The notes beneath the pieces were generated by a model. It had not been told where the DNA came from. It worked only from the letters and a program-made list of their open reading frames with translations, and searched no databases. This document shows, piece by piece, positions 1 through 64,000 of a stretch of 64,000 nt of DNA. A program made the translations under genes and the position numbers. This DNA comes from Treponema sp. (GTDB taxonomy: Bacteria > Spirochaetota > Spirochaetia > Treponematales > Treponemataceae): positions 1-64,000 of the forward strand of contig JAFSRD010000020.1 in the NCBI GenBank assembly GCA_017446265.1, read 5' to 3'. Numbering within the stretch: the stretch's first letter is position 1; the number at the start of each line of letters is the position of its first letter.

Positions 1-668
1 CCTTCTTCCAATCCTTCAGTTTTCCACTTGTCACGGAGGTCCATTTCGTAAGGAGATATGAGCTGATAAAATTCTTTTGCCACTTCTTGCAGTCTGGAAA
101 TCTCTACCATTTCGTGTATCCTCCTTGTGAGGGGGTTTGAAAGTGTTCCTTCTTGGATGAATTCTAAAAGTTGTTTAAGCCTTTTGTTGTTCGTGTTGTT
201 AAAAGCTGTTGTGTTTATGATGATTTTTTTAGTTCCATCATTAAACTTAATGCTCCTGTCATTTTCGCACAAATTTTCAAAAAAGTAAACCGGAAGATTT
301 TTCTTGAAGTAGTCAAACTTGCAGATGAAAATGATGTAGTTGTCGCGAAGATTTTTGTAGTGCTCCCCTTCACGAAGATAGCTTAAATCCAACATAGATT
401 GATAAAACCTCATTCGCTGCGGAAGCCCGTACTTATTCACGACCTGCATTTCTATGTCGTATAATTTGCCGTCTATTGTTTCGACGCAAATGTCCAGGCG
501 CACAGCTTTTGTTCCGCTTAAACGGGAAAGAGCGTTTTGCGAGATGATGTTTTTTATAGGTGCGATGTTTTCTGCAAGAATTATTTCAAGCACCTCTTTG
601 CAGATGTCGGCATCTTGCATGACATGGCAAAAAATAAAGTCGTTTGAAAAATCATATTGTACAGACAT
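1..668 (-). CDS. Rpn family / PD-(D/E)XK nuclease-transposase (partial, cut by window edge)
   Basis: The reading frame runs without a stop from an ATG at 668 to the left window edge, so the C-terminus is missing. The start MSVQYDFSND is preceded by GAGG six bases upstream; an in-frame ATG at 680 is less well placed. The pattern 'DF.F..VM.D...C...LE.IL', then a 'DGKLYDIEMQV' strand and 'LPQRMRFYQSMLD', is typical of the PD-(D/E)XK transposase/Rpn family (the D...E.Q strand is the nuclease core). Family members promote RecA-independent recombination or are domesticated transposases, and are abundant in Treponema. No inverted repeats or target duplication can be seen because the far end is outside the window. 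Function is inferred from family resemblance only. Confidence 0.8.
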   Translation of the reverse strand, partial: MSVQYDFSNDFIFCHVMQDADICKEVLEIILAENIAPIKNIISQNALSRLSGTKAVRLDICVETIDGKLYDIEMQVVNKYGLPQRMRFYQSMLDLSYLREGEHYKNLRDNYIIFICKFDYFKKNLPVYFFENLCENDRSIKFNDGTKKIIINTTAFNNTNNKRLKQLLEFIQEGTLSNPLTRRIHEMVEISRLQEVAKEFYQLISPYEMDLRDKWKTEGLEE

Positions 669-861
669 GGCATACCTCATTGTAAAAAAGCTTTTACACT
701 ATAATTCGCAGAGAATGTGCAATTTTCGGAAGTTTTTGTTGCCCGTTTCAATTGCTAAATAAGGGGGAAAAGTAATTGCTGCTTACGATATGCAAATTGC
801 TGCACAAGCTATGATTGGTAAAATGAGGCGTTTTAAGGCGATAAAGATGTAGGTGTGCTGT

Positions 862-1809
862 TTACACAAGGCCTGTGCGCTCGTCAATGCCCAGCATAAT
901 ATTCATACACTGCACAGCAGCACCAGATGCGCCTTTGCCAAGATTGTCAAACTGCGCTGTAACGAGTATGCGCTCGTCATTGCCGTATACAAACAAGCAC
1001 ATGTTGTTCGTGCCTAAAAGCGTATTTGCTGCAATAAACTGTTCATACAGTGTATCGTTGTCTGCAAGCGGTGCGACAGTGATAAAATTACAGCCACGGT
1101 AATGAGCTGCAAAAATCTCGTGGATGGTGCGCACGTTCACTTTTCTTGCAAGCAAGCGCGCATGGAGCGGAACAGTAACTGTCATGCCAGAAAAATAATC
1201 GCATATATACGGTATAAAAACTGGTGGAAAGTCGAGTGCGCTCACTTTTTGCATTTCGGGTAAATGCTTGTGCTGCTGGGTAAGCGCATATAAACGCGGC
1301 GAGTCGAGCGTACTGTCGCGAACGGCGTTTTCGTATTGCGCAATCGCTTTTTTGCCTGCGCCACTGTAGCCCGAAACAGCAGAACACACAACGGGATAAT
1401 CGCGTGGCATAACAAGTTGCGTCACAAGCGGGTAGCATATTGCATTAAACCCGCTCGCGTAACAGCCAGGAACGGCAACGCGCTTTGACGAGGCAATGCT
1501 TTTGCGAAACACAGGCGAAAGTTCTGGAAAGCCATATGTCCATGTTGCAGAGGTGCGGTGTGCAGTTGAAGCGTCGATGATGCGTGTGTTGCTGTTTGTA
1601 CACAACGAAACTGATTCACGTGCTGCTTCGTCGGGAAGACACAAGACTGTAATGTCCGACTCGTTGATGAGCGCACGCCGTGTTGCTGTGTCTTTACGTT
1701 TGTCTTCTGCAATGTGCAGGAGCGTAACGTCGTTGCGGCTGGCAAGCCGTTCAAACAAGTGCAAACCTGTGGCGCCTTCTTTGCCATCGATAAAAAGCGT
1801 ATATGCCAT
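862..1809 (-). CDS. argC: N-acetyl-gamma-glutamyl-phosphate reductase, short type
   Basis: Predicted to reduce N-acetylglutamyl-phosphate to the semialdehyde with NADPH, the third step of arginine synthesis. The N-terminal 'FIDGKEGATG' stretch is the dinucleotide-binding turn; 'VPGCYASG' near residue 115 carries the catalytic cysteine; 'SGYSGAGKK' and a later 'HKHLPEM' histidine segment fit the short (about 315 residue) ArgC2-type enzymes. The start is taken at ATG 1809; a GTG at 1815 is possible. It is last in the folD-folE2-miaB-argC run, but a promoter-like pair (TTGCCC, 17 nt, TATACT) inside the end of miaB lies so close that the message could be leaderless. argG is also in this window, at 58.1 kb, so the pathway genes are scattered. 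Confidence 0.9.
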   Translation of the reverse strand: MAYTLFIDGKEGATGLHLFERLASRNDVTLLHIAEDKRKDTATRRALINESDITVLCLPDEAARESVSLCTNSNTRIIDASTAHRTSATWTYGFPELSPVFRKSIASSKRVAVPGCYASGFNAICYPLVTQLVMPRDYPVVCSAVSGYSGAGKKAIAQYENAVRDSTLDSPRLYALTQQHKHLPEMQKVSALDFPPVFIPYICDYFSGMTVTVPLHARLLARKVNVRTIHEIFAAHYRGCNFITVAPLADNDTLYEQFIAANTLLGTNNMCLFVYGNDERILVTAQFDNLGKGASGAAVQCMNIMLGIDERTGLV

Positions 1810-1816
1810 GAGCACC

Positions 1817-1845
1817 AGTATAGCAAGTAGTCAAACTACGGGCAA
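1817..1845 (-). promoter_or_regulatory. Possible argC promoter giving a leaderless mRNA
   Basis: On the minus strand, TTGCCC (840-845) is followed after 17 nt by TATACT (817-822). The ATG of argC begins 7 nt further on and there is no Shine-Dalgarno motif, so transcription would start at or next to the start codon. The -35 box is weak (4 of 6 matches). Confidence 0.4.
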
Positions 1846-3231
1846 TGCTTGCAACGATGTCAGCAGCTCCCCCTTGAATGTCTGACCGCGCAACTCTGTA
1901 AGCTTTACTGTAACGAATGTACCAATGCGCGATTTTTCTGCTTTGAATGCAACTCGCTCATCCTGTTGCGTGCGTGCGAGCAGTTCCGTTTTGTCGTCGC
2001 GGCTCACCGATTCCACAAGCGCTTTTACGGTTGTGCCCACGCGCTTTTGCATTTCCTGTGCAGTGATTGCAAGCTGTATGTCTATGATTTTTTGCAACCG
2101 AGTCTTTTTTACTGCAAGCGGCACTTGCTCCGCCATGTTGCACGCAGGCGTTCCTTCGCGCGGATTGTAGTAATACATGAACGCATTTTCGTAGCGTACC
2201 TGCTCCATGAGCGACTGTACTTCTGCAAAGTCTTCGTCTGTTTCTCCGGGAAATCCGAGCATGATGTCTGTGGTAAGTGACACATCGCGTATGCAGTTTC
2301 TAATTTTTTCAACAAGCGACAAATAGTGTTCGCGCGTGTAACGTCTATTCATTGCTTGCAAGATGCGACTTGAGCCGTGCTGCACTGGCAGGTGTATATG
2401 ATGACAGAGCACGTTGCTTTGTGCAATTACGTCGATTACATCATCGCTCAAGTCTTTTGGATGGCTTGAAACAAAGCGCACCCATTCTATAGGCGAGCTA
2501 GTTTTTGCAAGATGATTTTCTATGAGTGAAAGGAGCGAAGCAAAATCAGCTTCAGCGGAGCGGTACGAGTTTACGTTTTGTCCGAGCAGCGTAATCTCTT
2601 TTACGCCGTATGATGAAAGCACGTCGAGTTCTGCAAGCACCTCGTTTGCAGGGCGCGAAATTTCTCTACCGCGTACATGCGGTACAATGCAGAAGGTGCA
2701 GAAGTTGTTGCAGCCGTGCATAATCGGAACGAACGTTGAAAAAGCGCCTGGCTGTGCGGAAATGGGCGCAAATGTATATACGGGCGTGTCGTCGAACGCT
2801 TCTGCTTTTGTGCCTTTTTCCACTGCGGTGATGATTTCGCCAAAATATTTTTTTGCAAATGTGCCCACAACATAATCGATGAACGGGTAATCGTCTTTGA
2901 GCGATTTTAATAATCGTTCTGCCATGCAGCCGGTAACTACAAGCGTGAGCGGCTTTACGCCATTTTGCACGTGCGCCACTGCTTTTTCAAGCGTCTTTGT
3001 TTTTGCGCCGTTCTCTTTTGCGCGCACCGCTTTAAGTCCCGCATACCAACCGAGTCTCCCGAACACACGATTTTCCGCAGTGGCGCGCACCGAACACGTG
3101 TTTATGACAACGATGTCTGCAACTTGTGCGTCGTCCGCTTTTTCCCAGCCGCGCGCAATAAAAAGTTGCTCTATAGAAGCAGACTCCGCAACATTCATTT
3201 GGCAACCGTATGTTTCAAAAAAATATGTCAT
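1831..3231 (-). CDS. miaB: tRNA-2-methylthio-N6-dimethylallyladenosine synthase MiaB
   Basis: Radical-SAM methylthiotransferase that converts i6A37 to ms2i6A37 in tRNAs reading UNN codons. The N-terminal UPF0004 domain begins 'YFFETYGCQMN' with cluster cysteines near residues 10, 46 and 103; the radical SAM signature 'GCNNFCTFCIVP' (CxxxCxxC) follows near residue 175; a TRAM domain closes the protein. About 466 residues, normal for MiaB. The start at 3231 is supported by AGGA seven bases upstream; a longer frame from 3279 would add 16 residues of no family character and overlap folE2. It lies 8 bp after folE2, in the same operon. Confidence 0.95.
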   Translation of the reverse strand: MTYFFETYGCQMNVAESASIEQLFIARGWEKADDAQVADIVVINTCSVRATAENRVFGRLGWYAGLKAVRAKENGAKTKTLEKAVAHVQNGVKPLTLVVTGCMAERLLKSLKDDYPFIDYVVGTFAKKYFGEIITAVEKGTKAEAFDDTPVYTFAPISAQPGAFSTFVPIMHGCNNFCTFCIVPHVRGREISRPANEVLAELDVLSSYGVKEITLLGQNVNSYRSAEADFASLLSLIENHLAKTSSPIEWVRFVSSHPKDLSDDVIDVIAQSNVLCHHIHLPVQHGSSRILQAMNRRYTREHYLSLVEKIRNCIRDVSLTTDIMLGFPGETDEDFAEVQSLMEQVRYENAFMYYYNPREGTPACNMAEQVPLAVKKTRLQKIIDIQLAITAQEMQKRVGTTVKALVESVSRDDKTELLARTQQDERVAFKAEKSRIGTFVTVKLTELRGQTFKGELLTSLQALPVV

Positions 3232-3239
3232 TATCGTTC

Positions 3240-4052
3240 CTAAAAAATTTCTTGCGGCAATTTTCCATATTCCGCGCACGCGTATGCGTTGTGATTGTGA
3301 ATGCTCTCGTAGTTTTCTGCTTCAACTGAAAACCATGCAAACGGCGTTGCAACGGGAAACGAGCGCAACGCAAGGTACACATCGCGCACAACATCTTCCA
3401 CAAAACGCGGATTGTCATACGCATGTTCCGTTACGTATTTTTCATCTTCGCGTTTGAGTCCGCTGTACAGGCCGCTTGATGCGCACGATTCAATCGCAGC
3501 AATTACATCTTCAATCCAGAAAAAATCTGAGTACAAAAGTTTTACGCGCACAATGCCGCGTTGATTGTGCGCTCCGTATTCGCTTATTGCTTTTGAGCAT
3601 GGACACACTGTAGTAACAGGCACTTCGACAGCTATAAAAAAAATGCGCTCGTTTTTGCCGACACTTCCTTCGTATGAACACATGTAGCTCATTATGCCAG
3701 GTGTAGCAGTAATCGGCGCGTTCTTTTTCATAAAGAAAGGAAACGTGATTTTTCCATATGCGTGCTCGGCAAAAAGTTTTTCGCGCATTTCGTTGAGCAT
3801 GGCGAGGAAATGATTCATTGCAATAGTGCTATAGTGCTTGTGAAAAATTTCTACAAAGCGGCTCATGTGCGTACCTTTGTAATTGTGCGGCAAATTGACA
3901 AATAAATCGACAACAGCAGTTGTGTTTTGCGTTTTATTGATTTTGTCGAGTACCGTTACAGGATACCGCAATCCGCACACGCCTACTTTTTTCAGCGGTA
4001 CGTTTCGCGCATCATGCTCGCTTTGAATGTCGCGGAGATTAGGAGCGTTCAT
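3240..4052 (-). CDS. folE2: GTP cyclohydrolase FolE2 (type IB)
   Basis: Catalyses GTP to 7,8-dihydroneopterin triphosphate, the first step of folate and queuosine precursor synthesis. The signature '[17 protein letters not shown]' with the metal-binding cysteine, and the C-terminal '[10 protein letters not shown]' segment, are diagnostic of the metal-flexible FolE2 family rather than zinc FolE. About 270 residues, normal length. The start ATG (4052) overlaps the folD stop as ATGA, so translation is probably coupled; the longer frame from 4112 would lie inside folD. Its linkage to folD places two one-carbon/folate steps in one transcript. Confidence 0.95.
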
Positions 4053-4987
4053 GCGTGTACTCCATGCGGTACAGCAGTGTACTTTTCGTTCACTCCGTTC
4101 TGTGCGGTGCATCGCTCGGCAAAACGCTCGGCTGCTTCAAGCGTATTTTGCATGAGCATTGCTATTGTCATGGGACCAACGCCACCAGGCACAGGCGTAA
4201 TAAAAGACGCAACCTCTTTCACGTTCTCAAAATCAACATCGCCAACTAATCGATAGCCGCTTTTTTTTGAACTGTCAGGAATTCTGTTTACGCCCACATC
4301 TATGACGCATGCGCCGCGTTTTATCATGTTTTTAGTAACTGCATTCGGTTTTCCAACTGCAACAATTACAATGTCAGCGCACCGTGTAATGTCTGCAAGA
4401 TTTTTTGTTCCCGTATGGCAGAGCGTTACAGTCGCGTTGCAGTCTCTTCGCGCAAGCAAAAGAGCTGTAGGCTTTCCAACAATATTTGAACGCCCTATGA
4501 CAGCAACGTTTGCGCCGTCAGTTTGCACGTGCGTTCGCTTTAGCAATTCAATGATTCCGTGCGGCGTACATGGAAGCGGCGCATCATTTCCAATTACAAG
4601 ATTGCCCGCGTTTATGGGATGAAAACCATCAACATCTTTTTCGCTTGCAATTGCCATAATGATTTTTTGCTCGTTTATGTGTTTTGGAAGCGGCAGTTGC
4701 ACAAGAATGCCATGCACGCTGTTGTCGCTGTTGAGCTCATTGATAATTGAAAGCAGTTCTTGCTCGCTTGTGTTCTCTGGCATGTGTATAGATTTGTCGA
4801 GCATTCCCGCTTCTGCAAGCGCTTTTTGTTTTGCTGCCACATATGAAACGCTTGCAGGATTGTCGCCTACAAGAATCACCGCAAGGCACGGCACTATGCC
4901 TCGCGCTTTTGCCTTTTGCACACGCACTGCAACTTCTGCACGAATGTCTGAGGCAATTTTTTTCCCATCTATGAGTACTGCGCTCAT
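4049..4987 (-). CDS. folD: Bifunctional methylene-THF dehydrogenase / methenyl-THF cyclohydrolase
   Basis: Cytosolic enzyme interconverting 5,10-methylene-THF and 10-formyl-THF. Visible signatures: 'YVAAKQKA' with the catalytic lysine near residue 56, '[10 protein letters not shown]' and '[10 protein letters not shown]' in the substrate domain, '[11 protein letters not shown]' as the NADP-binding loop, and '[10 protein letters not shown]' near the C-terminus. 312 residues, slightly longer than usual because of about 25 extra C-terminal residues. The start follows AGG five bases upstream. It is first in the minus-strand operon and divergent from the outer-membrane-type gene at 5093. Confidence 0.96.
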
Positions 4988-5019
4988 GTAACCTGCACCG
5001 TCCTAAAAGTATTTCATTA

Positions 5020-5049
5020 TTGATAAAACGTATTGAAATAAGATATAAT
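5020..5049 (+). promoter_or_regulatory. Promoter of the 5.1-6.8 kb envelope genes
   Basis: TTGATA (5020-5025), an 18-nt spacer, then a perfect TATAAT (5044-5049), 43 bp before the ATG at 5093. The gap between folD and this gene is AT-rich and must hold divergent promoters. Confidence 0.6.
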
Positions 5050-5092
5050 TGTACTATATCTTTTTTTTGCTGCATTAGCAATGCGAGGAACA

Positions 5093-5722
5093 ATGAAACG
5101 AATTTTACCGCTGCTCTGCATTTTTTTATTGTGTACGGCAAGCGTTTTTTCACAGGACGGCTCTCAAGGCGATGAATATGACGATGGGGCAAGTCCTGCA
5201 TATAAAATGAACGGACGTGGTGACCAATACATACAGATTTCGCTCATGCCGAGTTTTCCGCTCAACTTCAAAAAGCACATGTATGTGGGCGGAGCTGCGC
5301 AGCTTGGCTACCGATATTTTCTTACAAGTTGGTTTGCGCTCGGCGGAGATATCACTGTTGGCTATCATCCAACGCTCGGAAGCAACGTATTCAATTTTTG
5401 GCCTATAACGCTGTGTGCCACATTTCAGCCGTCAATATGGCGTTTTGAATTTCCAATCACATTAGCGGCGGGAATAGCATTTGAAACATATCAAAGCAGA
5501 AAGTATTTTCCTGCTTTAGCGGTAAAACCTGAAATAGGTGTATTTTTCCGTGCATTTGAAAGTTGGTCGTTCGGCATAGGATGCGATTTTTTGTGGCTGC
5601 CGCAATGGAATTCGTTTGCAAAAGATGCAAACGGCGTTAAACTGACAGCAGAAGAGAAAAGAAAATACACTTTTCATGGCTTATTCATAACGGCCTCGCT
5701 TTCTGCACGATACCATTTTTAG
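5093..5722 (+). CDS. Secreted outer-membrane beta-barrel-like protein
   Basis: 209 residues beginning with a clear signal peptide (MKRILPLLCIFLLC, then a small-residue cleavage region before QDGSQ). The mature part alternates hydrophobic and polar residues with many aromatics ('YIQISLMPSF', 'LGYRYFLTSWFALGGDITVGY') and ends 'SLSARYHF', with the terminal phenylalanine common in outer-membrane barrels. Small (about 8 predicted strands), like the OmpW/OmpX-size spirochaete porin-like proteins. An upstream in-frame ATG at 5081 lacks the GAGG spacing that the 5093 start has. It is followed 10 bp later by a lipoprotein gene, so the two probably act at the same membrane. Specific function unknown. 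Confidence 0.75.
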   Translation: MKRILPLLCIFLLCTASVFSQDGSQGDEYDDGASPAYKMNGRGDQYIQISLMPSFPLNFKKHMYVGGAAQLGYRYFLTSWFALGGDITVGYHPTLGSNVFNFWPITLCATFQPSIWRFEFPITLAAGIAFETYQSRKYFPALAVKPEIGVFFRAFESWSFGIGCDFLWLPQWNSFAKDANGVKLTAEEKRKYTFHGLFITASLSARYHF

Positions 5723-5732
5723 GACGACGAGC

Positions 5733-6842
5733 ATGAGAATCAGAATTACTAAGTTGTTGCTATGCGCAGCTCTTTTTGCGACAGCACTGGCATGTGCAAG
5801 TTGTTATCAAATCGTATTTGCAAAAATTATGGGAGAAGTAGAACTTAGAGATGCCACAGTAAAAGGGCGCATCAATTCTATAGTGCGCTATACATTGGGT
5901 GGTACGGAATGTATTTTTGTCCAAAATGGAAGAATCTATTATAAACAGGCGGATATAAACTATAACGCCGGTTGGACGGAATTTACAAACGGTATTGAAA
6001 AGCTTTCGTATAACTACTACGGCGACAAATTTGATGGCATATATATTTATAAACTTGCTGCAAATACACATTACTTATATGCAATAGGCACGGAGATTGT
6101 AAGTAATAAAACCGATGGCAAAAACATACGAGGTCCGCGTCATTTATATTATTATGACACACCAGCAGCAACATGGAAAAAAATGGCAGCTGATGTCGGA
6201 GATTCCAACAGCACCACGACAACACTATTCTGCACAAATACGATTGATGCAGCACATCGCGAGGCATATATACAGCTAGATGGCAAGGTATATAAACTTG
6301 ATGGAACTACGCTTAATACATCCGTTCCTGTAAGTACACATGGTGCTGGCGCTTCAACAAAGTCTGCTATATATTTCAGCGGCAACACCTATTTCTTTGA
6401 TACAGAAGCTTCTGCAACAAACGAAAGAAAAGGTGGAGCAGCAACACATGTGTACCGTGCATCAGGAAGCACATTGCAGTATTCATCTGATGCAGTCTCT
6501 TGGTCCGACGCTGCTTCATGTCGTAGCACAATACTCTCTATAGCAGTTACGAGCAACGCGATTATACTTGGCACATATACGTCAGGTCTTGCAAAAGTGA
6601 CAAATTCAGGCGGTCAACCCGGCAGTTCTACCGTAGGATTCAGCACAAATGCAGAGGCAGCTCTTGACGCTCCTTATGAAATACCTGCCATGATTTGCAT
6701 CGATCCAGAAAAAAGCGAAATAAACGCAACGCTTTACGCGGCAGCTGATTTTAAACGGAAAGATTCTATTTCAGGCACCAGCTACGATGACATATGCTTA
6801 TGGGCATATTATGCGTCACGTGGCAACTGGAACAGAGAATAG
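5733..6842 (+). CDS. Lipoprotein of unknown function
   Basis: 369 residues with a lipoprotein-type signal (hydrophobic core then 'ACASC', modified cysteine near residue 24). The mature protein is rich in Tyr, Thr and Ser with short repeated beta-like motifs ('SIVRYTLGGTECIFVQNGRIYY', shown here only as a description of its character: alternating strands and glycine turns), suggesting a beta-propeller or beta-sandwich fold; I do not recognise the family. It sits 10 bp after the barrel gene and 12 bp before rarA, so it may share a transcript with both. The lipid anchor places it at the inner or outer membrane; spirochaetes use looser lipoboxes than E. coli. Confidence 0.65.
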   Translation: MRIRITKLLLCAALFATALACASCYQIVFAKIMGEVELRDATVKGRINSIVRYTLGGTECIFVQNGRIYYKQADINYNAGWTEFTNGIEKLSYNYYGDKFDGIYIYKLAANTHYLYAIGTEIVSNKTDGKNIRGPRHLYYYDTPAATWKKMAADVGDSNSTTTTLFCTNTIDAAHREAYIQLDGKVYKLDGTTLNTSVPVSTHGAGASTKSAIYFSGNTYFFDTEASATNERKGGAATHVYRASGSTLQYSSDAVSWSDAASCRSTILSIAVTSNAIILGTYTSGLAKVTNSGGQPGSSTVGFSTNAEAALDAPYEIPAMICIDPEKSEINATLYAAADFKRKDSISGTSYDDICLWAYYASRGNWNRE

Positions 6843-6854
6843 GTATTTCCACAT

Positions 6855-9434
6855 ATGGCTGAAGGAGACGACATTCTCTTTAAAGCAGCGCATTTGCTCC
6901 GTGAACCGCTTGCCGCGCGCATGAGACCGCGCACGCTCGACGAATATATTGGGCAAGACCACATCGTAGGTAAAGGCAGGCTGTTGCGGCGTGCAATTGC
7001 CGCGGACCAGCTTTCGTCAGTCATCTTTTACGGACCGCCGGGAAGCGGCAAAACAACACTTGCGCGCGTCATTGCCAATCACACAAAGAGCAATTTTATT
7101 ACGCTCAACGCTGTACTCACTGGTGTTGCAGATATTAGAGGCGCAATCAAGCAGGCGGAAGAGTATTTCAACTTGTACAGCCGCCGCACAATTTTATTTG
7201 TTGATGAAGTACATCGATGGAACCGCGCGCAGCAGGATGCACTTTTGCCGTGGGTTGAAAACGGTACAATCATTTTAATTGGTGCGACAACAGAAAATCC
7301 ATTCTTTGAAGTGAACAAAGCACTCGTGAGCAGGAGCCGTGTGTTTCAGTTAAAAGCACTCACAAAAGATGATTTGAAAAAAGCTGCCGAGCAAGCGCTT
7401 TCTGACACCGAACGCGGCTACGGTCACTGGAATGTGGAGTTTGAAAAAGGAGCGCTTGAACATCTTGTAGAAACAGCAAGTGGCGATGCGCGAAGTTTGC
7501 TCAATGCGCTTGAACTTGCTGTTGAGACAACGAGCGAAAAATGGGACCCAGGAGCAGAGCCGCCTGTGCCCGCATGGGGAAGCACAATTTACATAAGCGC
7601 AGAAACGGCAGAAGAATCAATTCAAAAAAAAGTTGTGCTGTACGACCGTGACGGCGACTATCACTACGACATCATAAGCGCATTCATAAAAAGTTTGCGC
7701 GGGCGCGATGCTGATGCTGCAATGTATTGGCTTGCCCGCATGGTTGCCGCAGGCGAAGACGCAAATTTTATTTTCCGCAGAATGCTTATTTCTGCATGCG
7801 AAGATACCGGACTTGCTGACCCGCATGCAGTCACCGTTGTTACAAGTTGCGCGCAGGCTTTTGACAGAGTAGGCATGCCTGAAGGTCGCTATTTTCTTGC
7901 GCACGCAGCATTGTATTTGGCAACTGCTCCTAAATCTAACAGCTCCATGGCGTTTTTTGACGCGCTTGCATCTGTTGAACAAGAAGATGCAGAAGTGCCG
8001 AACCACCTGCGCGACGGGAATCGTGATGCAGAAGGCTTTGGACACGGCGAAGGCTATTTGTATCCTCATGCGTACCGCGACCATTGGGTTGCTCAGCAGT
8101 ATCTTCCAGATGCACTCATAGGCAGAGTATTTTACACGCCGAGCACGCAAGGCTATGAAAAATCAATTAGGGATGATGTGCTCTCGCGACGCGAGTTGCA
8201 AATAGCAGCATTGCTTGAGCGCGAGCAAATAGCACGCACGGCAGATGATGTTATGGGCACTATGCGTACGGTGGACGCTCTTGCGGCAGGCAACAAAGAG
8301 AATGACAGTGCAACAACTGGCACGGCAGGTGAAAGCGCGGCAGGTGTGACGCACGACGTGCTCGGCGAATGGTGGACACACGCGCATTTTGCACGTGGCA
8401 AAAAAAGCGAGCAGCTTACGTTTAGCCCAAAAGACACTTCAAAGGAAACAGCTCTTAGTCGCGCGGACAAATCGTGGCAGGCTCGCATAGATTCAAACCG
8501 TGCCCATGTGTTGCTTACGCTCCGCGATATGCTCATTGAACTTGCCGAGCTTGTGCGTCATCATCGCTCGCTTGTGTGGAATGCGGATGACGGACTTTTA
8601 CTGTGGGAAGTGATGCGCCGTACTCCCGAAGGTGTTACGTGCGGCGTGTGCAAAACACAAGAGGGTAAAAACATACTTGAGCAGTATTGTCGCACGCTCG
8701 GCGACTTGGACAAGCCTTTTTTGCAAGTTTGCAAGGAAGCATCATCTGCCGCACTTTTGACAAGAGAGATTTTTTCAAGCCTCCTTTTAAACTTCGCATA
8801 TGAAGGAGCAGTTTTTGACAGATTGTTTTTTCACAATCCGTTTACCTCGCGCAATTCCATACAGGCGCTTGTAGGTGCGCTTGATTCAGTCGTGCATAAA
8901 AAAATGACGCGAGGCTTTGCCTTCACTGATGACAATACTGCAACAGAAAATGCTTTAAGCGCATCTGAAATTGTGCAAAGCGTATTTGCAGATGCATGGC
9001 GTATAGTAATTGCACAACGCATTCCATTGGGCGGACAGCGCATAAGTGGCATTGTCAAAAAGCACATATTGACAGGAACTGCAATCAAACCATACGAAGA
9101 CCTTTTGTGCAAAATGGACAATGCCGAAACAGCGTTTTTTAGCGACAAGGCAAATCCGCTCTTTAACTGGAACATGGACACCATTTGCGATGAATTCAAA
9201 AACAGCGGATTTTCTGTGAAAGCATTTTCGCAACGTTTTATAGAAAAACGCTACATAACGCAAGGAGAGCTTGCAAAGTGGTTTGACACACAAAACTCTG
9301 CATATGGCTCAAAGATGGCAGAAGCGCTCGGGGTAAAAGAGCTTGAAAAAATCGTGCGCCTTTTGGAAAGCGCATGCGGCAATACAGTTTTTGACTGGGA
9401 AAATGAAGTTGCATTTTTTGTGATAGAACCGTAA
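6855..9434 (+). CDS. rarA: Replication-associated recombination protein RarA with large C-terminal extension
   Basis: 859 residues against about 430 for ordinary RarA/MgsA. The N-terminal half is a complete clamp-loader-like AAA+ ATPase: Walker A 'GPPGSGKTT' at residues 60-68, Walker B 'FVDEVHRW' near 115, sensor 'GATTENP', arginine finger 'SRSRVF', then the tetramerisation region with 'HLRDGN' and 'YLYPHAYRDHWVAQQYLP'. After a low-complexity linker (residues about 475-525) comes about 330 residues with 'RHHRSLVWNADDGLLLWE', resembling the degenerate methyltransferase-like half of the RarA/unknown-domain fusions known in some cyanobacteria and spirochaetes. RarA acts at stalled forks; the job of the second half is unknown. 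No frameshift is seen across the junction. Confidence 0.85.
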   Translation: MAEGDDILFKAAHLLREPLAARMRPRTLDEYIGQDHIVGKGRLLRRAIAADQLSSVIFYGPPGSGKTTLARVIANHTKSNFITLNAVLTGVADIRGAIKQAEEYFNLYSRRTILFVDEVHRWNRAQQDALLPWVENGTIILIGATTENPFFEVNKALVSRSRVFQLKALTKDDLKKAAEQALSDTERGYGHWNVEFEKGALEHLVETASGDARSLLNALELAVETTSEKWDPGAEPPVPAWGSTIYISAETAEESIQKKVVLYDRDGDYHYDIISAFIKSLRGRDADAAMYWLARMVAAGEDANFIFRRMLISACEDTGLADPHAVTVVTSCAQAFDRVGMPEGRYFLAHAALYLATAPKSNSSMAFFDALASVEQEDAEVPNHLRDGNRDAEGFGHGEGYLYPHAYRDHWVAQQYLPDALIGRVFYTPSTQGYEKSIRDDVLSRRELQIAALLEREQIARTADDVMGTMRTVDALAAGNKENDSATTGTAGESAAGVTHDVLGEWWTHAHFARGKKSEQLTFSPKDTSKETALSRADKSWQARIDSNRAHVLLTLRDMLIELAELVRHHRSLVWNADDGLLLWEVMRRTPEGVTCGVCKTQEGKNILEQYCRTLGDLDKPFLQVCKEASSAALLTREIFSSLLLNFAYEGAVFDRLFFHNPFTSRNSIQALVGALDSVVHKKMTRGFAFTDDNTATENALSASEIVQSVFADAWRIVIAQRIPLGGQRISGIVKKHILTGTAIKPYEDLLCKMDNAETAFFSDKANPLFNWNMDTICDEFKNSGFSVKAFSQRFIEKRYITQGELAKWFDTQNSAYGSKMAEALGVKELEKIVRLLESACGNTVFDWENEVAFFVIEP

Positions 9435-9470
9435 CAGCGCACATCACTGTATTGCATGCAATAGCACCGT

Positions 9471-10823
9471 TTATATATTGCGAAGCGGCTTTATTTTTGT
9501 ACGATACACTTTTGCCATGAATATGCACGACAGCAAAACTGACGCAACTTCAGCGACAGGAAACGCCCACCATACATTGTTTACGTTGCCAGTAAACGAC
9601 AAAAAATATGCGACAGGAAGCAATACAAGCAGCTGTCGAGCGAACGAAATAATCATGCTGTATGTAGCAGAACTGAATGCCTGAAAAACTGATGTGAGCG
9701 AAATTGCAATAGCGGCTCCAATAAAACTCGTGGCGATTATGCGCATTGCAGGTACGCCTATTGCAAGCATGTTGTCAGATGCTTTGAACAGACGCAAAAA
9801 CTGCACGGGAAAGCACTCAAATAAAAACGTACCAAACAGCATAATGGCTGCGGCAAGCAGTATGCCGCTTCTGACTGCCTGTATAATCCGCTTTTTGTTT
9901 TCTGCACCGTAATTGTACGCAATAATCGGAACAATGCCATTGTTGAGCCCAAACACAGGCATGAATATAAAGCTGTTGAGTTTAAAGTAGACGCCATATA
10001 CGGCGATTGCTGTTGTTGAAAATCGTCCAAGAATGCGATTTATGAAAAATGTCGTAACCGAACCGACAGAACCGAGCAAAATTGACGGCACGCCCACACG
10101 GTAAATCTGCTTGATGATTGCGCCATCAGGTTTGAATTGCCTGAATTTGAACTGTATGTCTTTGTTGATTTTTATGTTGCACGTAAACGATACAACCATG
10201 CTTACCCATTGCCCCATGACTGTGGCGACAGCAGCGCCTGTTATGCCCATGCGTGGAAACGGGCCTAATCCAAAAATAAGCAACGGGTCAAAAATGATAT
10301 TTGTAATTGCACCTGAAATTTGCGAGTACATTGAAAACATTGTGCGCCCTGTTCCTTGCAAAAGGCGGTCAAGCATGATTGCGGTGAACAGGCCGAACGA
10401 ACCGAATACGCACACATTGAGGTACTGCATTCCAAAATTGATAATCTCTTGATTGTCAGTTTGTCCTGCAAGGTACGGACGGATTATAAAAAATCCCAAA
10501 AGAAAAAATGCCGCAGAACTACACAGTGCAAGGAACAGCCCGTTGGTCGCTGCTTTATTAACAGCCTCTTGGTTTTTTTGACCGAGCCGCATTGAAAGCA
10601 ATGCGTTTACACCTACAGCAGTTCCTACGCCAACTGAAATCATAATGTTTTGAATAGGAAATGCGAGTGATACAGCGGTGAGCGCATTTTCGTGTATACG
10701 CGCAACAAAAATTGAGTCAACAACATTGTAAAGCGCATGCACAAACATAGAGAACATAATAGGAAGCGACATGTTGAGTATAAGCGGCATGATAGGCATT
10801 GTGCCCATTTTGTTTTCTTGCAT
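9471..10823 (-). CDS. MATE family efflux transporter (first copy)
   Basis: About 450 residues with 12 predicted membrane helices in two halves. The N-terminus 'PIMPLILNMSLPIMFSMFVHALYNVVDSIFVARI' region (described: P..I.....P......V..LYN..D) is the standard MATE opening, with the second half repeating it. Exports cationic drugs or metabolites using a sodium or proton gradient; substrate not predictable. The start is placed at ATG 10823 because a good promoter (TTGACA, 17 nt, TACACT) ends only 7 nt before it; the longer frame from 10859 would begin inside the -35 box. No Shine-Dalgarno is present. Monocistronic. Confidence 0.9.
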   Translation of the reverse strand: MQENKMGTMPIMPLILNMSLPIMFSMFVHALYNVVDSIFVARIHENALTAVSLAFPIQNIMISVGVGTAVGVNALLSMRLGQKNQEAVNKAATNGLFLALCSSAAFFLLGFFIIRPYLAGQTDNQEIINFGMQYLNVCVFGSFGLFTAIMLDRLLQGTGRTMFSMYSQISGAITNIIFDPLLIFGLGPFPRMGITGAAVATVMGQWVSMVVSFTCNIKINKDIQFKFRQFKPDGAIIKQIYRVGVPSILLGSVGSVTTFFINRILGRFSTTAIAVYGVYFKLNSFIFMPVFGLNNGIVPIIAYNYGAENKKRIIQAVRSGILLAAAIMLFGTFLFECFPVQFLRLFKASDNMLAIGVPAMRIIATSFIGAAIAISLTSVFQAFSSATYSMIISFARQLLVLLPVAYFLSFTGNVNNVWWAFPVAEVASVLLSCIFMAKVYRTKIKPLRNI

Positions 10824-10830
10824 TTGAACG

Positions 10831-10859
10831 AGTGTATAGAAAATAAAATAGTTTGTCAA
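10831..10859 (-). promoter_or_regulatory. MATE1 promoter, predicted leaderless
   Basis: Minus-strand TTGACA (854-859 of 10.8 kb), 17-nt spacer, TACACT (10831-10836); the ATG starts 7 nt later without a ribosome-binding site. This decides the start of the downstream gene. Confidence 0.6.
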
Positions 10860-10910
10860 ATATGCGGTAATTTATTGCATCGGGCTAAAATGGATGTGTC
10901 AGCAATAGCG

Positions 10911-10954
10911 CAAAAAGCACTCAAAAAAGGACTTGGCATTGCCAAATGAGTGCT
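10911..10954 (-). terminator. Rho-independent terminator of the PAP2 gene
   Basis: On the minus strand an AGCACTCA / TGAGTGCT stem (947-954 and 916-923) encloses an inner TTGGC/GCCAA hairpin and is followed directly by TTTTT (10915-10911). It lies 17 bp past the PAP2 stop codon. Confidence 0.75.
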
Positions 10955-10970
10955 GTTTTATGCCGTTGCC

Positions 10971-11882
10971 CTAAAACCGCATGCGTGCAGTAAAGCCTGC
11001 AGGAGAAACAGCAAGCGATACTTTGTCATTTGCCGTTCTGTTGCTCAATTTTTTGACGCCTATTTTATGCAACAGCGGTACGCCTACGCCAATGACCGAA
11101 CCTATTGCAGCACCGACGAGAACATCTGAAAAAAAGTGATTGCCGCTGCATATGCGCAACACTGCAATGGCAGTTGCAAGTGAATATGAACCGAGCGCAA
11201 CAGGAATGTTCCACAGCGAATCAGGAAAATATGTTGCAAACACAAGTGTCGTAAAACCTGCCGCAGCGAACGCCATAGTCGTGTGCCCTGACGGAAATGA
11301 ATTGTTCCAGTCGCCTGAATCCACGTGTTTTTGCGGATACCCGTCAAAGTACATATACGGACGCGGACGAAATACGAGCGATTTTGTCAACGCCTTTGCA
11401 ACATGCGCAAGAAACATTGTCTCTGCATACATTGTGAATATCGTAATCCATTCGTGCTTTTCTGTGGCAAACAGGGCAAGCGGGAGCGCCGCAACCGCGC
11501 CCACAAAGATGCTTGCTGTTATATCAAGTGAGCGCGAATACGGTTTCATAGCCCATCTGTCAAATGGCTTTACTTCATCACGATTGTATGGCATGCCGCT
11601 GAATGTTCTGTTACTTTTAACGGTGTGGAGATTTAAATCGACAATAAAAGCTGCAATGCTGCTTCCCAACAAAACAGGATCGGTGACAGGATTAAGTTTA
11701 AAATATTCCCCTGAACCAATAAAGTAGGGAAGCAGCTTGTTGCGCGGTTGCTCTTCGCTTTTTATCTGTGCATCATCGTGCAGCATTTGAAGCGGAATGT
11801 CGAGCGCAACGGCACGTTTGCTTGCCACACATGAAAACAAAAAAAGTGCGAGCGGAAACAGCAGGCGTTTAAAGTGTATCAT
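10971..11882 (-). CDS. PAP2-type membrane-associated phosphatase
   Basis: About 303 residues with an N-terminal signal sequence/lipobox-like segment (MIHFKRLLFPLALFLFSC). The three phosphatase motifs are present: 'KSLVFRPRP' (motif 1), 'SFPSGHT' (motif 2, acid-base His) and a 'S....H..SDVLVGAAIG' motif 3. Such enzymes dephosphorylate lipid or isoprenyl phosphates in the periplasm; lipid A or undecaprenyl-diphosphate are possible substrates, though Treponema lacks standard LPS, so this is open. The start at 11882 is chosen because TATACT ends 6 nt before it; the longer frame from 11927 would include the promoter. Confidence 0.85.
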   Translation of the reverse strand: MIHFKRLLFPLALFLFSCVASKRAVALDIPLQMLHDDAQIKSEEQPRNKLLPYFIGSGEYFKLNPVTDPVLLGSSIAAFIVDLNLHTVKSNRTFSGMPYNRDEVKPFDRWAMKPYSRSLDITASIFVGAVAALPLALFATEKHEWITIFTMYAETMFLAHVAKALTKSLVFRPRPYMYFDGYPQKHVDSGDWNNSFPSGHTTMAFAAAGFTTLVFATYFPDSLWNIPVALGSYSLATAIAVLRICSGNHFFSDVLVGAAIGSVIGVGVPLLHKIGVKKLSNRTANDKVSLAVSPAGFTARMRF

Positions 11883-11888
11883 GCAAAA

Positions 11889-11917
11889 AGTATAGGGCAA
11901 GAATGTTTTTGTGTCCA
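11889..11917 (-). promoter_or_regulatory. PAP2 promoter, predicted leaderless
   Basis: Minus-strand TGGACA (11912-11917), 17 nt, TATACT (11889-11894), then 6 nt to ATG. No Shine-Dalgarno motif intervenes. Confidence 0.65.
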
Positions 11918-11985
11918 GTAATGTCAATGGGTATATTTTACTGTCATTATAGCTTTGCTTTCATCAACTTCGCTGTCGTGCGTTT

Positions 11986-13119
11986 TTAAATAGTATGAAT
12001 GTGTCCACACGACCAGTGCCACAGCGGTTTTGCAAGTGTGTTTGAAAATGGTTGCACCCGCGCAAAATCGGGAAGCCAACTTGTATCGTTGGAAAGTTCC
12101 TGATAAAACAGATAGCTGAAAGCATATGCATCTATTAAGTCGCGTAAATCACAATCTTCTGTTTTGTTGACAAAGCGGTTTTCAATTGCAGAGAGCGCGC
12201 GTTGCCGTTGCGCGTTGTATTCAGCAGACGGCACAGGTGTATACTGCGACATGAGAGAAACAATTGCCTTTCCGTCCGCATGTTGTTTGAGCCATTCAAG
12301 TGTGGCGGCAGTTTCTTCAAATCGTCCCGGCAAAAAAAGGTGGCGCACAATAACTCCCTGCGTTATTTTTTCGTGAGATATATTGCTGCGTTGTTCTGTT
12401 GCCGTATTACGCGCATTTTCACTGCTGGAGGTATCGCTAATTTTAAGCGGGAAATGTTCAATCATCCACGAGATTGTGCTCGTTGCTGTTTCAGGATAGT
12501 CGCGTGCGCCAAACAGTTCTGCGGCAAGCGTGGGTGAAAGCGTTTTTAAATCGGGCAGCCAGATAGATACGATGTCTTTGAGCAATTCAAGCATTTCAAT
12601 AGATTCGTACGCGGATGAATTCCAGCAGAACGGAATGACAAGCCCTGCATTTTTTGCTGCGGATGCATATGCTGCAATGTTTGGAATATGATGGCTGCCA
12701 GTCACGAGGTTGATGTTTTCTGCGCCAGCGTCTTGCAAGCGCAAACATATGGCAACAAATTCTTCCTGTGAAACTACAGTGCCCATGCCATTTTGAGAAA
12801 TCTGATAATTTTGGCAAAATGCGCAGCGTAATGTGCAACCAGTAAAAAAAATTGTGCCGCTACCGCCAATTGCTGTGACAAGCGGCTCTTCGCCAAAATG
12901 CAAGCACGCTGACGCAATGCGCACCTTGTCACTTTCGCCGCAAAATCCTGTAGCATGTGATAGTTTGCCGCCTGTGGCATGCTGTATGGGCGTCCAGCCT
13001 GTTGCGGTGCGGTGCGTGCCGCATTGCCGCATGCACTGCATGCAGCGTTTGTAATATGTGTGCGCGTTATGCAATGTGGTTGCCTCGTTTGAAAGCGCTT
13101 CGGAAATTTGGTGCTTCAA
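11986..13119 (-). CDS. Radical SAM protein, PflA-like (COG1313 type)
   Basis: 377 residues. An N-terminal 'CMQCMRQCG' cysteine cluster near residue 26-34 is followed by the radical SAM signature 'GCTLRCAFCQNYQIS' (CxxxCxxC) near residue 95, then 'NLVTGSHHIPNI' and 'DLKTLSP' segments of the PflA/PflX-like family. These are predicted activases or Fe-S enzymes of unknown substrate. The gene starts with TTG at 13119, directly abutting the stop of the MATE gene; an AGG within the last codons of the MATE gene serves as ribosome-binding site, so the two are coupled. A low-complexity Ser/Asn/Thr insert near residue 240 is unusual for the family. Confidence 0.8.
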   Translation of the reverse strand: MKHQISEALSNEATTLHNAHTYYKRCMQCMRQCGTHRTATGWTPIQHATGGKLSHATGFCGESDKVRIASACLHFGEEPLVTAIGGSGTIFFTGCTLRCAFCQNYQISQNGMGTVVSQEEFVAICLRLQDAGAENINLVTGSHHIPNIAAYASAAKNAGLVIPFCWNSSAYESIEMLELLKDIVSIWLPDLKTLSPTLAAELFGARDYPETATSTISWMIEHFPLKISDTSSSENARNTATEQRSNISHEKITQGVIVRHLFLPGRFEETAATLEWLKQHADGKAIVSLMSQYTPVPSAEYNAQRQRALSAIENRFVNKTEDCDLRDLIDAYAFSYLFYQELSNDTSWLPDFARVQPFSNTLAKPLWHWSCGHIHTI

Positions 13120-14496
13120 CTAATCTACCTTAAATTTCAGTTTTTGCATGTACATGTGATAATACACAACTATCAATATGCTGCACAAAACCCAGCCGAC
13201 AGGATACGCAACTGCGACGGGATAGAACGAGGCTGTTATGCGCGTAGCAATGAACAGATACAACTGCCTAAATACAACGAACGAGCACAGCATCAGTATC
13301 ATAGGCGGGAAAGAATTGCCAAGCCCGCGCAACGCGCTTGCATATACGTGATTTATTGCTGCAGCAAGATAAAATGGCGAACATGCGCGAATTAAAAACA
13401 TGCCGTAATACAAGACTTCTGCATCTTTATTAAACAAGCTGACGAGCTCTCGTGCAAAAATCATCAGCGGAATAATTACGACAACGGTTATTTCAAAAGA
13501 AAGCAAAAGCGCATGATGCACGCCGTCCTTTACGCGCTGTATTTTCCGTGCGCCGTAATTTTGCCCGACAAATGTAGTTGCAGCGAGCGCAACACTTTGA
13601 AGAGGCAAGAATGCAAATTGGTCTATCTTCGTGTATGAAGCCCACCCAGCCATAAATGAGGAGCCGAAGTGATTTATGTACCCTTGCACAAAGACATTTG
13701 AAAATGCAGTGATTGCCATTTGAAATCCAGATGGAAAGCCGATTTTTATAATCTGCTTTAAAATATCAAACGAAATTACCAACTCATTTGCTGCAAGCGC
13801 ATAGCATTCGTTGGAACGGGCAAGAACAACAAATACGAGTATGGCCGAAACAGTTTCTGAAATAATCGTTGCATATGCTACGCCCGCTACACCTAATTGA
13901 AACACGACAACAAACAGCAAATCAAGCGCAACATTTAACAACGATGAAATTATTAAAAAATATAGCGGACGACGCGAATCGCCAACTGCGCGCAAGATTC
14001 CTGAACCTATATTGTAGCACATAAGGGAGATGATGCCAGCAAAATAAATGCGCAGATAGGCATCAGCATTGGCAAATACATCGTCCGGCGTAGACATAGC
14101 GCGCAACATAAGCGGGGCAGCACCTATGCCGACAAATGTGAACACAACGCCGAGAATGATAGTGCCTGTTACAAGCGTGTGCACTGTCTTCCGCAATTTA
14201 ACAATTTCTTGTGCACCAAAATACTGCGCAATGACTACGCTTCCGCCTGCTGCAAGTCCGCCAAAAAATCCTATTATCGTATTGATGAGCGATGTCGTAG
14301 AGCCAATTGCAGCAAGTGCCTCCTTGCCGACATAATTTCCAACAACAATGCTGTCTACCGTATTGTACAATTGTTGAAAAAGGTTGCCGGCAATAAGCGG
14401 GAGCGCAAACGTGAGCAAGAGCTTGGAAATGCTCCCCGCCGTCATGTCAAGCGTAGTGTGATGGTGGTAGTGCATTGATAATTTGTCGTGTGTCAT
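13120..14496 (-). CDS. MATE family efflux transporter (second copy)
   Basis: 458 residues, 12 predicted helices; 'LLLTFALPLIAGNLFQQLYNTVDSIVVGNYVG' region (P......QQLYN..D....G) is the family hallmark and repeats in weaker form in the second half. Only distantly similar to the MATE at 9.5 kb, so it is not a recent duplicate. The His-rich N-terminus (MHYHHHTT) is an oddity. Its ATG overlaps the stop of a 37-codon upstream frame (ATGA), and its own stop abuts the radical SAM gene, making a three-frame transcript from the promoter at 14.64-14.67 kb. Substrate unknown. Confidence 0.9.
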   Translation of the reverse strand: MTHDKLSMHYHHHTTLDMTAGSISKLLLTFALPLIAGNLFQQLYNTVDSIVVGNYVGKEALAAIGSTTSLINTIIGFFGGLAAGGSVVIAQYFGAQEIVKLRKTVHTLVTGTIILGVVFTFVGIGAAPLMLRAMSTPDDVFANADAYLRIYFAGIISLMCYNIGSGILRAVGDSRRPLYFLIISSLLNVALDLLFVVVFQLGVAGVAYATIISETVSAILVFVVLARSNECYALAANELVISFDILKQIIKIGFPSGFQMAITAFSNVFVQGYINHFGSSFMAGWASYTKIDQFAFLPLQSVALAATTFVGQNYGARKIQRVKDGVHHALLLSFEITVVVIIPLMIFARELVSLFNKDAEVLYYGMFLIRACSPFYLAAAINHVYASALRGLGNSFPPMILMLCSFVVFRQLYLFIATRITASFYPVAVAYPVGWVLCSILIVVYYHMYMQKLKFKVD

Positions 14497-14606
14497 GTAT
14501 TCCGCAAGTTAGTACGCATATTGGCATTTTTTTGTATGAGCCGTATGCGCGTAAATTTGTTTTCTACGTTCCTCGTTTCTCCAACGAGCACCCATGACTG
14601 CGACAT
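14493..14606 (-). CDS. Possible small protein or leader peptide upstream of MATE2 (37 aa)
   Basis: A frame of 37 codons (MSQSWVLVGETRN...NLRNT) with ATG at 14606. GGAGG lies 8 nt upstream, and a good promoter (TTGTAA, 17 nt, TATACT) lies 31 nt before the ATG. The stop codon overlaps the MATE ATG as ATGA. The layout (strong ribosome site, own promoter, coupled stop) is that of a leader peptide or small coupled protein. The peptide is basic and has no membrane segment or known motif. It could instead be an accidental frame in a 5' leader; without homologues this is undecided. Confidence 0.45.
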   Translation of the reverse strand: MSQSWVLVGETRNVENKFTRIRLIQKNANMRTNLRNT

Positions 14607-14637
14607 TTATACTTCCTCCGCTTGTAAACCGTAGTTT

Positions 14638-14666
14638 AGTATACTGCAACAACAAAATTCTTACAA
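14638..14666 (-). promoter_or_regulatory. Promoter of the small ORF-MATE2-radical SAM transcript
   Basis: Minus-strand TTGTAA (14661-14666), 17 nt, TATACT (14638-14643), 31 nt before the small ORF start, which has a strong GGAGG. Confidence 0.55.
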
Positions 14667-14717
14667 TGGACAATAGGCGGACGACCAGAAAAAAGTGGCA
14701 ATTGTCGTAACAATGCG

Positions 14718-15608
14718 CTATGCTTTTTCTTCGGCGAGCGCGTCAAGTATGGCGGCAAAAACAGCAAAGCTCTGCGGCGTAAGGCTCTGTTCATCATCTT
14801 GTAGGGAGTGAAGACGTTGCCATGTTTCAGGCAGCAGGTTTTGCAGTTTTTCTGTTGCAGGTTTTTCGGCCAGCACATCAAAAGCATCATGCGCAACTGT
14901 ATGATTTGTAACAAAATTCTCAAGTGCTTTTTCGCGCATGAGCGCACGGCGATACTCATTTGCCTCGTTGTCAGGCAACATAGTAATTGCAACAGAAGGA
15001 ATGCCGCACGCGATAAACCCTGCGTTATCGCTATATGCAAACGGTAATGAAAGCCAGCGGGCAACACCTGAACGACGCAACAGATTTTCTGCACGATGTT
15101 CCAATGCCGCATATCTTTTGCGAAACGCATATGGCGCGCCGAGCGGTATGTGTGTCTTTGCAAGAATGGGAACAGTACCACGCCCCATGCAGTCGAACAC
15201 GTATACGTCATCATGTGTTATGCCAAGCCGTTTAAAAAGAGCAGCAAGTGCAAACGCGCCCTGCTCATGCATGCCAAGTTCTTCTCCGTCAGAAAATAAC
15301 AAACGCACATTGTGAAAACTATTCCGTGTTTGCAAACGCACTGCCCAATTCATTAAGCAAAAGTTCGCCGCGCTGTTATCATTTGCACCTGGGCTGCCTT
15401 CTACGCGGTCATAATGCGCAAGCACTGTTTTTATTTTAAATTGAGCGTTGTACTGTTCTTTTGGAAAATTTACATAGATATGTTTTTTTCCTGCAATGGG
15501 CAGTACAACAGTTGAAACGTTGCGCTCTGATAAATACGCTTGGATGAATGCGCACCTGTCGCACTGAGGGGCAATATATGCAGCAAATTCTTTTGGAAGA
15601 ATGCTCAT
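14718..15608 (-). CDS. M28 family metallopeptidase (aminopeptidase-like)
   Basis: About 296 residues. 'AHYDRVEGSPGANDNSAA' (metal-binding H and bridging D, typical M28 'GAxDNxSG' loop) near residue 90, 'SDGEELGM' (catalytic and metal Glu) near 130, and a late His in 'HTVAHDAFD' supply the di-zinc ligands. There is no signal peptide, so a cytosolic aminopeptidase or N-acyl-amino-acid hydrolase role is likely. Start taken at ATG 15608; a GTG two codons earlier (15614) is possible. The gap to the MATE2 leader shows only that gene's promoter. Confidence 0.8.
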   Translation of the reverse strand: MSILPKEFAAYIAPQCDRCAFIQAYLSERNVSTVVLPIAGKKHIYVNFPKEQYNAQFKIKTVLAHYDRVEGSPGANDNSAANFCLMNWAVRLQTRNSFHNVRLLFSDGEELGMHEQGAFALAALFKRLGITHDDVYVFDCMGRGTVPILAKTHIPLGAPYAFRKRYAALEHRAENLLRRSGVARWLSLPFAYSDNAGFIACGIPSVAITMLPDNEANEYRRALMREKALENFVTNHTVAHDAFDVLAEKPATEKLQNLLPETWQRLHSLQDDEQSLTPQSFAVFAAILDALAEEKA

Positions 15609-15685
15609 ATGCACAACGCACCTATAAAGAAGCTTGCGTCAATGACACCGTCTTGCAATCTACTATGATTAATAATCTGACAGTA

Positions 15686-15961
15686 CTAGTGCACATTGCC
15701 GTTGAAGCGCGGACGGCGTGCTTCTGCAACGTTTACGCGAACACGGCGACCGTCGAGCTCTTTTCCGTTCATTGCAGCAATTGCTGCATCTGCGCTAGTT
15801 TCTTCTGCCAGTTCCACAAAACCAAATCCCTTTGACTGCTCGGTAAATCGATCCTTAATAATCATCGCTGAAAGCACTTCACCAAAAGGCGCAAATGCGT
15901 TTTTTAACGCATCTTCTGTTGTGGCATAATTGAGGTTGCCCACATAAATTTTTTTGGACAT
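15686..15961 (-). CDS. RRM-type RNA-binding protein
   Basis: 91 residues, a single RNA-recognition motif: RNP2 'KIYVGNLNY' at the N-terminus and RNP1 'KGFGFVEL' near residue 42, then a short Arg-rich tail ending 'RRPRFNGNVH'. This matches the glycine/arginine-tailed bacterial RRM proteins that bind RNA and are often cold induced. The start at 15961 follows AAGGA; the longer frame from 16048 would translate the leader. The predicted 5' leader is about 135 nt, with a perfect 10-bp palindrome (GCCGTACGGC) just before the ribosome site, consistent with post-transcriptional control. It is divergent from the protease cluster across a shared palindromic promoter. Confidence 0.9.
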   Translation of the reverse strand: MSKKIYVGNLNYATTEDALKNAFAPFGEVLSAMIIKDRFTEQSKGFGFVELAEETSADAAIAAMNGKELDGRRVRVNVAEARRPRFNGNVH

Positions 15962-16100
15962 AGTTGTTCCTTGTTGCCGTACGGCATGTGAATTTTGCTG
16001 ATGCCAGCTGCAATCTGTGTTTTCTGAATACCGTAACTGAAACGACAAGAAACAAAAAAAATGCCCGTCAGAACTGTTTTTAGAGAACTAAGATTACTCA

Positions 16101-16179
16101 ACTCTAACTGAAAAAAATAAATCCTGTCAAGAGCGTGCTAAAAAGAAATCTTGACAGGATTATTATGTGTTTATAAAAT
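16101..16179. promoter_or_regulatory. Divergent promoter pair built on a 12-bp perfect inverted repeat
   Basis: Arms AATCCTGTCAAG (16120-16131) and CTTGACAGGATT (16150-16161) are perfect complements separated by 18 nt. Each arm contains a consensus TTGACA -35 box pointing outward. To the right, TTGACA (16151-16156), 17 nt, TAAAAT (16174-16179) drives the protease cluster, 33 nt before its ATG with AAGGAG. To the left on the minus strand, TTGACA (16125-16130), 18 nt, TAGAGT (16101-16106) drives the RRM gene. The symmetry would fit one dimeric regulator covering both -35 boxes. Confidence 0.65.
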
Positions 16180-16211
16180 ATAATTTATTATTTACCAAAT
16201 AAGGAGACATT

Positions 16212-17984
16212 ATGAACGCAAATAAAAAATACGTTGTTTGTTCTTTGCTGATTCTTTTGGCAACGTATGTTTTTGCAGCACCTTTGCGCAATTACGTGTG
16301 CATTGTGCGCGGCAATCTTGCAAAAGATTCTACCAAGTTCCTTGAAGAAATCAAAGACGATTTAAATGACAGAGGATATTCTCGTTATGCGAAAGAAATT
16401 GAAGCGTACCTCAAGGGCAGTTTCGGTTCAGGTTTTGTATTTTATGCAAGCGACAAAAAGCCGTATGTGATTACAAACAGACATGTCGTTCACAAAGCGG
16501 AAACGGCAAATGTTCAGTTTGAAAACGAAGACGGCTCTACGTCTGAATACAAAGAACTAAAAATAGTTGCAATTGACGAAGATATTGATGTTGCATTTTT
16601 AGCATTGCCAGAGACATACACTCGCCCAGGATTGACATTTCGCGAAAGTGCCGTTTCCGATGGCGAGGAAGTTTGGTCAGCAGGTTTTCCAGGACTTGGA
16701 AATGAACCGATGTGGCAACTCGGTAAGGGAAGCGTTACAAATGCGCGAGCAAAAATTAAGGAATTATTAAATCCAGACATTTCGACGATTATTCAGCACT
16801 CTGCCCAAGTGGACGGCGGAAACTCTGGCGGTCCGCTTTTGATAACAGCAAACACAGAAAGCGGATACCACGTTGTCGGAATTAACACGTGGAAAGCATA
16901 CATGCGAGAGTCTACAAACTTTTCAATTCCTGCAAAAGTTGTAAGCGACTTTGTTGAGCAGACGGTAAAAAATACAAAGAAAAAAATCAGTATTGACGAG
17001 CGAGTAAAACAATTTGTAAAAGCAACTTCAAACAAAGATGAATTATTTACAGCGCTTGGAAAATATGTTTCTAACGAAATGATTTCAAAAGTTGGAAAAA
17101 ATTCATTTACAACTGTGCTCGCAATTGCTCCGTCGGATGTACGAAGTACCGTTGCAGGAATTTTCGCGTACGATCCAATTGAAGGTCTTCGCTATGCAAC
17201 AGCGTATCAAATATGGAAAGAATTTCAAGACGGAGAGACAACGCTAAAAACAGAAGCCAGTAGCGCAGAGGAATCGACAAATGGCACAAAAGTGACGCTC
17301 ACAATTGGCGACAAAGAACCTATAGAAACACTTTGGATAGAAGAGCAGGGCAACTGGCGGCTAGTTGAATTTAGCACAATCAAACAAGCAGAGAAAGGGA
17401 AATCATCAGAAAAGAAAAAAACATCTAAAAAATCTAGCGGTGCAAAAATTGACGGCGTTGAAGTTATAGACCAATACAGGATGCATATTTCACTTGGGCT
17501 ATTGTATCCGTTTGAATCAAAAAAGCCAGGCTTTGATTTTTCGATAGTCGGTTCATGGCACTATGTTGCATTTGGCGCATTTGTGCAAATGCAAAAGGTA
17601 AATATACTGGTTGATTTAAATAATAGCATATGGGGCGGTCCCATAGTAGAAAGGCTAACATCAATGACAACTTTGGGGCCAATTCTTCGAGTGCAAGTTC
17701 CAGTGTCGTTTAATAGATTTACACTCATGCCGTACGGTGACGTGCGTGCGGGTTTTTCAAATATTTGGACAATGACGAAAGATGAGAAATCGACTCGCTT
17801 TTACATTGGTGCAGGGTGCGGACTTGCTTTTTCATTCAATGCGAGCGAAACAGTTGCGCCGTTCGTAACTGTGGGATACATGCACTCAATCTACAAGGGA
17901 TTGCTTTCAAGCAACAGTGGTGCAATGGCAGAACATACGAATGCGATTATTGCATCGGTTGGTGTAAAACTTATAGAAAGGTAA
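16212..17984 (+). CDS. Secreted trypsin-like serine protease fused to a C-terminal outer-membrane barrel-like domain
   Basis: 590 residues. Signal peptide residues 1-22 (MNANKKYVVC..., cleavage near VFA/A). Residues about 70-260 form an S1/S1C (HtrA-like) protease with the complete triad: His91 in 'NRHVV', Asp126 in 'DIDVAF', Ser205 in 'DGGNSGGP'. No PDZ domain is visible. A middle region (260-395) is followed by a Lys/Ser-rich linker (about 396-412) and about 175 residues of alternating strands rich in aromatics and glycine ('MHISLGLLYPF', 'YIGAGCGLAFSF', 'PFVTVGYMHS') that look like an 8-strand outer-membrane barrel. This predicts a surface- or periplasm-facing protease tethered to the outer membrane. 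It opens a four-gene envelope cluster. The barrel call is pattern-based. Confidence 0.75.
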   Translation: MNANKKYVVCSLLILLATYVFAAPLRNYVCIVRGNLAKDSTKFLEEIKDDLNDRGYSRYAKEIEAYLKGSFGSGFVFYASDKKPYVITNRHVVHKAETANVQFENEDGSTSEYKELKIVAIDEDIDVAFLALPETYTRPGLTFRESAVSDGEEVWSAGFPGLGNEPMWQLGKGSVTNARAKIKELLNPDISTIIQHSAQVDGGNSGGPLLITANTESGYHVVGINTWKAYMRESTNFSIPAKVVSDFVEQTVKNTKKKISIDERVKQFVKATSNKDELFTALGKYVSNEMISKVGKNSFTTVLAIAPSDVRSTVAGIFAYDPIEGLRYATAYQIWKEFQDGETTLKTEASSAEESTNGTKVTLTIGDKEPIETLWIEEQGNWRLVEFSTIKQAEKGKSSEKKKTSKKSSGAKIDGVEVIDQYRMHISLGLLYPFESKKPGFDFSIVGSWHYVAFGAFVQMQKVNILVDLNNSIWGGPIVERLTSMTTLGPILRVQVPVSFNRFTLMPYGDVRAGFSNIWTMTKDEKSTRFYIGAGCGLAFSFNASETVAPFVTVGYMHSIYKGLLSSNSGAMAEHTNAIIASVGVKLIER

Positions 17985-17999
17985 AAAGGAGGAACCTTT

Positions 18000-18701
18000 A
18001 TGAAAAAACTTTTTGGAGTTGCACTTCTTGCGGGATTTGCAATGATTTTTACAAGTTGCTGGAGTATAAGCTTAATCAGCACCGCTGTTGCAGTGTCAAA
18101 AGCGAATGCAGAAAGAAACCAGGAAGAGTTGTACAACAATCTTTCTGATTCAAAAAGGCGAGAAGTGTTAAAAAAAATTTGTGAAACATACACTCCCAAC
18201 AATTCTGTTCTTGTGTATGGAACATTTACTGTCGGCACTCCTCCAGAGCAATTAGAATTTATACAAATGGATACAACAAAACCTGCGCAACATCTTGAAT
18301 ACATAGGTAGCCCAAGTGGGTTATTCAAGTTAGGCACAAATTTTTTCTTTAAGCCTTGCATTCCAGGCGGAAGATACCACGCCACTTATCGTATATACAC
18401 TGTAGGCACCCCCTCATACAGCACCACATACAACACATATTACGGCATGCAAGGAAATACCGTACATGATTTTACTGCTCCAACAAAACCTGGCCTTTAT
18501 TTTTATGGAGATAAAGTATACGACTATAGACGAACATATTCAAATCCTACAACACATGAAAAATTTGCAAAATACGAAAAAGATTTAAAAGAATGCGAAA
18601 TAGAATCTTTAAAATACTTGCTTAAGTTTTACAGCGAAACGGCTTGGGAGCCTGTAATAAACAACAGACTTGAAGAATTAGGTGCAGGAGGTAAAAAATG
18701 A
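18000..18701 (+). CDS. Lipoprotein of unknown function in the protease cluster
   Basis: 233 residues; lipoprotein signal 'GFAMIFTSC' with the modified cysteine near residue 20. The mature part starts with a charged helix (residues 35-65), then a Tyr/Thr/Gly-rich middle ('YSTTYNTYYG') and ends with a charged helical tail. I do not recognise the family. AGGAGG precedes the ATG, 15 bp after the protease stop, and its own stop overlaps the next gene as ATGA, so it is clearly co-transcribed and coupled. A partner or chaperone of the protease or barrel is possible, but only from position. Confidence 0.65.
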   Translation: MKKLFGVALLAGFAMIFTSCWSISLISTAVAVSKANAERNQEELYNNLSDSKRREVLKKICETYTPNNSVLVYGTFTVGTPPEQLEFIQMDTTKPAQHLEYIGSPSGLFKLGTNFFFKPCIPGGRYHATYRIYTVGTPSYSTTYNTYYGMQGNTVHDFTAPTKPGLYFYGDKVYDYRRTYSNPTTHEKFAKYEKDLKECEIESLKYLLKFYSETAWEPVINNRLEELGAGGKK

Positions 18702-19309
18702 AAAAAGCAGTCTTATTATTCACTTTGCTAATTTGTAGTGTAACAATGTTTGCTGCAGACAATAAAAAAGAAGAAAAATGGAAAAAGCCATCTGGAAGTC
18801 AAATTTGTTTTATTGTTCGTGTTGCTCTTTCAAATAATCTTAACATGGATTTTTACACAATTGGACTTGATGCATTTAACGTCGAAGACAATCCTATAAC
18901 GTTTGGTTTTATAACAGAGGCATTGCCAGAAACTAGCAGCTGGATTGACTTTCCAAACACTGGAACACTTGGAGAATTTGTGCAGGCTAACATTGCAAAA
19001 AAAGATTTAAAAGATGCAGAAAATGGGTTTTATTTGCCAACTTTTAGAGCATATCTTTTTGATTTGGCTAAATCGCACTTTTACCTCCCTGCAAACATAG
19101 ATGTGTCTTATCCAAGCGACGCAAAGTATGTGTATCTTGGCACATTCATCTACACATTAGACGAATCTGACTTCTCTGTCAAAAATATTCGCCGCATAGA
19201 TGAATACGATGCAGCGCAAAAATTGCTTAACGAAAAACTCGGAGAAGAAGTACAACTTGTTCGTGCGGAAATAAGCGAACACAAAGAGGTCGAAACAAAG
19301 AAAAAATAG
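18698..19309 (+). CDS. Secreted protein of unknown function in the protease cluster
   Basis: 203 residues; signal peptide 'MKKAVLLFTLLICSVTMFA' then a Lys/Glu-rich start of the mature protein and a basic C-terminal tail (KEVETKKK). No lipid-type cysteine at the cleavage site, so likely periplasmic. Contains a beta-rich core ('YVYLGTFIYTLDESDF'), no recognised family. Its ATG overlaps the stop of the preceding lipoprotein (ATGA). Base composition is more AT-rich than the genes on either side of the cluster. Confidence 0.65.
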   Translation: MKKAVLLFTLLICSVTMFAADNKKEEKWKKPSGSQICFIVRVALSNNLNMDFYTIGLDAFNVEDNPITFGFITEALPETSSWIDFPNTGTLGEFVQANIAKKDLKDAENGFYLPTFRAYLFDLAKSHFYLPANIDVSYPSDAKYVYLGTFIYTLDESDFSVKNIRRIDEYDAAQKLLNEKLGEEVQLVRAEISEHKEVETKKK

Positions 19310-19421
19310 GAGAAAAAGATTTGCCGCCTACATTGCGTTAAAGCGTTTTGTAGGTATGGTAAATCTTATAAAAATATGATACATTCATGACATATTCATA
19401 AAACATATGGAGGATTATTTT

Positions 19422-20123
19422 ATGAAAAAGATTTTGGCAATTGCAACAGCAATTATTCTTGGAACAAGTGCAATGCACGCTGTAGACATTGAACTTGATG
19501 TTATGCACTTCCTTTGGAATTACAACAAAGTTACCCACTTAACATTAAACGGTAACAAACTTCCAAAAGAAGCGAAAGTTTCAACTCGCTACAACAGCCC
19601 ATTTTTAAGCTTCGGATTAAATGCGAACTTCTACTTTATGGAATCTGGAATGGCAAAACTTGGTATGAATGTGGCCGGTGGTTTTGATTTTGGAACATTG
19701 CTTACACTAAGTTCATCTTCTTCAATTGGTTCAGATGCAACATGGGGCGGTGGCGGTTTCCTTAAAGTTGGTTTTGCTGCAAGCATTAACTTCAACGATG
19801 TTCATTCTCTTTATGTTTCACCAGGATTCATACTTACGGGTGCATCGGGAACATTAAAGACATTTGGAATAGACAATAGAATTTCAACATTTCTTGTTGG
19901 ATTAGATATTGACGTAGGGTATCGCGCATTTTTCTTGCAAAAATCGAATTTTGATTTTGGCATAAATGCAGGTATTAACATTGATTTCCCATTAGGTGGC
20001 GTTGTGGGTAGCAAGTATACTTATACCCCCATTTATGGTGCAACTACAACAACAAATAATAAAAGCGGTGCATTCGGCGGCGGCTTTAAATTGTACGTAG
20101 GCCCTGCTTTTAGGTTAAAATAA
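19422..20123 (+). CDS. Secreted outer-membrane beta-barrel-like protein
   Basis: 233 residues; signal peptide 'MKKILAIATAIILGTSAMHA', then alternating hydrophobic/polar strands with glycine turns ('FLSFGLNANFYF', 'FLVGLDIDVGYRAFFL', 'FGGGFKLYVGPAFRL') typical of an 8-10 strand barrel. The start at 19422 is preceded by a GGAGG 9-10 nt upstream; the longer frame from 19407 would include that site. The 112-bp gap from the previous gene contains AT-rich sequence (a TATGAT box near 19375) and an imperfect CCTACA/TGTAGG hairpin, so it may also have its own promoter. A strong terminator follows, closing the cluster. Confidence 0.75.
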   Translation: MKKILAIATAIILGTSAMHAVDIELDVMHFLWNYNKVTHLTLNGNKLPKEAKVSTRYNSPFLSFGLNANFYFMESGMAKLGMNVAGGFDFGTLLTLSSSSSIGSDATWGGGGFLKVGFAASINFNDVHSLYVSPGFILTGASGTLKTFGIDNRISTFLVGLDIDVGYRAFFLQKSNFDFGINAGINIDFPLGGVVGSKYTYTPIYGATTTTNNKSGAFGGGFKLYVGPAFRLK

Positions 20124-20136
20124 ATTATGGGAATGT

Positions 20137-20169
20137 TTAAAAGTGCCGCTAATAGCGCGGCACTTTTAA
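20137..20169 (+). terminator. Strong hairpin terminator closing the protease cluster
   Basis: A perfect 13-bp stem (arms 20137-20149 and 20157-20169, core AAAGTGCCGC) with a 7-nt loop. The TTTTAA at the end of the right arm acts as the U-run; because the arms are symmetric it could also stop transcripts arriving from cysK on the other strand. Confidence 0.8.
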
Positions 20170-20323
20170 CGTATCGTTTGCGTTGCAAACTAGCATTTCC
20201 GTGTGTGAAACAGCCTAACCCGCCCTGTAGTTGTGTCGTAGACAGTCAGACGCGCATGCGGACGACCGCGCGGCAAGCAAGCAACGGAAGGGCGGCTTGC
20301 CACATCAGTTTGTTCCGAAAAAA

Positions 20324-21259
20324 CTAATTGCCAAAAAGCTGCGTAGACAGGTAGCGGTGGGCAGAGTCGGGAAAAAGAATCACAATTGTTTTGTCTATAA
20401 ATTCTGTGCGTTTTGCAAGTTGTAGCGTTGCCCAAAGCGCTGCACCAGAAGAAATGCCGATAAGGACGCCTTCTGTTTTGCCAAATTCTTTTGCACAAGC
20501 AAATGCGTCGTCGTTTGAAACGGCAATCACCTCGTTGTAAATTTTTGTGTCGAGCGTTTCAGGAATAAAATTTGCGCCGATGCCTTGAATTTTATTTGGT
20601 CCAGCGTATCCTTTTGAAAGGAGCGGAGAAGACGCTGGTTCAACCGCGTAAATTTTTACGTGCTTGTTTTTTGTACGTAAATATTTTCCAATGCCAGAAA
20701 TTGTTCCGCCCGTTCCGACACCTGCAACGAACGCATCTACTGTGCCTCCAGCAGCTTCCCAGATTTCAGGACCTGTTGTTTCAAAATGCGTTTGCGGGTT
20801 TATTTTATTTGTGAATTGGCTTGGAACAAAACTATGCGGCGTTTTTTTGGCAAGTTCATTTGCTTTGTCTACTGCGCCTTTCATGCCGAGTGTGCCGTCT
20901 GTGAGCACAATTTCTACGCCGTATGCTTTGAGCAAATTGCGGCGTTCAACAGACATTGTTTCAGGCATTGTTAAAATGATGCGCAATCCATAACTTGCGC
21001 ACACGGCGGCGAGGCTTATTCCTGTATTGCCGCTCGTCGGCTCTATGATGACGGCATTTTTTGGCAATTTGCCGTTTTTTACAGCTGCTTCAATCATAGA
21101 TTTGCTGATGCGGTCTTTGACGCTTCCTGCAGGATTAAAGTATTCAAGTTTTGCTAACAAACGTGCGTGCAGTTTATATTTTTTTTCTGTATTGGTAAGT
21201 TCAAGTAGCGGTGTGTGCCCGATTAAATCAGTCATTTTTTTTGCGATTGCTTCCGCCAT
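20324..21259 (-). CDS. cysK: Cysteine synthase A (O-acetylserine sulfhydrylase)
   Basis: PLP enzyme making cysteine from O-acetylserine and sulfide. 'NPAGSVKDR' with the Schiff-base lysine near residue 43, 'EPTSGNTGI' substrate loop near 72, 'GVGTGGTI' phosphate-binding loop near 177 and 'GISSGAA' near 265 are all intact. 311 residues, normal. The start at 21259 (MAEAIAKK) is preceded by GGGGGA with 5-nt spacing; the ATG four codons earlier is not. A near-perfect promoter lies upstream. Monocistronic, convergent with the envelope cluster terminator. No cysE is adjacent. Confidence 0.96.
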   Translation of the reverse strand: MAEAIAKKMTDLIGHTPLLELTNTEKKYKLHARLLAKLEYFNPAGSVKDRISKSMIEAAVKNGKLPKNAVIIEPTSGNTGISLAAVCASYGLRIILTMPETMSVERRNLLKAYGVEIVLTDGTLGMKGAVDKANELAKKTPHSFVPSQFTNKINPQTHFETTGPEIWEAAGGTVDAFVAGVGTGGTISGIGKYLRTKNKHVKIYAVEPASSPLLSKGYAGPNKIQGIGANFIPETLDTKIYNEVIAVSNDDAFACAKEFGKTEGVLIGISSGAALWATLQLAKRTEFIDKTIVILFPDSAHRYLSTQLFGN

Positions 21260-21310
21260 GTATTCCCCCATATCAATTATCTATAAAACATATAGTTTTT
21301 ATATGAAATT

Positions 21311-21339
21311 AGTATATATTGTCCCATGCGTGTTGTCAA
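21311..21339 (-). promoter_or_regulatory. cysK promoter
   Basis: Minus-strand TTGACA (21334-21339), 17 nt, TATACT (21311-21316); about 45 nt of leader to the ATG. This is close to the sigma-70 consensus, suggesting high constitutive expression unless repressed. Confidence 0.75.
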
Positions 21340-21371
21340 GGCAAACGGTTCTGCTTTTTTGTTTTTTTTAC

Positions 21372-21401
21372 TTGCATAATGCATATTTTTTGCTGTATAC
21401 T
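21372..21401 (+). promoter_or_regulatory. liv operon promoter
   Basis: TTGCAT (21372-21377), 18 nt, TATACT (21396-21401). Transcription should begin near 21408, only about 10 nt before a terminator-like hairpin (21418-21456). Confidence 0.55.
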
Positions 21402-21417
21402 ATTTACTATACAAAGT

Positions 21418-21456
21418 GCCGAAGTTTGTATGCTGTACAAATTTCGGCTTTTTTTT
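21418..21456 (+). terminator. Terminator-like hairpin in the liv operon leader (possible attenuator)
   Basis: Arms 21418-21430 (GCCGAAGTTTGTA) and 21436-21448 pair over 13 bp with a single G.T wobble, 5-nt loop, followed directly by eight T residues (21449-21456). No gene lies upstream on the plus strand, since cysK is divergent, so the hairpin is in the liv leader and could control read-through into livJ. Confidence 0.7.
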
Positions 21457-21493
21457 GTTAAATCGTTTTGGAGAAATTTAAGGAGGAATTAAA

Positions 21494-22651
21494 ATGAAAA
21501 AATTAACTTTTGTAATGGCGGCGATTTTTATGTGCGGCTGTCTTTTTACTGCGTGCAGCAAAAAAGATGCAGCATCTTCAGACATTATTAAAATCGGCGT
21601 ATTTGAACCGATGACTGGCGCAAATGCAGCAGGCGGCGCGCTTGAAGTGGAAGGCATTCGGCTTGCAAATGAGTTGTTTCCAACAGTGACTGTTGACGGC
21701 AAGGAATACAAAGTTGAGCTTGTCATTGTTGACAATAAATCTGACAAAGTTGAAGCAGCTAATGCGGCGCAGCGTCTTGTTGACCGCGAAAAAGTAAAAG
21801 TGATTCTCGGCTCATGGGGTTCTGGATTTTCTATTGCGGCAGGACCAATTGTACAAGATGCAAAAGTTCCTGCACTTGGTCTTTCGTGCACAAATCCACT
21901 TGTAACTCAGGGCAATCCATATTATTTCCGCGTATGCTTTATTGATCCGTTTCAGGGAACGGTGATGGCAACGTATGCGCATCAAAATCTTGGTGCAACA
22001 AACGCTGTCATTATCCGTGAAGTTTCAAACGATTACTCTGTTGGTCTTGCAAAATTTTTTACCGATACATTCAAAGAGCTTACCGGCAATCCAAACAGCA
22101 TTCTCGCTGAATTGAACTACAACACGGGCGACCAAGATTTTACCGCACAGCTTACAACGATTCGCGCAAATAATCCTGCCGTCATCTTTGCGCCAGGCAA
22201 CTACACGGAAAGCGCACTCATCATGAAGCAGGCGCGAGAGCTTGGCATTACGGCGCCATTCCTTGGCGGCGACACATGGGAAACGCCAGAACTTATTGAC
22301 GTAGGCAAAGAGGCTGTGGAAGGTTGCGTGCTTTCAACATTCTTCGACGCAGGCGGTGCGACATCGGCGCTTGCAAAAACGTTTCTTTCTGAGTACGACA
22401 AACAGTATCACAAAGAACCAGCTGCTGTTACTGCGCTCGGGTTTGACGGATACCGCCTTGCGCTTGATGCAATTATGCGCGCAAATTCGCTCGACACAAC
22501 AAAAATTCGCGACGCACTTGCAGCAACAAAAGATTTTGAAGGCGTTGCAGGAAACGTTACGCTTGATGAAAACGGCGATGCAACAAAAAGCGCGTTTATT
22601 AAAACGGTCAAAGACGGCAAATTCTCGTATTTGACAATTGTCAATCCGTAA
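21494..22651 (+). CDS. livJ: ABC transporter substrate-binding lipoprotein, branched-chain amino acid type
   Basis: 385 residues; lipoprotein signal with 'CLFTACSKK' lipobox, then a type I periplasmic binding fold: 'IKIGVFEPMTGANAAGG' strand-loop that contacts the amino acid, 'VILGSWGSG', 'VPALGLSCTNP', 'FRVCFIDPFQG' and 'ALGFDGYRLALDAI' at the end. This is the Leu/Ile/Val-binding (LIV-I) family; some members bind urea, amides or other amino acids. AGGAGGA precedes the ATG by seven nt. First gene of livJHMGF; its gap to livH (142 bp) is the only large one in the operon and holds a hairpin. Confidence 0.92.
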   Translation: MKKLTFVMAAIFMCGCLFTACSKKDAASSDIIKIGVFEPMTGANAAGGALEVEGIRLANELFPTVTVDGKEYKVELVIVDNKSDKVEAANAAQRLVDREKVKVILGSWGSGFSIAAGPIVQDAKVPALGLSCTNPLVTQGNPYYFRVCFIDPFQGTVMATYAHQNLGATNAVIIREVSNDYSVGLAKFFTDTFKELTGNPNSILAELNYNTGDQDFTAQLTTIRANNPAVIFAPGNYTESALIMKQARELGITAPFLGGDTWETPELIDVGKEAVEGCVLSTFFDAGGATSALAKTFLSEYDKQYHKEPAAVTALGFDGYRLALDAIMRANSLDTTKIRDALAATKDFEGVAGNVTLDENGDATKSAFIKTVKDGKFSYLTIVNP

Positions 22652-22672
22652 CTATTTTGAAGGAGCTGCCTA

Positions 22673-22711
22673 ACAGCATGCCATTGTCGCGTTTGCTTGT
22701 AGACATGCTGT
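22673..22711 (+). promoter_or_regulatory. Intercistronic hairpin between livJ and livH
   Basis: ACAGCATG (22673-22680) and CATGCTGT (22704-22711) form an 8-bp stem with a 23-nt loop, 22 bp after livJ. Such structures downstream of binding-protein genes often protect the 5' message and give more binding protein than permease. A 26-codon frame with an upstream AGGAG (22678-22758) overlaps it but has no clear signs of being real. Confidence 0.4.
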
Positions 22712-22793
22712 GGTCAAACTGCGGCACTGATTTTCTTGCTTTGCAGCAACGGCATTAGATTGTTTTGGCAGTTTTCCGCTTTTGGAAACGCAT

Positions 22794-23708
22794 ATGACAT
22801 TTGCTTTATTTCTGCAGCACCTTGTAAACGCGCTTTCGCTCGGCAGCTTGTATGCGCTCATTGCGATTGGCTACACGATGGTGTATGGCATCTTGCGCCT
22901 TATCAATTTTGCGCATGGTGATATTTTTATGCTCGGCGGCTATTTTGCGTTTTACCTTGTCACTACGTTTTTTTTGCCGTGGTGGGTTGCATTTATCGTA
23001 GCGATTGCGCTTACTGCACTGCTCGGCATTGGGCTTGAGCGCGTTGCATATCGCCCGCTCCGTGACTCTCCGCGCATCTCTGTAATGATAAGCGCAATAG
23101 GCGCATCTTTTTTAATCGAAAATCTTGCCACCGTGATTTTTGGCGGACGACAGAAAGGATTTCCTGTTGCAGATTTTTTTAACAAACTGCTCACGTTTGG
23201 CGGCGCGCGTGGTTCTGATAAAACAGTAACGGTTGTTGTGATAAGCGTCATTATCCCGATTGTGACAGCGTTTCTTTTAATACTGCTGCTTTGGATTGTC
23301 AACAAAACAAAAACAGGCATGGCAATGCGCGCCGTTTCAACAGATTTAGATGCCGCGCGCCTTCAGGCAATTGACGTTAATAAAACAATTTCAATTACAT
23401 TTGGCATTGGTTCGTTCATGGCTGCAATAGGCGGCATTTTATGGGCGTTGAAGTATCCGCAGCTCAACCCGACAATGGGTTTAATGCCCGGCTTAAAGTG
23501 CTTTATTGCGGCGGTGCTCGGCGGCATTGGCAACATTGGCGGCGCGGTGCTCGGCGGATTTTTGCTCGGCTTTCTTGAAATTATGATTATTGCGTTTTTG
23601 CCAAATCTTACTGGCTACCGCGATGCGTTTGCGTTCATTGTGCTTATCCTCGTGCTGCTTTTCAAGCCTGCTGGTTTGCTTGGCAAACATCAAATTGAAA
23701 AGGTGTGA
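22794..23708 (+). CDS. livH: Branched-chain amino acid ABC transporter permease LivH
   Basis: 304 residues, eight or so membrane helices. 'GSLYALIAIGYTMVYGILRLINFAHGD' region (GS.YAL.A.G..M.YG....INFAHG) is the LivH signature, and 'PGLKCFIAAVLGGIGNIGGAVLGG' is the coupling loop (EAA-like) near residue 230. The start MTFALFLQHL at 22794 matches the family N-terminus; an ATG four codons earlier is less likely. Pairs with LivM to form the channel. Confidence 0.95.
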   Translation: MTFALFLQHLVNALSLGSLYALIAIGYTMVYGILRLINFAHGDIFMLGGYFAFYLVTTFFLPWWVAFIVAIALTALLGIGLERVAYRPLRDSPRISVMISAIGASFLIENLATVIFGGRQKGFPVADFFNKLLTFGGARGSDKTVTVVVISVIIPIVTAFLLILLLWIVNKTKTGMAMRAVSTDLDAARLQAIDVNKTISITFGIGSFMAAIGGILWALKYPQLNPTMGLMPGLKCFIAAVLGGIGNIGGAVLGGFLLGFLEIMIIAFLPNLTGYRDAFAFIVLILVLLFKPAGLLGKHQIEKV

Positions 23709-23715
23709 GGCGTAT

Positions 23716-24792
23716 ATGATTAATAAAAGACGAAAAACAGTTTTGACGCTGTGCGCCACGCTTTTTGCAGTTGCCTGCATTGTTGCAGCAAATTTCCTTT
23801 TTGACAATTTTTATTTGCGCGTGTTCAACCTCTGCGCAATCTACATTGTGCTCGCGCTTTCATTAAATTTGTTGAATGGTTTTACGGGCATTTTTTCGCT
23901 CGGTCATTCAGGATTTATGGCGATTGGAGCGTATATTTCTGCACTGCTTACGATGAGTCCTGCACAAAAAGCAACGAATTACTACCTTGAACCGATTGTA
24001 CCGTGGCTTGCAAATGTGCAGATTCCGTTTTTGCCCGCGCTGTTGCTTGCAGGATGCGGCGCCGCATTGTTTGCATTTTTAATTGGCTTGCCCGTATTGC
24101 GCCTCCACGACGACTATCTTGCCATTGCATCGCTCGGCTTTGCAGAAATCATCCGTGTCGTGATTACGAACATGCAGCGCGTCACGAACGGTGCGCTCGG
24201 TCTCAAAGGGCTGCCGAAATATTCCACGACATTTGTGGTGTGGGGCTGCGCGCTTCTTGCGATTGTGTTCATGGTTGCGTTGATACATTCTGCATTTGGT
24301 CGTTCGCTCAAAGCTGTTCGCGACAACGAGATTGCGGCGCAAGCCATGGGCATTGACGTGGCAAAGATGAAGACAATGAGCTTCGTCATTTCAGGATTTA
24401 TGGCGGGAATAGGCGGTGCGTTGCTTGGTCACCTCATGCAAACGATTGACCCAAAAATGTTTGTGTTCAGCCTTACGTACAACATCTTGTTGATTGTCGT
24501 GCTCGGTGGAAACGGCAGCATTACTGGCTCGGTGATTGCAGCAATAATCATTACTGTGCTCATGGAGGCGTTGCGTTTTCTAGATGGTCCGCTCAACTTG
24601 CTTTTTGTCAAGACAAGTGGCTTGCCTGGTTTGCGCATGGTCGTATTCTCGCTCCTGTTGATGATTGTGGTCATCTACCGCCAACGTGGATTGATGGGTA
24701 CAAATGAATTTTCGTGGGATTATTTTGCCAAAATTGGACTTATGCCGCGCCGCAAAAATACATCTGATTCAAACGCACAGACGGGAGCATGA
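23716..24792 (+). CDS. livM: Branched-chain amino acid ABC transporter permease LivM
   Basis: 358 residues, about ten membrane helices. 'LNLLNGFTGIFSLGHSGFMAIGAY' and the coupling loop 'AVRDNEIAAQAMGID' with 'LGGNGSITG' are LivM hallmarks. The true start is ATG 23716 (MINKRRK), with GAGG seven nt upstream; the open frame reaching back to 23590 lies inside livH. Gap of 7 bp from livH and 3 bp to livG. Confidence 0.95.
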   Translation: MINKRRKTVLTLCATLFAVACIVAANFLFDNFYLRVFNLCAIYIVLALSLNLLNGFTGIFSLGHSGFMAIGAYISALLTMSPAQKATNYYLEPIVPWLANVQIPFLPALLLAGCGAALFAFLIGLPVLRLHDDYLAIASLGFAEIIRVVITNMQRVTNGALGLKGLPKYSTTFVVWGCALLAIVFMVALIHSAFGRSLKAVRDNEIAAQAMGIDVAKMKTMSFVISGFMAGIGGALLGHLMQTIDPKMFVFSLTYNILLIVVLGGNGSITGSVIAAIIITVLMEALRFLDGPLNLLFVKTSGLPGLRMVVFSLLLMIVVIYRQRGLMGTNEFSWDYFAKIGLMPRRKNTSDSNAQTGA

Positions 24793-24795
24793 GCT

Positions 24796-25593
24796 ATGTT
24801 GCAGTGCATTCATACTACAATAAAATTCGGCGGGCTTACCGCAGTAAACGATTTGAATCTTAAAGTTGATGACAGAGAAATTATTGGACTGATTGGACCG
24901 AACGGCGCGGGAAAAACGACTGCATTCAACATGATTACCGGCGTGTATAAACCAACAAGCGGCGGCATCTTCTGGGATGATACAGACATTGTAAAATTGA
25001 AACCGCACCAAATCACCAAGCTTGGACTGGCGCGCACATTTCAAAACATACGCTTGTTCAAAGAGATGAATGTTCTTGAAAACGTCATCGTTGCGGGAAA
25101 CATGCGTGCGCATTTCAATCTGTTTGAATCTGTGTTGCATTTGCCGTCGTATCGCCAGCGCGAGCGCAATGTTACAGAGCGCGCTCTTGATTTACTGGAA
25201 CAGGTAAATCTCAAAGAGCATGCGTACGACAGCGCAACGAGTTTGCCATATGGCGAGCAGCGCAGGCTTGAAATAGTGCGCGCGCTTGCAACGCGACCAA
25301 AACTTTTGTTGCTCGACGAGCCTGCTGCTGGAATGAATCCGCAGGAATCGGAAGAGCTCATGCTATTTATTAAAAAAATCAGAAGTGATTTTGGCATTTC
25401 AATTTTATTGATTGAGCATCACATGCAAGTGGTGATGGGCATTTGTGACAGAATGTATGTGCTTGAATATGGCAACACGATTGCAGAAGGCACGCCAGAA
25501 GAGATTAGCGGCAACCAGCGCGTCATAGATGCATATCTGGGCACTGAAAATGATTTCTTTGACGGCGTGCAAGAGGGAGGCGGCAATGCTTGA
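24796..25593 (+). CDS. livG: Branched-chain amino acid ABC transporter ATPase LivG
   Basis: 265 residues. Walker A 'GPNGAGKTT' near residue 36, Q-loop, ABC signature 'LPYGEQRRLE' near 151, Walker B 'LLLLDEPAAGMNP' near 172, H-loop 'LIEHHM'. The 'GLARTFQNIRLFKEM' segment is typical of LivG. Its end overlaps the livF start by 8 bp. Confidence 0.96.
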   Translation: MLQCIHTTIKFGGLTAVNDLNLKVDDREIIGLIGPNGAGKTTAFNMITGVYKPTSGGIFWDDTDIVKLKPHQITKLGLARTFQNIRLFKEMNVLENVIVAGNMRAHFNLFESVLHLPSYRQRERNVTERALDLLEQVNLKEHAYDSATSLPYGEQRRLEIVRALATRPKLLLLDEPAAGMNPQESEELMLFIKKIRSDFGISILLIEHHMQVVMGICDRMYVLEYGNTIAEGTPEEISGNQRVIDAYLGTENDFFDGVQEGGGNA

Positions 25594-26293
25594 GTTGAAA
25601 AATTTGCAAGTGTACTACGGCGGCATTCACGCGCTGCAAGGCATTTCGCTCAAAGTGCCTGACGGAAAAATTGTGTCGCTTATTGGTGCAAACGGCGCAG
25701 GAAAATCTACCACGCTCAATTCAATTGTAGGGTTGGTAAAGCCGCGCGATGGCAGCATTGCGTGGAATGGACAAGAATTGACAAACGTAAACACAAAACA
25801 TATTGTTTCGCAAGGCGTTGTGCTTGTGCCGGAAGGACGGCGCATTTTTCCAAATTTAACAACATGGGAAAACATTACGCTCGGCGCGTACTACCGAAAC
25901 GACAAAGCAGCAATTGAAAAAGACAGAGAAATGGTATACGAGCTTTTTCCCATTTTAAAAGAGCGTGCGCGGCAAAATGCAGGAACGCTGTCTGGCGGTG
26001 AACAGCAGATGCTTGCTGTTGCGCGTGGGCTCATGTCGCGTCCAAAATTGTTTATGCTTGATGAACCTTCGCTCGGTCTTGCGCCGCTTATTGTCAAGGC
26101 GATTTTTGACACCATTTTGAAAATCAACGCGGAAGGCACTACAGTGCTGCTCGTTGAGCAGAACGCACGCGCTGCATTGAAAATTGCCGACTACGCATAC
26201 GTTCTGGAAACAGGCAGAATCACTATGGCGGGTACAGGCAAAGAACTGCTTGGCGATGCGCGCGTCAAAGAGGCGTATCTTGGCGCAAAGTGA
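25586..26293 (+). CDS. livF: Branched-chain amino acid ABC transporter ATPase LivF
   Basis: 235 residues. Walker A 'GANGAGKST', 'VLVPEGRRIFPNLT' (LivF-type), ABC signature 'LSGGEQQMLA', Walker B 'LFMLDEPSLGLAP', 'LLVEQNA'. Start at ATG 25586 with GGGAGG upstream, inside the end of livG; the longer frame is inside livG. Last gene of the liv operon, convergent with the UDG-like gene 19 bp away; no clear terminator in that gap. Confidence 0.96.
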   Translation: MLELKNLQVYYGGIHALQGISLKVPDGKIVSLIGANGAGKSTTLNSIVGLVKPRDGSIAWNGQELTNVNTKHIVSQGVVLVPEGRRIFPNLTTWENITLGAYYRNDKAAIEKDREMVYELFPILKERARQNAGTLSGGEQQMLAVARGLMSRPKLFMLDEPSLGLAPLIVKAIFDTILKINAEGTTVLLVEQNARAALKIADYAYVLETGRITMAGTGKELLGDARVKEAYLGAK

Positions 26294-26312
26294 ACGGCTG
26301 CATCGCTTAAAA

Positions 26313-27188
26313 TTAGTACGCGCCAAAAATCTCGTCTCTGTGCAACGTGCCCAGTTCTGCGAGTAATGACGAAAGCGTGGCTGTATTGCGCGTTGTATCG
26401 TATCTTGTCAAATATCTTTTTAAATCGATTGAAAAACAATTCATCGAAAAGTGCTGGTACACGAACACGTTTTGCCACGCACAGAGCCCGTTCTTGCCAA
26501 CATACGCGCTTTTGAGTGCGTCGCGGTACGGCGTAAAAATGCCGCCTTTTTTCAATTCCGCATACCCGACAAGCCACAGCTGCGGAACAGTTGCGATTTT
26601 TGCATTGCAGCGCATTTCACGTGGCATAAACGTTGTTCTTTCTGTATGTTGCAGCACATCTGCATGTTGCGACGCACCATCTTCACAACGCAACGCTCCT
26701 GCAACAAGCGCCTGATGCAATTGTGCAGTATGTTCTGCCATCCACACTTGGCTTTCAAGAATGAGCTGTGCAATTTTCTTGTCTTTTTGCAGCGTGCGCA
26801 AGTGTTTTGTCTTTGCAGTATGCACAGGCGTTTTATTAAGGATGATGACGTTCTTACGGAAATCAATGCCAAGCGCGCTGTTGCGGTGAAAAAATCCATC
26901 GGCAAGTTTTCCGCTCTGCCCCACAAGGTAGCGATTGTTGCACGCACGTTGCTCGTCTTTGCCAGGGTTGTCGCCAATAACAATAAGCTTGATGTCGCCG
27001 TCCTGTGTTACGTCGTCTAGTGCACGGTTGTAAACAACACATGTTTCAAGCGGATATTCTGGTGTGTCGCTCTGCGCTGCACGTTTTTGCAGCGGTGCAA
27101 GCGTTTGTGCAAAGCGCGACCATTCTGCAACTTTTTTGTGGAAATCGTTGCGGAACTGTTCAAATGCTGTAAACTGGGAAGAAGTCAT
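26313..27188 (-). CDS. Uracil-DNA glycosylase superfamily-like protein
   Basis: About 291 residues. 'KLIVIGDNPGKDEQ' near residue 60 matches the first motif of the UDG fold (G..PG..E), 'NVIILNKTPVHTAKTKHL' is a conserved middle segment, and 'FVYQHFSMN' near the C-terminus fits the last motif (H.S) that touches the minor groove. The cysteines of family-4 Fe-S UDGs are not seen in the usual places. DNA repair by base excision is the likely role, but the substrate is uncertain. TATAAT (27195-27200) ends 3 nt before ATG 27191 and 6 nt before ATG 27188, so the message may be leaderless. It is convergent with liv. Confidence 0.65.
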   Translation of the reverse strand: MTSSQFTAFEQFRNDFHKKVAEWSRFAQTLAPLQKRAAQSDTPEYPLETCVVYNRALDDVTQDGDIKLIVIGDNPGKDEQRACNNRYLVGQSGKLADGFFHRNSALGIDFRKNVIILNKTPVHTAKTKHLRTLQKDKKIAQLILESQVWMAEHTAQLHQALVAGALRCEDGASQHADVLQHTERTTFMPREMRCNAKIATVPQLWLVGYAELKKGGIFTPYRDALKSAYVGKNGLCAWQNVFVYQHFSMNCFSIDLKRYLTRYDTTRNTATLSSLLAELGTLHRDEIFGAY

Positions 27189-27276
27189 CATTTTATTATA
27201 CTGCAATTTACGGGGGCTTGACAAATTGTAAAATATGAAATATTATAGGAATATAGTGAGATATGTTTTGATTGCA

Positions 27277-27300
27277 CGCACTCACGCACTCACGCACTCA
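27277..27300. repeat. Three tandem copies of an 8-bp unit (CGCACTCA)
   Basis: Three perfect head-to-tail copies, about 90 bp upstream of the UDG-like gene in AT-rich DNA. Copy number is small; slipped-strand change is possible but not shown. Confidence 0.8.
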
Positions 27301-27361
27301 CTAGAAATACTTTATATATTTTAAAAAATATGGCATTGGAAAATTCAATGTTGTAGAATAA

Positions 27362-27538
27362 TTGTGTGAATGCACAATAAAAAATAATTCTAATTCTCAT
27401 GTTGTAATTGATATTCCGCAGACCATAGATATTGTGCGTCTTATAGAAAGAAAACGAGGCATGCCTGTTTTCGATTTACTAGAGTTATTTAACTTGAAAT
27501 GTCGGCAAGCGACAGGTAGGCATCAGGCAATTCGGTAG
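27362..27538 (+). pseudogene. Possible decayed coding remnant in a 500-bp intergenic region
   Basis: The gap 27189-27691 (503 bp) holds no convincing gene: only the UDG-like promoter box, the 8-bp repeats, this frame, and the promoter and hairpin of the next gene. A stop-free frame of 58 codons reads protein-like in its middle ('VVIDIPQTIDIVRLIERKRG', then 'MPVFDLLELF') but has no ATG, no ribosome site, and ends soon after. It may be what is left of a lost gene. A duplicated GGTAGGCA word lies at its end. Confidence 0.25.
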
Positions 27539-27578
27539 GCAGGCACTTCTCTACAACACATAGCATACGTCAGCCATT

Positions 27579-27607
27579 TTGACAACAATGTTTGTTATCT
27601 GTATAAT
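27579..27607 (+). promoter_or_regulatory. Full-consensus promoter of the YD-like secreted protein gene
   Basis: TTGACA (27579-27584), 17 nt, TATAAT (27602-27607): 12 of 12 matches to the sigma-70 consensus. The transcript would begin about where the hairpin repeat (27610-27641) starts, giving an mRNA with a 5' stem-loop. Confidence 0.85.
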
Positions 27608-27609
27608 AG

Positions 27610-27646
27610 ACCTGTTCTGAAACTGATGTTTCCGAACAGGTTTAAT
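27610..27646 (+). repeat. Palindromic intergenic repeat, copy A (5' stem-loop)
   Basis: ACCTGTTC (27610-27617) pairs with GAACAGGT (27634-27641), and inside it GAAAC (27619-27623) pairs with GTTTC (27628-27632) around a TGAT loop, with only one T.C mismatch. The 32 bp from 27615 to 27646 are identical to 32491-32522. Confidence 0.85.
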
Positions 27647-27691
27647 GACGTAGTATCATTTCATAAAATGTTTTTCGGAGGTTAATCTTTT

Positions 27692-28525
27692 ATGAAAAAA
27701 ATAAGCATTGCATTGTTTTCGTTTGTGGTGAGCGCAACCCTTTTTGCTTTTGAAATTACAGAATATGTTCCGCTTAAAGGCTCGGTAAAAAGTTGGACAC
27801 GCACAAAATACGAAATCTCTTCAAAGTTTGGCGACTATTTCCGCACTCCTGCTTTAAAAATTGTGCATGTTTTGAACGGTGCTGGTCGCGAAACAGAATC
27901 TTCTGAAATGACTGCGCGCGATGTGTTAATTAATAAAATCCAAAACACGTATGATGCGCAGGGACGCCTTATTTCGCAAGTGGGATATAACGCAGACAAT
28001 GCGCTCATTTGGAAGAGCACTATGACGTATGCGGCAAATGGCAACAAAACAGACGTGTCAGAATTTGGCAAGGATGGCGATTTGCGAAGTAAAACGATTT
28101 ACACATATACTGGCAATTTGCTCACCGACGAGTCATACTACAGTGGCGACGGTGCACTTATCTGGAAAATCATCTACACGTACAACGATGCAAATCGTTT
28201 GGCAACAGAAAGCCACTACCACGAAGACGGCTCGCTTGAAGAAGAATTCAGCTATGCGTATACTGATGGCGGCAAAATTGATTCAATTACATACAGCAAC
28301 GGCATGGGAGATGTGCGCGAGCGCGATTACTTCCGTTACGGCAGCGATGGTGTTTTGAATGAAGTTACGACGAACGATGCAGAGAATAAAACGATTGCAC
28401 GAGAGATCTACCGCTACGATACGACGGGCAACGTAACGCGAATATCGCTGTATTCTGTTGCAAAGAAATTCGGCACAACAGTGACAGAACTTGTCGATAT
28501 GTCTGAAATCACCTATCAGTATTGA
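27692..28525 (+). CDS. Secreted protein with YD/RHS-like tandem repeats
   Basis: 277 residues; signal peptide 'MKKISIALFSFVVSATLFA'. From residue 85 on it has about eight repeats of roughly 20 residues of the form 'xxxYTYxxxGxLxxExxYxxDGxL' ('YDAQGRLISQVGY', 'YTYTGNLLTDESYY', 'YTYNDANRLATESHY', 'YRYDTTGNVTRISLY'), like the YD repeats of RHS proteins but without an RHS core or toxin tail. Such repeats make extended beta structure and bind carbohydrate or cell surfaces. Full-consensus promoter and a CGGAGG ribosome site 9 nt before ATG suggest strong expression. Function unknown. Confidence 0.75.
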   Translation: MKKISIALFSFVVSATLFAFEITEYVPLKGSVKSWTRTKYEISSKFGDYFRTPALKIVHVLNGAGRETESSEMTARDVLINKIQNTYDAQGRLISQVGYNADNALIWKSTMTYAANGNKTDVSEFGKDGDLRSKTIYTYTGNLLTDESYYSGDGALIWKIIYTYNDANRLATESHYHEDGSLEEEFSYAYTDGGKIDSITYSNGMGDVRERDYFRYGSDGVLNEVTTNDAENKTIAREIYRYDTTGNVTRISLYSVAKKFGTTVTELVDMSEITYQY

Positions 28526-28544
28526 TTGTTGCTGTTGCATACTG

Positions 28545-30152
28545 TTACAGCAGCGGTGCAAACACTTTGAAAAGCCTGCCAATCATGCGCTGGAGCAGCG
28601 GTATCTTTTTGTAAACGGCAGCAGTTATCTCTGTGCATTGTGCTTTTGTTTTTTGAAAATCTGATTCAATCATTGCGACGACAGGATTTTTATATATAAA
28701 CACGGCATCTTCAAAGTGGTCATATAGGCTGCGATAATCAAGATTGATTGAACCGACGACAGCAGTTGTGTTGTCTGAAATGAACATTTTTGCGTGAATA
28801 AAGCCGGGCGTAAATTCGTACGCACGTATGCCGTGGTCTATGAGCGATTTAATAAAAGTACGCCCTGTGCAAAATGTGATGTAGTGGTCAATTGTACGCG
28901 GTACGAGAATCGTTACTTCTACACCGCGTTGCGATGCAAATACGAGTGCATTCATCAACTGGTTGTCGAGAATAACGTATGGTGTCGTGATGTGCACATA
29001 TTTTTTTGCTTGCGTGATGATATAGTAATATACATTTTCTGCGATGTCGTTGTCATTGTACGCGTTGTCGCTGTATGGGATAACGACACCTTGCACGTCG
29101 TATTTTTTGTAGCGAATATCTACATACGGTTTGCAATCGGCTTTTGTATTTGTAACAATGTTCCACAAATCTAAAAACATGTCGGTGAACGAGCGTACCG
29201 CGGGTCCTGCAATGCGCACAACAGTGTCTTTCCAATAGCCATATTTATGCGTTTTGTTAATGTATTGGTCGCTCAAATTGATGCCGCCGGTAAATGCGTA
29301 TTTACCGTCAATAACACAAATCTTTCTGTGGTCGCGGTAGTTGAGGTACGCGGCGAATATGGGAATAATCGGCACAAAGATAGCGACATGTTGCAACCCA
29401 ATTGATTTTAAATATTTTTGATAGTTGCGTGGCGAAATAGGAGTGCACCCAAAGCCGTCAAACATGATGCGAACTTCAACGCCTTCTGTGCGCTTTTGCA
29501 GCAGTATGTCAAGAATAGTGTCCCACATCTGTCCTGGAAAAAGTGTAAAGTATTCCAAGAAGATAAACTTTTTTGCGTGGCGCAACGCTTTTATCATTTC
29601 TGGAAAGGCTGCTTCGCCGCTCGGATAGTATTCAATGCTTGTGTGCGTGTACGGAGGAAACGAGGCTGTGTCTTTGAGGTATGTTACTATGTCGTGTATG
29701 TGCGCATACGGTATGTTTGTTGCGTAGTAGTTTGCATCACGTGTCTTTGGCGTTTTAGCAGCCTGTGAAATGCGTACTTTCATTTTGCTCATTGCTATTT
29801 GAAAATGTACGAGAATATAAAAACTTATGCCAAAGAGTGGAAGAATAATTACTGGCAAAAGCCACATGAGCTTATATTCGTTTTTCTCTTTTTTGTTGAT
29901 TAAAAAAATAAGAAAAAGCATGCTTGCGAATAGTCTAATGGCAAGGAAATATTCAATATAATAATTGAACCAAAGAAAAAAAATGAGAAATAATAAAATC
30001 TGTATGATAAGCAATAAAACGATACATACGCTTCTGCCGTAAATGAACGACTGTACAACAGGATTTGCAAGCGATTTATGAAGTTTGATGCGCCGCTCTT
30101 TTTGATTTGCCTTGTTGTCTACCTGTGGTTTAGTCACAAGGGGAGTCTCCAT
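28545..30152 (-). CDS. cls: Cardiolipin synthase
   Basis: About 535 residues. Two N-terminal membrane helices ('IVLLLIIQILLFLIFFLWF' and 'LLPVIILPLFGISFYILV'), then two phospholipase-D domains with intact HKD motifs: 'HRKICVIDGKYAFTGG' near residue 265 and 'HAKMFISDNTTAVVGSINLD' near 470. Condenses two phosphatidylglycerols, or PG with another phospholipid, to cardiolipin at the inner membrane. Start at ATG 30152: a promoter (TTGATT, 17 nt, TATACT) ends 10 nt before it, and the alternative TTG start at 30191 would lie in the -35 box. No Shine-Dalgarno. Convergent with the YD-like gene. Confidence 0.93.
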   Translation of the reverse strand: METPLVTKPQVDNKANQKERRIKLHKSLANPVVQSFIYGRSVCIVLLLIIQILLFLIFFLWFNYYIEYFLAIRLFASMLFLIFLINKKEKNEYKLMWLLPVIILPLFGISFYILVHFQIAMSKMKVRISQAAKTPKTRDANYYATNIPYAHIHDIVTYLKDTASFPPYTHTSIEYYPSGEAAFPEMIKALRHAKKFIFLEYFTLFPGQMWDTILDILLQKRTEGVEVRIMFDGFGCTPISPRNYQKYLKSIGLQHVAIFVPIIPIFAAYLNYRDHRKICVIDGKYAFTGGINLSDQYINKTHKYGYWKDTVVRIAGPAVRSFTDMFLDLWNIVTNTKADCKPYVDIRYKKYDVQGVVIPYSDNAYNDNDIAENVYYYIITQAKKYVHITTPYVILDNQLMNALVFASQRGVEVTILVPRTIDHYITFCTGRTFIKSLIDHGIRAYEFTPGFIHAKMFISDNTTAVVGSINLDYRSLYDHFEDAVFIYKNPVVAMIESDFQKTKAQCTEITAAVYKKIPLLQRMIGRLFKVFAPLL

Positions 30153-30162
30153 ATTTTTTTTC

Positions 30163-30191
30163 AGTATACAGATAAAAGAAGTAATAATCAA
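30163..30191 (-). promoter_or_regulatory. cls promoter with very short leader
   Basis: Minus-strand TTGATT (30186-30191), 17 nt, TATACT (30163-30168), then 10 nt (GAAAAAAAAT) to ATG. The predicted leader of about 4 nt cannot hold a ribosome-binding site. Confidence 0.6.
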
Positions 30192-30245
30192 TTGCCAAAA
30201 AATATACCTGTTAAAAAGTTGTTTTGTTTTCTTTCACTTTTTTTC

Positions 30246-30275
30246 TTGTCAAAATACTATATTGCATGATATAGT
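30246..30275 (+). promoter_or_regulatory. Promoter of the DRTGG-ATPase-hydrogenase-like operon
   Basis: TTGTCA (30246-30251), 18 nt, TATAGT (30270-30275), 32 nt before the first start codon. Confidence 0.55.
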
Positions 30276-30307
30276 TATTAAGAGACGTTTTTTATGGGGT
30301 GGTGGAT

Positions 30308-30652
30308 ATGACTGTTGAACAAATTGTCCGCGCTGTAGATGGCGAAATTGTATGTGGTGAAGAATTCAAAAACAGAGAGATTGCAACTGCATGCGGCTCT
30401 GATATGATGAGCGATGTCATGGCGTTCTATCACGATAGGGGACTTTTGCTTACCGGTCTTGTCAACATTCAAGTAATTCGTACTGCAAGCCTTCTTGATT
30501 TAGAGTGTGTGTGTTTTGTGCGCGGAAAAACGCCTACAGAAGAAATGCTGGAACTTGCAAAAGAAAACAGTCTTGCCATTATCAAGACGGCATTGCCCAT
30601 GTTTCCTGCGTGCGGAAAACTTTTTGCATCTGGCATTAGAGGCAATACATAA
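30308..30652 (+). CDS. DRTGG-domain protein
   Basis: 114 residues, one small alpha/beta domain: 'TVEQIVRAVDGEIVCG' start, 'REIATACGSDMMSDVMAF' and 'LTGLVNIQVIRTASLLDLECVCFVRG'. This is the stand-alone DRTGG-type protein usually found next to hydrogenase-related Fe-S proteins and anti-sigma-type kinases in clostridia, Thermotoga and spirochaetes. DRTGG domains accompany CBS domains and phosphotransacetylase and may bind nucleotides, but no activity is established. Start at ATG 30308 with GGTGG just upstream. First of three coupled genes. Confidence 0.7.
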   Translation: MTVEQIVRAVDGEIVCGEEFKNREIATACGSDMMSDVMAFYHDRGLLLTGLVNIQVIRTASLLDLECVCFVRGKTPTEEMLELAKENSLAIIKTALPMFPACGKLFASGIRGNT

Positions 30653-30672
30653 TAAAATGACGGTGCCTGCAT

Positions 30673-31092
30673 ATGAAATACGAATACAATATTTCCGGCG
30701 AAGATTTTTCTCAAGTTGGTGTTGCGTCTCAAGATATTAAAAAAAAGCTTCAGCAACTTGGTGTACCCATTACAACAGTAAAACGCACCGCAATTGCCAT
30801 GTTTGAGGCTGAAATCAATATGGTTATTCATGCGCATGGTGGCGAAGCAACAGTGGACATTGGTGATGACACAATCACTATCATCATGGAAGACAAAGGA
30901 CCTGGCATACCTGACATTGAACTTGCCATGAAGCCTGGCTACTCGACAGCTACTGAAGAAGCACGCAACTTGGGCTGGGGCGCAGGTATGGGATTGCCGA
31001 ACATGCAGCGCAATTCAGATTTTTTGCATATTGAGAGCACTGTCGGTGTTGGTACAAAAGTCACTATGGAGATAAAAATTGCAGATGAGTGA
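30673..31092 (+). CDS. RsbT/RsbW-like histidine-kinase-type ATPase (anti-sigma regulator family)
   Basis: 139 residues, a lone GHKL ATPase: N box 'FEAEINMVIHA', G1 box 'DKGPGIPD', G2 box 'GWGAGMGLPNM', ending 'GVGTKVTMEI'. No phospho-accepting histidine or sensor domain, as in the serine kinases RsbT/RsbW that switch partner proteins. In this conserved gene neighbourhood it is thought to report the state of the hydrogenase-like protein, but the target is unknown. Ends 8 bp inside the next gene. Confidence 0.85.
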   Translation: MKYEYNISGEDFSQVGVASQDIKKKLQQLGVPITTVKRTAIAMFEAEINMVIHAHGGEATVDIGDDTITIIMEDKGPGIPDIELAMKPGYSTATEEARNLGWGAGMGLPNMQRNSDFLHIESTVGVGTKVTMEIKIADE

Positions 31093-32473
31093 AAACGCGT
31101 TTTTTTCACAGTTTCATTCAGTGCGCCTCCAAGAAGACACGTGCAAAGGATGCACTATATGCGTTACCGGCTGTCCTGTCGAAGCAATTCGCGTGCGCAC
31201 GGGCAAAGCGCATATCCTTGAGGAGCGGTGCATAGACTGTGGAGAATGTATCCGTCACTGCCCAAGCAAAGCAAAATATTCGTTATCTGCTTCAATTGAC
31301 GAACTTGACGCATACGAGCGAAGGGCGGCGCTCATTACGCCGTCAATTTACGGGCAGTTCAATATGCACTACTCAAAAAAACAAATTCACGAAGCGTTTA
31401 AGTCGCTTGGCTTTACAGATGTATATGATGTTTCAGAAGACGCGCTTGTTATAAGCCGCGCAACAGCATATCTTATCAGCCACGAAAAAAATTTGCCAAA
31501 ACCGCTCATTTCCTCTTCATGCCCAACTGTTATTAAATTGATTGAAGTGCGTTTTCCGTCGCTGCTCGACAACATTTTGCCGTTGCTTCCGCCAGTTGAG
31601 CTTACAGCGCGCCGCGCCCGCGCGGAACTTGAAAAACAGAGCGGCAATGTCGGCGTGTTTTTAATTGCGCCGTGTTCTGCAAAAATCACTGTTGCGCGAA
31701 GCCCTGTCGGTTACGATAAAACTGCTATGGACGGTGCGTTTGCATTTGACAAGTTGTATTTGCCGCTTGTGACGTCGCTCCGCCGCATGCGCGGTGACGA
31801 GAAGCAGACTGCTAAAAAAATTGCAGAGGAGTTGCAGGCTATCGAAACGCTGACGCCTGAAGAACGCGAAGCAAAAATTCCGAAAGTTGCTAAATTTTAC
31901 ACAGATGCGCCGGATGGTCTTGTATGGGGACGCGAGTCGGGTGAAGCAGAATATGTTGCGCATTTTTTAGCGCATCCAGAAAATTTCAACTGGATTACGT
32001 CGTGCGGCATTCAGCAGATAATTGAAACACTTGAAGCGATTGAAGACGGGCAAATGAGTCAGTATGATTTTGCAGAACTTGATGCATGTGTAGGCGGATG
32101 CATAAACGGTCCGCTTATGATAAAACCGTCGAGCGAGGGGCTTGCTGTTATGCGAAACAGGGTGCGCTTCAGCAACGTAAAGGCGGACAAAAAAATCAAC
32201 GACGATGTTGTGCCAGATATAAAAACGATTTCTCTTACAAAACAGATTTCGCCACGTCCAGCGCGTCAACTCGCAGATAATTTTGCAACGGCGCGTAAAA
32301 TGATGCAGCGTATTGAAGATATTGTTTTACAGTTGCCCGGCCTTGACTGTGGTTCATGCGGCGCACCGAATTGCCGTGCGCTTGCAGAAGATATTGTAAA
32401 ACGCAAAGCAACACTTGAAGACTGCGTTACCATTATGAAGTCTCGTTACGAAGAACTGTTGTTTGGCAAATAA
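31085..32473 (+). CDS. [FeFe]-hydrogenase-like Fe-S protein, probable sensory type
   Basis: 462 residues. N-terminal 2[4Fe-4S] ferredoxin ('CKGCTICVTGCP', 'CIDCGECIRHCP', residues 20-60). Then the hydrogenase large-subunit domain with four cluster cysteines: 'SSSCPT' (C146), 'APCSAK' (C197), and 'ACVGGC' near residue 335-340. In catalytic enzymes the first motif is TSCCP; here the first of the two cysteines, which relays protons, is Ser145. The C-terminus has an extra 'LDCGSCGAPNC' 4Fe-4S motif. The features and gene context fit the sensory or ancillary [FeFe] hydrogenases (HydS/HfsB-like) rather than a bulk H2 producer. Maturation genes (hydEFG) are not in the window. Start at ATG 31085. Confidence 0.85.
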   Translation: MSENAFFSQFHSVRLQEDTCKGCTICVTGCPVEAIRVRTGKAHILEERCIDCGECIRHCPSKAKYSLSASIDELDAYERRAALITPSIYGQFNMHYSKKQIHEAFKSLGFTDVYDVSEDALVISRATAYLISHEKNLPKPLISSSCPTVIKLIEVRFPSLLDNILPLLPPVELTARRARAELEKQSGNVGVFLIAPCSAKITVARSPVGYDKTAMDGAFAFDKLYLPLVTSLRRMRGDEKQTAKKIAEELQAIETLTPEEREAKIPKVAKFYTDAPDGLVWGRESGEAEYVAHFLAHPENFNWITSCGIQQIIETLEAIEDGQMSQYDFAELDACVGGCINGPLMIKPSSEGLAVMRNRVRFSNVKADKKINDDVVPDIKTISLTKQISPRPARQLADNFATARKMMQRIEDIVLQLPGLDCGSCGAPNCRALAEDIVKRKATLEDCVTIMKSRYEELLFGK

Positions 32474-32474
32474 T

Positions 32475-32522
32475 AAACCTGTTTGAAAACTTCTGAAACT
32501 GATGTTTCCGAACAGGTTTAAT
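32475..32522 (+). repeat. Palindromic intergenic repeat, copy B
   Basis: Fills the gap after the hydrogenase-like gene. AAACCTGTTT (32475-32484) pairs with GAACAGGTTT (32510-32519); the inner GAAAC-TGAT-GTTTC hairpin is kept. 32491-32522 are identical to copy A. The left arm carries about 10 extra bases. No promoter boxes are evident here. Confidence 0.85.
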
Positions 32523-32546
32523 AAAAATTATAAAGAGAATGTTGGT

Positions 32547-33164
32547 ATGGATGAAGAACGGATACAAAAAGAGAAAAAAGTATTAAGAAAAACAATGATA
32601 ACGTTGCTTGATGAGTTTTCTGTCAATGAAAAAAAAGTGGCGCGTGCAGCAAAAAAAATAGAGCGCAAGTTGCTTGAATCAGACATATACAAAAAGACGG
32701 AAGCAATTTTCTCGTTTATTGCCGCGGCGGGCGAAGTGCCTACATATGGAATTATTAAACGTGCGTTTGCAGACGGAAAGCGTGTTGCAGTTCCGCGCAT
32801 TATAGACAGAGATGGCGTTATGGATTTTTTCTATCTTGACAAAACTATTCCGCTTAAAATGCAGCTTGAAATAGGCGCCTTTGGAATACTTGCGCCATCT
32901 CTTGATGCAGAAAAAGTTCCTGTCGAATCTTTTCCTCACGGAGGATTGTTTTTGCTGCCCGGCTTGGCGTTTACGCATGATGGAAAACGGCTTGGCAAAG
33001 GAAAGGCATTTTACGACAAATATATCGCGCGTATTGAGCACACTGTACCAACGCTTGCCGCACTTTGCTTTTTGTGTCAGATAGTCGATGACATTCCGTG
33101 CGCCGAAACAGACAAGCTTATGGAATATATTGTATGTGAAAAAGGTGTTGTTAAATGCACATAA
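32547..33164 (+). CDS. 5-formyltetrahydrofolate cyclo-ligase
   Basis: 205 residues. ATP-dependent conversion of 5-formyl-THF to 5,10-methenyl-THF. 'EKKVLRKTM' N-terminal basic motif, 'FPHGGLFLLPGLAFT' and 'GKRLGKGKAFYDKYI' (family G.G.G.YD..L loop) are present. Start chosen at ATG 32547; the frame from 32502 would begin inside the repeat. It sits 73 bp after the hydrogenase-like gene across the palindromic repeat and links functionally to folD at 4 kb. Confidence 0.92.
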   Translation: MDEERIQKEKKVLRKTMITLLDEFSVNEKKVARAAKKIERKLLESDIYKKTEAIFSFIAAAGEVPTYGIIKRAFADGKRVAVPRIIDRDGVMDFFYLDKTIPLKMQLEIGAFGILAPSLDAEKVPVESFPHGGLFLLPGLAFTHDGKRLGKGKAFYDKYIARIEHTVPTLAALCFLCQIVDDIPCAETDKLMEYIVCEKGVVKCT

Positions 33165-33201
33165 TCTGTATTGTGCATTTGTAGCATGTACGCACCAGTG
33201 A

Positions 33202-33230
33202 TTGCATGTATATGCAAAAATAGGTATAGT
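33202..33230 (+). promoter_or_regulatory. mgsA promoter overlapping a palindrome
   Basis: TTGCAT (33202-33207), 17 nt, TATAGT (33225-33230). The -35 box is the left half of the palindrome TTGCATGTATATGCAA (33202-33217), which could be an operator. Confidence 0.55.
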
Positions 33231-33243
33231 AAAAAATTATATT

Positions 33244-33284
33244 TGCTGTCATTTTGTAACTTGTCTATTGGCAAGCAGACAGCA
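33244..33284 (+). promoter_or_regulatory. Structured leader of mgsA
   Basis: TGCTGTC (33244-33250) pairs with GACAGCA (33278-33284) and encloses CTTG/CAAG (33260-33263, 33272-33275). TATTTTTATT follows, then AGGAGA. The hairpin lies just before the ribosome site and could modulate translation or terminate. Confidence 0.4.
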
Positions 33285-33309
33285 TATTTTTATTAGGAGA
33301 TACGATAAT

Positions 33310-33786
33310 ATGAAAAAAAAATTACGGATTGCGCTCGTTGCGCACGACAATCGAAAAGCAGACATCGTTGATTGGGCTGTGTTCAATGCGAATATGCTTT
33401 CTCATCACGAATTGATTTGCACAGGCACTACAGGCACGCTCATACAGGAATCGTTTGAGCGAAATGGCGTTCCGTGTGCTGTTACATGCATGCATTCCGG
33501 TCCTATGGGCGGTGATGCAGAGATTGCTGCGCTCGTTGTTGAAAAAAAAATAGACTTTGCCGTTTTCCTCATAGATGATTTAAGCCCGCAGCCACACGAA
33601 GCGGATATACAGATGTTGCTGCGACAGTGTAGAATTCATGACGTGCCTATTGCGTGCAACCGCTATAGCGCAGACTTAATGATTACGAGTACGCTTTGGG
33701 ATGACGAGAACTACAAACCAAGCGAGCCGCGCTACGAACCATTCGACAGAAAAGCGTTTGAAGCAACGTATAAAAAGCATGTCTAA
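33310..33786 (+). CDS. mgsA: Methylglyoxal synthase
   Basis: 158 residues. Converts dihydroxyacetone phosphate to methylglyoxal and phosphate, a glycolytic overflow bypass. 'ALVAHDNRK' start, 'CTGTTGTLI' phosphate-binding loop, 'SGPMGGDAEIAALV' with the catalytic Asp near residue 70, and 'NRYSADLMITS' at the end are diagnostic. The start at 33310 is preceded by AGGAGA; the frame from 33202 would span the promoter. Monocistronic with a structured leader. Confidence 0.95.
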   Translation: MKKKLRIALVAHDNRKADIVDWAVFNANMLSHHELICTGTTGTLIQESFERNGVPCAVTCMHSGPMGGDAEIAALVVEKKIDFAVFLIDDLSPQPHEADIQMLLRQCRIHDVPIACNRYSADLMITSTLWDDENYKPSEPRYEPFDRKAFEATYKKHV

Positions 33787-33889
33787 TGCGTGCTGTAGGT
33801 TTGCGGTGCACTGCAATTTGTTGGTGCCGATGTATTGTATTATGCAGCTGACGAAACTGTTTTGCGCTGTTGCGATTCTTTATGGCTTG

Positions 33890-34708
33890 CTACCATCCAC
33901 CTGACGCACCGCCGCCGCCAAATCCCCCGCCTCCTCCTGAAAAGCCGCCGCTAGAGAAGCCTCCGCCAAAACTGCCGCGAGATGAATAGCTTCTGCCTGA
34001 CGAATAGCGTCCCGTTCTGTTTTGCGTGCTTTGGCGGTATTTTGCAAAGAGATACCACGGAATCCAAAAACTGCGGCGGCACGCGAGGTTTGGAATGATT
34101 GTAATCCATGCAAGGTAAAAGAGCAGCGCAAAGAGGATTGCAGGAATGGGAGCGGCTTCTCGTTCGTCTACAACGCTTTTTTCCACGAGCTGCGCATCTG
34201 AAGCAGCAATGCCTCCCATATTCTTTACGCCCGCGATAATTCCTTCGCCATAGTTTCCGCTTTGGAATTTCGGTGCAATCACGTTGCGAATTATCAGCCC
34301 GCATTTTGTATCTGTAAGTTTTCCTTCTAGCCCGTAGCCCACTTCAATGCGTATCTTGCGCTCGTTCAACGCAATGAGCAAGAGCGCGCCATTGTCCTCT
34401 TTTGCTTGACCAAGTTGCCACTGCTCAACAACGCGCATGCTGAACTGTTCAAGACTTTCACCTTCAAGCGACGGGATTGTTAAAACGGCAATCTGTATGC
34501 CTGTTGTATTTTCGAGCGATGCAAGATACGACACAAGTTCTTGCTTTTCCGCACTGCTTATAATGTTTGCATTATCTATTACATAGTCAGTGAGCGCAGG
34601 AACGGAAAGCGCAAAAATTGCCGATGACGCGCATAAGATGGCTGCAAGTATTGTTATCGTTTTTTTCCATACGTGCTGCGAGACACCACGCCGGCGCGCG
34701 AACACCAT
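33890..34708 (-). CDS. TPM-domain membrane protein with glycine-rich tail
   Basis: About 272 residues. N-terminal signal anchor (TITILAAILCASSAIFAL), then a TPM/DUF477 domain ('VIDNANIISSAEKQEL', 'IQIAVLTIPSLEGESLEQF', 'NGALLLIALNERKIRIEVGYGLEG'), one membrane helix ('ILFALLFYLAWITIIP') and a Ser/Gly-rich C-terminus (GGG-rich last 45 residues), as in YgcG-type proteins linked to LemA. Such proteins have phosphatase-like or membrane-stress roles; not proven. The open frame extends to 34786, overlapping the next gene, but 34708 gives a normal signal n-region. Third in the lemA cluster. Confidence 0.8.
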   Translation of the reverse strand: MVFARRRGVSQHVWKKTITILAAILCASSAIFALSVPALTDYVIDNANIISSAEKQELVSYLASLENTTGIQIAVLTIPSLEGESLEQFSMRVVEQWQLGQAKEDNGALLLIALNERKIRIEVGYGLEGKLTDTKCGLIIRNVIAPKFQSGNYGEGIIAGVKNMGGIAASDAQLVEKSVVDEREAAPIPAILFALLFYLAWITIIPNLACRRSFWIPWYLFAKYRQSTQNRTGRYSSGRSYSSRGSFGGGFSSGGFSGGGGGFGGGGASGGW

Positions 34709-34776
34709 ATGCCGCTCTGCGCCCCACACAGCACGCTGGCATGATTGTGGCATGCGCCCCGCAACAGCACTGTTTG

Positions 34777-35481
34777 TCAATACCATTCTGCGTCCTCCAG
34801 TATGACAAGTCCGTCTGGAAGCTCATTCGGATTTTCTGTACGCGCAGGAAAATTTTCTGCAAGCAGGCTGCCGCATTTTTCAATCGCGTTAATAAATCCT
34901 TGCGTTGCATTTCCCGCTTTGATGTCTGAAGCGAGCTCGTCAGAAATGAGTTGCCACAAATCGTGCGAAATCTTTTTTGAAATGCCTATATCTGCAATGA
35001 TGCGCACTTCTTTTTCCATGCAGGAGACAAAAATCAAAATGCCTGAATGCTCCGACGTAGCGTACACGCCGCTTTCTGCAAAAAAGCGAAACGCACGGCG
35101 AGAAACATTTGCGCTACGCACTGCACGAGGGATTATTATTTTATCGAGCGCAGGAATGTTGAAAATATAAAATGCAATGATGACGGCGGCAAGACAGATA
35201 AGCCCGTAAAGCGCGGGAAGCGACCATGCGTATTCGCTCCACGAAATCCGTCCGTATGCGTTCCGCAGTTGCTCTGCAAACGGCAATGCCGCTGCAAATA
35301 CGAAGGCAGCGGCGCATATTGCCGCGAGCAGCTCCCAGAATGCGTAGTGGGCGCTTTCTGCTGTAATTGCCACTCTGACTTCGCCTGTTGTTGCAGATTC
35401 GGCTTTTTCTGTTGCCGCTTTGATTTTTTCAAAGTCAGTTTGCGTGAGTTTAAATTTTTTGAGCATTGCCGAAGTTTTCAT
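34777..35481 (-). CDS. Second TPM-domain membrane protein
   Basis: 234 residues. TPM-type segments ('AESATTGEVRVAI' near residue 30 and 'HSGILIFVSCMEKEVRIIADIG' near 150) split by two membrane helices ('FWELLAAICAAAFVFAAALPF' and 'LPALYGLICLAAVIIAFYIF'). This arrangement is typical of the shorter TPM protein encoded beside YgcG-like proteins. No signal peptide; the domain would lie mainly on one side of the inner membrane. Lies between lemA and the other TPM gene, with gaps under 30 bp. Confidence 0.75.
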   Translation of the reverse strand: MKTSAMLKKFKLTQTDFEKIKAATEKAESATTGEVRVAITAESAHYAFWELLAAICAAAFVFAAALPFAEQLRNAYGRISWSEYAWSLPALYGLICLAAVIIAFYIFNIPALDKIIIPRAVRSANVSRRAFRFFAESGVYATSEHSGILIFVSCMEKEVRIIADIGISKKISHDLWQLISDELASDIKAGNATQGFINAIEKCGSLLAENFPARTENPNELPDGLVILEDAEWY

Positions 35482-35506
35482 GTTGTTGTTCCAAAATTAT
35501 TAATTG

Positions 35507-36112
35507 TTAAAATTCAACTTTCGGGGCAGCTTGCGCTTCGCTTGCAGCAGTGAAATACTGCTTTGCCGTAAAGTTGCCAAAGCCCGCAATAACAGTGTTC
35601 GGGAAACGGCGTATATACGCATTGAAACGCTGTGCCGCTTCGTTGAAACGCTGGCGCGCTACAGCAATGCGGTTTTCAGTGCCCTCCAGTTCGTCTTGCA
35701 GCGCAAGAAAGTTTTGATTCGCTTGCAACGCCGGGTAATTTTCAGCTACAACGAGAAGCCGCTGCAAGCTCGACGAAAGCGCGCTTTGAATCTGTTGATA
35801 CTGGGCAAATGCATTCGGGTCAGAGAGCACAGATTCGTCAACGTTCACTACGCCGCCCGCTCGCGCCCGTGCTTCTGTCACTTGCGTAAACACGTCGCTT
35901 TCATGCGTCGCGTAACCTTTCACCGTTGAAACAAGATTTGGAATCAAATCGTAGCGTCGCTGGTATTGGTTCTGCACTTCTGCCCATGAACTTGTAACAG
36001 CTTCGTCCATAGTGACCATAGTGTTGTATGTGCTGCATCCACGCAACACAAAACCGACCGCCACAACAACAATAATAAGCAGCGTTGTCAATCCCTTTGA
36101 AAGTTTATTCAT
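35507..36112 (-). CDS. lemA: LemA family protein
   Basis: 201 residues. N-terminal membrane segment (TTLLIIVVVAVGFVLRGC) and the LemA core: 'YNTMVTMDEAVTSSWAEVQNQYQRRYDLIPNLVSTVKGY' pattern (YN.....E.V...W..V..Q...R.DLIPNLV), 'TEARARAG', 'YPALQANQNFLALQDELEGTENRIAVARQRFN'. LemA proteins have an extracytoplasmic helical bundle and co-occur with TPM proteins, as here. GGAG precedes the start. First gene of the three-gene minus operon. Physiological role not settled. Confidence 0.93.
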   Translation of the reverse strand: MNKLSKGLTTLLIIVVVAVGFVLRGCSTYNTMVTMDEAVTSSWAEVQNQYQRRYDLIPNLVSTVKGYATHESDVFTQVTEARARAGGVVNVDESVLSDPNAFAQYQQIQSALSSSLQRLLVVAENYPALQANQNFLALQDELEGTENRIAVARQRFNEAAQRFNAYIRRFPNTVIAGFGNFTAKQYFTAASEAQAAPKVEF

Positions 36113-36281
36113 AGCCATACTCCATTTTGCATATTAGCATTACTATACTGATTTTTGCAAAAAAAATCACCAGTTCAAATTTGTTCAGCGCCCATAACAG
36201 TGCTTGGACGGTTTTGTTTTAGTTGCACTTTTTCGAGAGTTCACATGGTGCATGCGGCTCATATGATTGCACAGGGAAATC

Positions 36282-36311
36282 TTGACATTTCCGAAATACA
36301 ACTTATATACT
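36282..36311 (+). promoter_or_regulatory. dctPQM promoter
   Basis: TTGACA (36282-36287), 18 nt, TATACT (36306-36311). The leader is about 17 nt and includes AGGAGG (36321-36326) before the ATG at 36335. Confidence 0.75.
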
Positions 36312-36334
36312 TTTTCTATTAGGAGGATAACGAC

Positions 36335-37336
36335 ATGAAAAAAGTAGTTTTTATTGCAAGTTTGTTATTCATTACCAGCGCTGTGTTTGCAATCGGAGCT
36401 TCTGACAGCAATAAAACAAGTACAGGAACAATGGTTTTACGTTATGCAGAAAACCAGCCGCAAGATTATCCGACAACAAAAGCTGCATATGAATTTGCGC
36501 GCATCATTGAAGAGAAGACAAACGGGCGCATTAAAGTTGAAGTGTATTATGGCGCGCAACTCGGCGATGAAAAAACAGTTATTGAGCAGCTTCAGTTTGG
36601 CGCAATTGATTTTACGCGCGTTTCAGTTTCGCCGCTTGCAGAATTTAGTAAATCGCTCAATGTGCTGCAGCTTCCATATTTGTACCGCGATGCTGACCAA
36701 ATGTGGAAAGTGCTTGACGGCGAAATAGGACAAGACTTTTTAAAATCGCTTGAAGCAAGCGGCTTTGTCGGACTTTCATGGTTTGACGCAGGCGCGCGCA
36801 ACTTTTACAATTCGCGCCGTCCTATCAATTCGCTCGCAGATTTGCGCGGTCTCAAAATTCGCGTGCAGGAATCGCAGCAGATGATGGACATGGTGCAAGC
36901 ACTCGGTGCAAATCCTACACCGATGGCATATGGCGAAGTGTATTCTGCGCTGCAAACAGGCGTTATCGACGGCGCGGAAAACAACTGGCCGTCATTTGAA
37001 TCTACATCGCACTACGAAGTGTCAAAGTATTTTGTGCTTGATGAACACACGCGCGTTCCTGAACCGCAGCTTGTTTCAAAAATGACGTGGAACAAGCTCT
37101 CTGCGGCAGACCAGCAAATCATCAGAGCGGCGGCGGCAGAAGCGGCAAAGCTTGAACGAAAATTGTGGATTGAGCGAGAAAAAGAATCTGAAGCAAAAGT
37201 ACGCGCAGGCGGCGCTGTTATCACAACGCTTTCTGCAGCAGAAAAACAAAAGTTCCAAAATGCTATGGCGCCGCTGTACAAAAAATACGGCGCAGGATAT
37301 GAAGACATTATCGCAAAGATTCAGGCAACGCGGTAG
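36335..37336 (+). CDS. dctP: TRAP transporter substrate-binding protein DctP
   Basis: 333 residues; signal peptide 'MKKVVFIASLLFITSAVFAIG'. DctP fold: 'LRYAENQPQDYPTTKAAYEFA', 'NGRIKVEVYYGAQLGDEK', and 'GLKIRVQESQQMMDMVQALGANPTPMAYGEVYSALQTGVIDGAENN' region whose conserved Arg (in KIRV) binds the substrate carboxylate. This is a C4-dicarboxylate or sugar-acid type receptor; exact ligand unknown. Strong ribosome site and promoter. Followed by the two membrane subunits. Confidence 0.94.
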   Translation: MKKVVFIASLLFITSAVFAIGASDSNKTSTGTMVLRYAENQPQDYPTTKAAYEFARIIEEKTNGRIKVEVYYGAQLGDEKTVIEQLQFGAIDFTRVSVSPLAEFSKSLNVLQLPYLYRDADQMWKVLDGEIGQDFLKSLEASGFVGLSWFDAGARNFYNSRRPINSLADLRGLKIRVQESQQMMDMVQALGANPTPMAYGEVYSALQTGVIDGAENNWPSFESTSHYEVSKYFVLDEHTRVPEPQLVSKMTWNKLSAADQQIIRAAAAEAAKLERKLWIEREKESEAKVRAGGAVITTLSAAEKQKFQNAMAPLYKKYGAGYEDIIAKIQATR

Positions 37337-37397
37337 CATTTTTTAGTTCTAGAACAGCGGAACCATGCAACTCGATGCGCCAATTAGGAATCATGCT

Positions 37398-37964
37398 ATG
37401 ACAAAGAAAATTTTTCGCGATGACATGAACGCGCTTGAAAAAATAGTAAGCAGCATCACATTCGTTTTTGATGTGATTTACAGAATCTTTCTTGAATACG
37501 CTAAAATCGTGTTGATTGTCATCGTGCTCATCGTGAGTGCACAAGTTGTAAGTCGCAAGTTTTTAAATACGAGCATTCGCTGGTCAGAAGAAATAGCGCT
37601 GCTGCTTATGATTTGGATGGCATTCATCTCTATGGCAATCGGCGTAGAGCGTCGTCTGCATATTGCAATCGAAATATTTGCCAATAGGCTTCCGCAATCT
37701 GTTCAATGTGTTTTGGAAAAAGCAAGCGACACTGCAACATTTGTATTTGGATTTGTGCTGCTCGTATATGGCGTGCATCTTGTCAAAGCTACCATGTCGT
37801 CTACGCTTCCCGCTACGCAGATTCCTGCCGGCGTGCAATACATGATGATGCCTGTAGGTGGATTTTTTATTATGTATTTCTCGCTGTTTTCGCTGTTCAA
37901 TCTTTCAAAATATCGCCACTATGACATTGAAGGCGACACAGAGTCGGAGGCAAATGATGGTTAA
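37398..37964 (+). CDS. dctQ: TRAP transporter small permease DctQ
   Basis: 188 residues with four membrane helices: 'KIVLIVIVLIVSAQVVSR', 'SEEIALLLMIWMAFISMAIG', 'FVFGFVLLVYGVHLV', 'MMMPVGGFFIMYFSLFSLF'. The 'SEEIALLLMIWMAFIS' stretch is the DctQ hallmark. Start at ATG 37398 (MTKKIFRDD) with AGGA upstream. Ends 8 bp inside dctM. Confidence 0.92.
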   Translation: MTKKIFRDDMNALEKIVSSITFVFDVIYRIFLEYAKIVLIVIVLIVSAQVVSRKFLNTSIRWSEEIALLLMIWMAFISMAIGVERRLHIAIEIFANRLPQSVQCVLEKASDTATFVFGFVLLVYGVHLVKATMSSTLPATQIPAGVQYMMMPVGGFFIMYFSLFSLFNLSKYRHYDIEGDTESEANDG

Positions 37965-39258
37965 TCAAACTGTTGCCATTTGGATTTTGCTTGGCAGCTT
38001 TGTGTTGTTTCTCATATTAAAAATGCCTGTTGTGTTTGCACTTGCAATTTCTTCGTGTGCGACAATGCTCTACATGCGTCTGCCGCTCATGGCGTTTATT
38101 CAGCAGATGGCAAAATCAATCAACAGCTTTTCGCTCATGGCAATTCCGTTTTTTGTGCTCGCTGGCGAAATTATGGGGGCAGGCGGCATTTCAAACAGAC
38201 TGCTCAAATGTGCAAACGTCATTGTCGGAAGATTCCGCGGCGGTCTTGCATATGTAAATGTGCTCGGTTCAATGTTCTTTGGCCATCTTTCTGGCTCTGC
38301 GGTTGCCGATGTTTCGTCACTCGGCTCTGTTGAAATTCCCATGCAGGTAAAAGCAGGATACGATGCTCCGTTTTCTGTAGCGATTACTGTTGCTTCTGCA
38401 TGTCAAGGTGTGCTCATTCCGCCGAGCCACAACATGATTATTTACTCTCTCGCAGCAGGTGGCGTTTCTGTCGGTGCGCTTTTTATGGCGGGGCTTGTAC
38501 CGGGAATCATGCTTGGCATTTTGCTTATCATCGTGTGCATGGTTTTGTCTGTTGTCCGTCATTATCCAAAAGGAGAAGCGGTTCCATTTAAAGAAGGCGT
38601 AAAAATTATGTGGAGTGCCATTCTTGCGCTGTTTACGGCAGTTATCATTTTGCTCGGCGTAACGCTTGGATTTTTTACAGCCACAGAGAGCGCGGCAATC
38701 GCAACAATTTACGCATTTATCATTTCAATGTTTGTGTACAAAGAGCTTACGTGGAGTATGATGCCGCGTATTTTGATGAACACGGTGAAAACGCTTGCCA
38801 TGGTGTTTTCGCTCATTGCCGCAGCAGGTGCGTTCGGTTATTTGCTTGCATTGCTCCGCGTGCCGACGCTGATTACGCAGGGGCTGCTTTTAATTTCGTC
38901 AAACAAAATTATTATTTTTCTGCTCATCAATATCATGCTGCTGCTGCTCGGCTGCATCATGGATATGGCGCCGCTCATCCTCATCGTTACACCGATTTTA
39001 GTGCCCGTTGTAAAAGCGTTTGGCATGAGTCCCGTGCAGTTTGGCATCGTGCTCATTTTTAATCTCGCAGTCGGACTCTGCACGCCGCCTGTCGGTTCTG
39101 CGCTTTTTGTTGGCTGCGGCATTGGAAAAATCAGCATAGAAGAAACAGTGAAAGCCATGCTCCCTATGTATATTGTTATGGTTGCGGGATTGCTGCTCGT
39201 TACGTTTGTTCCAGAGATTTCGCTTGCGTTGCCGCGCGCCATCGGTTACCCAGTGTGA
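37957..39258 (+). CDS. dctM: TRAP transporter large permease DctM
   Basis: 433 residues, about 12 helices. 'FFVLAGEIMGAGGISNRL', 'GHLSGSAVADVSSLG' and 'IPPSHNMIIYSLAAGGVS' are signature loops of the Na+-coupled DctM subunit. Two adjacent ATGs (37954 and 37957) follow CGGAGG; 37957 gives better spacing. No two-component DctS/R-type regulator is nearby. The palindromic tandem repeat starts 8 bp after the stop codon. Confidence 0.94.
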   Translation: MVNQTVAIWILLGSFVLFLILKMPVVFALAISSCATMLYMRLPLMAFIQQMAKSINSFSLMAIPFFVLAGEIMGAGGISNRLLKCANVIVGRFRGGLAYVNVLGSMFFGHLSGSAVADVSSLGSVEIPMQVKAGYDAPFSVAITVASACQGVLIPPSHNMIIYSLAAGGVSVGALFMAGLVPGIMLGILLIIVCMVLSVVRHYPKGEAVPFKEGVKIMWSAILALFTAVIILLGVTLGFFTATESAAIATIYAFIISMFVYKELTWSMMPRILMNTVKTLAMVFSLIAAAGAFGYLLALLRVPTLITQGLLLISSNKIIIFLLINIMLLLLGCIMDMAPLILIVTPILVPVVKAFGMSPVQFGIVLIFNLAVGLCTPPVGSALFVGCGIGKISIEETVKAMLPMYIVMVAGLLLVTFVPEISLALPRAIGYPV

Positions 39259-39265
39259 TATGCCA

Positions 39266-39694
39266 AATGCGCGTAAAAATCGCGTCCGCGATTTTGCTGT
39301 TATTTTAACAAATGGCAGAGCACACGAGGTGCGAAACGGCACTGCAAGAATTTGAGCCCGAAACTGTGCTTCGGAGAAAATTCTTGCATCGTACAAAAAA
39401 TACACGGATGTATTTTTTGTACGTACTGCTCGCAATTTCTCAATGCGCGTAAAAATCGCGTCCGCGATTTTTGCTGTTATTTTAACAAATGGCAGAGCAC
39501 ACGAGGTGCGAAACGGCACTGCAAGAATTTGCGCCCGAAACGATGCTTCGGAGAAAATTCTTGCATCGTACAAAAAATACACGGATGTATTTTTTGTACG
39601 TACTGCTCGCAATTTCTCAATGCGCGTAAAAATCGCGTCCGCGATTTTTGCTATTTACACGCTCGAAATTGCTCCGCACTGCTCGCAATTTCTC
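39266..39694. repeat. Tandem repeat of a 176/177-bp unit containing several palindromes
   Basis: Copy 1 is 39266-39441 (176 bp), copy 2 is 39442-39618 (177 bp), with only a handful of differences. A third, internally deleted copy keeps the first 34 bp (39619-39652) and the last 17 bp (39678-39694). Each full unit has three strong stem-loops: AAAATCGCG/CGCGATTTT; an 11-bp stem TGCAAGAATTT/AAATTCTTGCA (39343-39353, 39378-39388) with an inner CCGAA/TTCGG; and a 13-bp stem GTACAAAAAATAC/GTATTTTTTGTAC (39391-39403, 39410-39422). Frames through it on both strands are by-products of the repeat. It fills most of the 619-bp gap between dctM and pfkA. Confidence 0.9.
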
Positions 39695-39792
39695 GCTCTT
39701 GCAAAAAAAAACGATTAGCTATACATTTAATGGACGAACCTCAATGCAGAGCGTTTGGGGTGTCATTCGTTCTCATAAGGTGTCGCAGTTGG

Positions 39793-39834
39793 ATTTAATG
39801 TCCTCTTTATGATGCACGCGGTGGGGCATTAAAT
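39793..39834 (+). promoter_or_regulatory. Leader hairpin upstream of the phosphofructokinase gene
   Basis: ATTTAATGTCCT (39793-39804) pairs with 39823-39834 (GGGGCATTAAAT) over 12 bp including two G.T wobbles, with an 18-nt loop, 43 bp before the ATG. The motif ATTTAATG also occurs at 39724-39731 just upstream, so alternative pairings are possible. No clear promoter was found; the remaining 39695-39792 shows nothing else I can name. Confidence 0.35.
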
Positions 39835-39877
39835 TCTTCGCACGAATAAAATGCTAGTACTAAGGGGTGTGTAGAGT

Positions 39878-41275
39878 ATGATAACAAGCGAAAAATACGA
39901 TTTTACTGTCGAGACGCTTGGAGAGTGCAAGGTTCCTTCGCCTATTCAACTTTCTACTGTTGTCGGTGATTTCCGTGCGAATTACGTAAAAGATGACTCG
40001 TTTGTTCGCTATCATGTTAACGTGTTTCGCGATAGTGGAGAAGATGACAAAACGTCGTCAAATCTCATGCAAAAAGCAGGACCTCGCGAATTTATTTATT
40101 TTGACCCGAAACACGTAAAGGCAGGCATCTGTACATGCGGCGGTCTGTGTCCAGGCTTGAATGATGTTATTCGCTCTGTTGTGCGTTGCTTGTATACGCG
40201 CTACGGTGTGCGTCGTATTGTAGGATTCCAGTTTGGCTTTAAAGGTTTTTTTGCAGACGAAGGATTTGAAATAGTCGAACTGAGTCCAAATGTTGTCGAT
40301 GAGATTCACAAAATAGGCGGCTCGTTTTTAGGCACAAGCAGAGGCGGCGGCGAGCGTTACATGGAGGTGGTTGACTGCATTGAGCGGCTCGGCATTAACG
40401 CAATGTTTATTATTGGCGGTGACGGCACGCAGCGTGGCGCACTTGACATTGCAAACGAGGTGTCAAAACGAGGGCTCAAAGTTTCTGTTATAGGCATTCC
40501 GAAAACTGTTGACAACGATTTGCTTTTTATTGACCGTTCGTTTGGATTTGAAACGGCAGTTGAAAAAGCAAGAGAAGCTGTCATGGCAATTCACATGGAA
40601 GCCCATTCGCAGATAAACGGCATTGGTCTTGTTAAATTGATGGGGCGCGAGTCAGGCTTTATTGCTGCGGCAACGGCGCTTGCTTCGCACGAAGCAAATT
40701 TTTGCCTTATTCCCGAAGTGCCGTTTGATATGGACGGACCAAATGGGTTTCTTGCCAATCTTGAAAAGCGACTTTGCAAGCATCATCATGCTGTTATCAT
40801 AGTTGCAGAAGGTGCGGGGCAAGAATTATTGACAAAAACGAATGAAAAAGACGCATCTGGCAATATCAAACTTGCAGACATAGGCATGTACTTGCGCGAT
40901 GAAATTGAAAAATATTTTAAAAACAGAAAGATGCACATCAATATGAAATATATTGATCCAAGCTATCAGATTCGTGCGGCAGTTACTGATGCAAATGATT
41001 CCATTTACTGTGAACGGCTTGGCAACAACGCAGCTCATGCGGCAATGGCGGGCAAGACAAAAATCGTCATTGGTCTCGTGCATGACAAGTTCGTGCATAT
41101 TCCGATAAGCGAAGTGACGCGGCACAGAAATATTGTAGATGCTGAAAGTGCAATGTGGCGTGATGCGCTTGACGCAACAGACCAGCCCATTATGATGGTG
41201 AACAATATGGAGATGGCACGCGAACGTATAGCACGTGCGGCGGCAAACGGCATGAAGAAGCCGAATGAAAAATAA
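39878..41275 (+). CDS. pfkA: 6-phosphofructokinase, long group-II clade
   Basis: 465 residues. '[18 protein letters not shown]' nucleotide/PPi loop near residue 84, 'GGDGTQRGA' near 185, '[10 protein letters not shown]' near 212, 'MGRESGFIA' near 260. The combination of Gly in GGDG and Lys in PKTVDND is that of the ATP-dependent long enzymes (Trypanosoma, and the second PFK of T. pallidum), not of the PPi-dependent type, which has GGDD. It phosphorylates fructose 6-phosphate in glycolysis; ATP use is inferred from those two residues. Ribosome site AAGGGG is slightly far from ATG. Convergent with the sirtuin gene, 2 bp apart. Confidence 0.88.
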
Positions 41276-41277
41276 AT

Positions 41278-42045
41278 TTACGTGTGCACGGTTATTGCAT
41301 CAAACACTTTGCCTATTGCATCGCGAATGACGAGACGCGCAGCGTCATCTCCGCTTGTTGTGGATTTATTAATGACGACAAGTTTGTCTCCTCTATAGTA
41401 ATTAATAAGCCCTGCCGCAGGATATACTACGAGCGATGTACCGCCGATGATGAGCATATCTGCGTTGCCGATTGCTTTTACCGCGCCGTCTATGCACGAC
41501 TGATCGAGCCCTTCTTCGTAAAGGACGACATCTGGCTTGACAATGCCGCCGCATTTTGTGCAATGAGGAACGCCGTCATCACTGATTTCGCTCGCAGCAA
41601 TAAAGTTGATGTCGTACGTCATGTGGCAGTTCATGCAGTAATTGCGGAGCGTGCTCCCGTGCAGCTCAAACACATTTTTGCTTCCTGCAGCTTGATGCAG
41701 CCCGTCAATATTCTGCGTAACTATTGCATTGAGTTTACCTGCTTTTTCAAGCGCGGCAAGTTTGAAGTGCGCAGCATTCGGCTTTGCTCCTTTGACGATA
41801 AGTTTTTCGCGATAGAAACGGTAAAATTCTTTTGGATTTGCGTTGAAAAAACTTCTGCTGATGATTTGTTCTTGCGGGTAGTTCCATTTTTGCTGATACA
41901 GGCCATCTACGCTGCGAAAATCAGGAATGCCGCTCTCTGTTGAAACGCCTGCCCCACCAAAAAAGACGATGTTGGCGCTTTCATTGATGAGGCGTTGCAA
42001 CTCGGCAACACCTGCTGCGAAATCGTTGTATGTTTGTGTATTCAT
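41278..42045 (-). CDS. cobB: NAD-dependent protein deacylase (Sir2/CobB family)
   Basis: 255 residues. 'GGAGVSTESGIPDFRS' NAD-binding motif, 'TQNIDGLHQAAGS' with catalytic His in 'ELHGS', and a zinc module 'CMNCHMTYD...CTKCGG'. Removes acetyl or other acyl groups from lysines using NAD. The residues after 'DFRS' (VDGLYQQ) lack the Tyr-Arg pair of desuccinylases, so deacetylation is more likely. Start at ATG 42045: TATACT ends 6 nt before it, so the mRNA is predicted leaderless; the longer frame to 42063 crosses the -10 box. Confidence 0.95.
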   Translation of the reverse strand: MNTQTYNDFAAGVAELQRLINESANIVFFGGAGVSTESGIPDFRSVDGLYQQKWNYPQEQIISRSFFNANPKEFYRFYREKLIVKGAKPNAAHFKLAALEKAGKLNAIVTQNIDGLHQAAGSKNVFELHGSTLRNYCMNCHMTYDINFIAASEISDDGVPHCTKCGGIVKPDVVLYEEGLDQSCIDGAVKAIGNADMLIIGGTSLVVYPAAGLINYYRGDKLVVINKSTTSGDDAARLVIRDAIGKVFDAITVHT

Positions 42046-42051
42046 GTGCCT

Positions 42052-42080
42052 AGTATAGCACATAATCGCTCTGTTGTGAA
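42052..42080 (-). promoter_or_regulatory. Sirtuin promoter, predicted leaderless
   Basis: Minus-strand TTCACA (42075-42080), 17 nt, TATACT (42052-42057), then 6 nt to ATG with no Shine-Dalgarno motif. Confidence 0.65.
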
Positions 42081-42127
42081 AATTATTGCGTACACAGCAC
42101 GGCGCGCACGTTATGCCGATGTGATTT

Positions 42128-45100
42128 TTACTCCTTCATCCTTACACCTGGCTCTACTGCGCGTATATCGTTGTCGTACATGGCTTCGGCTCGTATTGCA
42201 GGAATATAGTACGCGCCTTCGTATACCGCTGTTGCATAGAACGTGTATGTGAACGTTTCGCCGCGCTTCAAGTCAAAGTACGTGTAGATTGCGTTGTCGC
42301 GTATGTCTTGGTGAGTATATGGCATGCGCGGCGAATTGCTCTCGCTTTCGCCTACGCGATCGTTGCTGAATTCCCATGTTGTTGGCACAGGAACAGTGAG
42401 CGCGATGTTTTCTACTGTGCCCGACATGCTGTTTGCAACTGACACTGCAATTCTAAACGAGTCGCCGTTCTTGATTGCACTTGGTCGTATCTGTGCCCCT
42501 GTTGAATCAAAATATGTTACGCGCATAACAAGCCCTGCGTTTTCACGTGATTCTGTTGCAGGAAGCGAAAGCCCCTGCGACACGAGCGTGCCGTACAAAA
42601 CTCTGTCGCCTGTGTTTTGTATGGCAACAACTTGCTCCTCTGTATCTGAAGGCGTAAAGTTTTCAACAGCAACACCTGTGCTCACTGTTCCGTGCTCCGT
42701 TCCGTTTTGGTTGCTCGCGGTGTATGCGCATGTTCCGCCGCGCTGTCCATTGTAGTACGGCAGAAGCGACATGAGCGCCCACGCTGTTTCCTGCGTACTG
42801 CACCATTTTCCTGAAGAAAGCTCATGTGCAATTTGTTTTGCAATTCGCGCAGACACGCTGGCGTTTCCAACGATTGTGCTCGTGTACAGCATAATTCCTG
42901 CATCACGAAGCGGAGAACGGAATGAACCGCCTGTCATTCTGCCGATTGTTGTTATGTTTGTCACTTGATTGAACAACTCTTGCGCTGCGGACGCGCGTCC
43001 TGCTCGCGCATACGCTGCTGCCAAAAGCAACTTCGCGCCGTCACGCATTGTTTCGCCACGCAATCTGTTCATTGAACCTATATCTGCTTGCTGTGCTTCT
43101 GCGAGCACAAACAGTTTGTACGCTTGTATGTCGCTTGTGTCGTAGTCAGTGCGCGTCCAATTTTTTGCTGACTGCGCAATCCACGAAATGAGCGGCTTAC
43201 TGAGTGATTCCGGCACGCTGTACCCCATCTTTTTTGCCGCAAGCAAAAAATGCAGCGCGTAGCACGAACCCCATGCATTCGGATCGTTGCCGCCTTGCCA
43301 ATACGCCATGCCGCCTGTAGCTGTTTGATAATTTGGATAGCGCTCAATCACTGATTTGATGTTTTGCTTTGTATCGTCAATCTGTTGCGGTGTAAGCTTC
43401 ATAAAATCAGCGATATACAGTTGCGGAAACGCGCCGCTCGTAATTTGTTCAATGCAACCGTGTGGATACCTAATCAAGTAATTCAGCCGCGCAGATAAGT
43501 CAATCGACGGGAACGGGGAAAGCTCTGCAAACAATTTTGTCGTCGTTTTGTCTGTAGGCGTTTGCACGCGCGCATTATATGTTTTTCCTGGCTCTACAGC
43601 AAACACATCGCGATACGAAACTTCCATGCCGCGTGCTTGCACTGCAACTGTCGTGCTGCTCTTTGCTGTTGCCCCAGCAGCAGACGCATTTGTAGTGAAC
43701 ACTGCATTGCCTGCGTGTGTTGTGGTTACGCTGAAAATAGCTGTTGCGTTTCCATGTGCGTTCACATTTACCGATTTTGTTTCAGATGCGCTTACAGCTC
43801 CTGCGCCATCAAACTGTACCGACACGCGCTGATTTTTGTCTGTGCCATTGAACACAGTAACAGGCACATCAATCGTTTCGTTTGTGCCGAATGTGCGCGG
43901 CAGTGTTGGAAGCACCATCAAATCAGATTTTACCGGTGTTGATTTCTCTGTCGTGCCGTATGCGCCGCTGTTGCCTGCGACTACCATTGCGCGAACAGCT
44001 CCTATATATTGCGGCATGTCAAACGTAATTTCCTGCTTGCCGTTTGCTTTAAGTTCATATGGACCGAAATAAAACACGACAGGCGTAAAGCGCGCTTCAT
44101 CTTTTTCTGATGAATCAAGAATGTCTTCCGCGCCACCGATTGAAAGCAATGTTTCAAGTTTTCCTGAATACGCGTTCATCACGTAGCCAAAGAGATCCCA
44201 ACTTTCAAGTAGCGATGCTTCTTTTTTGTAAAACTCGTCGCGTAGCTTCGCGGCTTTGAAATTAGTTAACCCGAGCAAACCCTCGTCAACGATGGCAACA
44301 GTAAACGTCATTGGTTTTCCGTCTTGCTCAGAAATTGTTAGCGATGATTTTTTGTTCGGTTCATAGGATGCGGGCATAGTAATCACAGGCGCGAGTTTTG
44401 TTGCAGGGTTGTCGACAAGCAATGGCACAATGCCGTACAAGCGGATTGGCAAACTGTTTGCTGTCTGCATGTGGCTTTGCACAAGCGTTACGTGCACGTA
44501 CACGTTCGGCGCCATTTTGTCGGTGAGCGCAAGTTTGTAAATGGTGGTGCCTTTTTTTGTTTCAAGCCACTCTTGCTTGATGATTTCGCCGCCTTTTTCA
44601 ACGGTAACAAGGGCGCGGGCATCATCGCCTGTGGTGAACGACACGCTTGCCGTTTCACCTACTGTGTAATTTTCTTTATCTGTCGCAAGCGGCATAACAG
44701 ACGCGCTTGTAGAACTTCCGCCTGCACTTCTTCCCGACCAGTCAGGCCAATCAATATAGACGATTTGTGCCGTTGCGTGGCCGCCGTGCGTGTCTTCAAC
44801 AACAACAAGATAACGCCCCCAGTCTGAACGCTTTATGGTAAAGTTGAACGAGCCCTTGCCGCCGCGAATATCCACTGTGCCTTCTGCGACGCTTTTGTGT
44901 GTTTCGGAAGAAACAAATGTTGCATCAGAAAGCGCATCTTTTTCCCACCACCATCTCCAGCCGAGTTTGTAAACCGTGTAACCAAGCGATGCATTGCCTG
45001 CAAGTTTTCCGTCTTCGGTGAGGAGCACAACTTCTGCTGTTTGCGCTTCATCAGTGTAAAGAATTTTTCGCTGCCCTTTACCTTCGGGAAGCCGCAATCC

Positions 45101-47635
45101 CACATAGCGCGAATACGGCGAGTAGTCGAATGTTGTCTGCTGCGTTGAGAACATGCCCGACGGCTCAAATACGCGCGTAATAAACTGCGCGCGCAATTTC
45201 CCAGGAAGTTCACTGTTTGAACGCATGTCAAGATTCACGCGCGCTTTTGACGACGAGTCAAGCTTTCCTTCCCACACTGTCTCGCGCGTGGAATCAACGG
45301 TGCGCAACATATTGTCAAATGTGTACGAACTGTAGCCGTTAAACGTTGTTGTGGACGGAAGCATGCGCATTGCAATGTCCGCTTCGTAATTCGGAGTCGG
45401 TGCGCCGTGAAGCCATTTTCCAGAAAGCGTCAAGTCATTGTTTGCTGCCGTAAGATATGCTTGTTGCATTTCAAGTTGTACGTCAAGGTGATTCGGTATA
45501 ATCGTTTCTACACGCACATTGCGAGTCCACTCGTTGCCGCCAAGTTTTACACGTGCAAGCCACAAGCCTGTCGGTGCATCAGCACTTGTTTTTGTTGTGA
45601 TTGCATAAAATCCGTTCACGCCGTTTGTCAATGTTTGCGTATCTGTAATGCGACCGAGCGGGTCTTGCAACTCAAATGCAACAGGAATGTCTTTTGGCAA
45701 TTTTTTATCGATGTCTTGCAGGACAAACGTAAGATACAAATTGTCGCCTGGCCGCCATACGCCGCGCTCACCATAAATAAAGCCTTTTGCGCCGCTCTGG
45801 ATTTTTTCGCCGCCTGTTTCAAAGTGACTTACTGAAAGCGATGCGCCATCTGAAAGTTTTAAGTACGACGATTGATTGTTTGCGCTTGCCACAAGCACTG
45901 TTGCGTTACGCGCGTCTTTGAACACAACGGTGCCGTTTGCATCTGATTTTGCCTGTGTAATTTCTCTGTTGATTTTTGAGTATGCAACAACGGTTGCATC
46001 TTTGAACGGCATTGCGTTTTTTAAGTTGGTCACAGTGATATGCACATCGCCGCTTTCTGTGCGCTTTGCCATAATGCCAATGTCAGAAACGAGCACGTTC
46101 CTTGTTGCAAAGTGATCGCCGTAGCTCTCCATATAAAATGCAGGATGGCATGGATCGTCGTCAAATTGCCAAAATGTGCGCCTGTCATCCCAGCTCAATT
46201 TATTAAGGTATTCCCATTGAGAATCGTGCGTGTAATCTTTGTCCGCAATATCAGGGGGGGTAGGCAATGCAGAAAAGTCGCGGTGACTTGCGCGGCACGC
46301 GTAGCGAATGTCCTCGCGCGTAAAACCTATTTGAATTTTAAACATGCCCTGCGGATATTTTTTTACAAGATTTGATATGTCTATGCCGCGCGGCACATAC
46401 ACGTTTTGCATTGCATCGTCCCAGTCGAATGCCACGCGTTCTGTGTGCACCGGCTCTCCTACGTAGTCGAGGCGGTAGTCGCCGTCAAGTTCGTTCACTT
46501 GCAAGAACTGGAGCATGTTTGTGTCGTAAATTTCAAACACGCGTAGTGAAAGCCCCGCAAGATTTTTTGTTTCAAGTGCGAGCGTTGTACCCTGTGATGT
46601 TGGCAAAATATTTCCGCTTGTAGAAAAGCGTACATCCGGAATGTCCCACGATGTTGTCAGCGTCACATTACGTGCTTCTTCAAGCACGCTGCCGCTTTCG
46701 CTTTGCAGGCCTGCAAGAATTGCAATATGCGAAATATTTTGCCAGTTTTCATCGTTGTATAATGTGACAATATTTTTATGTACCGAATACGTAATCTGCG
46801 CATCTGCATTTTGATTGCGCTTTGTCATTTCAATAAAGCTTAACACATCTTGCGAAGAATCTACTGCGTCGGAGAAACTTATTTTGACTGCGCGCTCTTG
46901 TGACGTGTCAATGTCTACAACGGAAAACGTGTTTGTACCGGGAATGCGAAACACGCGTTCGCCTGCAAAATGTGCATCATCTTTTGTAGAAAGACCGAGC
47001 TGCTTGCCGCTCCAACTTACCGTGAGCGTGCTTGCTTCGTCTCGCACTTCTGTGCTTGTAATTGTAAAGTCGCGTACGCTAGTTTTTTCGCCAGAATCCC
47101 ATGCAACAGAAAGTTTTTTGGAAAATGAAGAGCCCTTTATTTCTGCGCTCACCATGTTGTTCACGTCAGTTTGCAAAAGCGGAATGTCTGTAGAAAGCGA
47201 GCCGCGAACAGTAAAAGCGCCGCCGCCATTTATTTCAAGCGCATCAAATGCAACGCTGTACGAAGGACCGTCAACAGAAAAGGTATACGTAAAATTTTCA
47301 GCATCGTCGAAAAGTTTTTTGCAGTTTACCGCAAGCTTAATGTTGCTGCCCGCTTTATATGGCTCGCTCGGTGTAAAAATGACAGTGCGTTCATCGCGAA
47401 AATCCCACACGCCTTTTTGCTGTGGCGAAAGCGTAAATGCGTCAAGCGCCTCGTTTTGTGGTGTTTTTGCAAAGCGCAGTACAATGTCAGAAAGTCTGCC
47501 AATTTGAAATGGTGTAATTTCTGCAACAACATTTGGGTCGACAGAATTATTAATTGAGTGATTCGATGAGCATGCGCCAAGCAGCAGCGCGCCCATAACA
47601 AAAAGACACGTAAATAAAAACTTGCTCTTTCTCAT
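42128..47635 (-). CDS. Alpha-2-macroglobulin family lipoprotein
   Basis: 1835 residues, one of the longest bacterial A2Ms. Lipoprotein signal (MRKSKFLFTCLFVMGALLLGACSS, cysteine near 22), macroglobulin beta-domains, 'GYSSYTFDNMLRT' and 'GERGVWRPGDNLYLTFVLQD' (MG3/4 type), 'DMPQYIGAVRAMVVAG' (MG7 type), thioester motif 'HGCIEQ' near residue 1393, then the alpha/alpha toroid with 'TGGMAYW' and 'GGTCAYTASN', and a C-terminal beta domain. It traps proteases in the periplasm, possibly including the secreted protease at 16 kb. In many bacteria the gene is next to penicillin-binding protein 1C; here it is not. A run of seven C in the coding strand occurs at 46254-46260. TATACT ends 6 nt before ATG. 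Confidence 0.92.
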   Translation of the reverse strand: MRKSKFLFTCLFVMGALLLGACSSNHSINNSVDPNVVAEITPFQIGRLSDIVLRFAKTPQNEALDAFTLSPQQKGVWDFRDERTVIFTPSEPYKAGSNIKLAVNCKKLFDDAENFTYTFSVDGPSYSVAFDALEINGGGAFTVRGSLSTDIPLLQTDVNNMVSAEIKGSSFSKKLSVAWDSGEKTSVRDFTITSTEVRDEASTLTVSWSGKQLGLSTKDDAHFAGERVFRIPGTNTFSVVDIDTSQERAVKISFSDAVDSSQDVLSFIEMTKRNQNADAQITYSVHKNIVTLYNDENWQNISHIAILAGLQSESGSVLEEARNVTLTTSWDIPDVRFSTSGNILPTSQGTTLALETKNLAGLSLRVFEIYDTNMLQFLQVNELDGDYRLDYVGEPVHTERVAFDWDDAMQNVYVPRGIDISNLVKKYPQGMFKIQIGFTREDIRYACRASHRDFSALPTPPDIADKDYTHDSQWEYLNKLSWDDRRTFWQFDDDPCHPAFYMESYGDHFATRNVLVSDIGIMAKRTESGDVHITVTNLKNAMPFKDATVVAYSKINREITQAKSDANGTVVFKDARNATVLVASANNQSSYLKLSDGASLSVSHFETGGEKIQSGAKGFIYGERGVWRPGDNLYLTFVLQDIDKKLPKDIPVAFELQDPLGRITDTQTLTNGVNGFYAITTKTSADAPTGLWLARVKLGGNEWTRNVRVETIIPNHLDVQLEMQQAYLTAANNDLTLSGKWLHGAPTPNYEADIAMRMLPSTTTFNGYSSYTFDNMLRTVDSTRETVWEGKLDSSSKARVNLDMRSNSELPGKLRAQFITRVFEPSGMFSTQQTTFDYSPYSRYVGLRLPEGKGQRKILYTDEAQTAEVVLLTEDGKLAGNASLGYTVYKLGWRWWWEKDALSDATFVSSETHKSVAEGTVDIRGGKGSFNFTIKRSDWGRYLVVVEDTHGGHATAQIVYIDWPDWSGRSAGGSSTSASVMPLATDKENYTVGETASVSFTTGDDARALVTVEKGGEIIKQEWLETKKGTTIYKLALTDKMAPNVYVHVTLVQSHMQTANSLPIRLYGIVPLLVDNPATKLAPVITMPASYEPNKKSSLTISEQDGKPMTFTVAIVDEGLLGLTNFKAAKLRDEFYKKEASLLESWDLFGYVMNAYSGKLETLLSIGGAEDILDSSEKDEARFTPVVFYFGPYELKANGKQEITFDMPQYIGAVRAMVVAGNSGAYGTTEKSTPVKSDLMVLPTLPRTFGTNETIDVPVTVFNGTDKNQRVSVQFDGAGAVSASETKSVNVNAHGNATAIFSVTTTHAGNAVFTTNASAAGATAKSSTTVAVQARGMEVSYRDVFAVEPGKTYNARVQTPTDKTTTKLFAELSPFPSIDLSARLNYLIRYPHGCIEQITSGAFPQLYIADFMKLTPQQIDDTKQNIKSVIERYPNYQTATGGMAYWQGGNDPNAWGSCYALHFLLAAKKMGYSVPESLSKPLISWIAQSAKNWTRTDYDTSDIQAYKLFVLAEAQQADIGSMNRLRGETMRDGAKLLLAAAYARAGRASAAQELFNQVTNITTIGRMTGGSFRSPLRDAGIMLYTSTIVGNASVSARIAKQIAHELSSGKWCSTQETAWALMSLLPYYNGQRGGTCAYTASNQNGTEHGTVSTGVAVENFTPSDTEEQVVAIQNTGDRVLYGTLVSQGLSLPATESRENAGLVMRVTYFDSTGAQIRPSAIKNGDSFRIAVSVANSMSGTVENIALTVPVPTTWEFSNDRVGESESNSPRMPYTHQDIRDNAIYTYFDLKRGETFTYTFYATAVYEGAYYIPAIRAEAMYDNDIRAVEPGVRMKE

Positions 47636-47641
47636 GCAACC

Positions 47642-47670
47642 AGTATACTGCCTGACGTTTATTAAGGGAA
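47642..47670 (-). promoter_or_regulatory. Possible A2M promoter, predicted leaderless
   Basis: TATACT (47642-47647) ends 6 nt before the A2M ATG; the -35 region 17 nt further (TTCCCT) is weak. Included because spacing and -10 match the sirtuin and PAP2 promoters. Confidence 0.4.
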
Positions 47671-47744
47671 GAGCAAAAAAACTATATGTACTGAAATCAA
47701 TTTTTAAGCGCTTGCGTTAATGAACACAGCAGACAAATGATGTG

Positions 47745-48767
47745 CTATCTGCTTACTCTGCCAGAAGCGTCACCGTTCATGAGTTTTTCAACTTCTTCAA
47801 TGGCAATGTGATTGAAATCACCTTCAATTGTCTGTTTGAGGCAACTCGCCGCCACTGCAAACTCCACAATTTTTTGCGGCTCAAAGTTCATCACATTGCC
47901 GTAGATAAGGCCTGCGCCAAAACTGTCGCCGCCGCCAACTCTGTCTACGATATGAATGGCGTATTCTTTGCTGTAGTAGAATTTTTTGTTGTCATACAAG
48001 AGCGCAGCCCATTTATTGTCCGATGCACTCAGTGACGTGCGTAGCGTAATTGCTACTTGTGAAAAATTGAACCGATTTGCAAGTTGCTCTGCGACAGCTT
48101 CGTAATCATTTTTGTCGAGTTTGCCGGCAGTTACGTCTGTATGTGCGCCTTTTATGCCGAATACGTTTTCTGCGTCTTCTTCATTTGCAATGCACACGTC
48201 AACATACTGCATCAGTTCTGACATGACATTTCCTGCTTTTTCTGCGCTCCACAATTTTTTGCGGTAGTTCAAGTCGCAGCTTACGGTAAGTTTTTTTGCT
48301 TTTGCCTTCTTGCACGCTTCGAGGCATATTGCAGCAATGTTGTCGCCAAGTGCAGGGGTAATCCCGGTAAAATGAAACCATTTAGCATCGGTAAAAATGT
48401 TGTCCCAGTCAAAGTCGCTTGCTGCAGCTGTTTGCATTGACGAACCAGCTCTGTCGTAGATGACAAATGAACCGCGCTGACTTGCACCATTTTCTGCATA
48501 ATAAATTCCAAGCCGCGCTCCTCCGCGTGCAATGTACTGTGTAGCAACACCAAATTTACGCAGTTCGTTCAACGCGGCATCTCCGATTTGATGGGCAGGC
48601 AGCTTTGTGACAAATGTGCTTTCAATATTGAAATGCGCGAGCGAAACAGCAACGTTTGATTCTGCGCCGCCGTAAGTGACGTTAAATTTTTCTGCCTGAA
48701 CAAACCGCTTATATCTTTCAGGCGAAAGACGCATCATAATTTCGCCGAATGTGACTACTTTTATCAT
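47745..48767 (-). CDS. kdgK: 2-dehydro-3-deoxygluconokinase (PfkB family sugar kinase)
   Basis: 340 residues. 'VTFGEIMMRLSPE' N-terminus, 'YGGAESNVAVSLA' substrate motif, 'SCDLNYRKKLW' and the catalytic 'VDRVGGGDSFGAGLIYG' near residue 280 (catalytic Asp in GGDSFGAG). This is the KDG-kinase branch of PfkB sugar kinases, phosphorylating 2-keto-3-deoxygluconate from uronate breakdown; other sugar-acid substrates are possible. GGAGG precedes ATG. No KDPG aldolase or uronate genes are adjacent, though the TRAP importer at 36 kb could feed such a route. Confidence 0.88.
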   Translation of the reverse strand: MIKVVTFGEIMMRLSPERYKRFVQAEKFNVTYGGAESNVAVSLAHFNIESTFVTKLPAHQIGDAALNELRKFGVATQYIARGGARLGIYYAENGASQRGSFVIYDRAGSSMQTAAASDFDWDNIFTDAKWFHFTGITPALGDNIAAICLEACKKAKAKKLTVSCDLNYRKKLWSAEKAGNVMSELMQYVDVCIANEEDAENVFGIKGAHTDVTAGKLDKNDYEAVAEQLANRFNFSQVAITLRTSLSASDNKWAALLYDNKKFYYSKEYAIHIVDRVGGGDSFGAGLIYGNVMNFEPQKIVEFAVAASCLKQTIEGDFNHIAIEEVEKLMNGDASGRVSR

Positions 48768-48860
48768 AATTCCTCCACAGCTGAAACACTAGACATGTTA
48801 TTGTAACACAATTTCTGAAAAGAGTGGAGCGCGGCAGTTTTGCGCGCAGTTTTGTCAATA

Positions 48861-48890
48861 AACCTGTTCAATAACGAAGTTGCCAAACAG
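48861..48890 (-). repeat. Palindromic intergenic repeat, diverged copy C
   Basis: On the minus strand the sequence around GAACAGGTTTATTGAC matches the right end of copies A and B (GAACAGGTTTAATGAC at A). CTGTT (886-890, minus) pairs with AACAG (864-868), with a short inner AAC/GTT stem. It lies in the 136-bp gap between nudC and kdgK. Confidence 0.55.
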
Positions 48891-48903
48891 AGCTCATACT
48901 GTT

Positions 48904-49656
48904 TTATCCGTACGCTCCTGAAATCAGTCGCCAGCCCATGCTGCCTTGTTTGGGAAACGGCGGCAGCGCGTTGCGTGGAAACCATCGCGCCTCGTATAGT
49001 TCGTCTTCCTGTACGCGTATGGTGCCGCTTTTGTATTCTGCGCGAAAGCCGAGCATGAGCTGGTCGGGAAATGGCCAGCTTTGACTTCCAACGTAACGTA
49101 CATTTTGTATTTCAACGCCCACTTCTTCGTGCACTTCGCGCACAACTGCCTGCTCTGCGCTTTCACCCGCTTCAATAAATCCTGCGATACACGTGTATAT
49201 GTTTTGGTTGCGTTCTTTGTGTCTTGCAAGCAACAATTCGTTGCCGCGCGTTACGAGCACAATGATGCACGGCTCAATGCGCGGGAAATATTGCGTGTTG
49301 CATGACGTGCAGTTGCGTGCAATAAGTTTTTTGTCGTCTTTGAGCAGCGTACCGCACGCAGGGCAGAACAGGTGTGACGTGCGCCAGTTGAGCAAGCTTT
49401 TTGCACGGGCTGCACAAAAAACCTCTGCTTCATCGTGCGCGGCAAAATATTCTCGGATAGTGATGTGTTCACATGTTTTTGGCGGGGCAGTTTGCGTTGC
49501 AAAAGATGCAGCTGCATATGCATAGTGCGTTTCGGTAAAAATATGTGCAAGCGCTCCTAATTGCGCAAGGCTGTTCCATATAGTTTTGGTTGGTAGCGCA
49601 TGTGTTTCTTTTTGTACGAGCATATGCTTGTCTTGAAAGATGTAGTATTTCATCAT
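48904..49656 (-). CDS. nudC: NAD+ diphosphatase NudC
   Basis: 250 residues. Four-cysteine zinc ribbon ('FCPACG' and 'NCTSCN', residues about 98-118), Nudix box 'GFIEAGESAEQAVVREVHEEVG' (written here to show the G-x5-E-x7-REUxEExG pattern) and the NudC-specific 'SQSWPFPDQLMLGF' which gives NAD(H) and NAD-capped RNA specificity. Hydrolyses NAD(H) to NMN(H) and AMP and can decap NAD-RNA. Its ATG directly follows the stop of the LUD gene, so the two are coupled. Interesting beside a nearby NAD-using sirtuin. Confidence 0.94.
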   Translation of the reverse strand: MMKYYIFQDKHMLVQKETHALPTKTIWNSLAQLGALAHIFTETHYAYAAASFATQTAPPKTCEHITIREYFAAHDEAEVFCAARAKSLLNWRTSHLFCPACGTLLKDDKKLIARNCTSCNTQYFPRIEPCIIVLVTRGNELLLARHKERNQNIYTCIAGFIEAGESAEQAVVREVHEEVGVEIQNVRYVGSQSWPFPDQLMLGFRAEYKSGTIRVQEDELYEARWFPRNALPPFPKQGSMGWRLISGAYG

Positions 49657-50289
49657 TTAAAAACCGAGCGTTTCTCCGATGAGCACCACTTTAATTCTGT
49701 TTTCAGGTCGTGAAAGACGCGTACAAACAATATAGGTGCAAATGCTCTGCTGGCTCTTGCAGTCGGCGCATGAGCCAGTTGTGCTGCAGGGCGTTTGCAG
49801 TTCAAATCTATGGGCGTTCACTGGAGCCGCATAATTTCGCGCACGAGAAACAGCTGCGGGCATATCTTTTACAACTTTGTTCATGCCGCACGCTATCACT
49901 ACGCTTTTTGGACCGTACATCATTGCGGCAAGACGATTGCCCGTTCCGTCAATGTTGACAAGTTCCCCGTCTTCGGTGATTGCATTTGTGCTCATCAAAT
50001 ACGTGTCGCACAAAAGCGCATTGCGCATAAGCGTTGTCTTTTCTTCAGGCGACTTTGCTTGTGCGCGGTCAATTACGTTGTTTGTCTTTTTTACGCGCTC
50101 TATGATTCCGAGCGTTTCCATTGTCATTGAGCCGCCCCACGCTACAACATCATCTTTTGGAATAAGCGACATGATTTTTTCCGCCGCTTCATCTTTTGTT
50201 GCGCAGTAATACGCATCAAAATGACGCGCTTTGAGTGCTTTTACGATTTGTACCCCAAGCTTGCTATTTCTTTTTTCTTCCGGTGACAT
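49657..50289 (-). CDS. LUD-domain protein (lactate-utilisation family)
   Basis: 210 residues. 'DVVAWGGSMTMETLGI', 'TNAITEDGELVNIDGTGNRLAAMMYGPKSVVIACGMNKVV' region (shown for its DGT.NR and PG.V...G.NK pattern) are the LUD/DUF162 core, as in LutC-related short proteins. Four cysteines in 'PCSTTGSCADCKSQQSIC' near the C-terminus suggest an Fe-S or zinc site. Substrate unknown; stand-alone members occur widely. GGAGG ribosome site. Co-transcribed with nudC. Confidence 0.85.
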   Translation of the reverse strand: MSPEEKRNSKLGVQIVKALKARHFDAYYCATKDEAAEKIMSLIPKDDVVAWGGSMTMETLGIIERVKKTNNVIDRAQAKSPEEKTTLMRNALLCDTYLMSTNAITEDGELVNIDGTGNRLAAMMYGPKSVVIACGMNKVVKDMPAAVSRARNYAAPVNAHRFELQTPCSTTGSCADCKSQQSICTYIVCTRLSRPENRIKVVLIGETLGF

Positions 50290-50327
50290 TGCCTCTGTTC
50301 CTCCGTAAATTATTAATAGGCATCTTT

Positions 50328-50359
50328 AAAAACCCTAATTTGATTATTTTTAGCGGTTT
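50328..50359 (-). terminator. Terminator downstream of the OmpA-like gene
   Basis: Minus-strand AAACC-G-CTAA pairs with TTAG-GGTTT (9 bp, one bulged base) around an 11-nt loop, followed by TTTAAAG. It begins 2 bp past the stop codon. AT-rich loop; moderate strength. Confidence 0.5.
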
Positions 50360-50360
50360 C

Positions 50361-51779
50361 CTAATCACGCTGTATGAATGTTGTTGTTTTTGGCTGCACG
50401 GTTATGATGACGCGCCTGTTTTGCTTTCTGCCTTCTTCTGTCTCGTTTGATGCAGCTGGTATAGTGCCGCCGTATCCACGATATGACAATATTCCTTGCG
50501 GTATGCCTTGTGCAATAAGCAAGTTCATGATGGTGCGCGTGCGTTCAATCGAAAGATTCATCTGCCCGACAGGTTTTCCAACATCTGCTGTGTGCCCTTC
50601 GACGAGAATAGTGTATTCGTTGTTGGCAACGATTTTTTTTAGGGCATTTGCAATGCGTGCAATGTGGACATGTTCTTCAGGGAGTAGTTCTGCCGAGTCG
50701 GGAATAAATTTAAGATTTTCTACAAAGATGGCAACCCCGTTCGGGCTGTCGCGCACGTCAACATGTGGCATGCCGTTGTTCTTGTCGTCACCGCCTTTTG
50801 CATCATTTTCGCTGTAGTTGGGGAAATCGTCGTAGGTGCTGTCTTTTTCTGCAAGATCCCGTCTCAATGTGTTGTATGCAACGTAATACGCTTCGCCTTT
50901 TTGTGGAACGGAAATACTATGCGCTATTTCAATTTCATCGAGTAGAATAACAACTTTGCCATTGCGCAGAAGCGTACGGTTTTGTGGAACAGTAAGAATT
51001 CTCAACGCATCGTCAATACTTATGACAGGGTCTGTGCGGTTCCTTCCATACACTTTTACTGCGCGTATGTACAGCGGGTCGTATCCTATTCGCGCTGCAT
51101 ATGCGTTTACATCGTCAGTTGCGCCGTACATCACTATTCCAGATTTTCTTGCCGTGTCAAAATCAACCATGTCGCGCTCGTAAACAATGTCCATGTTTTC
51201 GTTCCATATCTGTGGGAAGAAGCATGGCGACACAACGCTTTCAATATATTCGCCTTGTACGGGAAGCTTTCCGCGTGCATCAATGATGATGCCTGAATAA
51301 GCGCGCGAAGAGACTGATTGCATAGGCTCTGACGGTGCATACGGATTGCGCTGCTTTACGAGCAACTTGCTTATTTCGTGCATGTTGATTCTGTTTGCCG
51401 TTACAAGCATCATGGTGCCGTCCTTGAAAACGGCAGGCGTTTTTTTCCCTGAATTGATGACATCTGTAATCTGTTTGAGCGTGAGCGTGTTGTCTGTTAT
51501 TAAATTGCCAAGTTGCCGCGAATTGTCTACGTACAGCGAGAAAAGCGGGTCCTTGATAAGAATAGGCATTTTGAGACGGATTAATTCAGTTGCGGCGTTT
51601 CTTCCTGACGGCAGCGTAATGCCTGCCTTTTCAGTGTCGAGCGTGACGGAGGAAATGAACTGTTGATTTTGCCAATCAATGCTGCTCGTGGCTGTCATAG
51701 TGCCGTGTTGTGCACAGACAGGAGCGAGCGCACAGAGAAAGAAAAACGCGTATACAGTAATTTTTCTATTCATCGTCAT
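50361..51779 (-). CDS. OmpA-family cell-envelope protein
   Basis: 472 residues (or 470 from ATG 51773); signal peptide 'NRKITVYAFFFLCALAPVCA'. The N-terminal 320 residues are unlike an OmpA barrel and contain mixed alpha/beta segments of unknown fold. The C-terminal 120 residues are a peptidoglycan-binding OmpA domain: 'LKFIPDSAELLPEE', 'ILVEGHTADVGKPVGQMNLSIERT' pattern (GHTA..G.....LS..R), 'GYGGTIPAASNETEEGRKQNRRV'. It would hold the outer membrane to peptidoglycan. TATAAT lies just upstream, overlapping the first ATG. First of a minus-strand set that includes the transglycosylase 12 bp away. Confidence 0.85.
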   Translation of the reverse strand: MTMNRKITVYAFFFLCALAPVCAQHGTMTATSSIDWQNQQFISSVTLDTEKAGITLPSGRNAATELIRLKMPILIKDPLFSLYVDNSRQLGNLITDNTLTLKQITDVINSGKKTPAVFKDGTMMLVTANRINMHEISKLLVKQRNPYAPSEPMQSVSSRAYSGIIIDARGKLPVQGEYIESVVSPCFFPQIWNENMDIVYERDMVDFDTARKSGIVMYGATDDVNAYAARIGYDPLYIRAVKVYGRNRTDPVISIDDALRILTVPQNRTLLRNGKVVILLDEIEIAHSISVPQKGEAYYVAYNTLRRDLAEKDSTYDDFPNYSENDAKGGDDKNNGMPHVDVRDSPNGVAIFVENLKFIPDSAELLPEEHVHIARIANALKKIVANNEYTILVEGHTADVGKPVGQMNLSIERTRTIMNLLIAQGIPQGILSYRGYGGTIPAASNETEEGRKQNRRVIITVQPKTTTFIQRD

Positions 51780-51791
51780 TATACTATCGGC

Positions 51792-52913
51792 TTATTTTGT
51801 TGGTATGTAGAGAATTTTTCCTATATGCAGAATAGCGTTTTCTGCAATGTTGTTTGCGTCGCACAGCGCGTTTACGGTTGTGCCAAATTTTTTTGCAATA
51901 TTCCAAAGCGAATCACCTTTTACTGCCGTGTACACTGTTTGAAATGTATATGGCGTAATTGATGCGAGCGCTTCTTGCGTTGACTGTGCCATGCCTTCTG
52001 GCACGCGTATGCGCCATGCTGCGTCAGGTGGCGTAATGCCGCGAATAAGCGCAGGGTTGAGTTGTTGCAGCGCGCACTCATCCATGCGCAATTCATGGGC
52101 AAGTCGTTTTATGGAGATGGCTCCATCTACGGTCACATAGTCAAAATATCCTGCACGGGGATTTACTGGAGCGCCGCTTTCATCTTTTGCAGACGGGATT
52201 GAAACATTGTAGTATTCGCTATTTTCTGCAATATCTGCAATTGCAAGCAACTTTGGCACATATTGCGCCGTCTGTTCGCGCAGCAACTTGTTTTCTGCAA
52301 GATACCAAAAGTCTTTACCGGGGTTTTTTGCTAAAATGCGCGACAGTGCGCCCGCTCCGCAGTTATACGCTGCAATAGCGAGCTGCCAGTCGTGAAACAT
52401 GTTGAAATTGTCTTTGAGTTTTGCAATGGCCGCATCTGTCGATTTCCACGGGTCGAGCCGCTCATCAACAAAGTCTGTGTGAATGAGATACGGCTTTGTG
52501 CTGTTTGCCATAAACTGCCATAAGCCAAGTGCGCCGCTTTTCGATTTTGCAGTAGTCGTGTAGCTTGATTCTACAACAGGCAAATATTCAAGCACTGCGG
52601 GCATATCATGCTCTTGCAGTTGTTTGCGCACATACAATCTGAGTTGCTCGCCGTTTTCAAGAACGGAGGCAAGCCACCGCACCGAGCGTTCAGAAAGATA
52701 ATAGTCGCGGTACGATGCGACGAGCGCGTGGTCAGCGCCAAGCATGTCGAGCTGCTTGTACGCAACAGAATGCGGCATAGTTTCGTTTTGTATAAGTTCA
52801 ATGTGTTCTGTTTCAGGTGCAGCTGACTCTCCTGCTGTTTCTGGCAGTGTCATTTCTTCTGCAAAGAGAACGGCAGTACATGCGAGCGCGTATATAAGCA
52901 AATGCGTTTTCAT
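51792..52913 (-). CDS. LysM-containing lytic transglycosylase (MltD type)
   Basis: 373 residues. Signal peptide 'MKTHLLIYALACTAVLFAEE'; SLT domain with catalytic Glu in 'LPVVESSYTTTAKSKSGALGLWQFM' pattern (ES.....S..GA.GLWQ.M) and 'AIAAYNCGAGAL'; C-terminal LysM 'YTVKGDSLWNIAKKFGTTVNALCDANN' (a second, weaker LysM precedes it). Cleaves peptidoglycan glycan strands. The true start at 52913 overlaps the stop of the upstream TPR lipoprotein as ATGA; the long frame to 53090 is antisense-like extension without signal sequence. Confidence 0.92.
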   Translation of the reverse strand: MKTHLLIYALACTAVLFAEEMTLPETAGESAAPETEHIELIQNETMPHSVAYKQLDMLGADHALVASYRDYYLSERSVRWLASVLENGEQLRLYVRKQLQEHDMPAVLEYLPVVESSYTTTAKSKSGALGLWQFMANSTKPYLIHTDFVDERLDPWKSTDAAIAKLKDNFNMFHDWQLAIAAYNCGAGALSRILAKNPGKDFWYLAENKLLREQTAQYVPKLLAIADIAENSEYYNVSIPSAKDESGAPVNPRAGYFDYVTVDGAISIKRLAHELRMDECALQQLNPALIRGITPPDAAWRIRVPEGMAQSTQEALASITPYTFQTVYTAVKGDSLWNIAKKFGTTVNALCDANNIAENAILHIGKILYIPTK

Positions 52914-53944
52914 TGCAACCGTTCGCCCATGTAAATGCCCGCCCATTCCCAGTTGCCATGAATCTCTGAGTCGATTGGAAAATTGACTTTGCGGAAATAG
53001 AAATACCATACTGGCGAATACACGCTCCAGCCGCGCGTTCTCAAATACGCTTCGTTTGGCGTTGTTCCCATTTCTACATTGTCGCTGCAACTTATGTATT
53101 GTCCTGTCATGTAGAGACGCATTGAAGTGACTTTTTGTGCATTCGGGTCGTTTTCATCTTGATTCCACGTCATAGAGAAAAAATTGATTTTTGCGCGGCA
53201 TCTGTCAAGCGTACGCCAATCGTACTGACGTATGGCATTTTTTACTGTTGCAGCAAGAGCATCAAGCGTTTCAAATGTCCAGTCTTTAGACGAATTGTTG
53301 AAATCTACAAGTTGGCGGGCTTCGTTGTACGCATTCGGTGCACCCGCAATCTGGATTGTAGACGCGTCAGGCTGTTCAAGAAATTGTGAAAAAGAGCGGA
53401 GCGCCTGTTCCCAATCATTTTGTTTTTCATATTCAAGCGCACGTCGCAAATACAATTCTGTTATGCTGACGTCAGATGGAAATCTATTTATTATCTCGTT
53501 GAAATATTTTATGCGCGTTTCAGGCGCTTTGCTTATTTGAATGAGATTGCGCAAACACAAAAAATGCACCGATTGCCCTTTCACGAGCAAATCGGGATAT
53601 TGACGCAATATGCGCGCAAAGTAATATTCTGCAAACGATTCTGCATTTGTAGAAAGATATGCATATGATGTCATAAGCAGCCAATATGAGTTGTACTTGT
53701 CGTCAGGATGATTTTGCACCCAATCGGTGAGAAATAGAATCACTGATTGATAATCTCCTGCGCCAAGCATGGAGGTCGCAATCTGATTGACAATGGCATA
53801 TCTGCTCCCGTGGTCAAGGCGTTCGTTTTCAAGCATAGCTTTGAGTTGCTTTTGCTCTTTTTCTGCCGAACTGTTGACGGCTGCGCATGAGAAAAAACTG
53901 AAAGAAATGAGCGGCAATATTGTTAAAAAAACATATTTTTTCAT
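52910..53944 (-). CDS. TPR-like lipoprotein
   Basis: 344 residues. Lipoprotein signal 'LPLISFSFFSC' (cysteine near 20), then helical repeats ('YAIVNQIATSMLGAGDYQSVILFL', 'FAEYYFARILRQYPDLL', 'YLRRALEYEKQNDWEQALRSFSQFL') and a C-terminal beta-rich region ending in aromatics. Its stop overlaps the transglycosylase start, so it is likely a partner or guide of that enzyme at the cell wall. Start at ATG 53944; a GTG one codon earlier is possible. A promoter-like TTGCCA, 18 nt, TACATT on the minus strand lies 8 nt before it. Confidence 0.75.
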   Translation of the reverse strand: MKKYVFLTILPLISFSFFSCAAVNSSAEKEQKQLKAMLENERLDHGSRYAIVNQIATSMLGAGDYQSVILFLTDWVQNHPDDKYNSYWLLMTSYAYLSTNAESFAEYYFARILRQYPDLLVKGQSVHFLCLRNLIQISKAPETRIKYFNEIINRFPSDVSITELYLRRALEYEKQNDWEQALRSFSQFLEQPDASTIQIAGAPNAYNEARQLVDFNNSSKDWTFETLDALAATVKNAIRQYDWRTLDRCRAKINFFSMTWNQDENDPNAQKVTSMRLYMTGQYISCSDNVEMGTTPNEAYLRTRGWSVYSPVWYFYFRKVNFPIDSEIHGNWEWAGIYMGERLQ

Positions 53945-53952
53945 CACATTTT

Positions 53953-54004
53953 AATGTAGCACAAGCGGGGAGTTATTGGCAAGATGCCCGATAAAGTGTA
54001 TTCT
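53953..54004. promoter_or_regulatory. Overlapping divergent promoters sharing one -35 site
   Basis: The heptamer TTGGCAA (53976-53982) gives TTGGCA on the plus strand (then 17 nt, TATTCT at 53999-54004) and TTGCCA on the minus strand (then 18 nt, TACATT at 53953-53958). The plus transcript would start close to the ATG at 54015, and the minus one close to 53944; the two cannot be occupied at the same time. Confidence 0.5.
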
Positions 54005-54014
54005 ATAAAGTGCT

Positions 54015-54626
54015 ATGAAACAACATAGGTCTTCCATGTATGATATGATTCTTGCACTGGGCATGTTTCTCGTCATTGCAGGCTTTCTCATGTTTACATT
54101 TTCTCCCGAAGGAACAGAGAGCATTCTCTATGTGCTGCTTCCTGTTTTGTCTATGATTTGCGGCGCTGTATTTTTATTTTTTACGATGGTGTTTTCGCAC
54201 AATGCATATCACTTATTTTTTGGCATTCTGTTCAGTTTGTGCGGCTTTTTCTTTACACTCGTTGCCAATAAAATTGTTCCGTATACATTTAAAGAATGGT
54301 GGCCGCTTGCAGTGATTTTTATAGGTGTTTCAGTTTTTGCCGCCGGCTGTTATAGAAAGCAAAAAGTGATTGTTAAATTTACGTTTCCGTCGCTGCTGTT
54401 TGTTGCCATGGGCATGATATTTTTGCTTTTTTCGTTTCATGTGATTCGCGTCTCATTCTACAATTTTGTTTTGATTTTTGGACCGTTCGCACTTATGGCA
54501 AGCGGTGTGTTTATGATTGTTCTTTTTCTTCTACAACGCAAATACAATCAGTTTTATGTTGAAGAAGAAATTGTTGAAATAGCTGAAGACGAAGATATTT
54601 TTCTGGAGCAAAGTGATACCAAGTGA
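54015..54626 (+). CDS. Polytopic membrane protein of unknown function
   Basis: 203 residues with six predicted helices ('MILALGMFLVIAGFLMFTF', 'ILYVLLPVLSMICGAVFLFF', 'LFFGILFSLCGFFFTLVA', 'WWPLAVIFIGVSVFAAGCY', 'LLFVAMGMIFLLFSF', 'FVLIFGPFALMASGVFMIVL') and an acidic C-terminal tail (EEEIVEIAEDEDIF). ATG 54015 lacks a ribosome site; an internal ATG at 54036 has AGG six nt upstream and may be the real start. The pattern resembles small DUF-type membrane proteins of Treponema. Its stop overlaps the GTG start of the TPR lipoprotein gene (GTGA). Confidence 0.7.
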   Translation: MKQHRSSMYDMILALGMFLVIAGFLMFTFSPEGTESILYVLLPVLSMICGAVFLFFTMVFSHNAYHLFFGILFSLCGFFFTLVANKIVPYTFKEWWPLAVIFIGVSVFAAGCYRKQKVIVKFTFPSLLFVAMGMIFLLFSFHVIRVSFYNFVLIFGPFALMASGVFMIVLFLLQRKYNQFYVEEEIVEIAEDEDIFLEQSDTK

Positions 54627-56347
54627 ATATTTTCACAAAAGCTGCCGCATTATTATTGATTCTCTTGGTATGCGTTTCATGCGCTTCAACAAAAAAAGGC
54701 GCCGCTGCTTCTAAAACATATGGCGAAGAACAGGGCGGCACGTCAATCAACATTGCTGTGCCAAAAAAAAACAGCCGCACCTATTTTTCTCGTATAGATG
54801 CTGCAATAATGGAGCAAGCAGAAAACGGTTCGCCCGAAGCTATCCGCGCGGCTGTAGCGCGCATTCGAAAGCCAGAGCTTAATTACAGCGAAAACGAAAA
54901 GGTGTTGCTCACGCTGCTTGCAGATGTTATGAAGATAGCATGGCCGTCAGAACGCGCCGAATGGGACACTCCCGCAGTGACAGAAGAAACGCCGTATCTT
55001 GGTGCAATAGATTCTGTGCGCAAAGGTATTTATGATTTTAGTACAGGCAATGTCGATTTTTTTACACTCGTGCTGCCTTCGCTTGTTGTCATCAACGATA
55101 ATGATGTGTCGAGGTATGTTGCCACAGCAGAACAGGCGTTGCTCGCAGGCATTTTGTTGCGTCCGCAATCTACGCTTGCGAATTATTTGCTCGGACTGTT
55201 ATATCAAAAGGCAAACCGCGCTGAAGAAGCGCTTGCTTGTTTTGTACGGGCAGTGCAGTCTTCTCCGTCTACGCTTGAGACTTCTTTTGCTCATGCAAGT
55301 TGTCTCAAAGCGCTTGGCCGCATGAGTGAGGCGTTCACCATTGCGGACGCGCTGCATTCACGCTATCCCAACAACATACGTGTGTTGAAATTGTGCGCTG
55401 AGACTTCTTTTGCGCTCAACAATTTTTCTGCTGCTGAAGAATATGTAGCACGTGTATTGCAGCAAACCCCAAACGATTTGGAGTATGTGCTGTTTCGCGC
55501 GCGCATCTTGGCGGAAAAAGGCGATTTTATCCGCGCTGTGTCATTGCTCGACGTGTATTCACGGCAAGATACAACATCGCGCGACTACTTATTGCTGCGT
55601 GCGCATATTCAAAGCGACTGGAGCAAAAACGTGAGTGCTGCTGTTGCGACCATAGAAAACGCGCTTGCCCGTTATCCGAACGATTTGGAAGTGCTGCTCT
55701 TTGCGGCAAAACTCGCTTCTATAACTGGTTCGCCTGTCGGTGGAAAAACTGCTGGAGAATACGCGCAAGCTGTTCTTGCGGCAGACCCTGAAAATAACGA
55801 AGCTCGACGATACGAAATAGCAGGAATGATGCAGAGTGGCAATTGGACAAGCGCATATGCGGTGAGCAGCGCACTCATGCAAAAAAGCGATTCCCGCAAC
55901 GATATTTTTACGCACATACGTATTTGCCTTGAAACACGACACAACGACGAAGCGTGGAATTTGATTTCACCGCTGTACGCTGAAAATCCTGCTGATGAAG
56001 ATGTAGTGCAATCGTATATCCTCGTTCTTTCGCGCATTGGGCGAACGTCACAAGCGCTTGCGCTTATTAACTCGTTGCTTGGCAGCGCAACACAACGCAT
56101 GAAAAGTTTTTTATATTACAGGCGCAGTTTTCTCGTTACGACACAGGAAGAGTCGCTTGCTGATTTGCGTTCAAGCCTCATCGCAAACCCGCGCAACAGC
56201 GATGCGCTTTTTCGCCTATACGAGATTTATTACGGGCGAAAAGATTATCGACGCGCGCAGTATTACCTTCGGCAAGTAGTAGCGCTTGACCCGAACAATG
56301 GCGCAATGCGGCGGCTCAATGACGAGCTTTCGGAACTCATAAAATAA
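54623..56347 (+). CDS. Large TPR lipoprotein
   Basis: 574 residues. GTG start overlapping the preceding stop. Lipoprotein signal 'LLILLVCVSCAS' (cysteine near 19). At least ten TPR-like repeats from residue 150 on ('TLANYLLGLLYQKANRAEEALACFVRAVQSSP' type, 'LEYVLFRARILAEKGDFIRAVSLLDVYS', 'DALFRLYEIYYGRKDYRRAQYYLRQVVALDPNN'), giving a long superhelical scaffold. TPR lipoproteins in spirochaetes often serve as outer-membrane assembly or transport adaptors; the role here is unknown. The next gene starts inside its stop codon (TAATG). Confidence 0.78.
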   Translation: MNIFTKAAALLLILLVCVSCASTKKGAAASKTYGEEQGGTSINIAVPKKNSRTYFSRIDAAIMEQAENGSPEAIRAAVARIRKPELNYSENEKVLLTLLADVMKIAWPSERAEWDTPAVTEETPYLGAIDSVRKGIYDFSTGNVDFFTLVLPSLVVINDNDVSRYVATAEQALLAGILLRPQSTLANYLLGLLYQKANRAEEALACFVRAVQSSPSTLETSFAHASCLKALGRMSEAFTIADALHSRYPNNIRVLKLCAETSFALNNFSAAEEYVARVLQQTPNDLEYVLFRARILAEKGDFIRAVSLLDVYSRQDTTSRDYLLLRAHIQSDWSKNVSAAVATIENALARYPNDLEVLLFAAKLASITGSPVGGKTAGEYAQAVLAADPENNEARRYEIAGMMQSGNWTSAYAVSSALMQKSDSRNDIFTHIRICLETRHNDEAWNLISPLYAENPADEDVVQSYILVLSRIGRTSQALALINSLLGSATQRMKSFLYYRRSFLVTTQEESLADLRSSLIANPRNSDALFRLYEIYYGRKDYRRAQYYLRQVVALDPNNGAMRRLNDELSELIK

Positions 56348-57966
56348 TGCATATGATACAGAATATAAAAGATAACGTGTATGTTAAAAAATTTATGCAA
56401 AAAGACGCGAGACTGAAAGCTGTCATGCTGTCGGTTGCGGCATGCGCTGCTGCCCTGCTGCTTGTCCTTGTGCTTCGTGCATTCCGCCCGGTGCGCTACT
56501 GTGTGCGCATCTGCGATGAGTTGTATGAGCAGTACGAAGCGAGCATTGAAGAAGCAAACGCGTTGAAAAAACGTGCGTTTGTATTTGTGCGAGAAACTGA
56601 TTCTGCGGCAGTGCAGTTTTTCGGCGCAATTCACGTAACTGCGGCGCGCATTTTTATTAAGACGGAGCTGCCGCTTGTTGCAAGCGCACGGTACGCAAAT
56701 GAAACATATTATGCGCTCGCTGCTAAAGCGATTTTACCTACAGTAAAAGCAGATTTTGAAAACGAAGGCGCAAAAACAAATTCTGTGCTTTCGCCCGACG
56801 TGAGCGTTTCGTTTGCAGATGCGTACTCTATTCCTGAAGGAAGCCGCGCGCTCCCTGTTGAAGGCGTGTACGCGGGCGAAGACGGCTATGCGCTTTATCA
56901 GACAACGTATGCTGTATGCGCAGTGTATGTAGAAAAGGTTGCAGATGATGTACGCACCTGGTGCGAAGCGGCGTTTGGCGAGCGCATTGCAAAAGCTGAC
57001 GATGCGCTGTTTTCAGATGGCAAGGTTCTTGCAAATGATGTGTTGGCGCAAAGCGACGTTACGGTACAAAGCAACGCGCGTATACGCCGCCATGCGCCTG
57101 TCTTTGTTGCAAGTGTCGGCGACATAATGGTAGCGCGCGGTGTTGAAGACATTCTAATACAGCAAAAAGACGGGCTTGCAAAAGTATTCGGCACGACACT
57201 TCCTGTATTGCAAAAAAACGACATCACTATTGGAAATCTTGAAGGCGTTGTAACAGATTCATGGAGCAATGCGACAAAAACATATACATTTAAATTTAAG
57301 GAAGCAGTGCTGCCGTTTTTAAAACAAGCAGGATTTACCTATCTTATGCAGGCGAACAATCACTGCTACGATTATGGTGAAGCAGGATTTAAAGATACGC
57401 TTGCAGCGTTGCGCAAGTATGACATTCCGACAAGCGGCGCGGGCCGCAATGCAGACGAAGCGAAGCAATTTTATCATACGACAGTTGGCGACACGACATT
57501 TGCGATTATTTCGTGTGGTGCATATCCTGTTGAGCGTTCTGGTTTTAACGGCAGGACAACTGCAACTGCAACAGAAACGCGTGCGGGCATCTTATGGCAG
57601 AGCGACGAACTTTTGATGAGCATTGCACAGGAAAAAGCTATGAATAATTTTGTCATTGTGAACGTGCATGGCGGCGAGGAGTATCGCTTTGCACCGACAA
57701 AAGCGCAACGCGAGCTGTACGAGTCGTTTTGCGATGCGGGGGCAGATGTCGTGTTTGGAAGCCACCCGCATGTGCTCCAGCCAATTGTGTGGCGCGGCAA
57801 AAGTTTGATAGTGTACAGTCTTGGCAATTTTTTGTTCAACGGCATGGATGAAATGCCTGGCGCAACAGACAGTATGATTGTGCGGCTCGGCATTCTCGAC
57901 GGAAAGATTGCGTATGTTGAAAAATATAATGCTGTGCTTAACGGCACGAGCGTTGCGCTCAAATAG
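56347..57966 (+). CDS. CapA-family protein (poly-gamma-glutamate synthesis-type metallophosphatase)
   Basis: 539 residues. One N-terminal membrane anchor ('AVMLSVAACAAALLLVLVL', residues 25-43), a 200-residue extracytoplasmic spacer, then a CapA/PgsA fold: 'VASVGDIMVARGVED', 'IGNLEGVVTDS', 'LMQANNHCYDYGEAGF', 'IVNVHGGEEY', 'VVFGSHPHVLQPI', 'SLGNFLFNG'. Metal-ligand Asp, Asn and His residues are conserved. Named for capsule export in Bacillus; in other bacteria the family has varied, poorly known roles, so a capsule is not implied. Translation is coupled to the TPR lipoprotein. Confidence 0.88.
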   Translation: MHMIQNIKDNVYVKKFMQKDARLKAVMLSVAACAAALLLVLVLRAFRPVRYCVRICDELYEQYEASIEEANALKKRAFVFVRETDSAAVQFFGAIHVTAARIFIKTELPLVASARYANETYYALAAKAILPTVKADFENEGAKTNSVLSPDVSVSFADAYSIPEGSRALPVEGVYAGEDGYALYQTTYAVCAVYVEKVADDVRTWCEAAFGERIAKADDALFSDGKVLANDVLAQSDVTVQSNARIRRHAPVFVASVGDIMVARGVEDILIQQKDGLAKVFGTTLPVLQKNDITIGNLEGVVTDSWSNATKTYTFKFKEAVLPFLKQAGFTYLMQANNHCYDYGEAGFKDTLAALRKYDIPTSGAGRNADEAKQFYHTTVGDTTFAIISCGAYPVERSGFNGRTTATATETRAGILWQSDELLMSIAQEKAMNNFVIVNVHGGEEYRFAPTKAQRELYESFCDAGADVVFGSHPHVLQPIVWRGKSLIVYSLGNFLFNGMDEMPGATDSMIVRLGILDGKIAYVEKYNAVLNGTSVALK

Positions 57967-57982
57967 CACGGAAGAAGTGGGG

Positions 57983-58021
57983 CTGGGGCGAAGAAACCAC
58001 GCAGGGGTGTCGTTGCCCCAG
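57983..58021 (+). terminator. GC-rich hairpin between the CapA-like gene and argG
   Basis: CTGGGGC (57983-57989) pairs with GCCCCAG (58015-58021), 25-nt loop, 17 bp after the CapA-like stop. There is no U-run, so it could be a weak terminator or a 3' stabiliser. It lies before the argG promoter. Confidence 0.4.
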
Positions 58022-58039
58022 AGAATGCAAGAAGAAATC

Positions 58040-58068
58040 TTGCGAGAGCTGCAATTTTCTAGTACAAT
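58040..58068 (+). promoter_or_regulatory. argG promoter
   Basis: TTGCGA (58040-58045), 17 nt, TACAAT (58063-58068). The start region continues AGACCTGTTTAATAA, which matches the bases after the -10 box at copy A of the palindromic repeat, without its right arm. The leader is about 45 nt with AGAGG eight nt before ATG. Confidence 0.65.
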
Positions 58069-58119
58069 AGACCTGTTTAATAAATTTTTGAAATTTGTTT
58101 TTACTAAAGAGGCAGTGTC

Positions 58120-59388
58120 ATGGTAAAAAAAGATAAAGTGATTTTAGCATATTCGGGCGGTCTTGATACGACTGTTATTATCCCGTGGCTTAAAGAGAAT
58201 TATGATTATGACGTAATTGCCGTGTGTATTGATTTGGGGCAGGGCGACAACTGGAAAGCGATAAAAGCGCGCGCTCTTAAAACAGGAGCAAGTGCGTGCT
58301 ACGTTGTTGACGCGCGCGAAGAATACATTGAAGAATATATTTGGCCTACGCTCAAAGGTGGCGCGTTGTATGAAGACCGCTATTTGCTCGGCACCGCAAC
58401 GGCTCGTCCGCTCATTGGAAAAATTCTTGTTGAATACGCGCGGCAGGAAAAGGCTGTTGCAATTTGTCACGGAGCAACGGGCAAGGGCAATGACCAAGTG
58501 CGCTTTGAACTTGCAATTAAAGCGTTTGCGCCTGACCTTGAAGTGATTGCAGCCTGGCGCGATGCAAAATGGATGTTGCAAAGCCGTGAGGATGAAATCA
58601 GATTTCTTGAAGAGCGAAACATTCCTGTGCCGATAAAAAAATCGTCGTCGTACAGTCGCGATGAAAATATTTGGCACATAAGCCATGAAGGGCTTGACCT
58701 TGAAGAGCCGAAAAACGAGCCGCTGTGGAAAACAACGCTAAAAAACACCAAGATGCCGGAAGACGCACCTGATAAAGTGGAATATGTCAAAATAACGTTT
58801 GAAAAAGGTGTTCCTGTTGCAATAAACGACAAAAAAATGAAAGCGCTTGCGCTTATGGAAACGCTCAACAAAATAGGTGGAAAAAACGGCATAGGCGTTG
58901 TTGACCTTGTAGAGAACAGATGCGTTGGTATGAAAAGCCGCGGCGTGTATGAAACGCCTGCCGGCACAATTTTGTACTACGCGCATGAGCAGCTCGAGCA
59001 CTTGTGCCTTGACCGCGATACATATCATTTTAAGCAGCATGTTGCGCTTAAGCAGGCAGAGCTCATCTACAATGGCTTGTGGTTTACAAAACTTATGGAC
59101 GGCATTATGGCATTTAACAATGCTGTTGAAGAAACCGTAACCGGCTGGGTGCGCTTGAAGTTATATAAAGGAAGCGTACATGGTGCGGGTTCATACTCGC
59201 CGTACAGCTTATATAACGAGAGCATTGCAAGTTTTACGACAGGCAATATGTATGACCATCACGATGCGCAGGGCTTCATTACATTGACAGGATTGCCAAT
59301 AAAAGTGCGCGCGATGATGGAGCAGCAACTGGGAAAAGGGCAGGCTGTCGTAAAAAGCGGCAAGCTCAAAAGGCGGCCTATAGAATGA
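58120..59388 (+). CDS. argG: Argininosuccinate synthase
   Basis: 422 residues. Condenses citrulline and aspartate with ATP. 'ILAYSGGLDTTVIIPWL' PP-loop (SGGLDT) at the N-terminus, 'GTATARPLIGKILVE' and 'CHGATGKGNDQVRFE' citrulline/ATP site near 120-135, 'SYSRDENIWHIS' near 180 and 'GIGVVDLVENRCVGMKSRGVYETPAG' near 260. Length a little over the usual 400 with a short basic tail. Own promoter. Its stop overlaps the start of a secreted-protein gene (ATGA), an odd partner for a biosynthetic enzyme. argC is at 1 kb. Confidence 0.97.
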   Translation: MVKKDKVILAYSGGLDTTVIIPWLKENYDYDVIAVCIDLGQGDNWKAIKARALKTGASACYVVDAREEYIEEYIWPTLKGGALYEDRYLLGTATARPLIGKILVEYARQEKAVAICHGATGKGNDQVRFELAIKAFAPDLEVIAAWRDAKWMLQSREDEIRFLEERNIPVPIKKSSSYSRDENIWHISHEGLDLEEPKNEPLWKTTLKNTKMPEDAPDKVEYVKITFEKGVPVAINDKKMKALALMETLNKIGGKNGIGVVDLVENRCVGMKSRGVYETPAGTILYYAHEQLEHLCLDRDTYHFKQHVALKQAELIYNGLWFTKLMDGIMAFNNAVEETVTGWVRLKLYKGSVHGAGSYSPYSLYNESIASFTTGNMYDHHDAQGFITLTGLPIKVRAMMEQQLGKGQAVVKSGKLKRRPIE

Positions 59389-60215
59389 AAACGATTGTTA
59401 CAACTATGATAGTCATGCTGGCAGCTCCCATGCTTTTTTGTCAAAGCGTGTCGGCAGATGGCGTTCTTATGTCGTTGCGCGAAGTGCTTGGCGTAAGCGA
59501 GGGCGACATGCAAAAGATTGCAAACGGCGAACTTGTTTCCAGCAACAACAGCGATGGCACAGATTTGACTGCGTATGTTCCTGCTGGCAGCGTGATTGCA
59601 GAAATGTTGCAAACAGCTCCTACAGGCAAAAAAGGTTTTGCGATTGCCTCTGTTACGCTTGTGCCATATCCTGCTTCGTGGAATCGCATGAGTGCCAGCG
59701 AACGCATGCTTGCGCTTTACAATGTGCTTGGTTGCATCTCTACACAAAAGGGCATTACGTATATTTCACGGCGTGCGGGGTACAAGCCAAAAGAACTTTT
59801 TACACAGTCATACTACATTGCAAACGAAAACAAAAAATCACCTCCGCTTTCGGATATAACGGCGGCTGTTGTTCCCGAAACAGAAGTGCGGTATGTGTTT
59901 CAAGAGGACACATCATTTGGCGAAAATACATACCGCCACACATACACGAATTCCGATGATGAGATTTTTGTTGAAATAACCAACTGCACGCCTATGAAGT
60001 ATCGTGGTGTAACGTGTCTCAAAAAAGAAGAGATGCGCATGTGCATTTCACTCTACCCCGTACAAGAAGGCGTACTTGTTTCGTCTGCCGCAATCGTTAC
60101 GGGGCATAAGACGACTGTTACTGTTGTCGTTGTAAAAGTTGATTTGGCTGATTCTTTCAAACGGCGTACTGATGCGCTCCACGCGTGGTTTAAAAAGCAC
60201 GTAGAAGGGCAATAG
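59385..60215 (+). CDS. Conserved secreted protein of unknown function
   Basis: 276 residues; signal peptide 'MKTIVTTMIVMLAAPMLFCQSVSA'. The mature part has 'TSEGLA'-free, beta-rich segments: 'LTDYVPAGS'-like 'DLTAYVPAGSVIAEM', 'IASVTLVPYPASWNRMSASERMLALYNVLGCISTQKGITYISRR' region with strong conservation-type character (Y.P..W......L...N......G..Y.S.R), and a C-terminal beta/helix pair. This layout matches a Treponema-restricted secreted family annotated as DUF6675 as far as I can recall; function unknown. Coupled to argG by an ATGA overlap. Confidence 0.65.
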   Translation: MKTIVTTMIVMLAAPMLFCQSVSADGVLMSLREVLGVSEGDMQKIANGELVSSNNSDGTDLTAYVPAGSVIAEMLQTAPTGKKGFAIASVTLVPYPASWNRMSASERMLALYNVLGCISTQKGITYISRRAGYKPKELFTQSYYIANENKKSPPLSDITAAVVPETEVRYVFQEDTSFGENTYRHTYTNSDDEIFVEITNCTPMKYRGVTCLKKEEMRMCISLYPVQEGVLVSSAAIVTGHKTTVTVVVVKVDLADSFKRRTDALHAWFKKHVEGQ

Positions 60216-60231
60216 GTATGAGGGGCAATAC

Positions 60232-60726
60232 ATGAATGATACAGATGAAATACTAGATTTGTTGCGCGAGAATGCGCGTCTTTCTGTAGAAGATATTTCC
60301 GCAATGACAAAAAAGTCTACAGAAGAAGTTCAAGCCATAATAAAAAAATTGGAAGACGGCGGCATTATTATGAAATATGCTGCAATCATCAATCCTGAAA
60401 AAGATGACATTCACAAGGATATGGTTCGAGCGGAAATTGAAATACAAGTAACTCCGCAGAGGAATAAAGGGTTTGATGCAATTGCAGATAGAATTTGGAG
60501 ATTCCCGCAAGTGAAGTCGCTTTATTTGATGAGTGGCGGTTACGATTTAAAAGTTATTATTGAAGGCGAGACTTTAAAAGAGGTTGCACTTTTTGTTTCA
60601 AGCAAGCTGTCAACTTTAGAAGGAGTGCGTTCGACAAAAACTCATTTTATTTTAAAAACTTACAAAGAGAATGACATTGTATATGTTGAACAAGACCGTG
60701 ACAGTCGTGAAGGAGTTACGGCGTAA
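60232..60726 (+). CDS. Lrp/AsnC family transcriptional regulator
   Basis: 164 residues. N-terminal winged helix-turn-helix ('ILDLLRENARLSVEDISAMTKKSTEEVQAIIKKLEDGGIIMKYAA' region with the typical L..N.R.....A...), then a RAM effector domain ('VRAEIEIQVTPQRNKGFDAIADRI', 'LMSGGYDLKVIIEG', 'LSTLEGVRSTKTHFILKTYKEN'). It probably senses an amino acid and controls the coupled aminotransferase gene, whose start overlaps its stop (TAATG). The coding sequence is more AT-rich and poorer in GCGC words than its neighbours. Confidence 0.9.
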   Translation: MNDTDEILDLLRENARLSVEDISAMTKKSTEEVQAIIKKLEDGGIIMKYAAIINPEKDDIHKDMVRAEIEIQVTPQRNKGFDAIADRIWRFPQVKSLYLMSGGYDLKVIIEGETLKEVALFVSSKLSTLEGVRSTKTHFILKTYKENDIVYVEQDRDSREGVTA

Positions 60727-61910
60727 TGAATACTCGCTCCGACAGATTTTCAAAAAAGATTCTTGCTACCCCGCCTTCTGGCATTCGTAAATTTTTTGAT
60801 TTAGTTATAGGGAGAGATGACATTATTTCGCTTGGAGTTGGCGAGCCAGATTTTCCGACGCCTTGGCAAATGCGAGAAGAAGCATTTTATCATTTGGAAA
60901 AAGGTGAAACATCATATACATCAAATTGGGGGCTTCTTGAACTCCGTGAAGAAATTGTAAAATATCTTACAAAGTATGGAATGTATTACGCCCCTAAAAA
61001 TGAAATTCTCATAACAATTGGCGGGTCAGAAGCGGTTGACGCTGTTCTTCGTTCAATATTAAATCCTGGAGATGAAATTATCGTTTGCGAGCCATGCTAT
61101 GTTTCGTATCAGCCGCTTTCAGAACAATGTGAAGCAAAACTTATTCACTTGGATACGAGTGGAACTGCTTTTGTTCCAACTGCTGAAAATATCGAAAAAA
61201 ACATTACGCAAAAGACGAAGGCGCTCATGCTTTGTTCGCCATCAAATCCAACTGGAAGAATCATTCCAAAAGAGGAATTGCAAAAGATTGCAGAAGTTGT
61301 AAAAAAATATAAGCTTTGGTGCATCAGTGATGAAATTTATGGCGAACTTGTTTATGATAAAAAAAAGCATGTTTCAATCGGGAGTTTTCCCGGTATGAAG
61401 GATTACACTGTTATCATAAATGGATTTTCAAAAGCGTTCGCAATGACTGGATGGCGAATTGGTTATATGGCAGCTCCTGCAGAACTCACTGAACAAGTAT
61501 GCAAGTTGCATCAGTATTCAACAATTTGCGCTCCAATTATGAGTCAGTATGCTGCAATTGAAGGTTTAAAAAATGGTTGGAGCGAAGTTGAAAGAATGCG
61601 AGTAAGTTACGAGCAGCGTCGGAATCTTATGTATAAGGCATTTTTGGATATGGGGCTTCCTTGCACGGAGCCCGAAGGTGCGTTTTACATTTTTCCAGAT
61701 ATTCGTTCAACAGGATTAACAAGTGAAGAGTTTGCGACACAACTTATCGAAAAATATCAAGTTGCAGTTGTTCCTGGCACTTGTTTTGGAAAAGGCGGCG
61801 AAGGGTTTATTCGTTGTTGTTATGCAACCGATATAAATAAAATAAAGATTGCTGTTTCTCGGATTGCTCAAATGGTGAGAGAACAGCGGCGTGGGAGCGC
61901 CCAACAGTGA
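60726..61910 (+). CDS. Aminotransferase class I/II (aspartate/aromatic type)
   Basis: 394 residues. 'SLGVGEPDFPTPWQMREEA', 'TSNWGLLELREEI', 'LCSPSNPTGRII' (Asn and pyridoxal contacts), 'SDEIYGELVY' (Asp for pyridine N), 'NGFSKAFAMTGWRIGY' with the PLP lysine near residue 235, and 'FIRCCYATD' with the substrate-binding Arg. Fold type I, subgroup I-gamma, as aspartate, alanine or aromatic aminotransferases; exact substrate not predictable. Coupled to the Lrp regulator. AT-richer codon use than flanking genes suggests a shared, possibly acquired, unit. Confidence 0.9.
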   Translation: MNTRSDRFSKKILATPPSGIRKFFDLVIGRDDIISLGVGEPDFPTPWQMREEAFYHLEKGETSYTSNWGLLELREEIVKYLTKYGMYYAPKNEILITIGGSEAVDAVLRSILNPGDEIIVCEPCYVSYQPLSEQCEAKLIHLDTSGTAFVPTAENIEKNITQKTKALMLCSPSNPTGRIIPKEELQKIAEVVKKYKLWCISDEIYGELVYDKKKHVSIGSFPGMKDYTVIINGFSKAFAMTGWRIGYMAAPAELTEQVCKLHQYSTICAPIMSQYAAIEGLKNGWSEVERMRVSYEQRRNLMYKAFLDMGLPCTEPEGAFYIFPDIRSTGLTSEEFATQLIEKYQVAVVPGTCFGKGGEGFIRCCYATDINKIKIAVSRIAQMVREQRRGSAQQ

Positions 61911-61947
61911 TTCGTGCGGTAAATTGTAACAGGAGATAAATAGCCCG

Positions 61948-63303
61948 ATGATGGATATGCTGATGCCGGTTTTTGCAATAATAATTCTTGTTGTGATAAT
62001 TATCGTTGTCGTGCTCGTTGTACGTTCAGCGCGCGCAAGCGATGCAGGTGCTGGAAAAGCGGGTGGACTGTCTGCGAAAAACAGAAATGCGATTGTCAAG
62101 GAATGTTCCAAGCAACTTGCGCGCGACCCGCGTAATGTTCCCGCACTCACAACGCTTGGCGAACTATACTATAACGAGCAAAATTGGGAAAAAGCGTTCC
62201 CGCTGTACAATTCGCTGCTTGAATTGGCAACGGTGCATCCTGAAATAGATGCTGCAAGCATTGCAGAGCGACAGGGGATATGCGCATTTAAAATTAATAA
62301 ATTTGATGATTCTGCAAGAGGTCTTATCACTGCATGCAAACTGTTGCCAGGTAGTTTTGATGCAAATTATTATCTTGGACGGCTCATGTTGCAAAAGAAC
62401 GAATACGAAAAAGCTGTCATGTGCTTGCGCAAAGCACATTCAATTGCGCCAGACGCTATAGAAGTAAATGAGCCATTAGGCATGGCATATTTTAAAGCAA
62501 AGCACTATAAAGAGAGTTTGCCAATTCTACGCAAGGCGCTTGACGAAGATCCAACAAACAAAGAAGTGCTTTTTACGCTTGCCTCGTCGATGTCTGAAAC
62601 AGGCTACAACGAGCAGGCGTTGAAAGTTTTTATGCATCTGCGCCCCGACCCTCAATATGGCGCGCAATCGTGCCTTTCTGCAGGAATAATTCATGAGAAC
62701 GCAAAGCAGCATGAGAGTGCTGTACAAGATTATGAAATTGCTTTGAAGCTTGAAAACGTTCCTGCCGATTTGCAAGCAACAATTCGCTACCGACTTGCAA
62801 TGACATATCTTGCGCTCAACAATATTGGAAAGGCACTTCATTATTTGAAGCAAATTCAGTTGACAATGCCTGACTTTAAAGATGTCGGTTCTCTTATTCA
62901 ACGGTATCAAGAGTTGAACACAAATGCAAATTTGCAAGCGTATTTGATGTCGAATGCAAGCGATTTTGTGGCATTGTGCCGCAGATTTGTAACAGCCTAT
63001 TATACTGACGCAGCAGTAAAAATTGAAGATGTGTCGGTTAAACCTGAATCAGTTGAAATTTTGTGCACGGTTGAGACGACAAAATGGGAAGACAGCGAGC
63101 TGTTTCGTTTTTACAGAAGTTCTGGCGCAACAGGTGAACTTTATGTGCGCGATTTCCATTCAAAATTGCGCGACTTAAAGTGTGATAGAGGCTTTTGCAT
63201 TACAGCAGGGAGCTTTACAGAAGAAGCGCATAGGTATGTTGAAGGCAGGCCTGTCGATTTAATTGAAAAGAGCAAACTTACTTCCATGTTGAAAAAAATA
63301 TAA
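61948..63303 (+). CDS. Membrane-anchored TPR protein
   Basis: 451 residues (450 from the second ATG). One N-terminal helix ('VFAIIILVVIIIVVVLVV'), then six or more TPRs from residue 45 to 330 ('VPALTTLGELYYNEQNWEKAFPLYNSLLELA', 'FDANYYLGRLMLQKNEYEKAVMCLRKAHSIAPD', 'EVLFTLASSMSETGYNEQALKVFMHL'), and a 120-residue C-terminal domain ('EDVSVKPESVEILCTVETTKWEDSELFRFYR') that resembles an OST-HTH or restriction-type fold only weakly. The domains face the cytoplasm if the anchor is N-out. AGGAGA lies 11 nt before ATG. Scaffold role inferred only. Confidence 0.8.
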   Translation: MMDMLMPVFAIIILVVIIIVVVLVVRSARASDAGAGKAGGLSAKNRNAIVKECSKQLARDPRNVPALTTLGELYYNEQNWEKAFPLYNSLLELATVHPEIDAASIAERQGICAFKINKFDDSARGLITACKLLPGSFDANYYLGRLMLQKNEYEKAVMCLRKAHSIAPDAIEVNEPLGMAYFKAKHYKESLPILRKALDEDPTNKEVLFTLASSMSETGYNEQALKVFMHLRPDPQYGAQSCLSAGIIHENAKQHESAVQDYEIALKLENVPADLQATIRYRLAMTYLALNNIGKALHYLKQIQLTMPDFKDVGSLIQRYQELNTNANLQAYLMSNASDFVALCRRFVTAYYTDAAVKIEDVSVKPESVEILCTVETTKWEDSELFRFYRSSGATGELYVRDFHSKLRDLKCDRGFCITAGSFTEEAHRYVEGRPVDLIEKSKLTSMLKKI

Positions 63304-63329
63304 TAAACGACGATTTTGGCGGGTATGAT

Positions 63330-64000
63330 ATGAGAATAAGATGCCCAACAATTTTAAGAAATACGTCTATTCAGTTCCGTTGGATAACATGCGCTGTTAT
63401 TGCCGCAGATGCATTGTTCATCTTCACTGCTGTTATTAATTTTTTAAAACGCTATGTCTTTGAAATGCCTGTGCAAATTCAGCAAATATCTAACACGCAG
63501 TATTTTAATGCGTATTTCTTTTATGTTGATTTTTTTGTCTTTCTTTTGCTGTTTACTGTGTTTCTTGCATGCATAGTGATTAAAAAAAATATTTATGTGC
63601 GTATATGCTCCATATTGATAACAGTTGTCTCTGCTGTTTTTCTCGCGTATACAGTTGATGAGTTGTTTACAATAAAGTTATTTATTTTCATAAGTTGGAT
63701 TATCACATGCGGCACTGTCTTTCAACCGAAAATAAGCATTCCTGTCATTATTGGTGGCTGCGCGTTATTTATGTATGCACAATGGTATCCTGAAATATTT
63801 GGCATTGTTGATATGTTGCCGCATATTCAGCTTCACAACTCAGCGGATATGTTTACGCTTGCAACGTATTTTTGTATTGCTGCTGTTTTATCGTGCGCAT
63901 ATCGTTATGTTATACTGCGGTGGGAAGAGGATGATGAAATGACGCAACATCTCAACATGGTGATGACACAGATGACGCATTTCAACAGGCGTCTTCAGGA
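63330..64000 (+). CDS. Polytopic membrane protein, N-terminal part only (cut by window edge)
   Basis: 223 codons are open from ATG 63330 to the window end. Six predicted helices ('FRWITCAVIAADALFIFTAV', 'VDFFVFLLLFTVFLACIV', 'ICSILITVVSAVFLAYTV', 'LFIFISWIITCGTVF', 'IPVIIGGCALFMYAQW', 'LATYFCIAAVLSCAYRYVI') are followed by a polar, Met-rich linker (EEDDEMTQHLNMVMTQMTHFNRRLQ) that looks like a coiled-coil start. This layout is that of a membrane sensor whose output domain (kinase, cyclase, GGDEF or HTH) would lie beyond the window. It cannot be named. 26 bp after the TPR gene, so probably co-transcribed. Confidence 0.7.
   Translation, partial: MRIRCPTILRNTSIQFRWITCAVIAADALFIFTAVINFLKRYVFEMPVQIQQISNTQYFNAYFFYVDFFVFLLLFTVFLACIVIKKNIYVRICSILITVVSAVFLAYTVDELFTIKLFIFISWIITCGTVFQPKISIPVIIGGCALFMYAQWYPEIFGIVDMLPHIQLHNSADMFTLATYFCIAAVLSCAYRYVILRWEEDDEMTQHLNMVMTQMTHFNRRLQ

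Follow-up and report, generated by a model that had tools for sequence, protein, structure and literature searches.

An HtrA-like serine protease fused to a predicted outer-membrane barrel and linked to a pair of secreted proteins in Treponema

Among periplasmic proteases for quality control, those known best are either soluble or attached to the inner membrane. In small outer-membrane barrels with an even strand number, such as OmpA and OmpX, both ends lie in the periplasm. Within the treponemes, the 8-stranded barrels listed for the outer-membrane repertoire of T. pallidum are all single-domain proteins (PMC8407342), and other HtrA-like proteases described in T. denticola include TDE1966 and TDE2300 (PMC5643300; PMC2965109).

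In the window, i.e., the whole stretch of 64,000 nucleotides of Treponema sp. DNA analyzed here, a sequence-only reading had described a secreted protease fused to a predicted barrel at the head of a four-gene envelope cluster. The four open reading frames, here called P1 to P4 (Table 1), were recovered where it had placed them, with P1 comprising 590 residues including a signal peptide, a complete triad and a Lys/Ser linker. It was likewise right about the lipoprotein starting at 18000 (FTSC20), the ATGA-coupled frame starting at 18698 and the strong terminator. Taken singly, protease domain and small barrel each belong to a known kind, whereas their fusion in company with P2 and P3 is, as far as the searched literature shows, undescribed; the search found no published account of it, which is weak evidence of absence as most subscription papers lay outside its scope.

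Table 1. Features of the P1 locus, with positions in the window
Feature	Position	Strand	Remark
Candidate sigma-70-like promoter, TTGACA-17-TAAAAT	16151..16179	+	11/12 consensus positions; 32 bp upstream of P1 start
P1, secreted S1C-type serine protease fused to predicted outer-membrane barrel	16212..17984	+	590 aa
P1 signal peptide, residues 1-22, VFA|A	16212..16277	+	Sequence
P1 HtrA/S1C-like trypsin domain, residues 70-256, triad H91/D126/S205	16419..16979	+	Pfam, PDB profile
P1 middle domain, residues 258-392, possibly NTF2-like	16983..17387	+	AlphaFold model
P1 Lys/Ser-rich linker, about residues 393-414	17388..17453	+	Sequence
P1 predicted C-terminal outer-membrane barrel, ~8 strands, residues 415-590 (~176 residues)	17454..17981	+	Profiles, alternation, model
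P2, lipoprotein, lipobox FTSC20	18000..18701	+	Beta-rich with C-terminal helix by pattern
P3, secreted protein, P2 paralogue, ATGA-coupled to P2	18698..19309	+	Profile match
P4, separate predicted outer-membrane barrel gene	19422..20123	+	Same transcript region, outside conserved module
Intrinsic terminator	20137..20169	+	13-bp stem

Domain organization of P1

The protease part of P1 was matched by the Pfam family Trypsin_2 (residues 72-210, E=3.2e-21), and a PDB profile search returned HTRA1 as its best match among solved structures (4e-19). All three triad residues stand in HtrA-like contexts, namely H91 in TNRHV, D126 in DEDIDVA and S205 in GNSGGPL. The NCBIfam model degP_htrA_DO matched P1 partially and, with 71.6 bits, far below its cut-off of 416.2, and no PDZ domain was found by Pfam in P1 or any of 52 relatives. 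Across the family, a hydrophobic N-terminal segment is present in 75 of 79 relatives and the triad is kept in 75-76 of the 79 that were aligned; triad and GNSGG motif occur together in 56 of 59 relatives and in all 52 rows of alignment A4. Three paralogues (L097-L099) have no triad and retain the architecture.

For the region between protease and barrel, the AlphaFold model of P1, built on a five-sequence alignment and with a mean pLDDT of 61, shows helices followed by three strands (pLDDT mostly 73-86) and then a disordered linker, which is K/S-rich in most relatives. The top Foldseek match to this model was the S1C-NTF2 bidomain of RsgI9 (7sjy; E 7e-9, 391 columns), with a superposition so loose (TM 0.46, rmsd 12) that the middle domain can be called NTF2-like only tentatively; sequence profiles did not confirm NTF2 either.

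That the C-terminus of P1 is an outer-membrane barrel, as the sequence-only reading had supposed, is a prediction that is well supported at the level of the family. A family profile of this part searched against the PDB (E<=1) matched twelve structures, all of them outer-membrane barrels (OmpG, Ail/OmpX, NspA, OpcA and FadL; each match weak, best E 0.0023). The Pfam family OMP_b-brl was matched by six of the 52 relatives (best 9.8e-8) and marginally by the C-terminus of the window's own P1 (E=0.029). Compared with shuffled sequences, 79 C-termini of the P1 family show an amphipathic alternation with a mean z of +1.6, while the values for the other P1 domains and for P2 and P3 lie between -0.3 and +0.2. 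The AlphaFold model, built on five sequences, places eight strands here with little confidence (pLDDT about 50-65), and a C-terminus of 147-201 residues across the relatives leaves room for about 8 strands; eight is the likely strand count. This barrel-like part is fused to the protease in every full-length relative (approximately 80, of which 79 were aligned). An autotransporter was ruled out, since neither P1 nor the 52 relatives contain the 12-stranded autotransporter beta-domain of Pfam and since the C-terminus measures only 147-201 residues.

As an even-stranded barrel keeps both termini in the periplasm, the protease would be located on the periplasmic side, and from this analysis a periplasmic location appears more likely than one at the surface. 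It is unlikely that the barrel exports P1 or displays its protease outside the cell for proteolysis of host, prey or other substrate proteins. Such a role would suit Treponema of mouth and gut, which degrade external proteins, and would accord with the length of the linker and the surface exposure of some spirochaete proteins, but the Pfam searches of the relatives gave no autotransporter beta-domain, a barrel of about 8 strands would form a pore too small for passenger export, and the N-terminal domain of an even-stranded barrel protein would remain in the periplasm. The suggestion of a surface or periplasmic proteolysis module is thus retained for a predicted barrel-tethered protease with a lipoprotein and a further secreted protein coupled to it, with the surface as the less likely site. 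Neither finding that would have spoken against that suggestion was made: the C-terminus did not turn out unlike a barrel, and no homologs appeared in which it is a separate gene with unconserved neighbors.

Linkage, descent and partners of P1

P2 starts 15 bases past the end of P1, and P2 and P3 overlap by the ATGA at 18698-18701. Within the same genus, 40 of 61 loci have both genes next to P1, and several of the remainder are truncated by a contig end; the linkage of all three genes recurs in other genera, in one other family and in another class; locus L134 (genome G351) carries P1-P2-P3 as well. The genes occur in two orders, P1-P2-P3 and P2-P3-P1, with the gap between P2 and P3 amounting to 5 bases or less in 85% of cases (overlap or near touch). 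Since the order P2-P3-P1 is found in at least three separate lineages of the P1 tree, the linkage appears to have outlasted rearrangement. Across 393 genomes, P1 and P3 are both present in 32, one without the other in 8 and 10, and both absent in 343 (Fisher p 8e-31, a guide value only, as relatedness is ignored). About a third of the P1 loci, whole sub-clades included, contain neither P2 nor P3, and these two are therefore not obligatory partners of P1.

Judged by this linkage, the conserved unit is the three genes P1-P2-P3. The earlier proposal of a four-gene cluster holds for these three, that is, for two of the three neighbors being conserved with P1, but not for P4. The latter starts 112 bases past the end of P3 and is itself barrel-like (alternation z=2.5), yet no P4 homolog stands beside P1 in any P1 locus examined, and in the nearest relative its counterpart (77% identical) is encoded on contig G167:C17, whereas P1-P2-P3 lie on C21. 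P4 was consequently rejected as part of the unit. The candidate promoter ahead of P1 is suggestive only, because the promoter scan as a whole returned no more sites than were found in shuffled sequences.

Long relatives of P1 are present in about 59 of 196 genomes of the genus and in 40 of 393 genomes of the phylum, including members of other genera, families and classes; some of the hosts are rumen-type Treponema. The P1 tree follows taxonomy and can be explained with the fewest possible shifts from one taxonomic group to another, which argues for a mostly vertical descent with losses. The AT-rich composition of the locus had been taken as a hint at a separate origin. Irrespective of the host, third-position GC of P1 is below that of its neighbors in 93% of 54 loci and therefore says nothing special about this genome; with a host-independent GC pattern and a taxonomic tree, a recent foreign origin of P1 was rejected. 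The idea that a nearby A2M lipoprotein acts as the brake of the protease was not borne out either, as the A2M gene is 22 kb away and never lies near P1 in the loci examined. Of the 196 genomes of the genus, 154 carry A2M, and its association with P1 is weak (odds ratio 2.5, p=0.04, uncorrected for relatedness).

P2 and P3 represent widely conserved secreted families without a Pfam entry, and neither gave a reliable match in the PDB; a fold search with the P3 model (pLDDT 61) gave no meaningful PDB match. Profile comparison indicates that the two are distantly related to each other, with a match over the C-terminal part (prob 92.5, E 4.8e-7). P3 has seven invariant residues (P131, P139, Y146, G148, D168, A173 and R189). 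In locus L162, two genes each code for a P3 and a P2 domain in a single chain, a natural P3-P2 fusion, and follow a free-standing barrel gene (OMP_b-brl_2, E=0.00096) with no protease. Barrel-looking genes also precede P2-P3 at two further loci without P1 (L164 and L165). Homology of these free-standing barrels to the barrel of P1 was not detectable. Given the mutual relatedness of P2 and P3, their fusion in one genome and the protease-free barrels alongside, P2-P3 may be read as two different subunits that together assist a barrel protein. On the simplest view, P2 and P3 form a heteromeric pair that always has a barrel protein as its partner, P1 being the instance in which this partner bears a protease.

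That P2 and P3 are instead inhibitors or a timer of P1 appears quite unlikely. Small secreted beta proteins tightly linked to a protease are typical of protease-inhibitor pairs, but P2-P3 pairs occur without P1, as a second pair in the T. denticola-like genomes (L160, L168) and at a site (L161) syntenic to that at which P1 is found in L082-L085, and P1 in turn forms sub-clades without the pair.

Proposed role of the complex

We consider it about evenly balanced whether P1 is an outer-membrane-tethered periplasmic S1C protease on which P2 and P3 are docked, bringing substrates to it or gating it. In such an HtrA-like protein, the middle domain would take the place of PDZ, and the protein's own C-terminal barrel of about 8 strands would anchor the protease to the outer membrane. 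Hanging on its flexible Lys/Ser linker from the inner face of this membrane, the protease could reach nascent or incoming proteins. The lipoprotein P2 and the soluble, secreted P3 would associate with one another and dock onto the barrel protein, where they would most likely bring substrates to the protease or gate or restrain it; as neither has a recognizable fold, this adaptor role is a guess. The resulting complex, presumably catalytically active, might cleave or remove proteins of the envelope, or proteins coming in from outside, close to the outer membrane. If the protease is indeed barrel-borne, proteolysis would be sited where outer-membrane proteins assemble or where material from outside enters.

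A broader possibility, which is rather doubtful, is that P2-P3 serve small outer-membrane barrels of spirochaetes in general as an accessory pair and that P1 is a barrel which acquired a protease, so that together they would make up a previously undescribed family of modular complexes. Protease, pseudoprotease (L097-L099) and protease-free forms would all belong to this putative family.

The protease-like domain of RsgI9 has been reported to bind cellulose (PMC12203970), and a P1 domain that likewise mainly binds or senses rather than cleaves would agree with the top fold match, with rumen-type Treponema among the hosts and with the loss of the triad at retained architecture in L097-L099, but is very unlikely, as a triad and GNSGG motif otherwise so nearly invariant (56/59; 52/52) would not be expected without catalysis.

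Comparison with known systems

The preferred reading of P1 as a tethered periplasmic protease can be set against four groups of described proteins. With type Va autotransporter serine proteases (SPATEs, fusolisin) it shares a signal peptide, an N-terminal protease and a C-terminal barrel; it differs from them in having no 12-stranded domain, no passenger beta-helix and a protease of a different family. The ectodomain of RsgI9 from Clostridium thermocellum (7sjy) resembles P1 in the succession of an S1C domain and a helical/beta domain, but RsgI9 is a membrane-bound anti-sigma factor from a Gram-positive bacterium and lacks the barrel that P1 is predicted to bear.

With regard to the barrel, P1 is comparable to the small barrels of the OmpA type and of OmpX/Ail, and the profile of its C-terminus aligns along OmpX/Ail. 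Bipartite proteins of the OmpA type combine their barrel with a periplasmic partner domain, whereas in P1 the soluble part is a protease and is located N-terminally.

Finally, P1 shares by profile the catalytic domain of the HtrA/DegP/DegQ/DegS (S1C) family together with its His/Asp/Ser triad, and a role as periplasmic protease is plausible for P1 as well. It departs from this family in its lack of PDZ domains, in a family-model score (71.6 bits) far under the NCBIfam cut-off and in its signature, QHSAxxDxGNSGG, in place of the HtrA motif QTDAAI.PGNSGG. While HtrA proteins are soluble or, in the case of DegS, bound to the inner membrane, P1 would be anchored by an outer-membrane barrel.

Variants of the protease-barrel protein

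The gene for P1, the secreted serine protease with a C-terminal predicted barrel, is broken near residue 133-154 in two genomes (L093, L094), where intact genes for the lipoprotein P2 and its secreted paralogue P3 still adjoin it. In the relatives at L097, L098 and L099 all three triad residues are substituted and the protease-middle-barrel architecture is retained; these are apparent pseudoproteases.

P2 and P3 at other loci

At L162, a free-standing barrel gene precedes P2, a P3-P2 fusion, P2 and a second such fusion, the array being protease-free. These natural fusions suggest that P2 and P3 associate. At L164 and L165, both from another family of the phylum, P1 is absent and barrel-looking gene(s) lie immediately 5′ of P2-P3.

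Neighbouring genes

A DUF3160 protein (~900 aa) is encoded near the P1-P2-P3 module at all four of L040, L041, L044 and L067, adjoined at the first three by a Memo-like lipoprotein.

Coordinates of P1 variants, related arrays and the upstream neighbour (locus-internal except for the window)
Feature	Locus	Position	Strand
P1, two frames	L093	8569-10330	
P1, two frames	L094	7688-9597	
P1 relative, triad replaced	L097	3446-5131	
P1 relative, triad replaced	L098	1876-3492	
P1 relative, triad replaced	L099	8043-9758	
Barrel, P2 and fusion array	L162 (G174:C68)	3997-8654	
Barrel-looking gene(s) before P2-P3	L164	4825-6845	
Barrel-looking gene(s) before P2-P3	L165	3841-6680	
RRM_1 (RNA-recognition-motif) protein gene, divergent from and immediately upstream of P1	window	15686-16048	-
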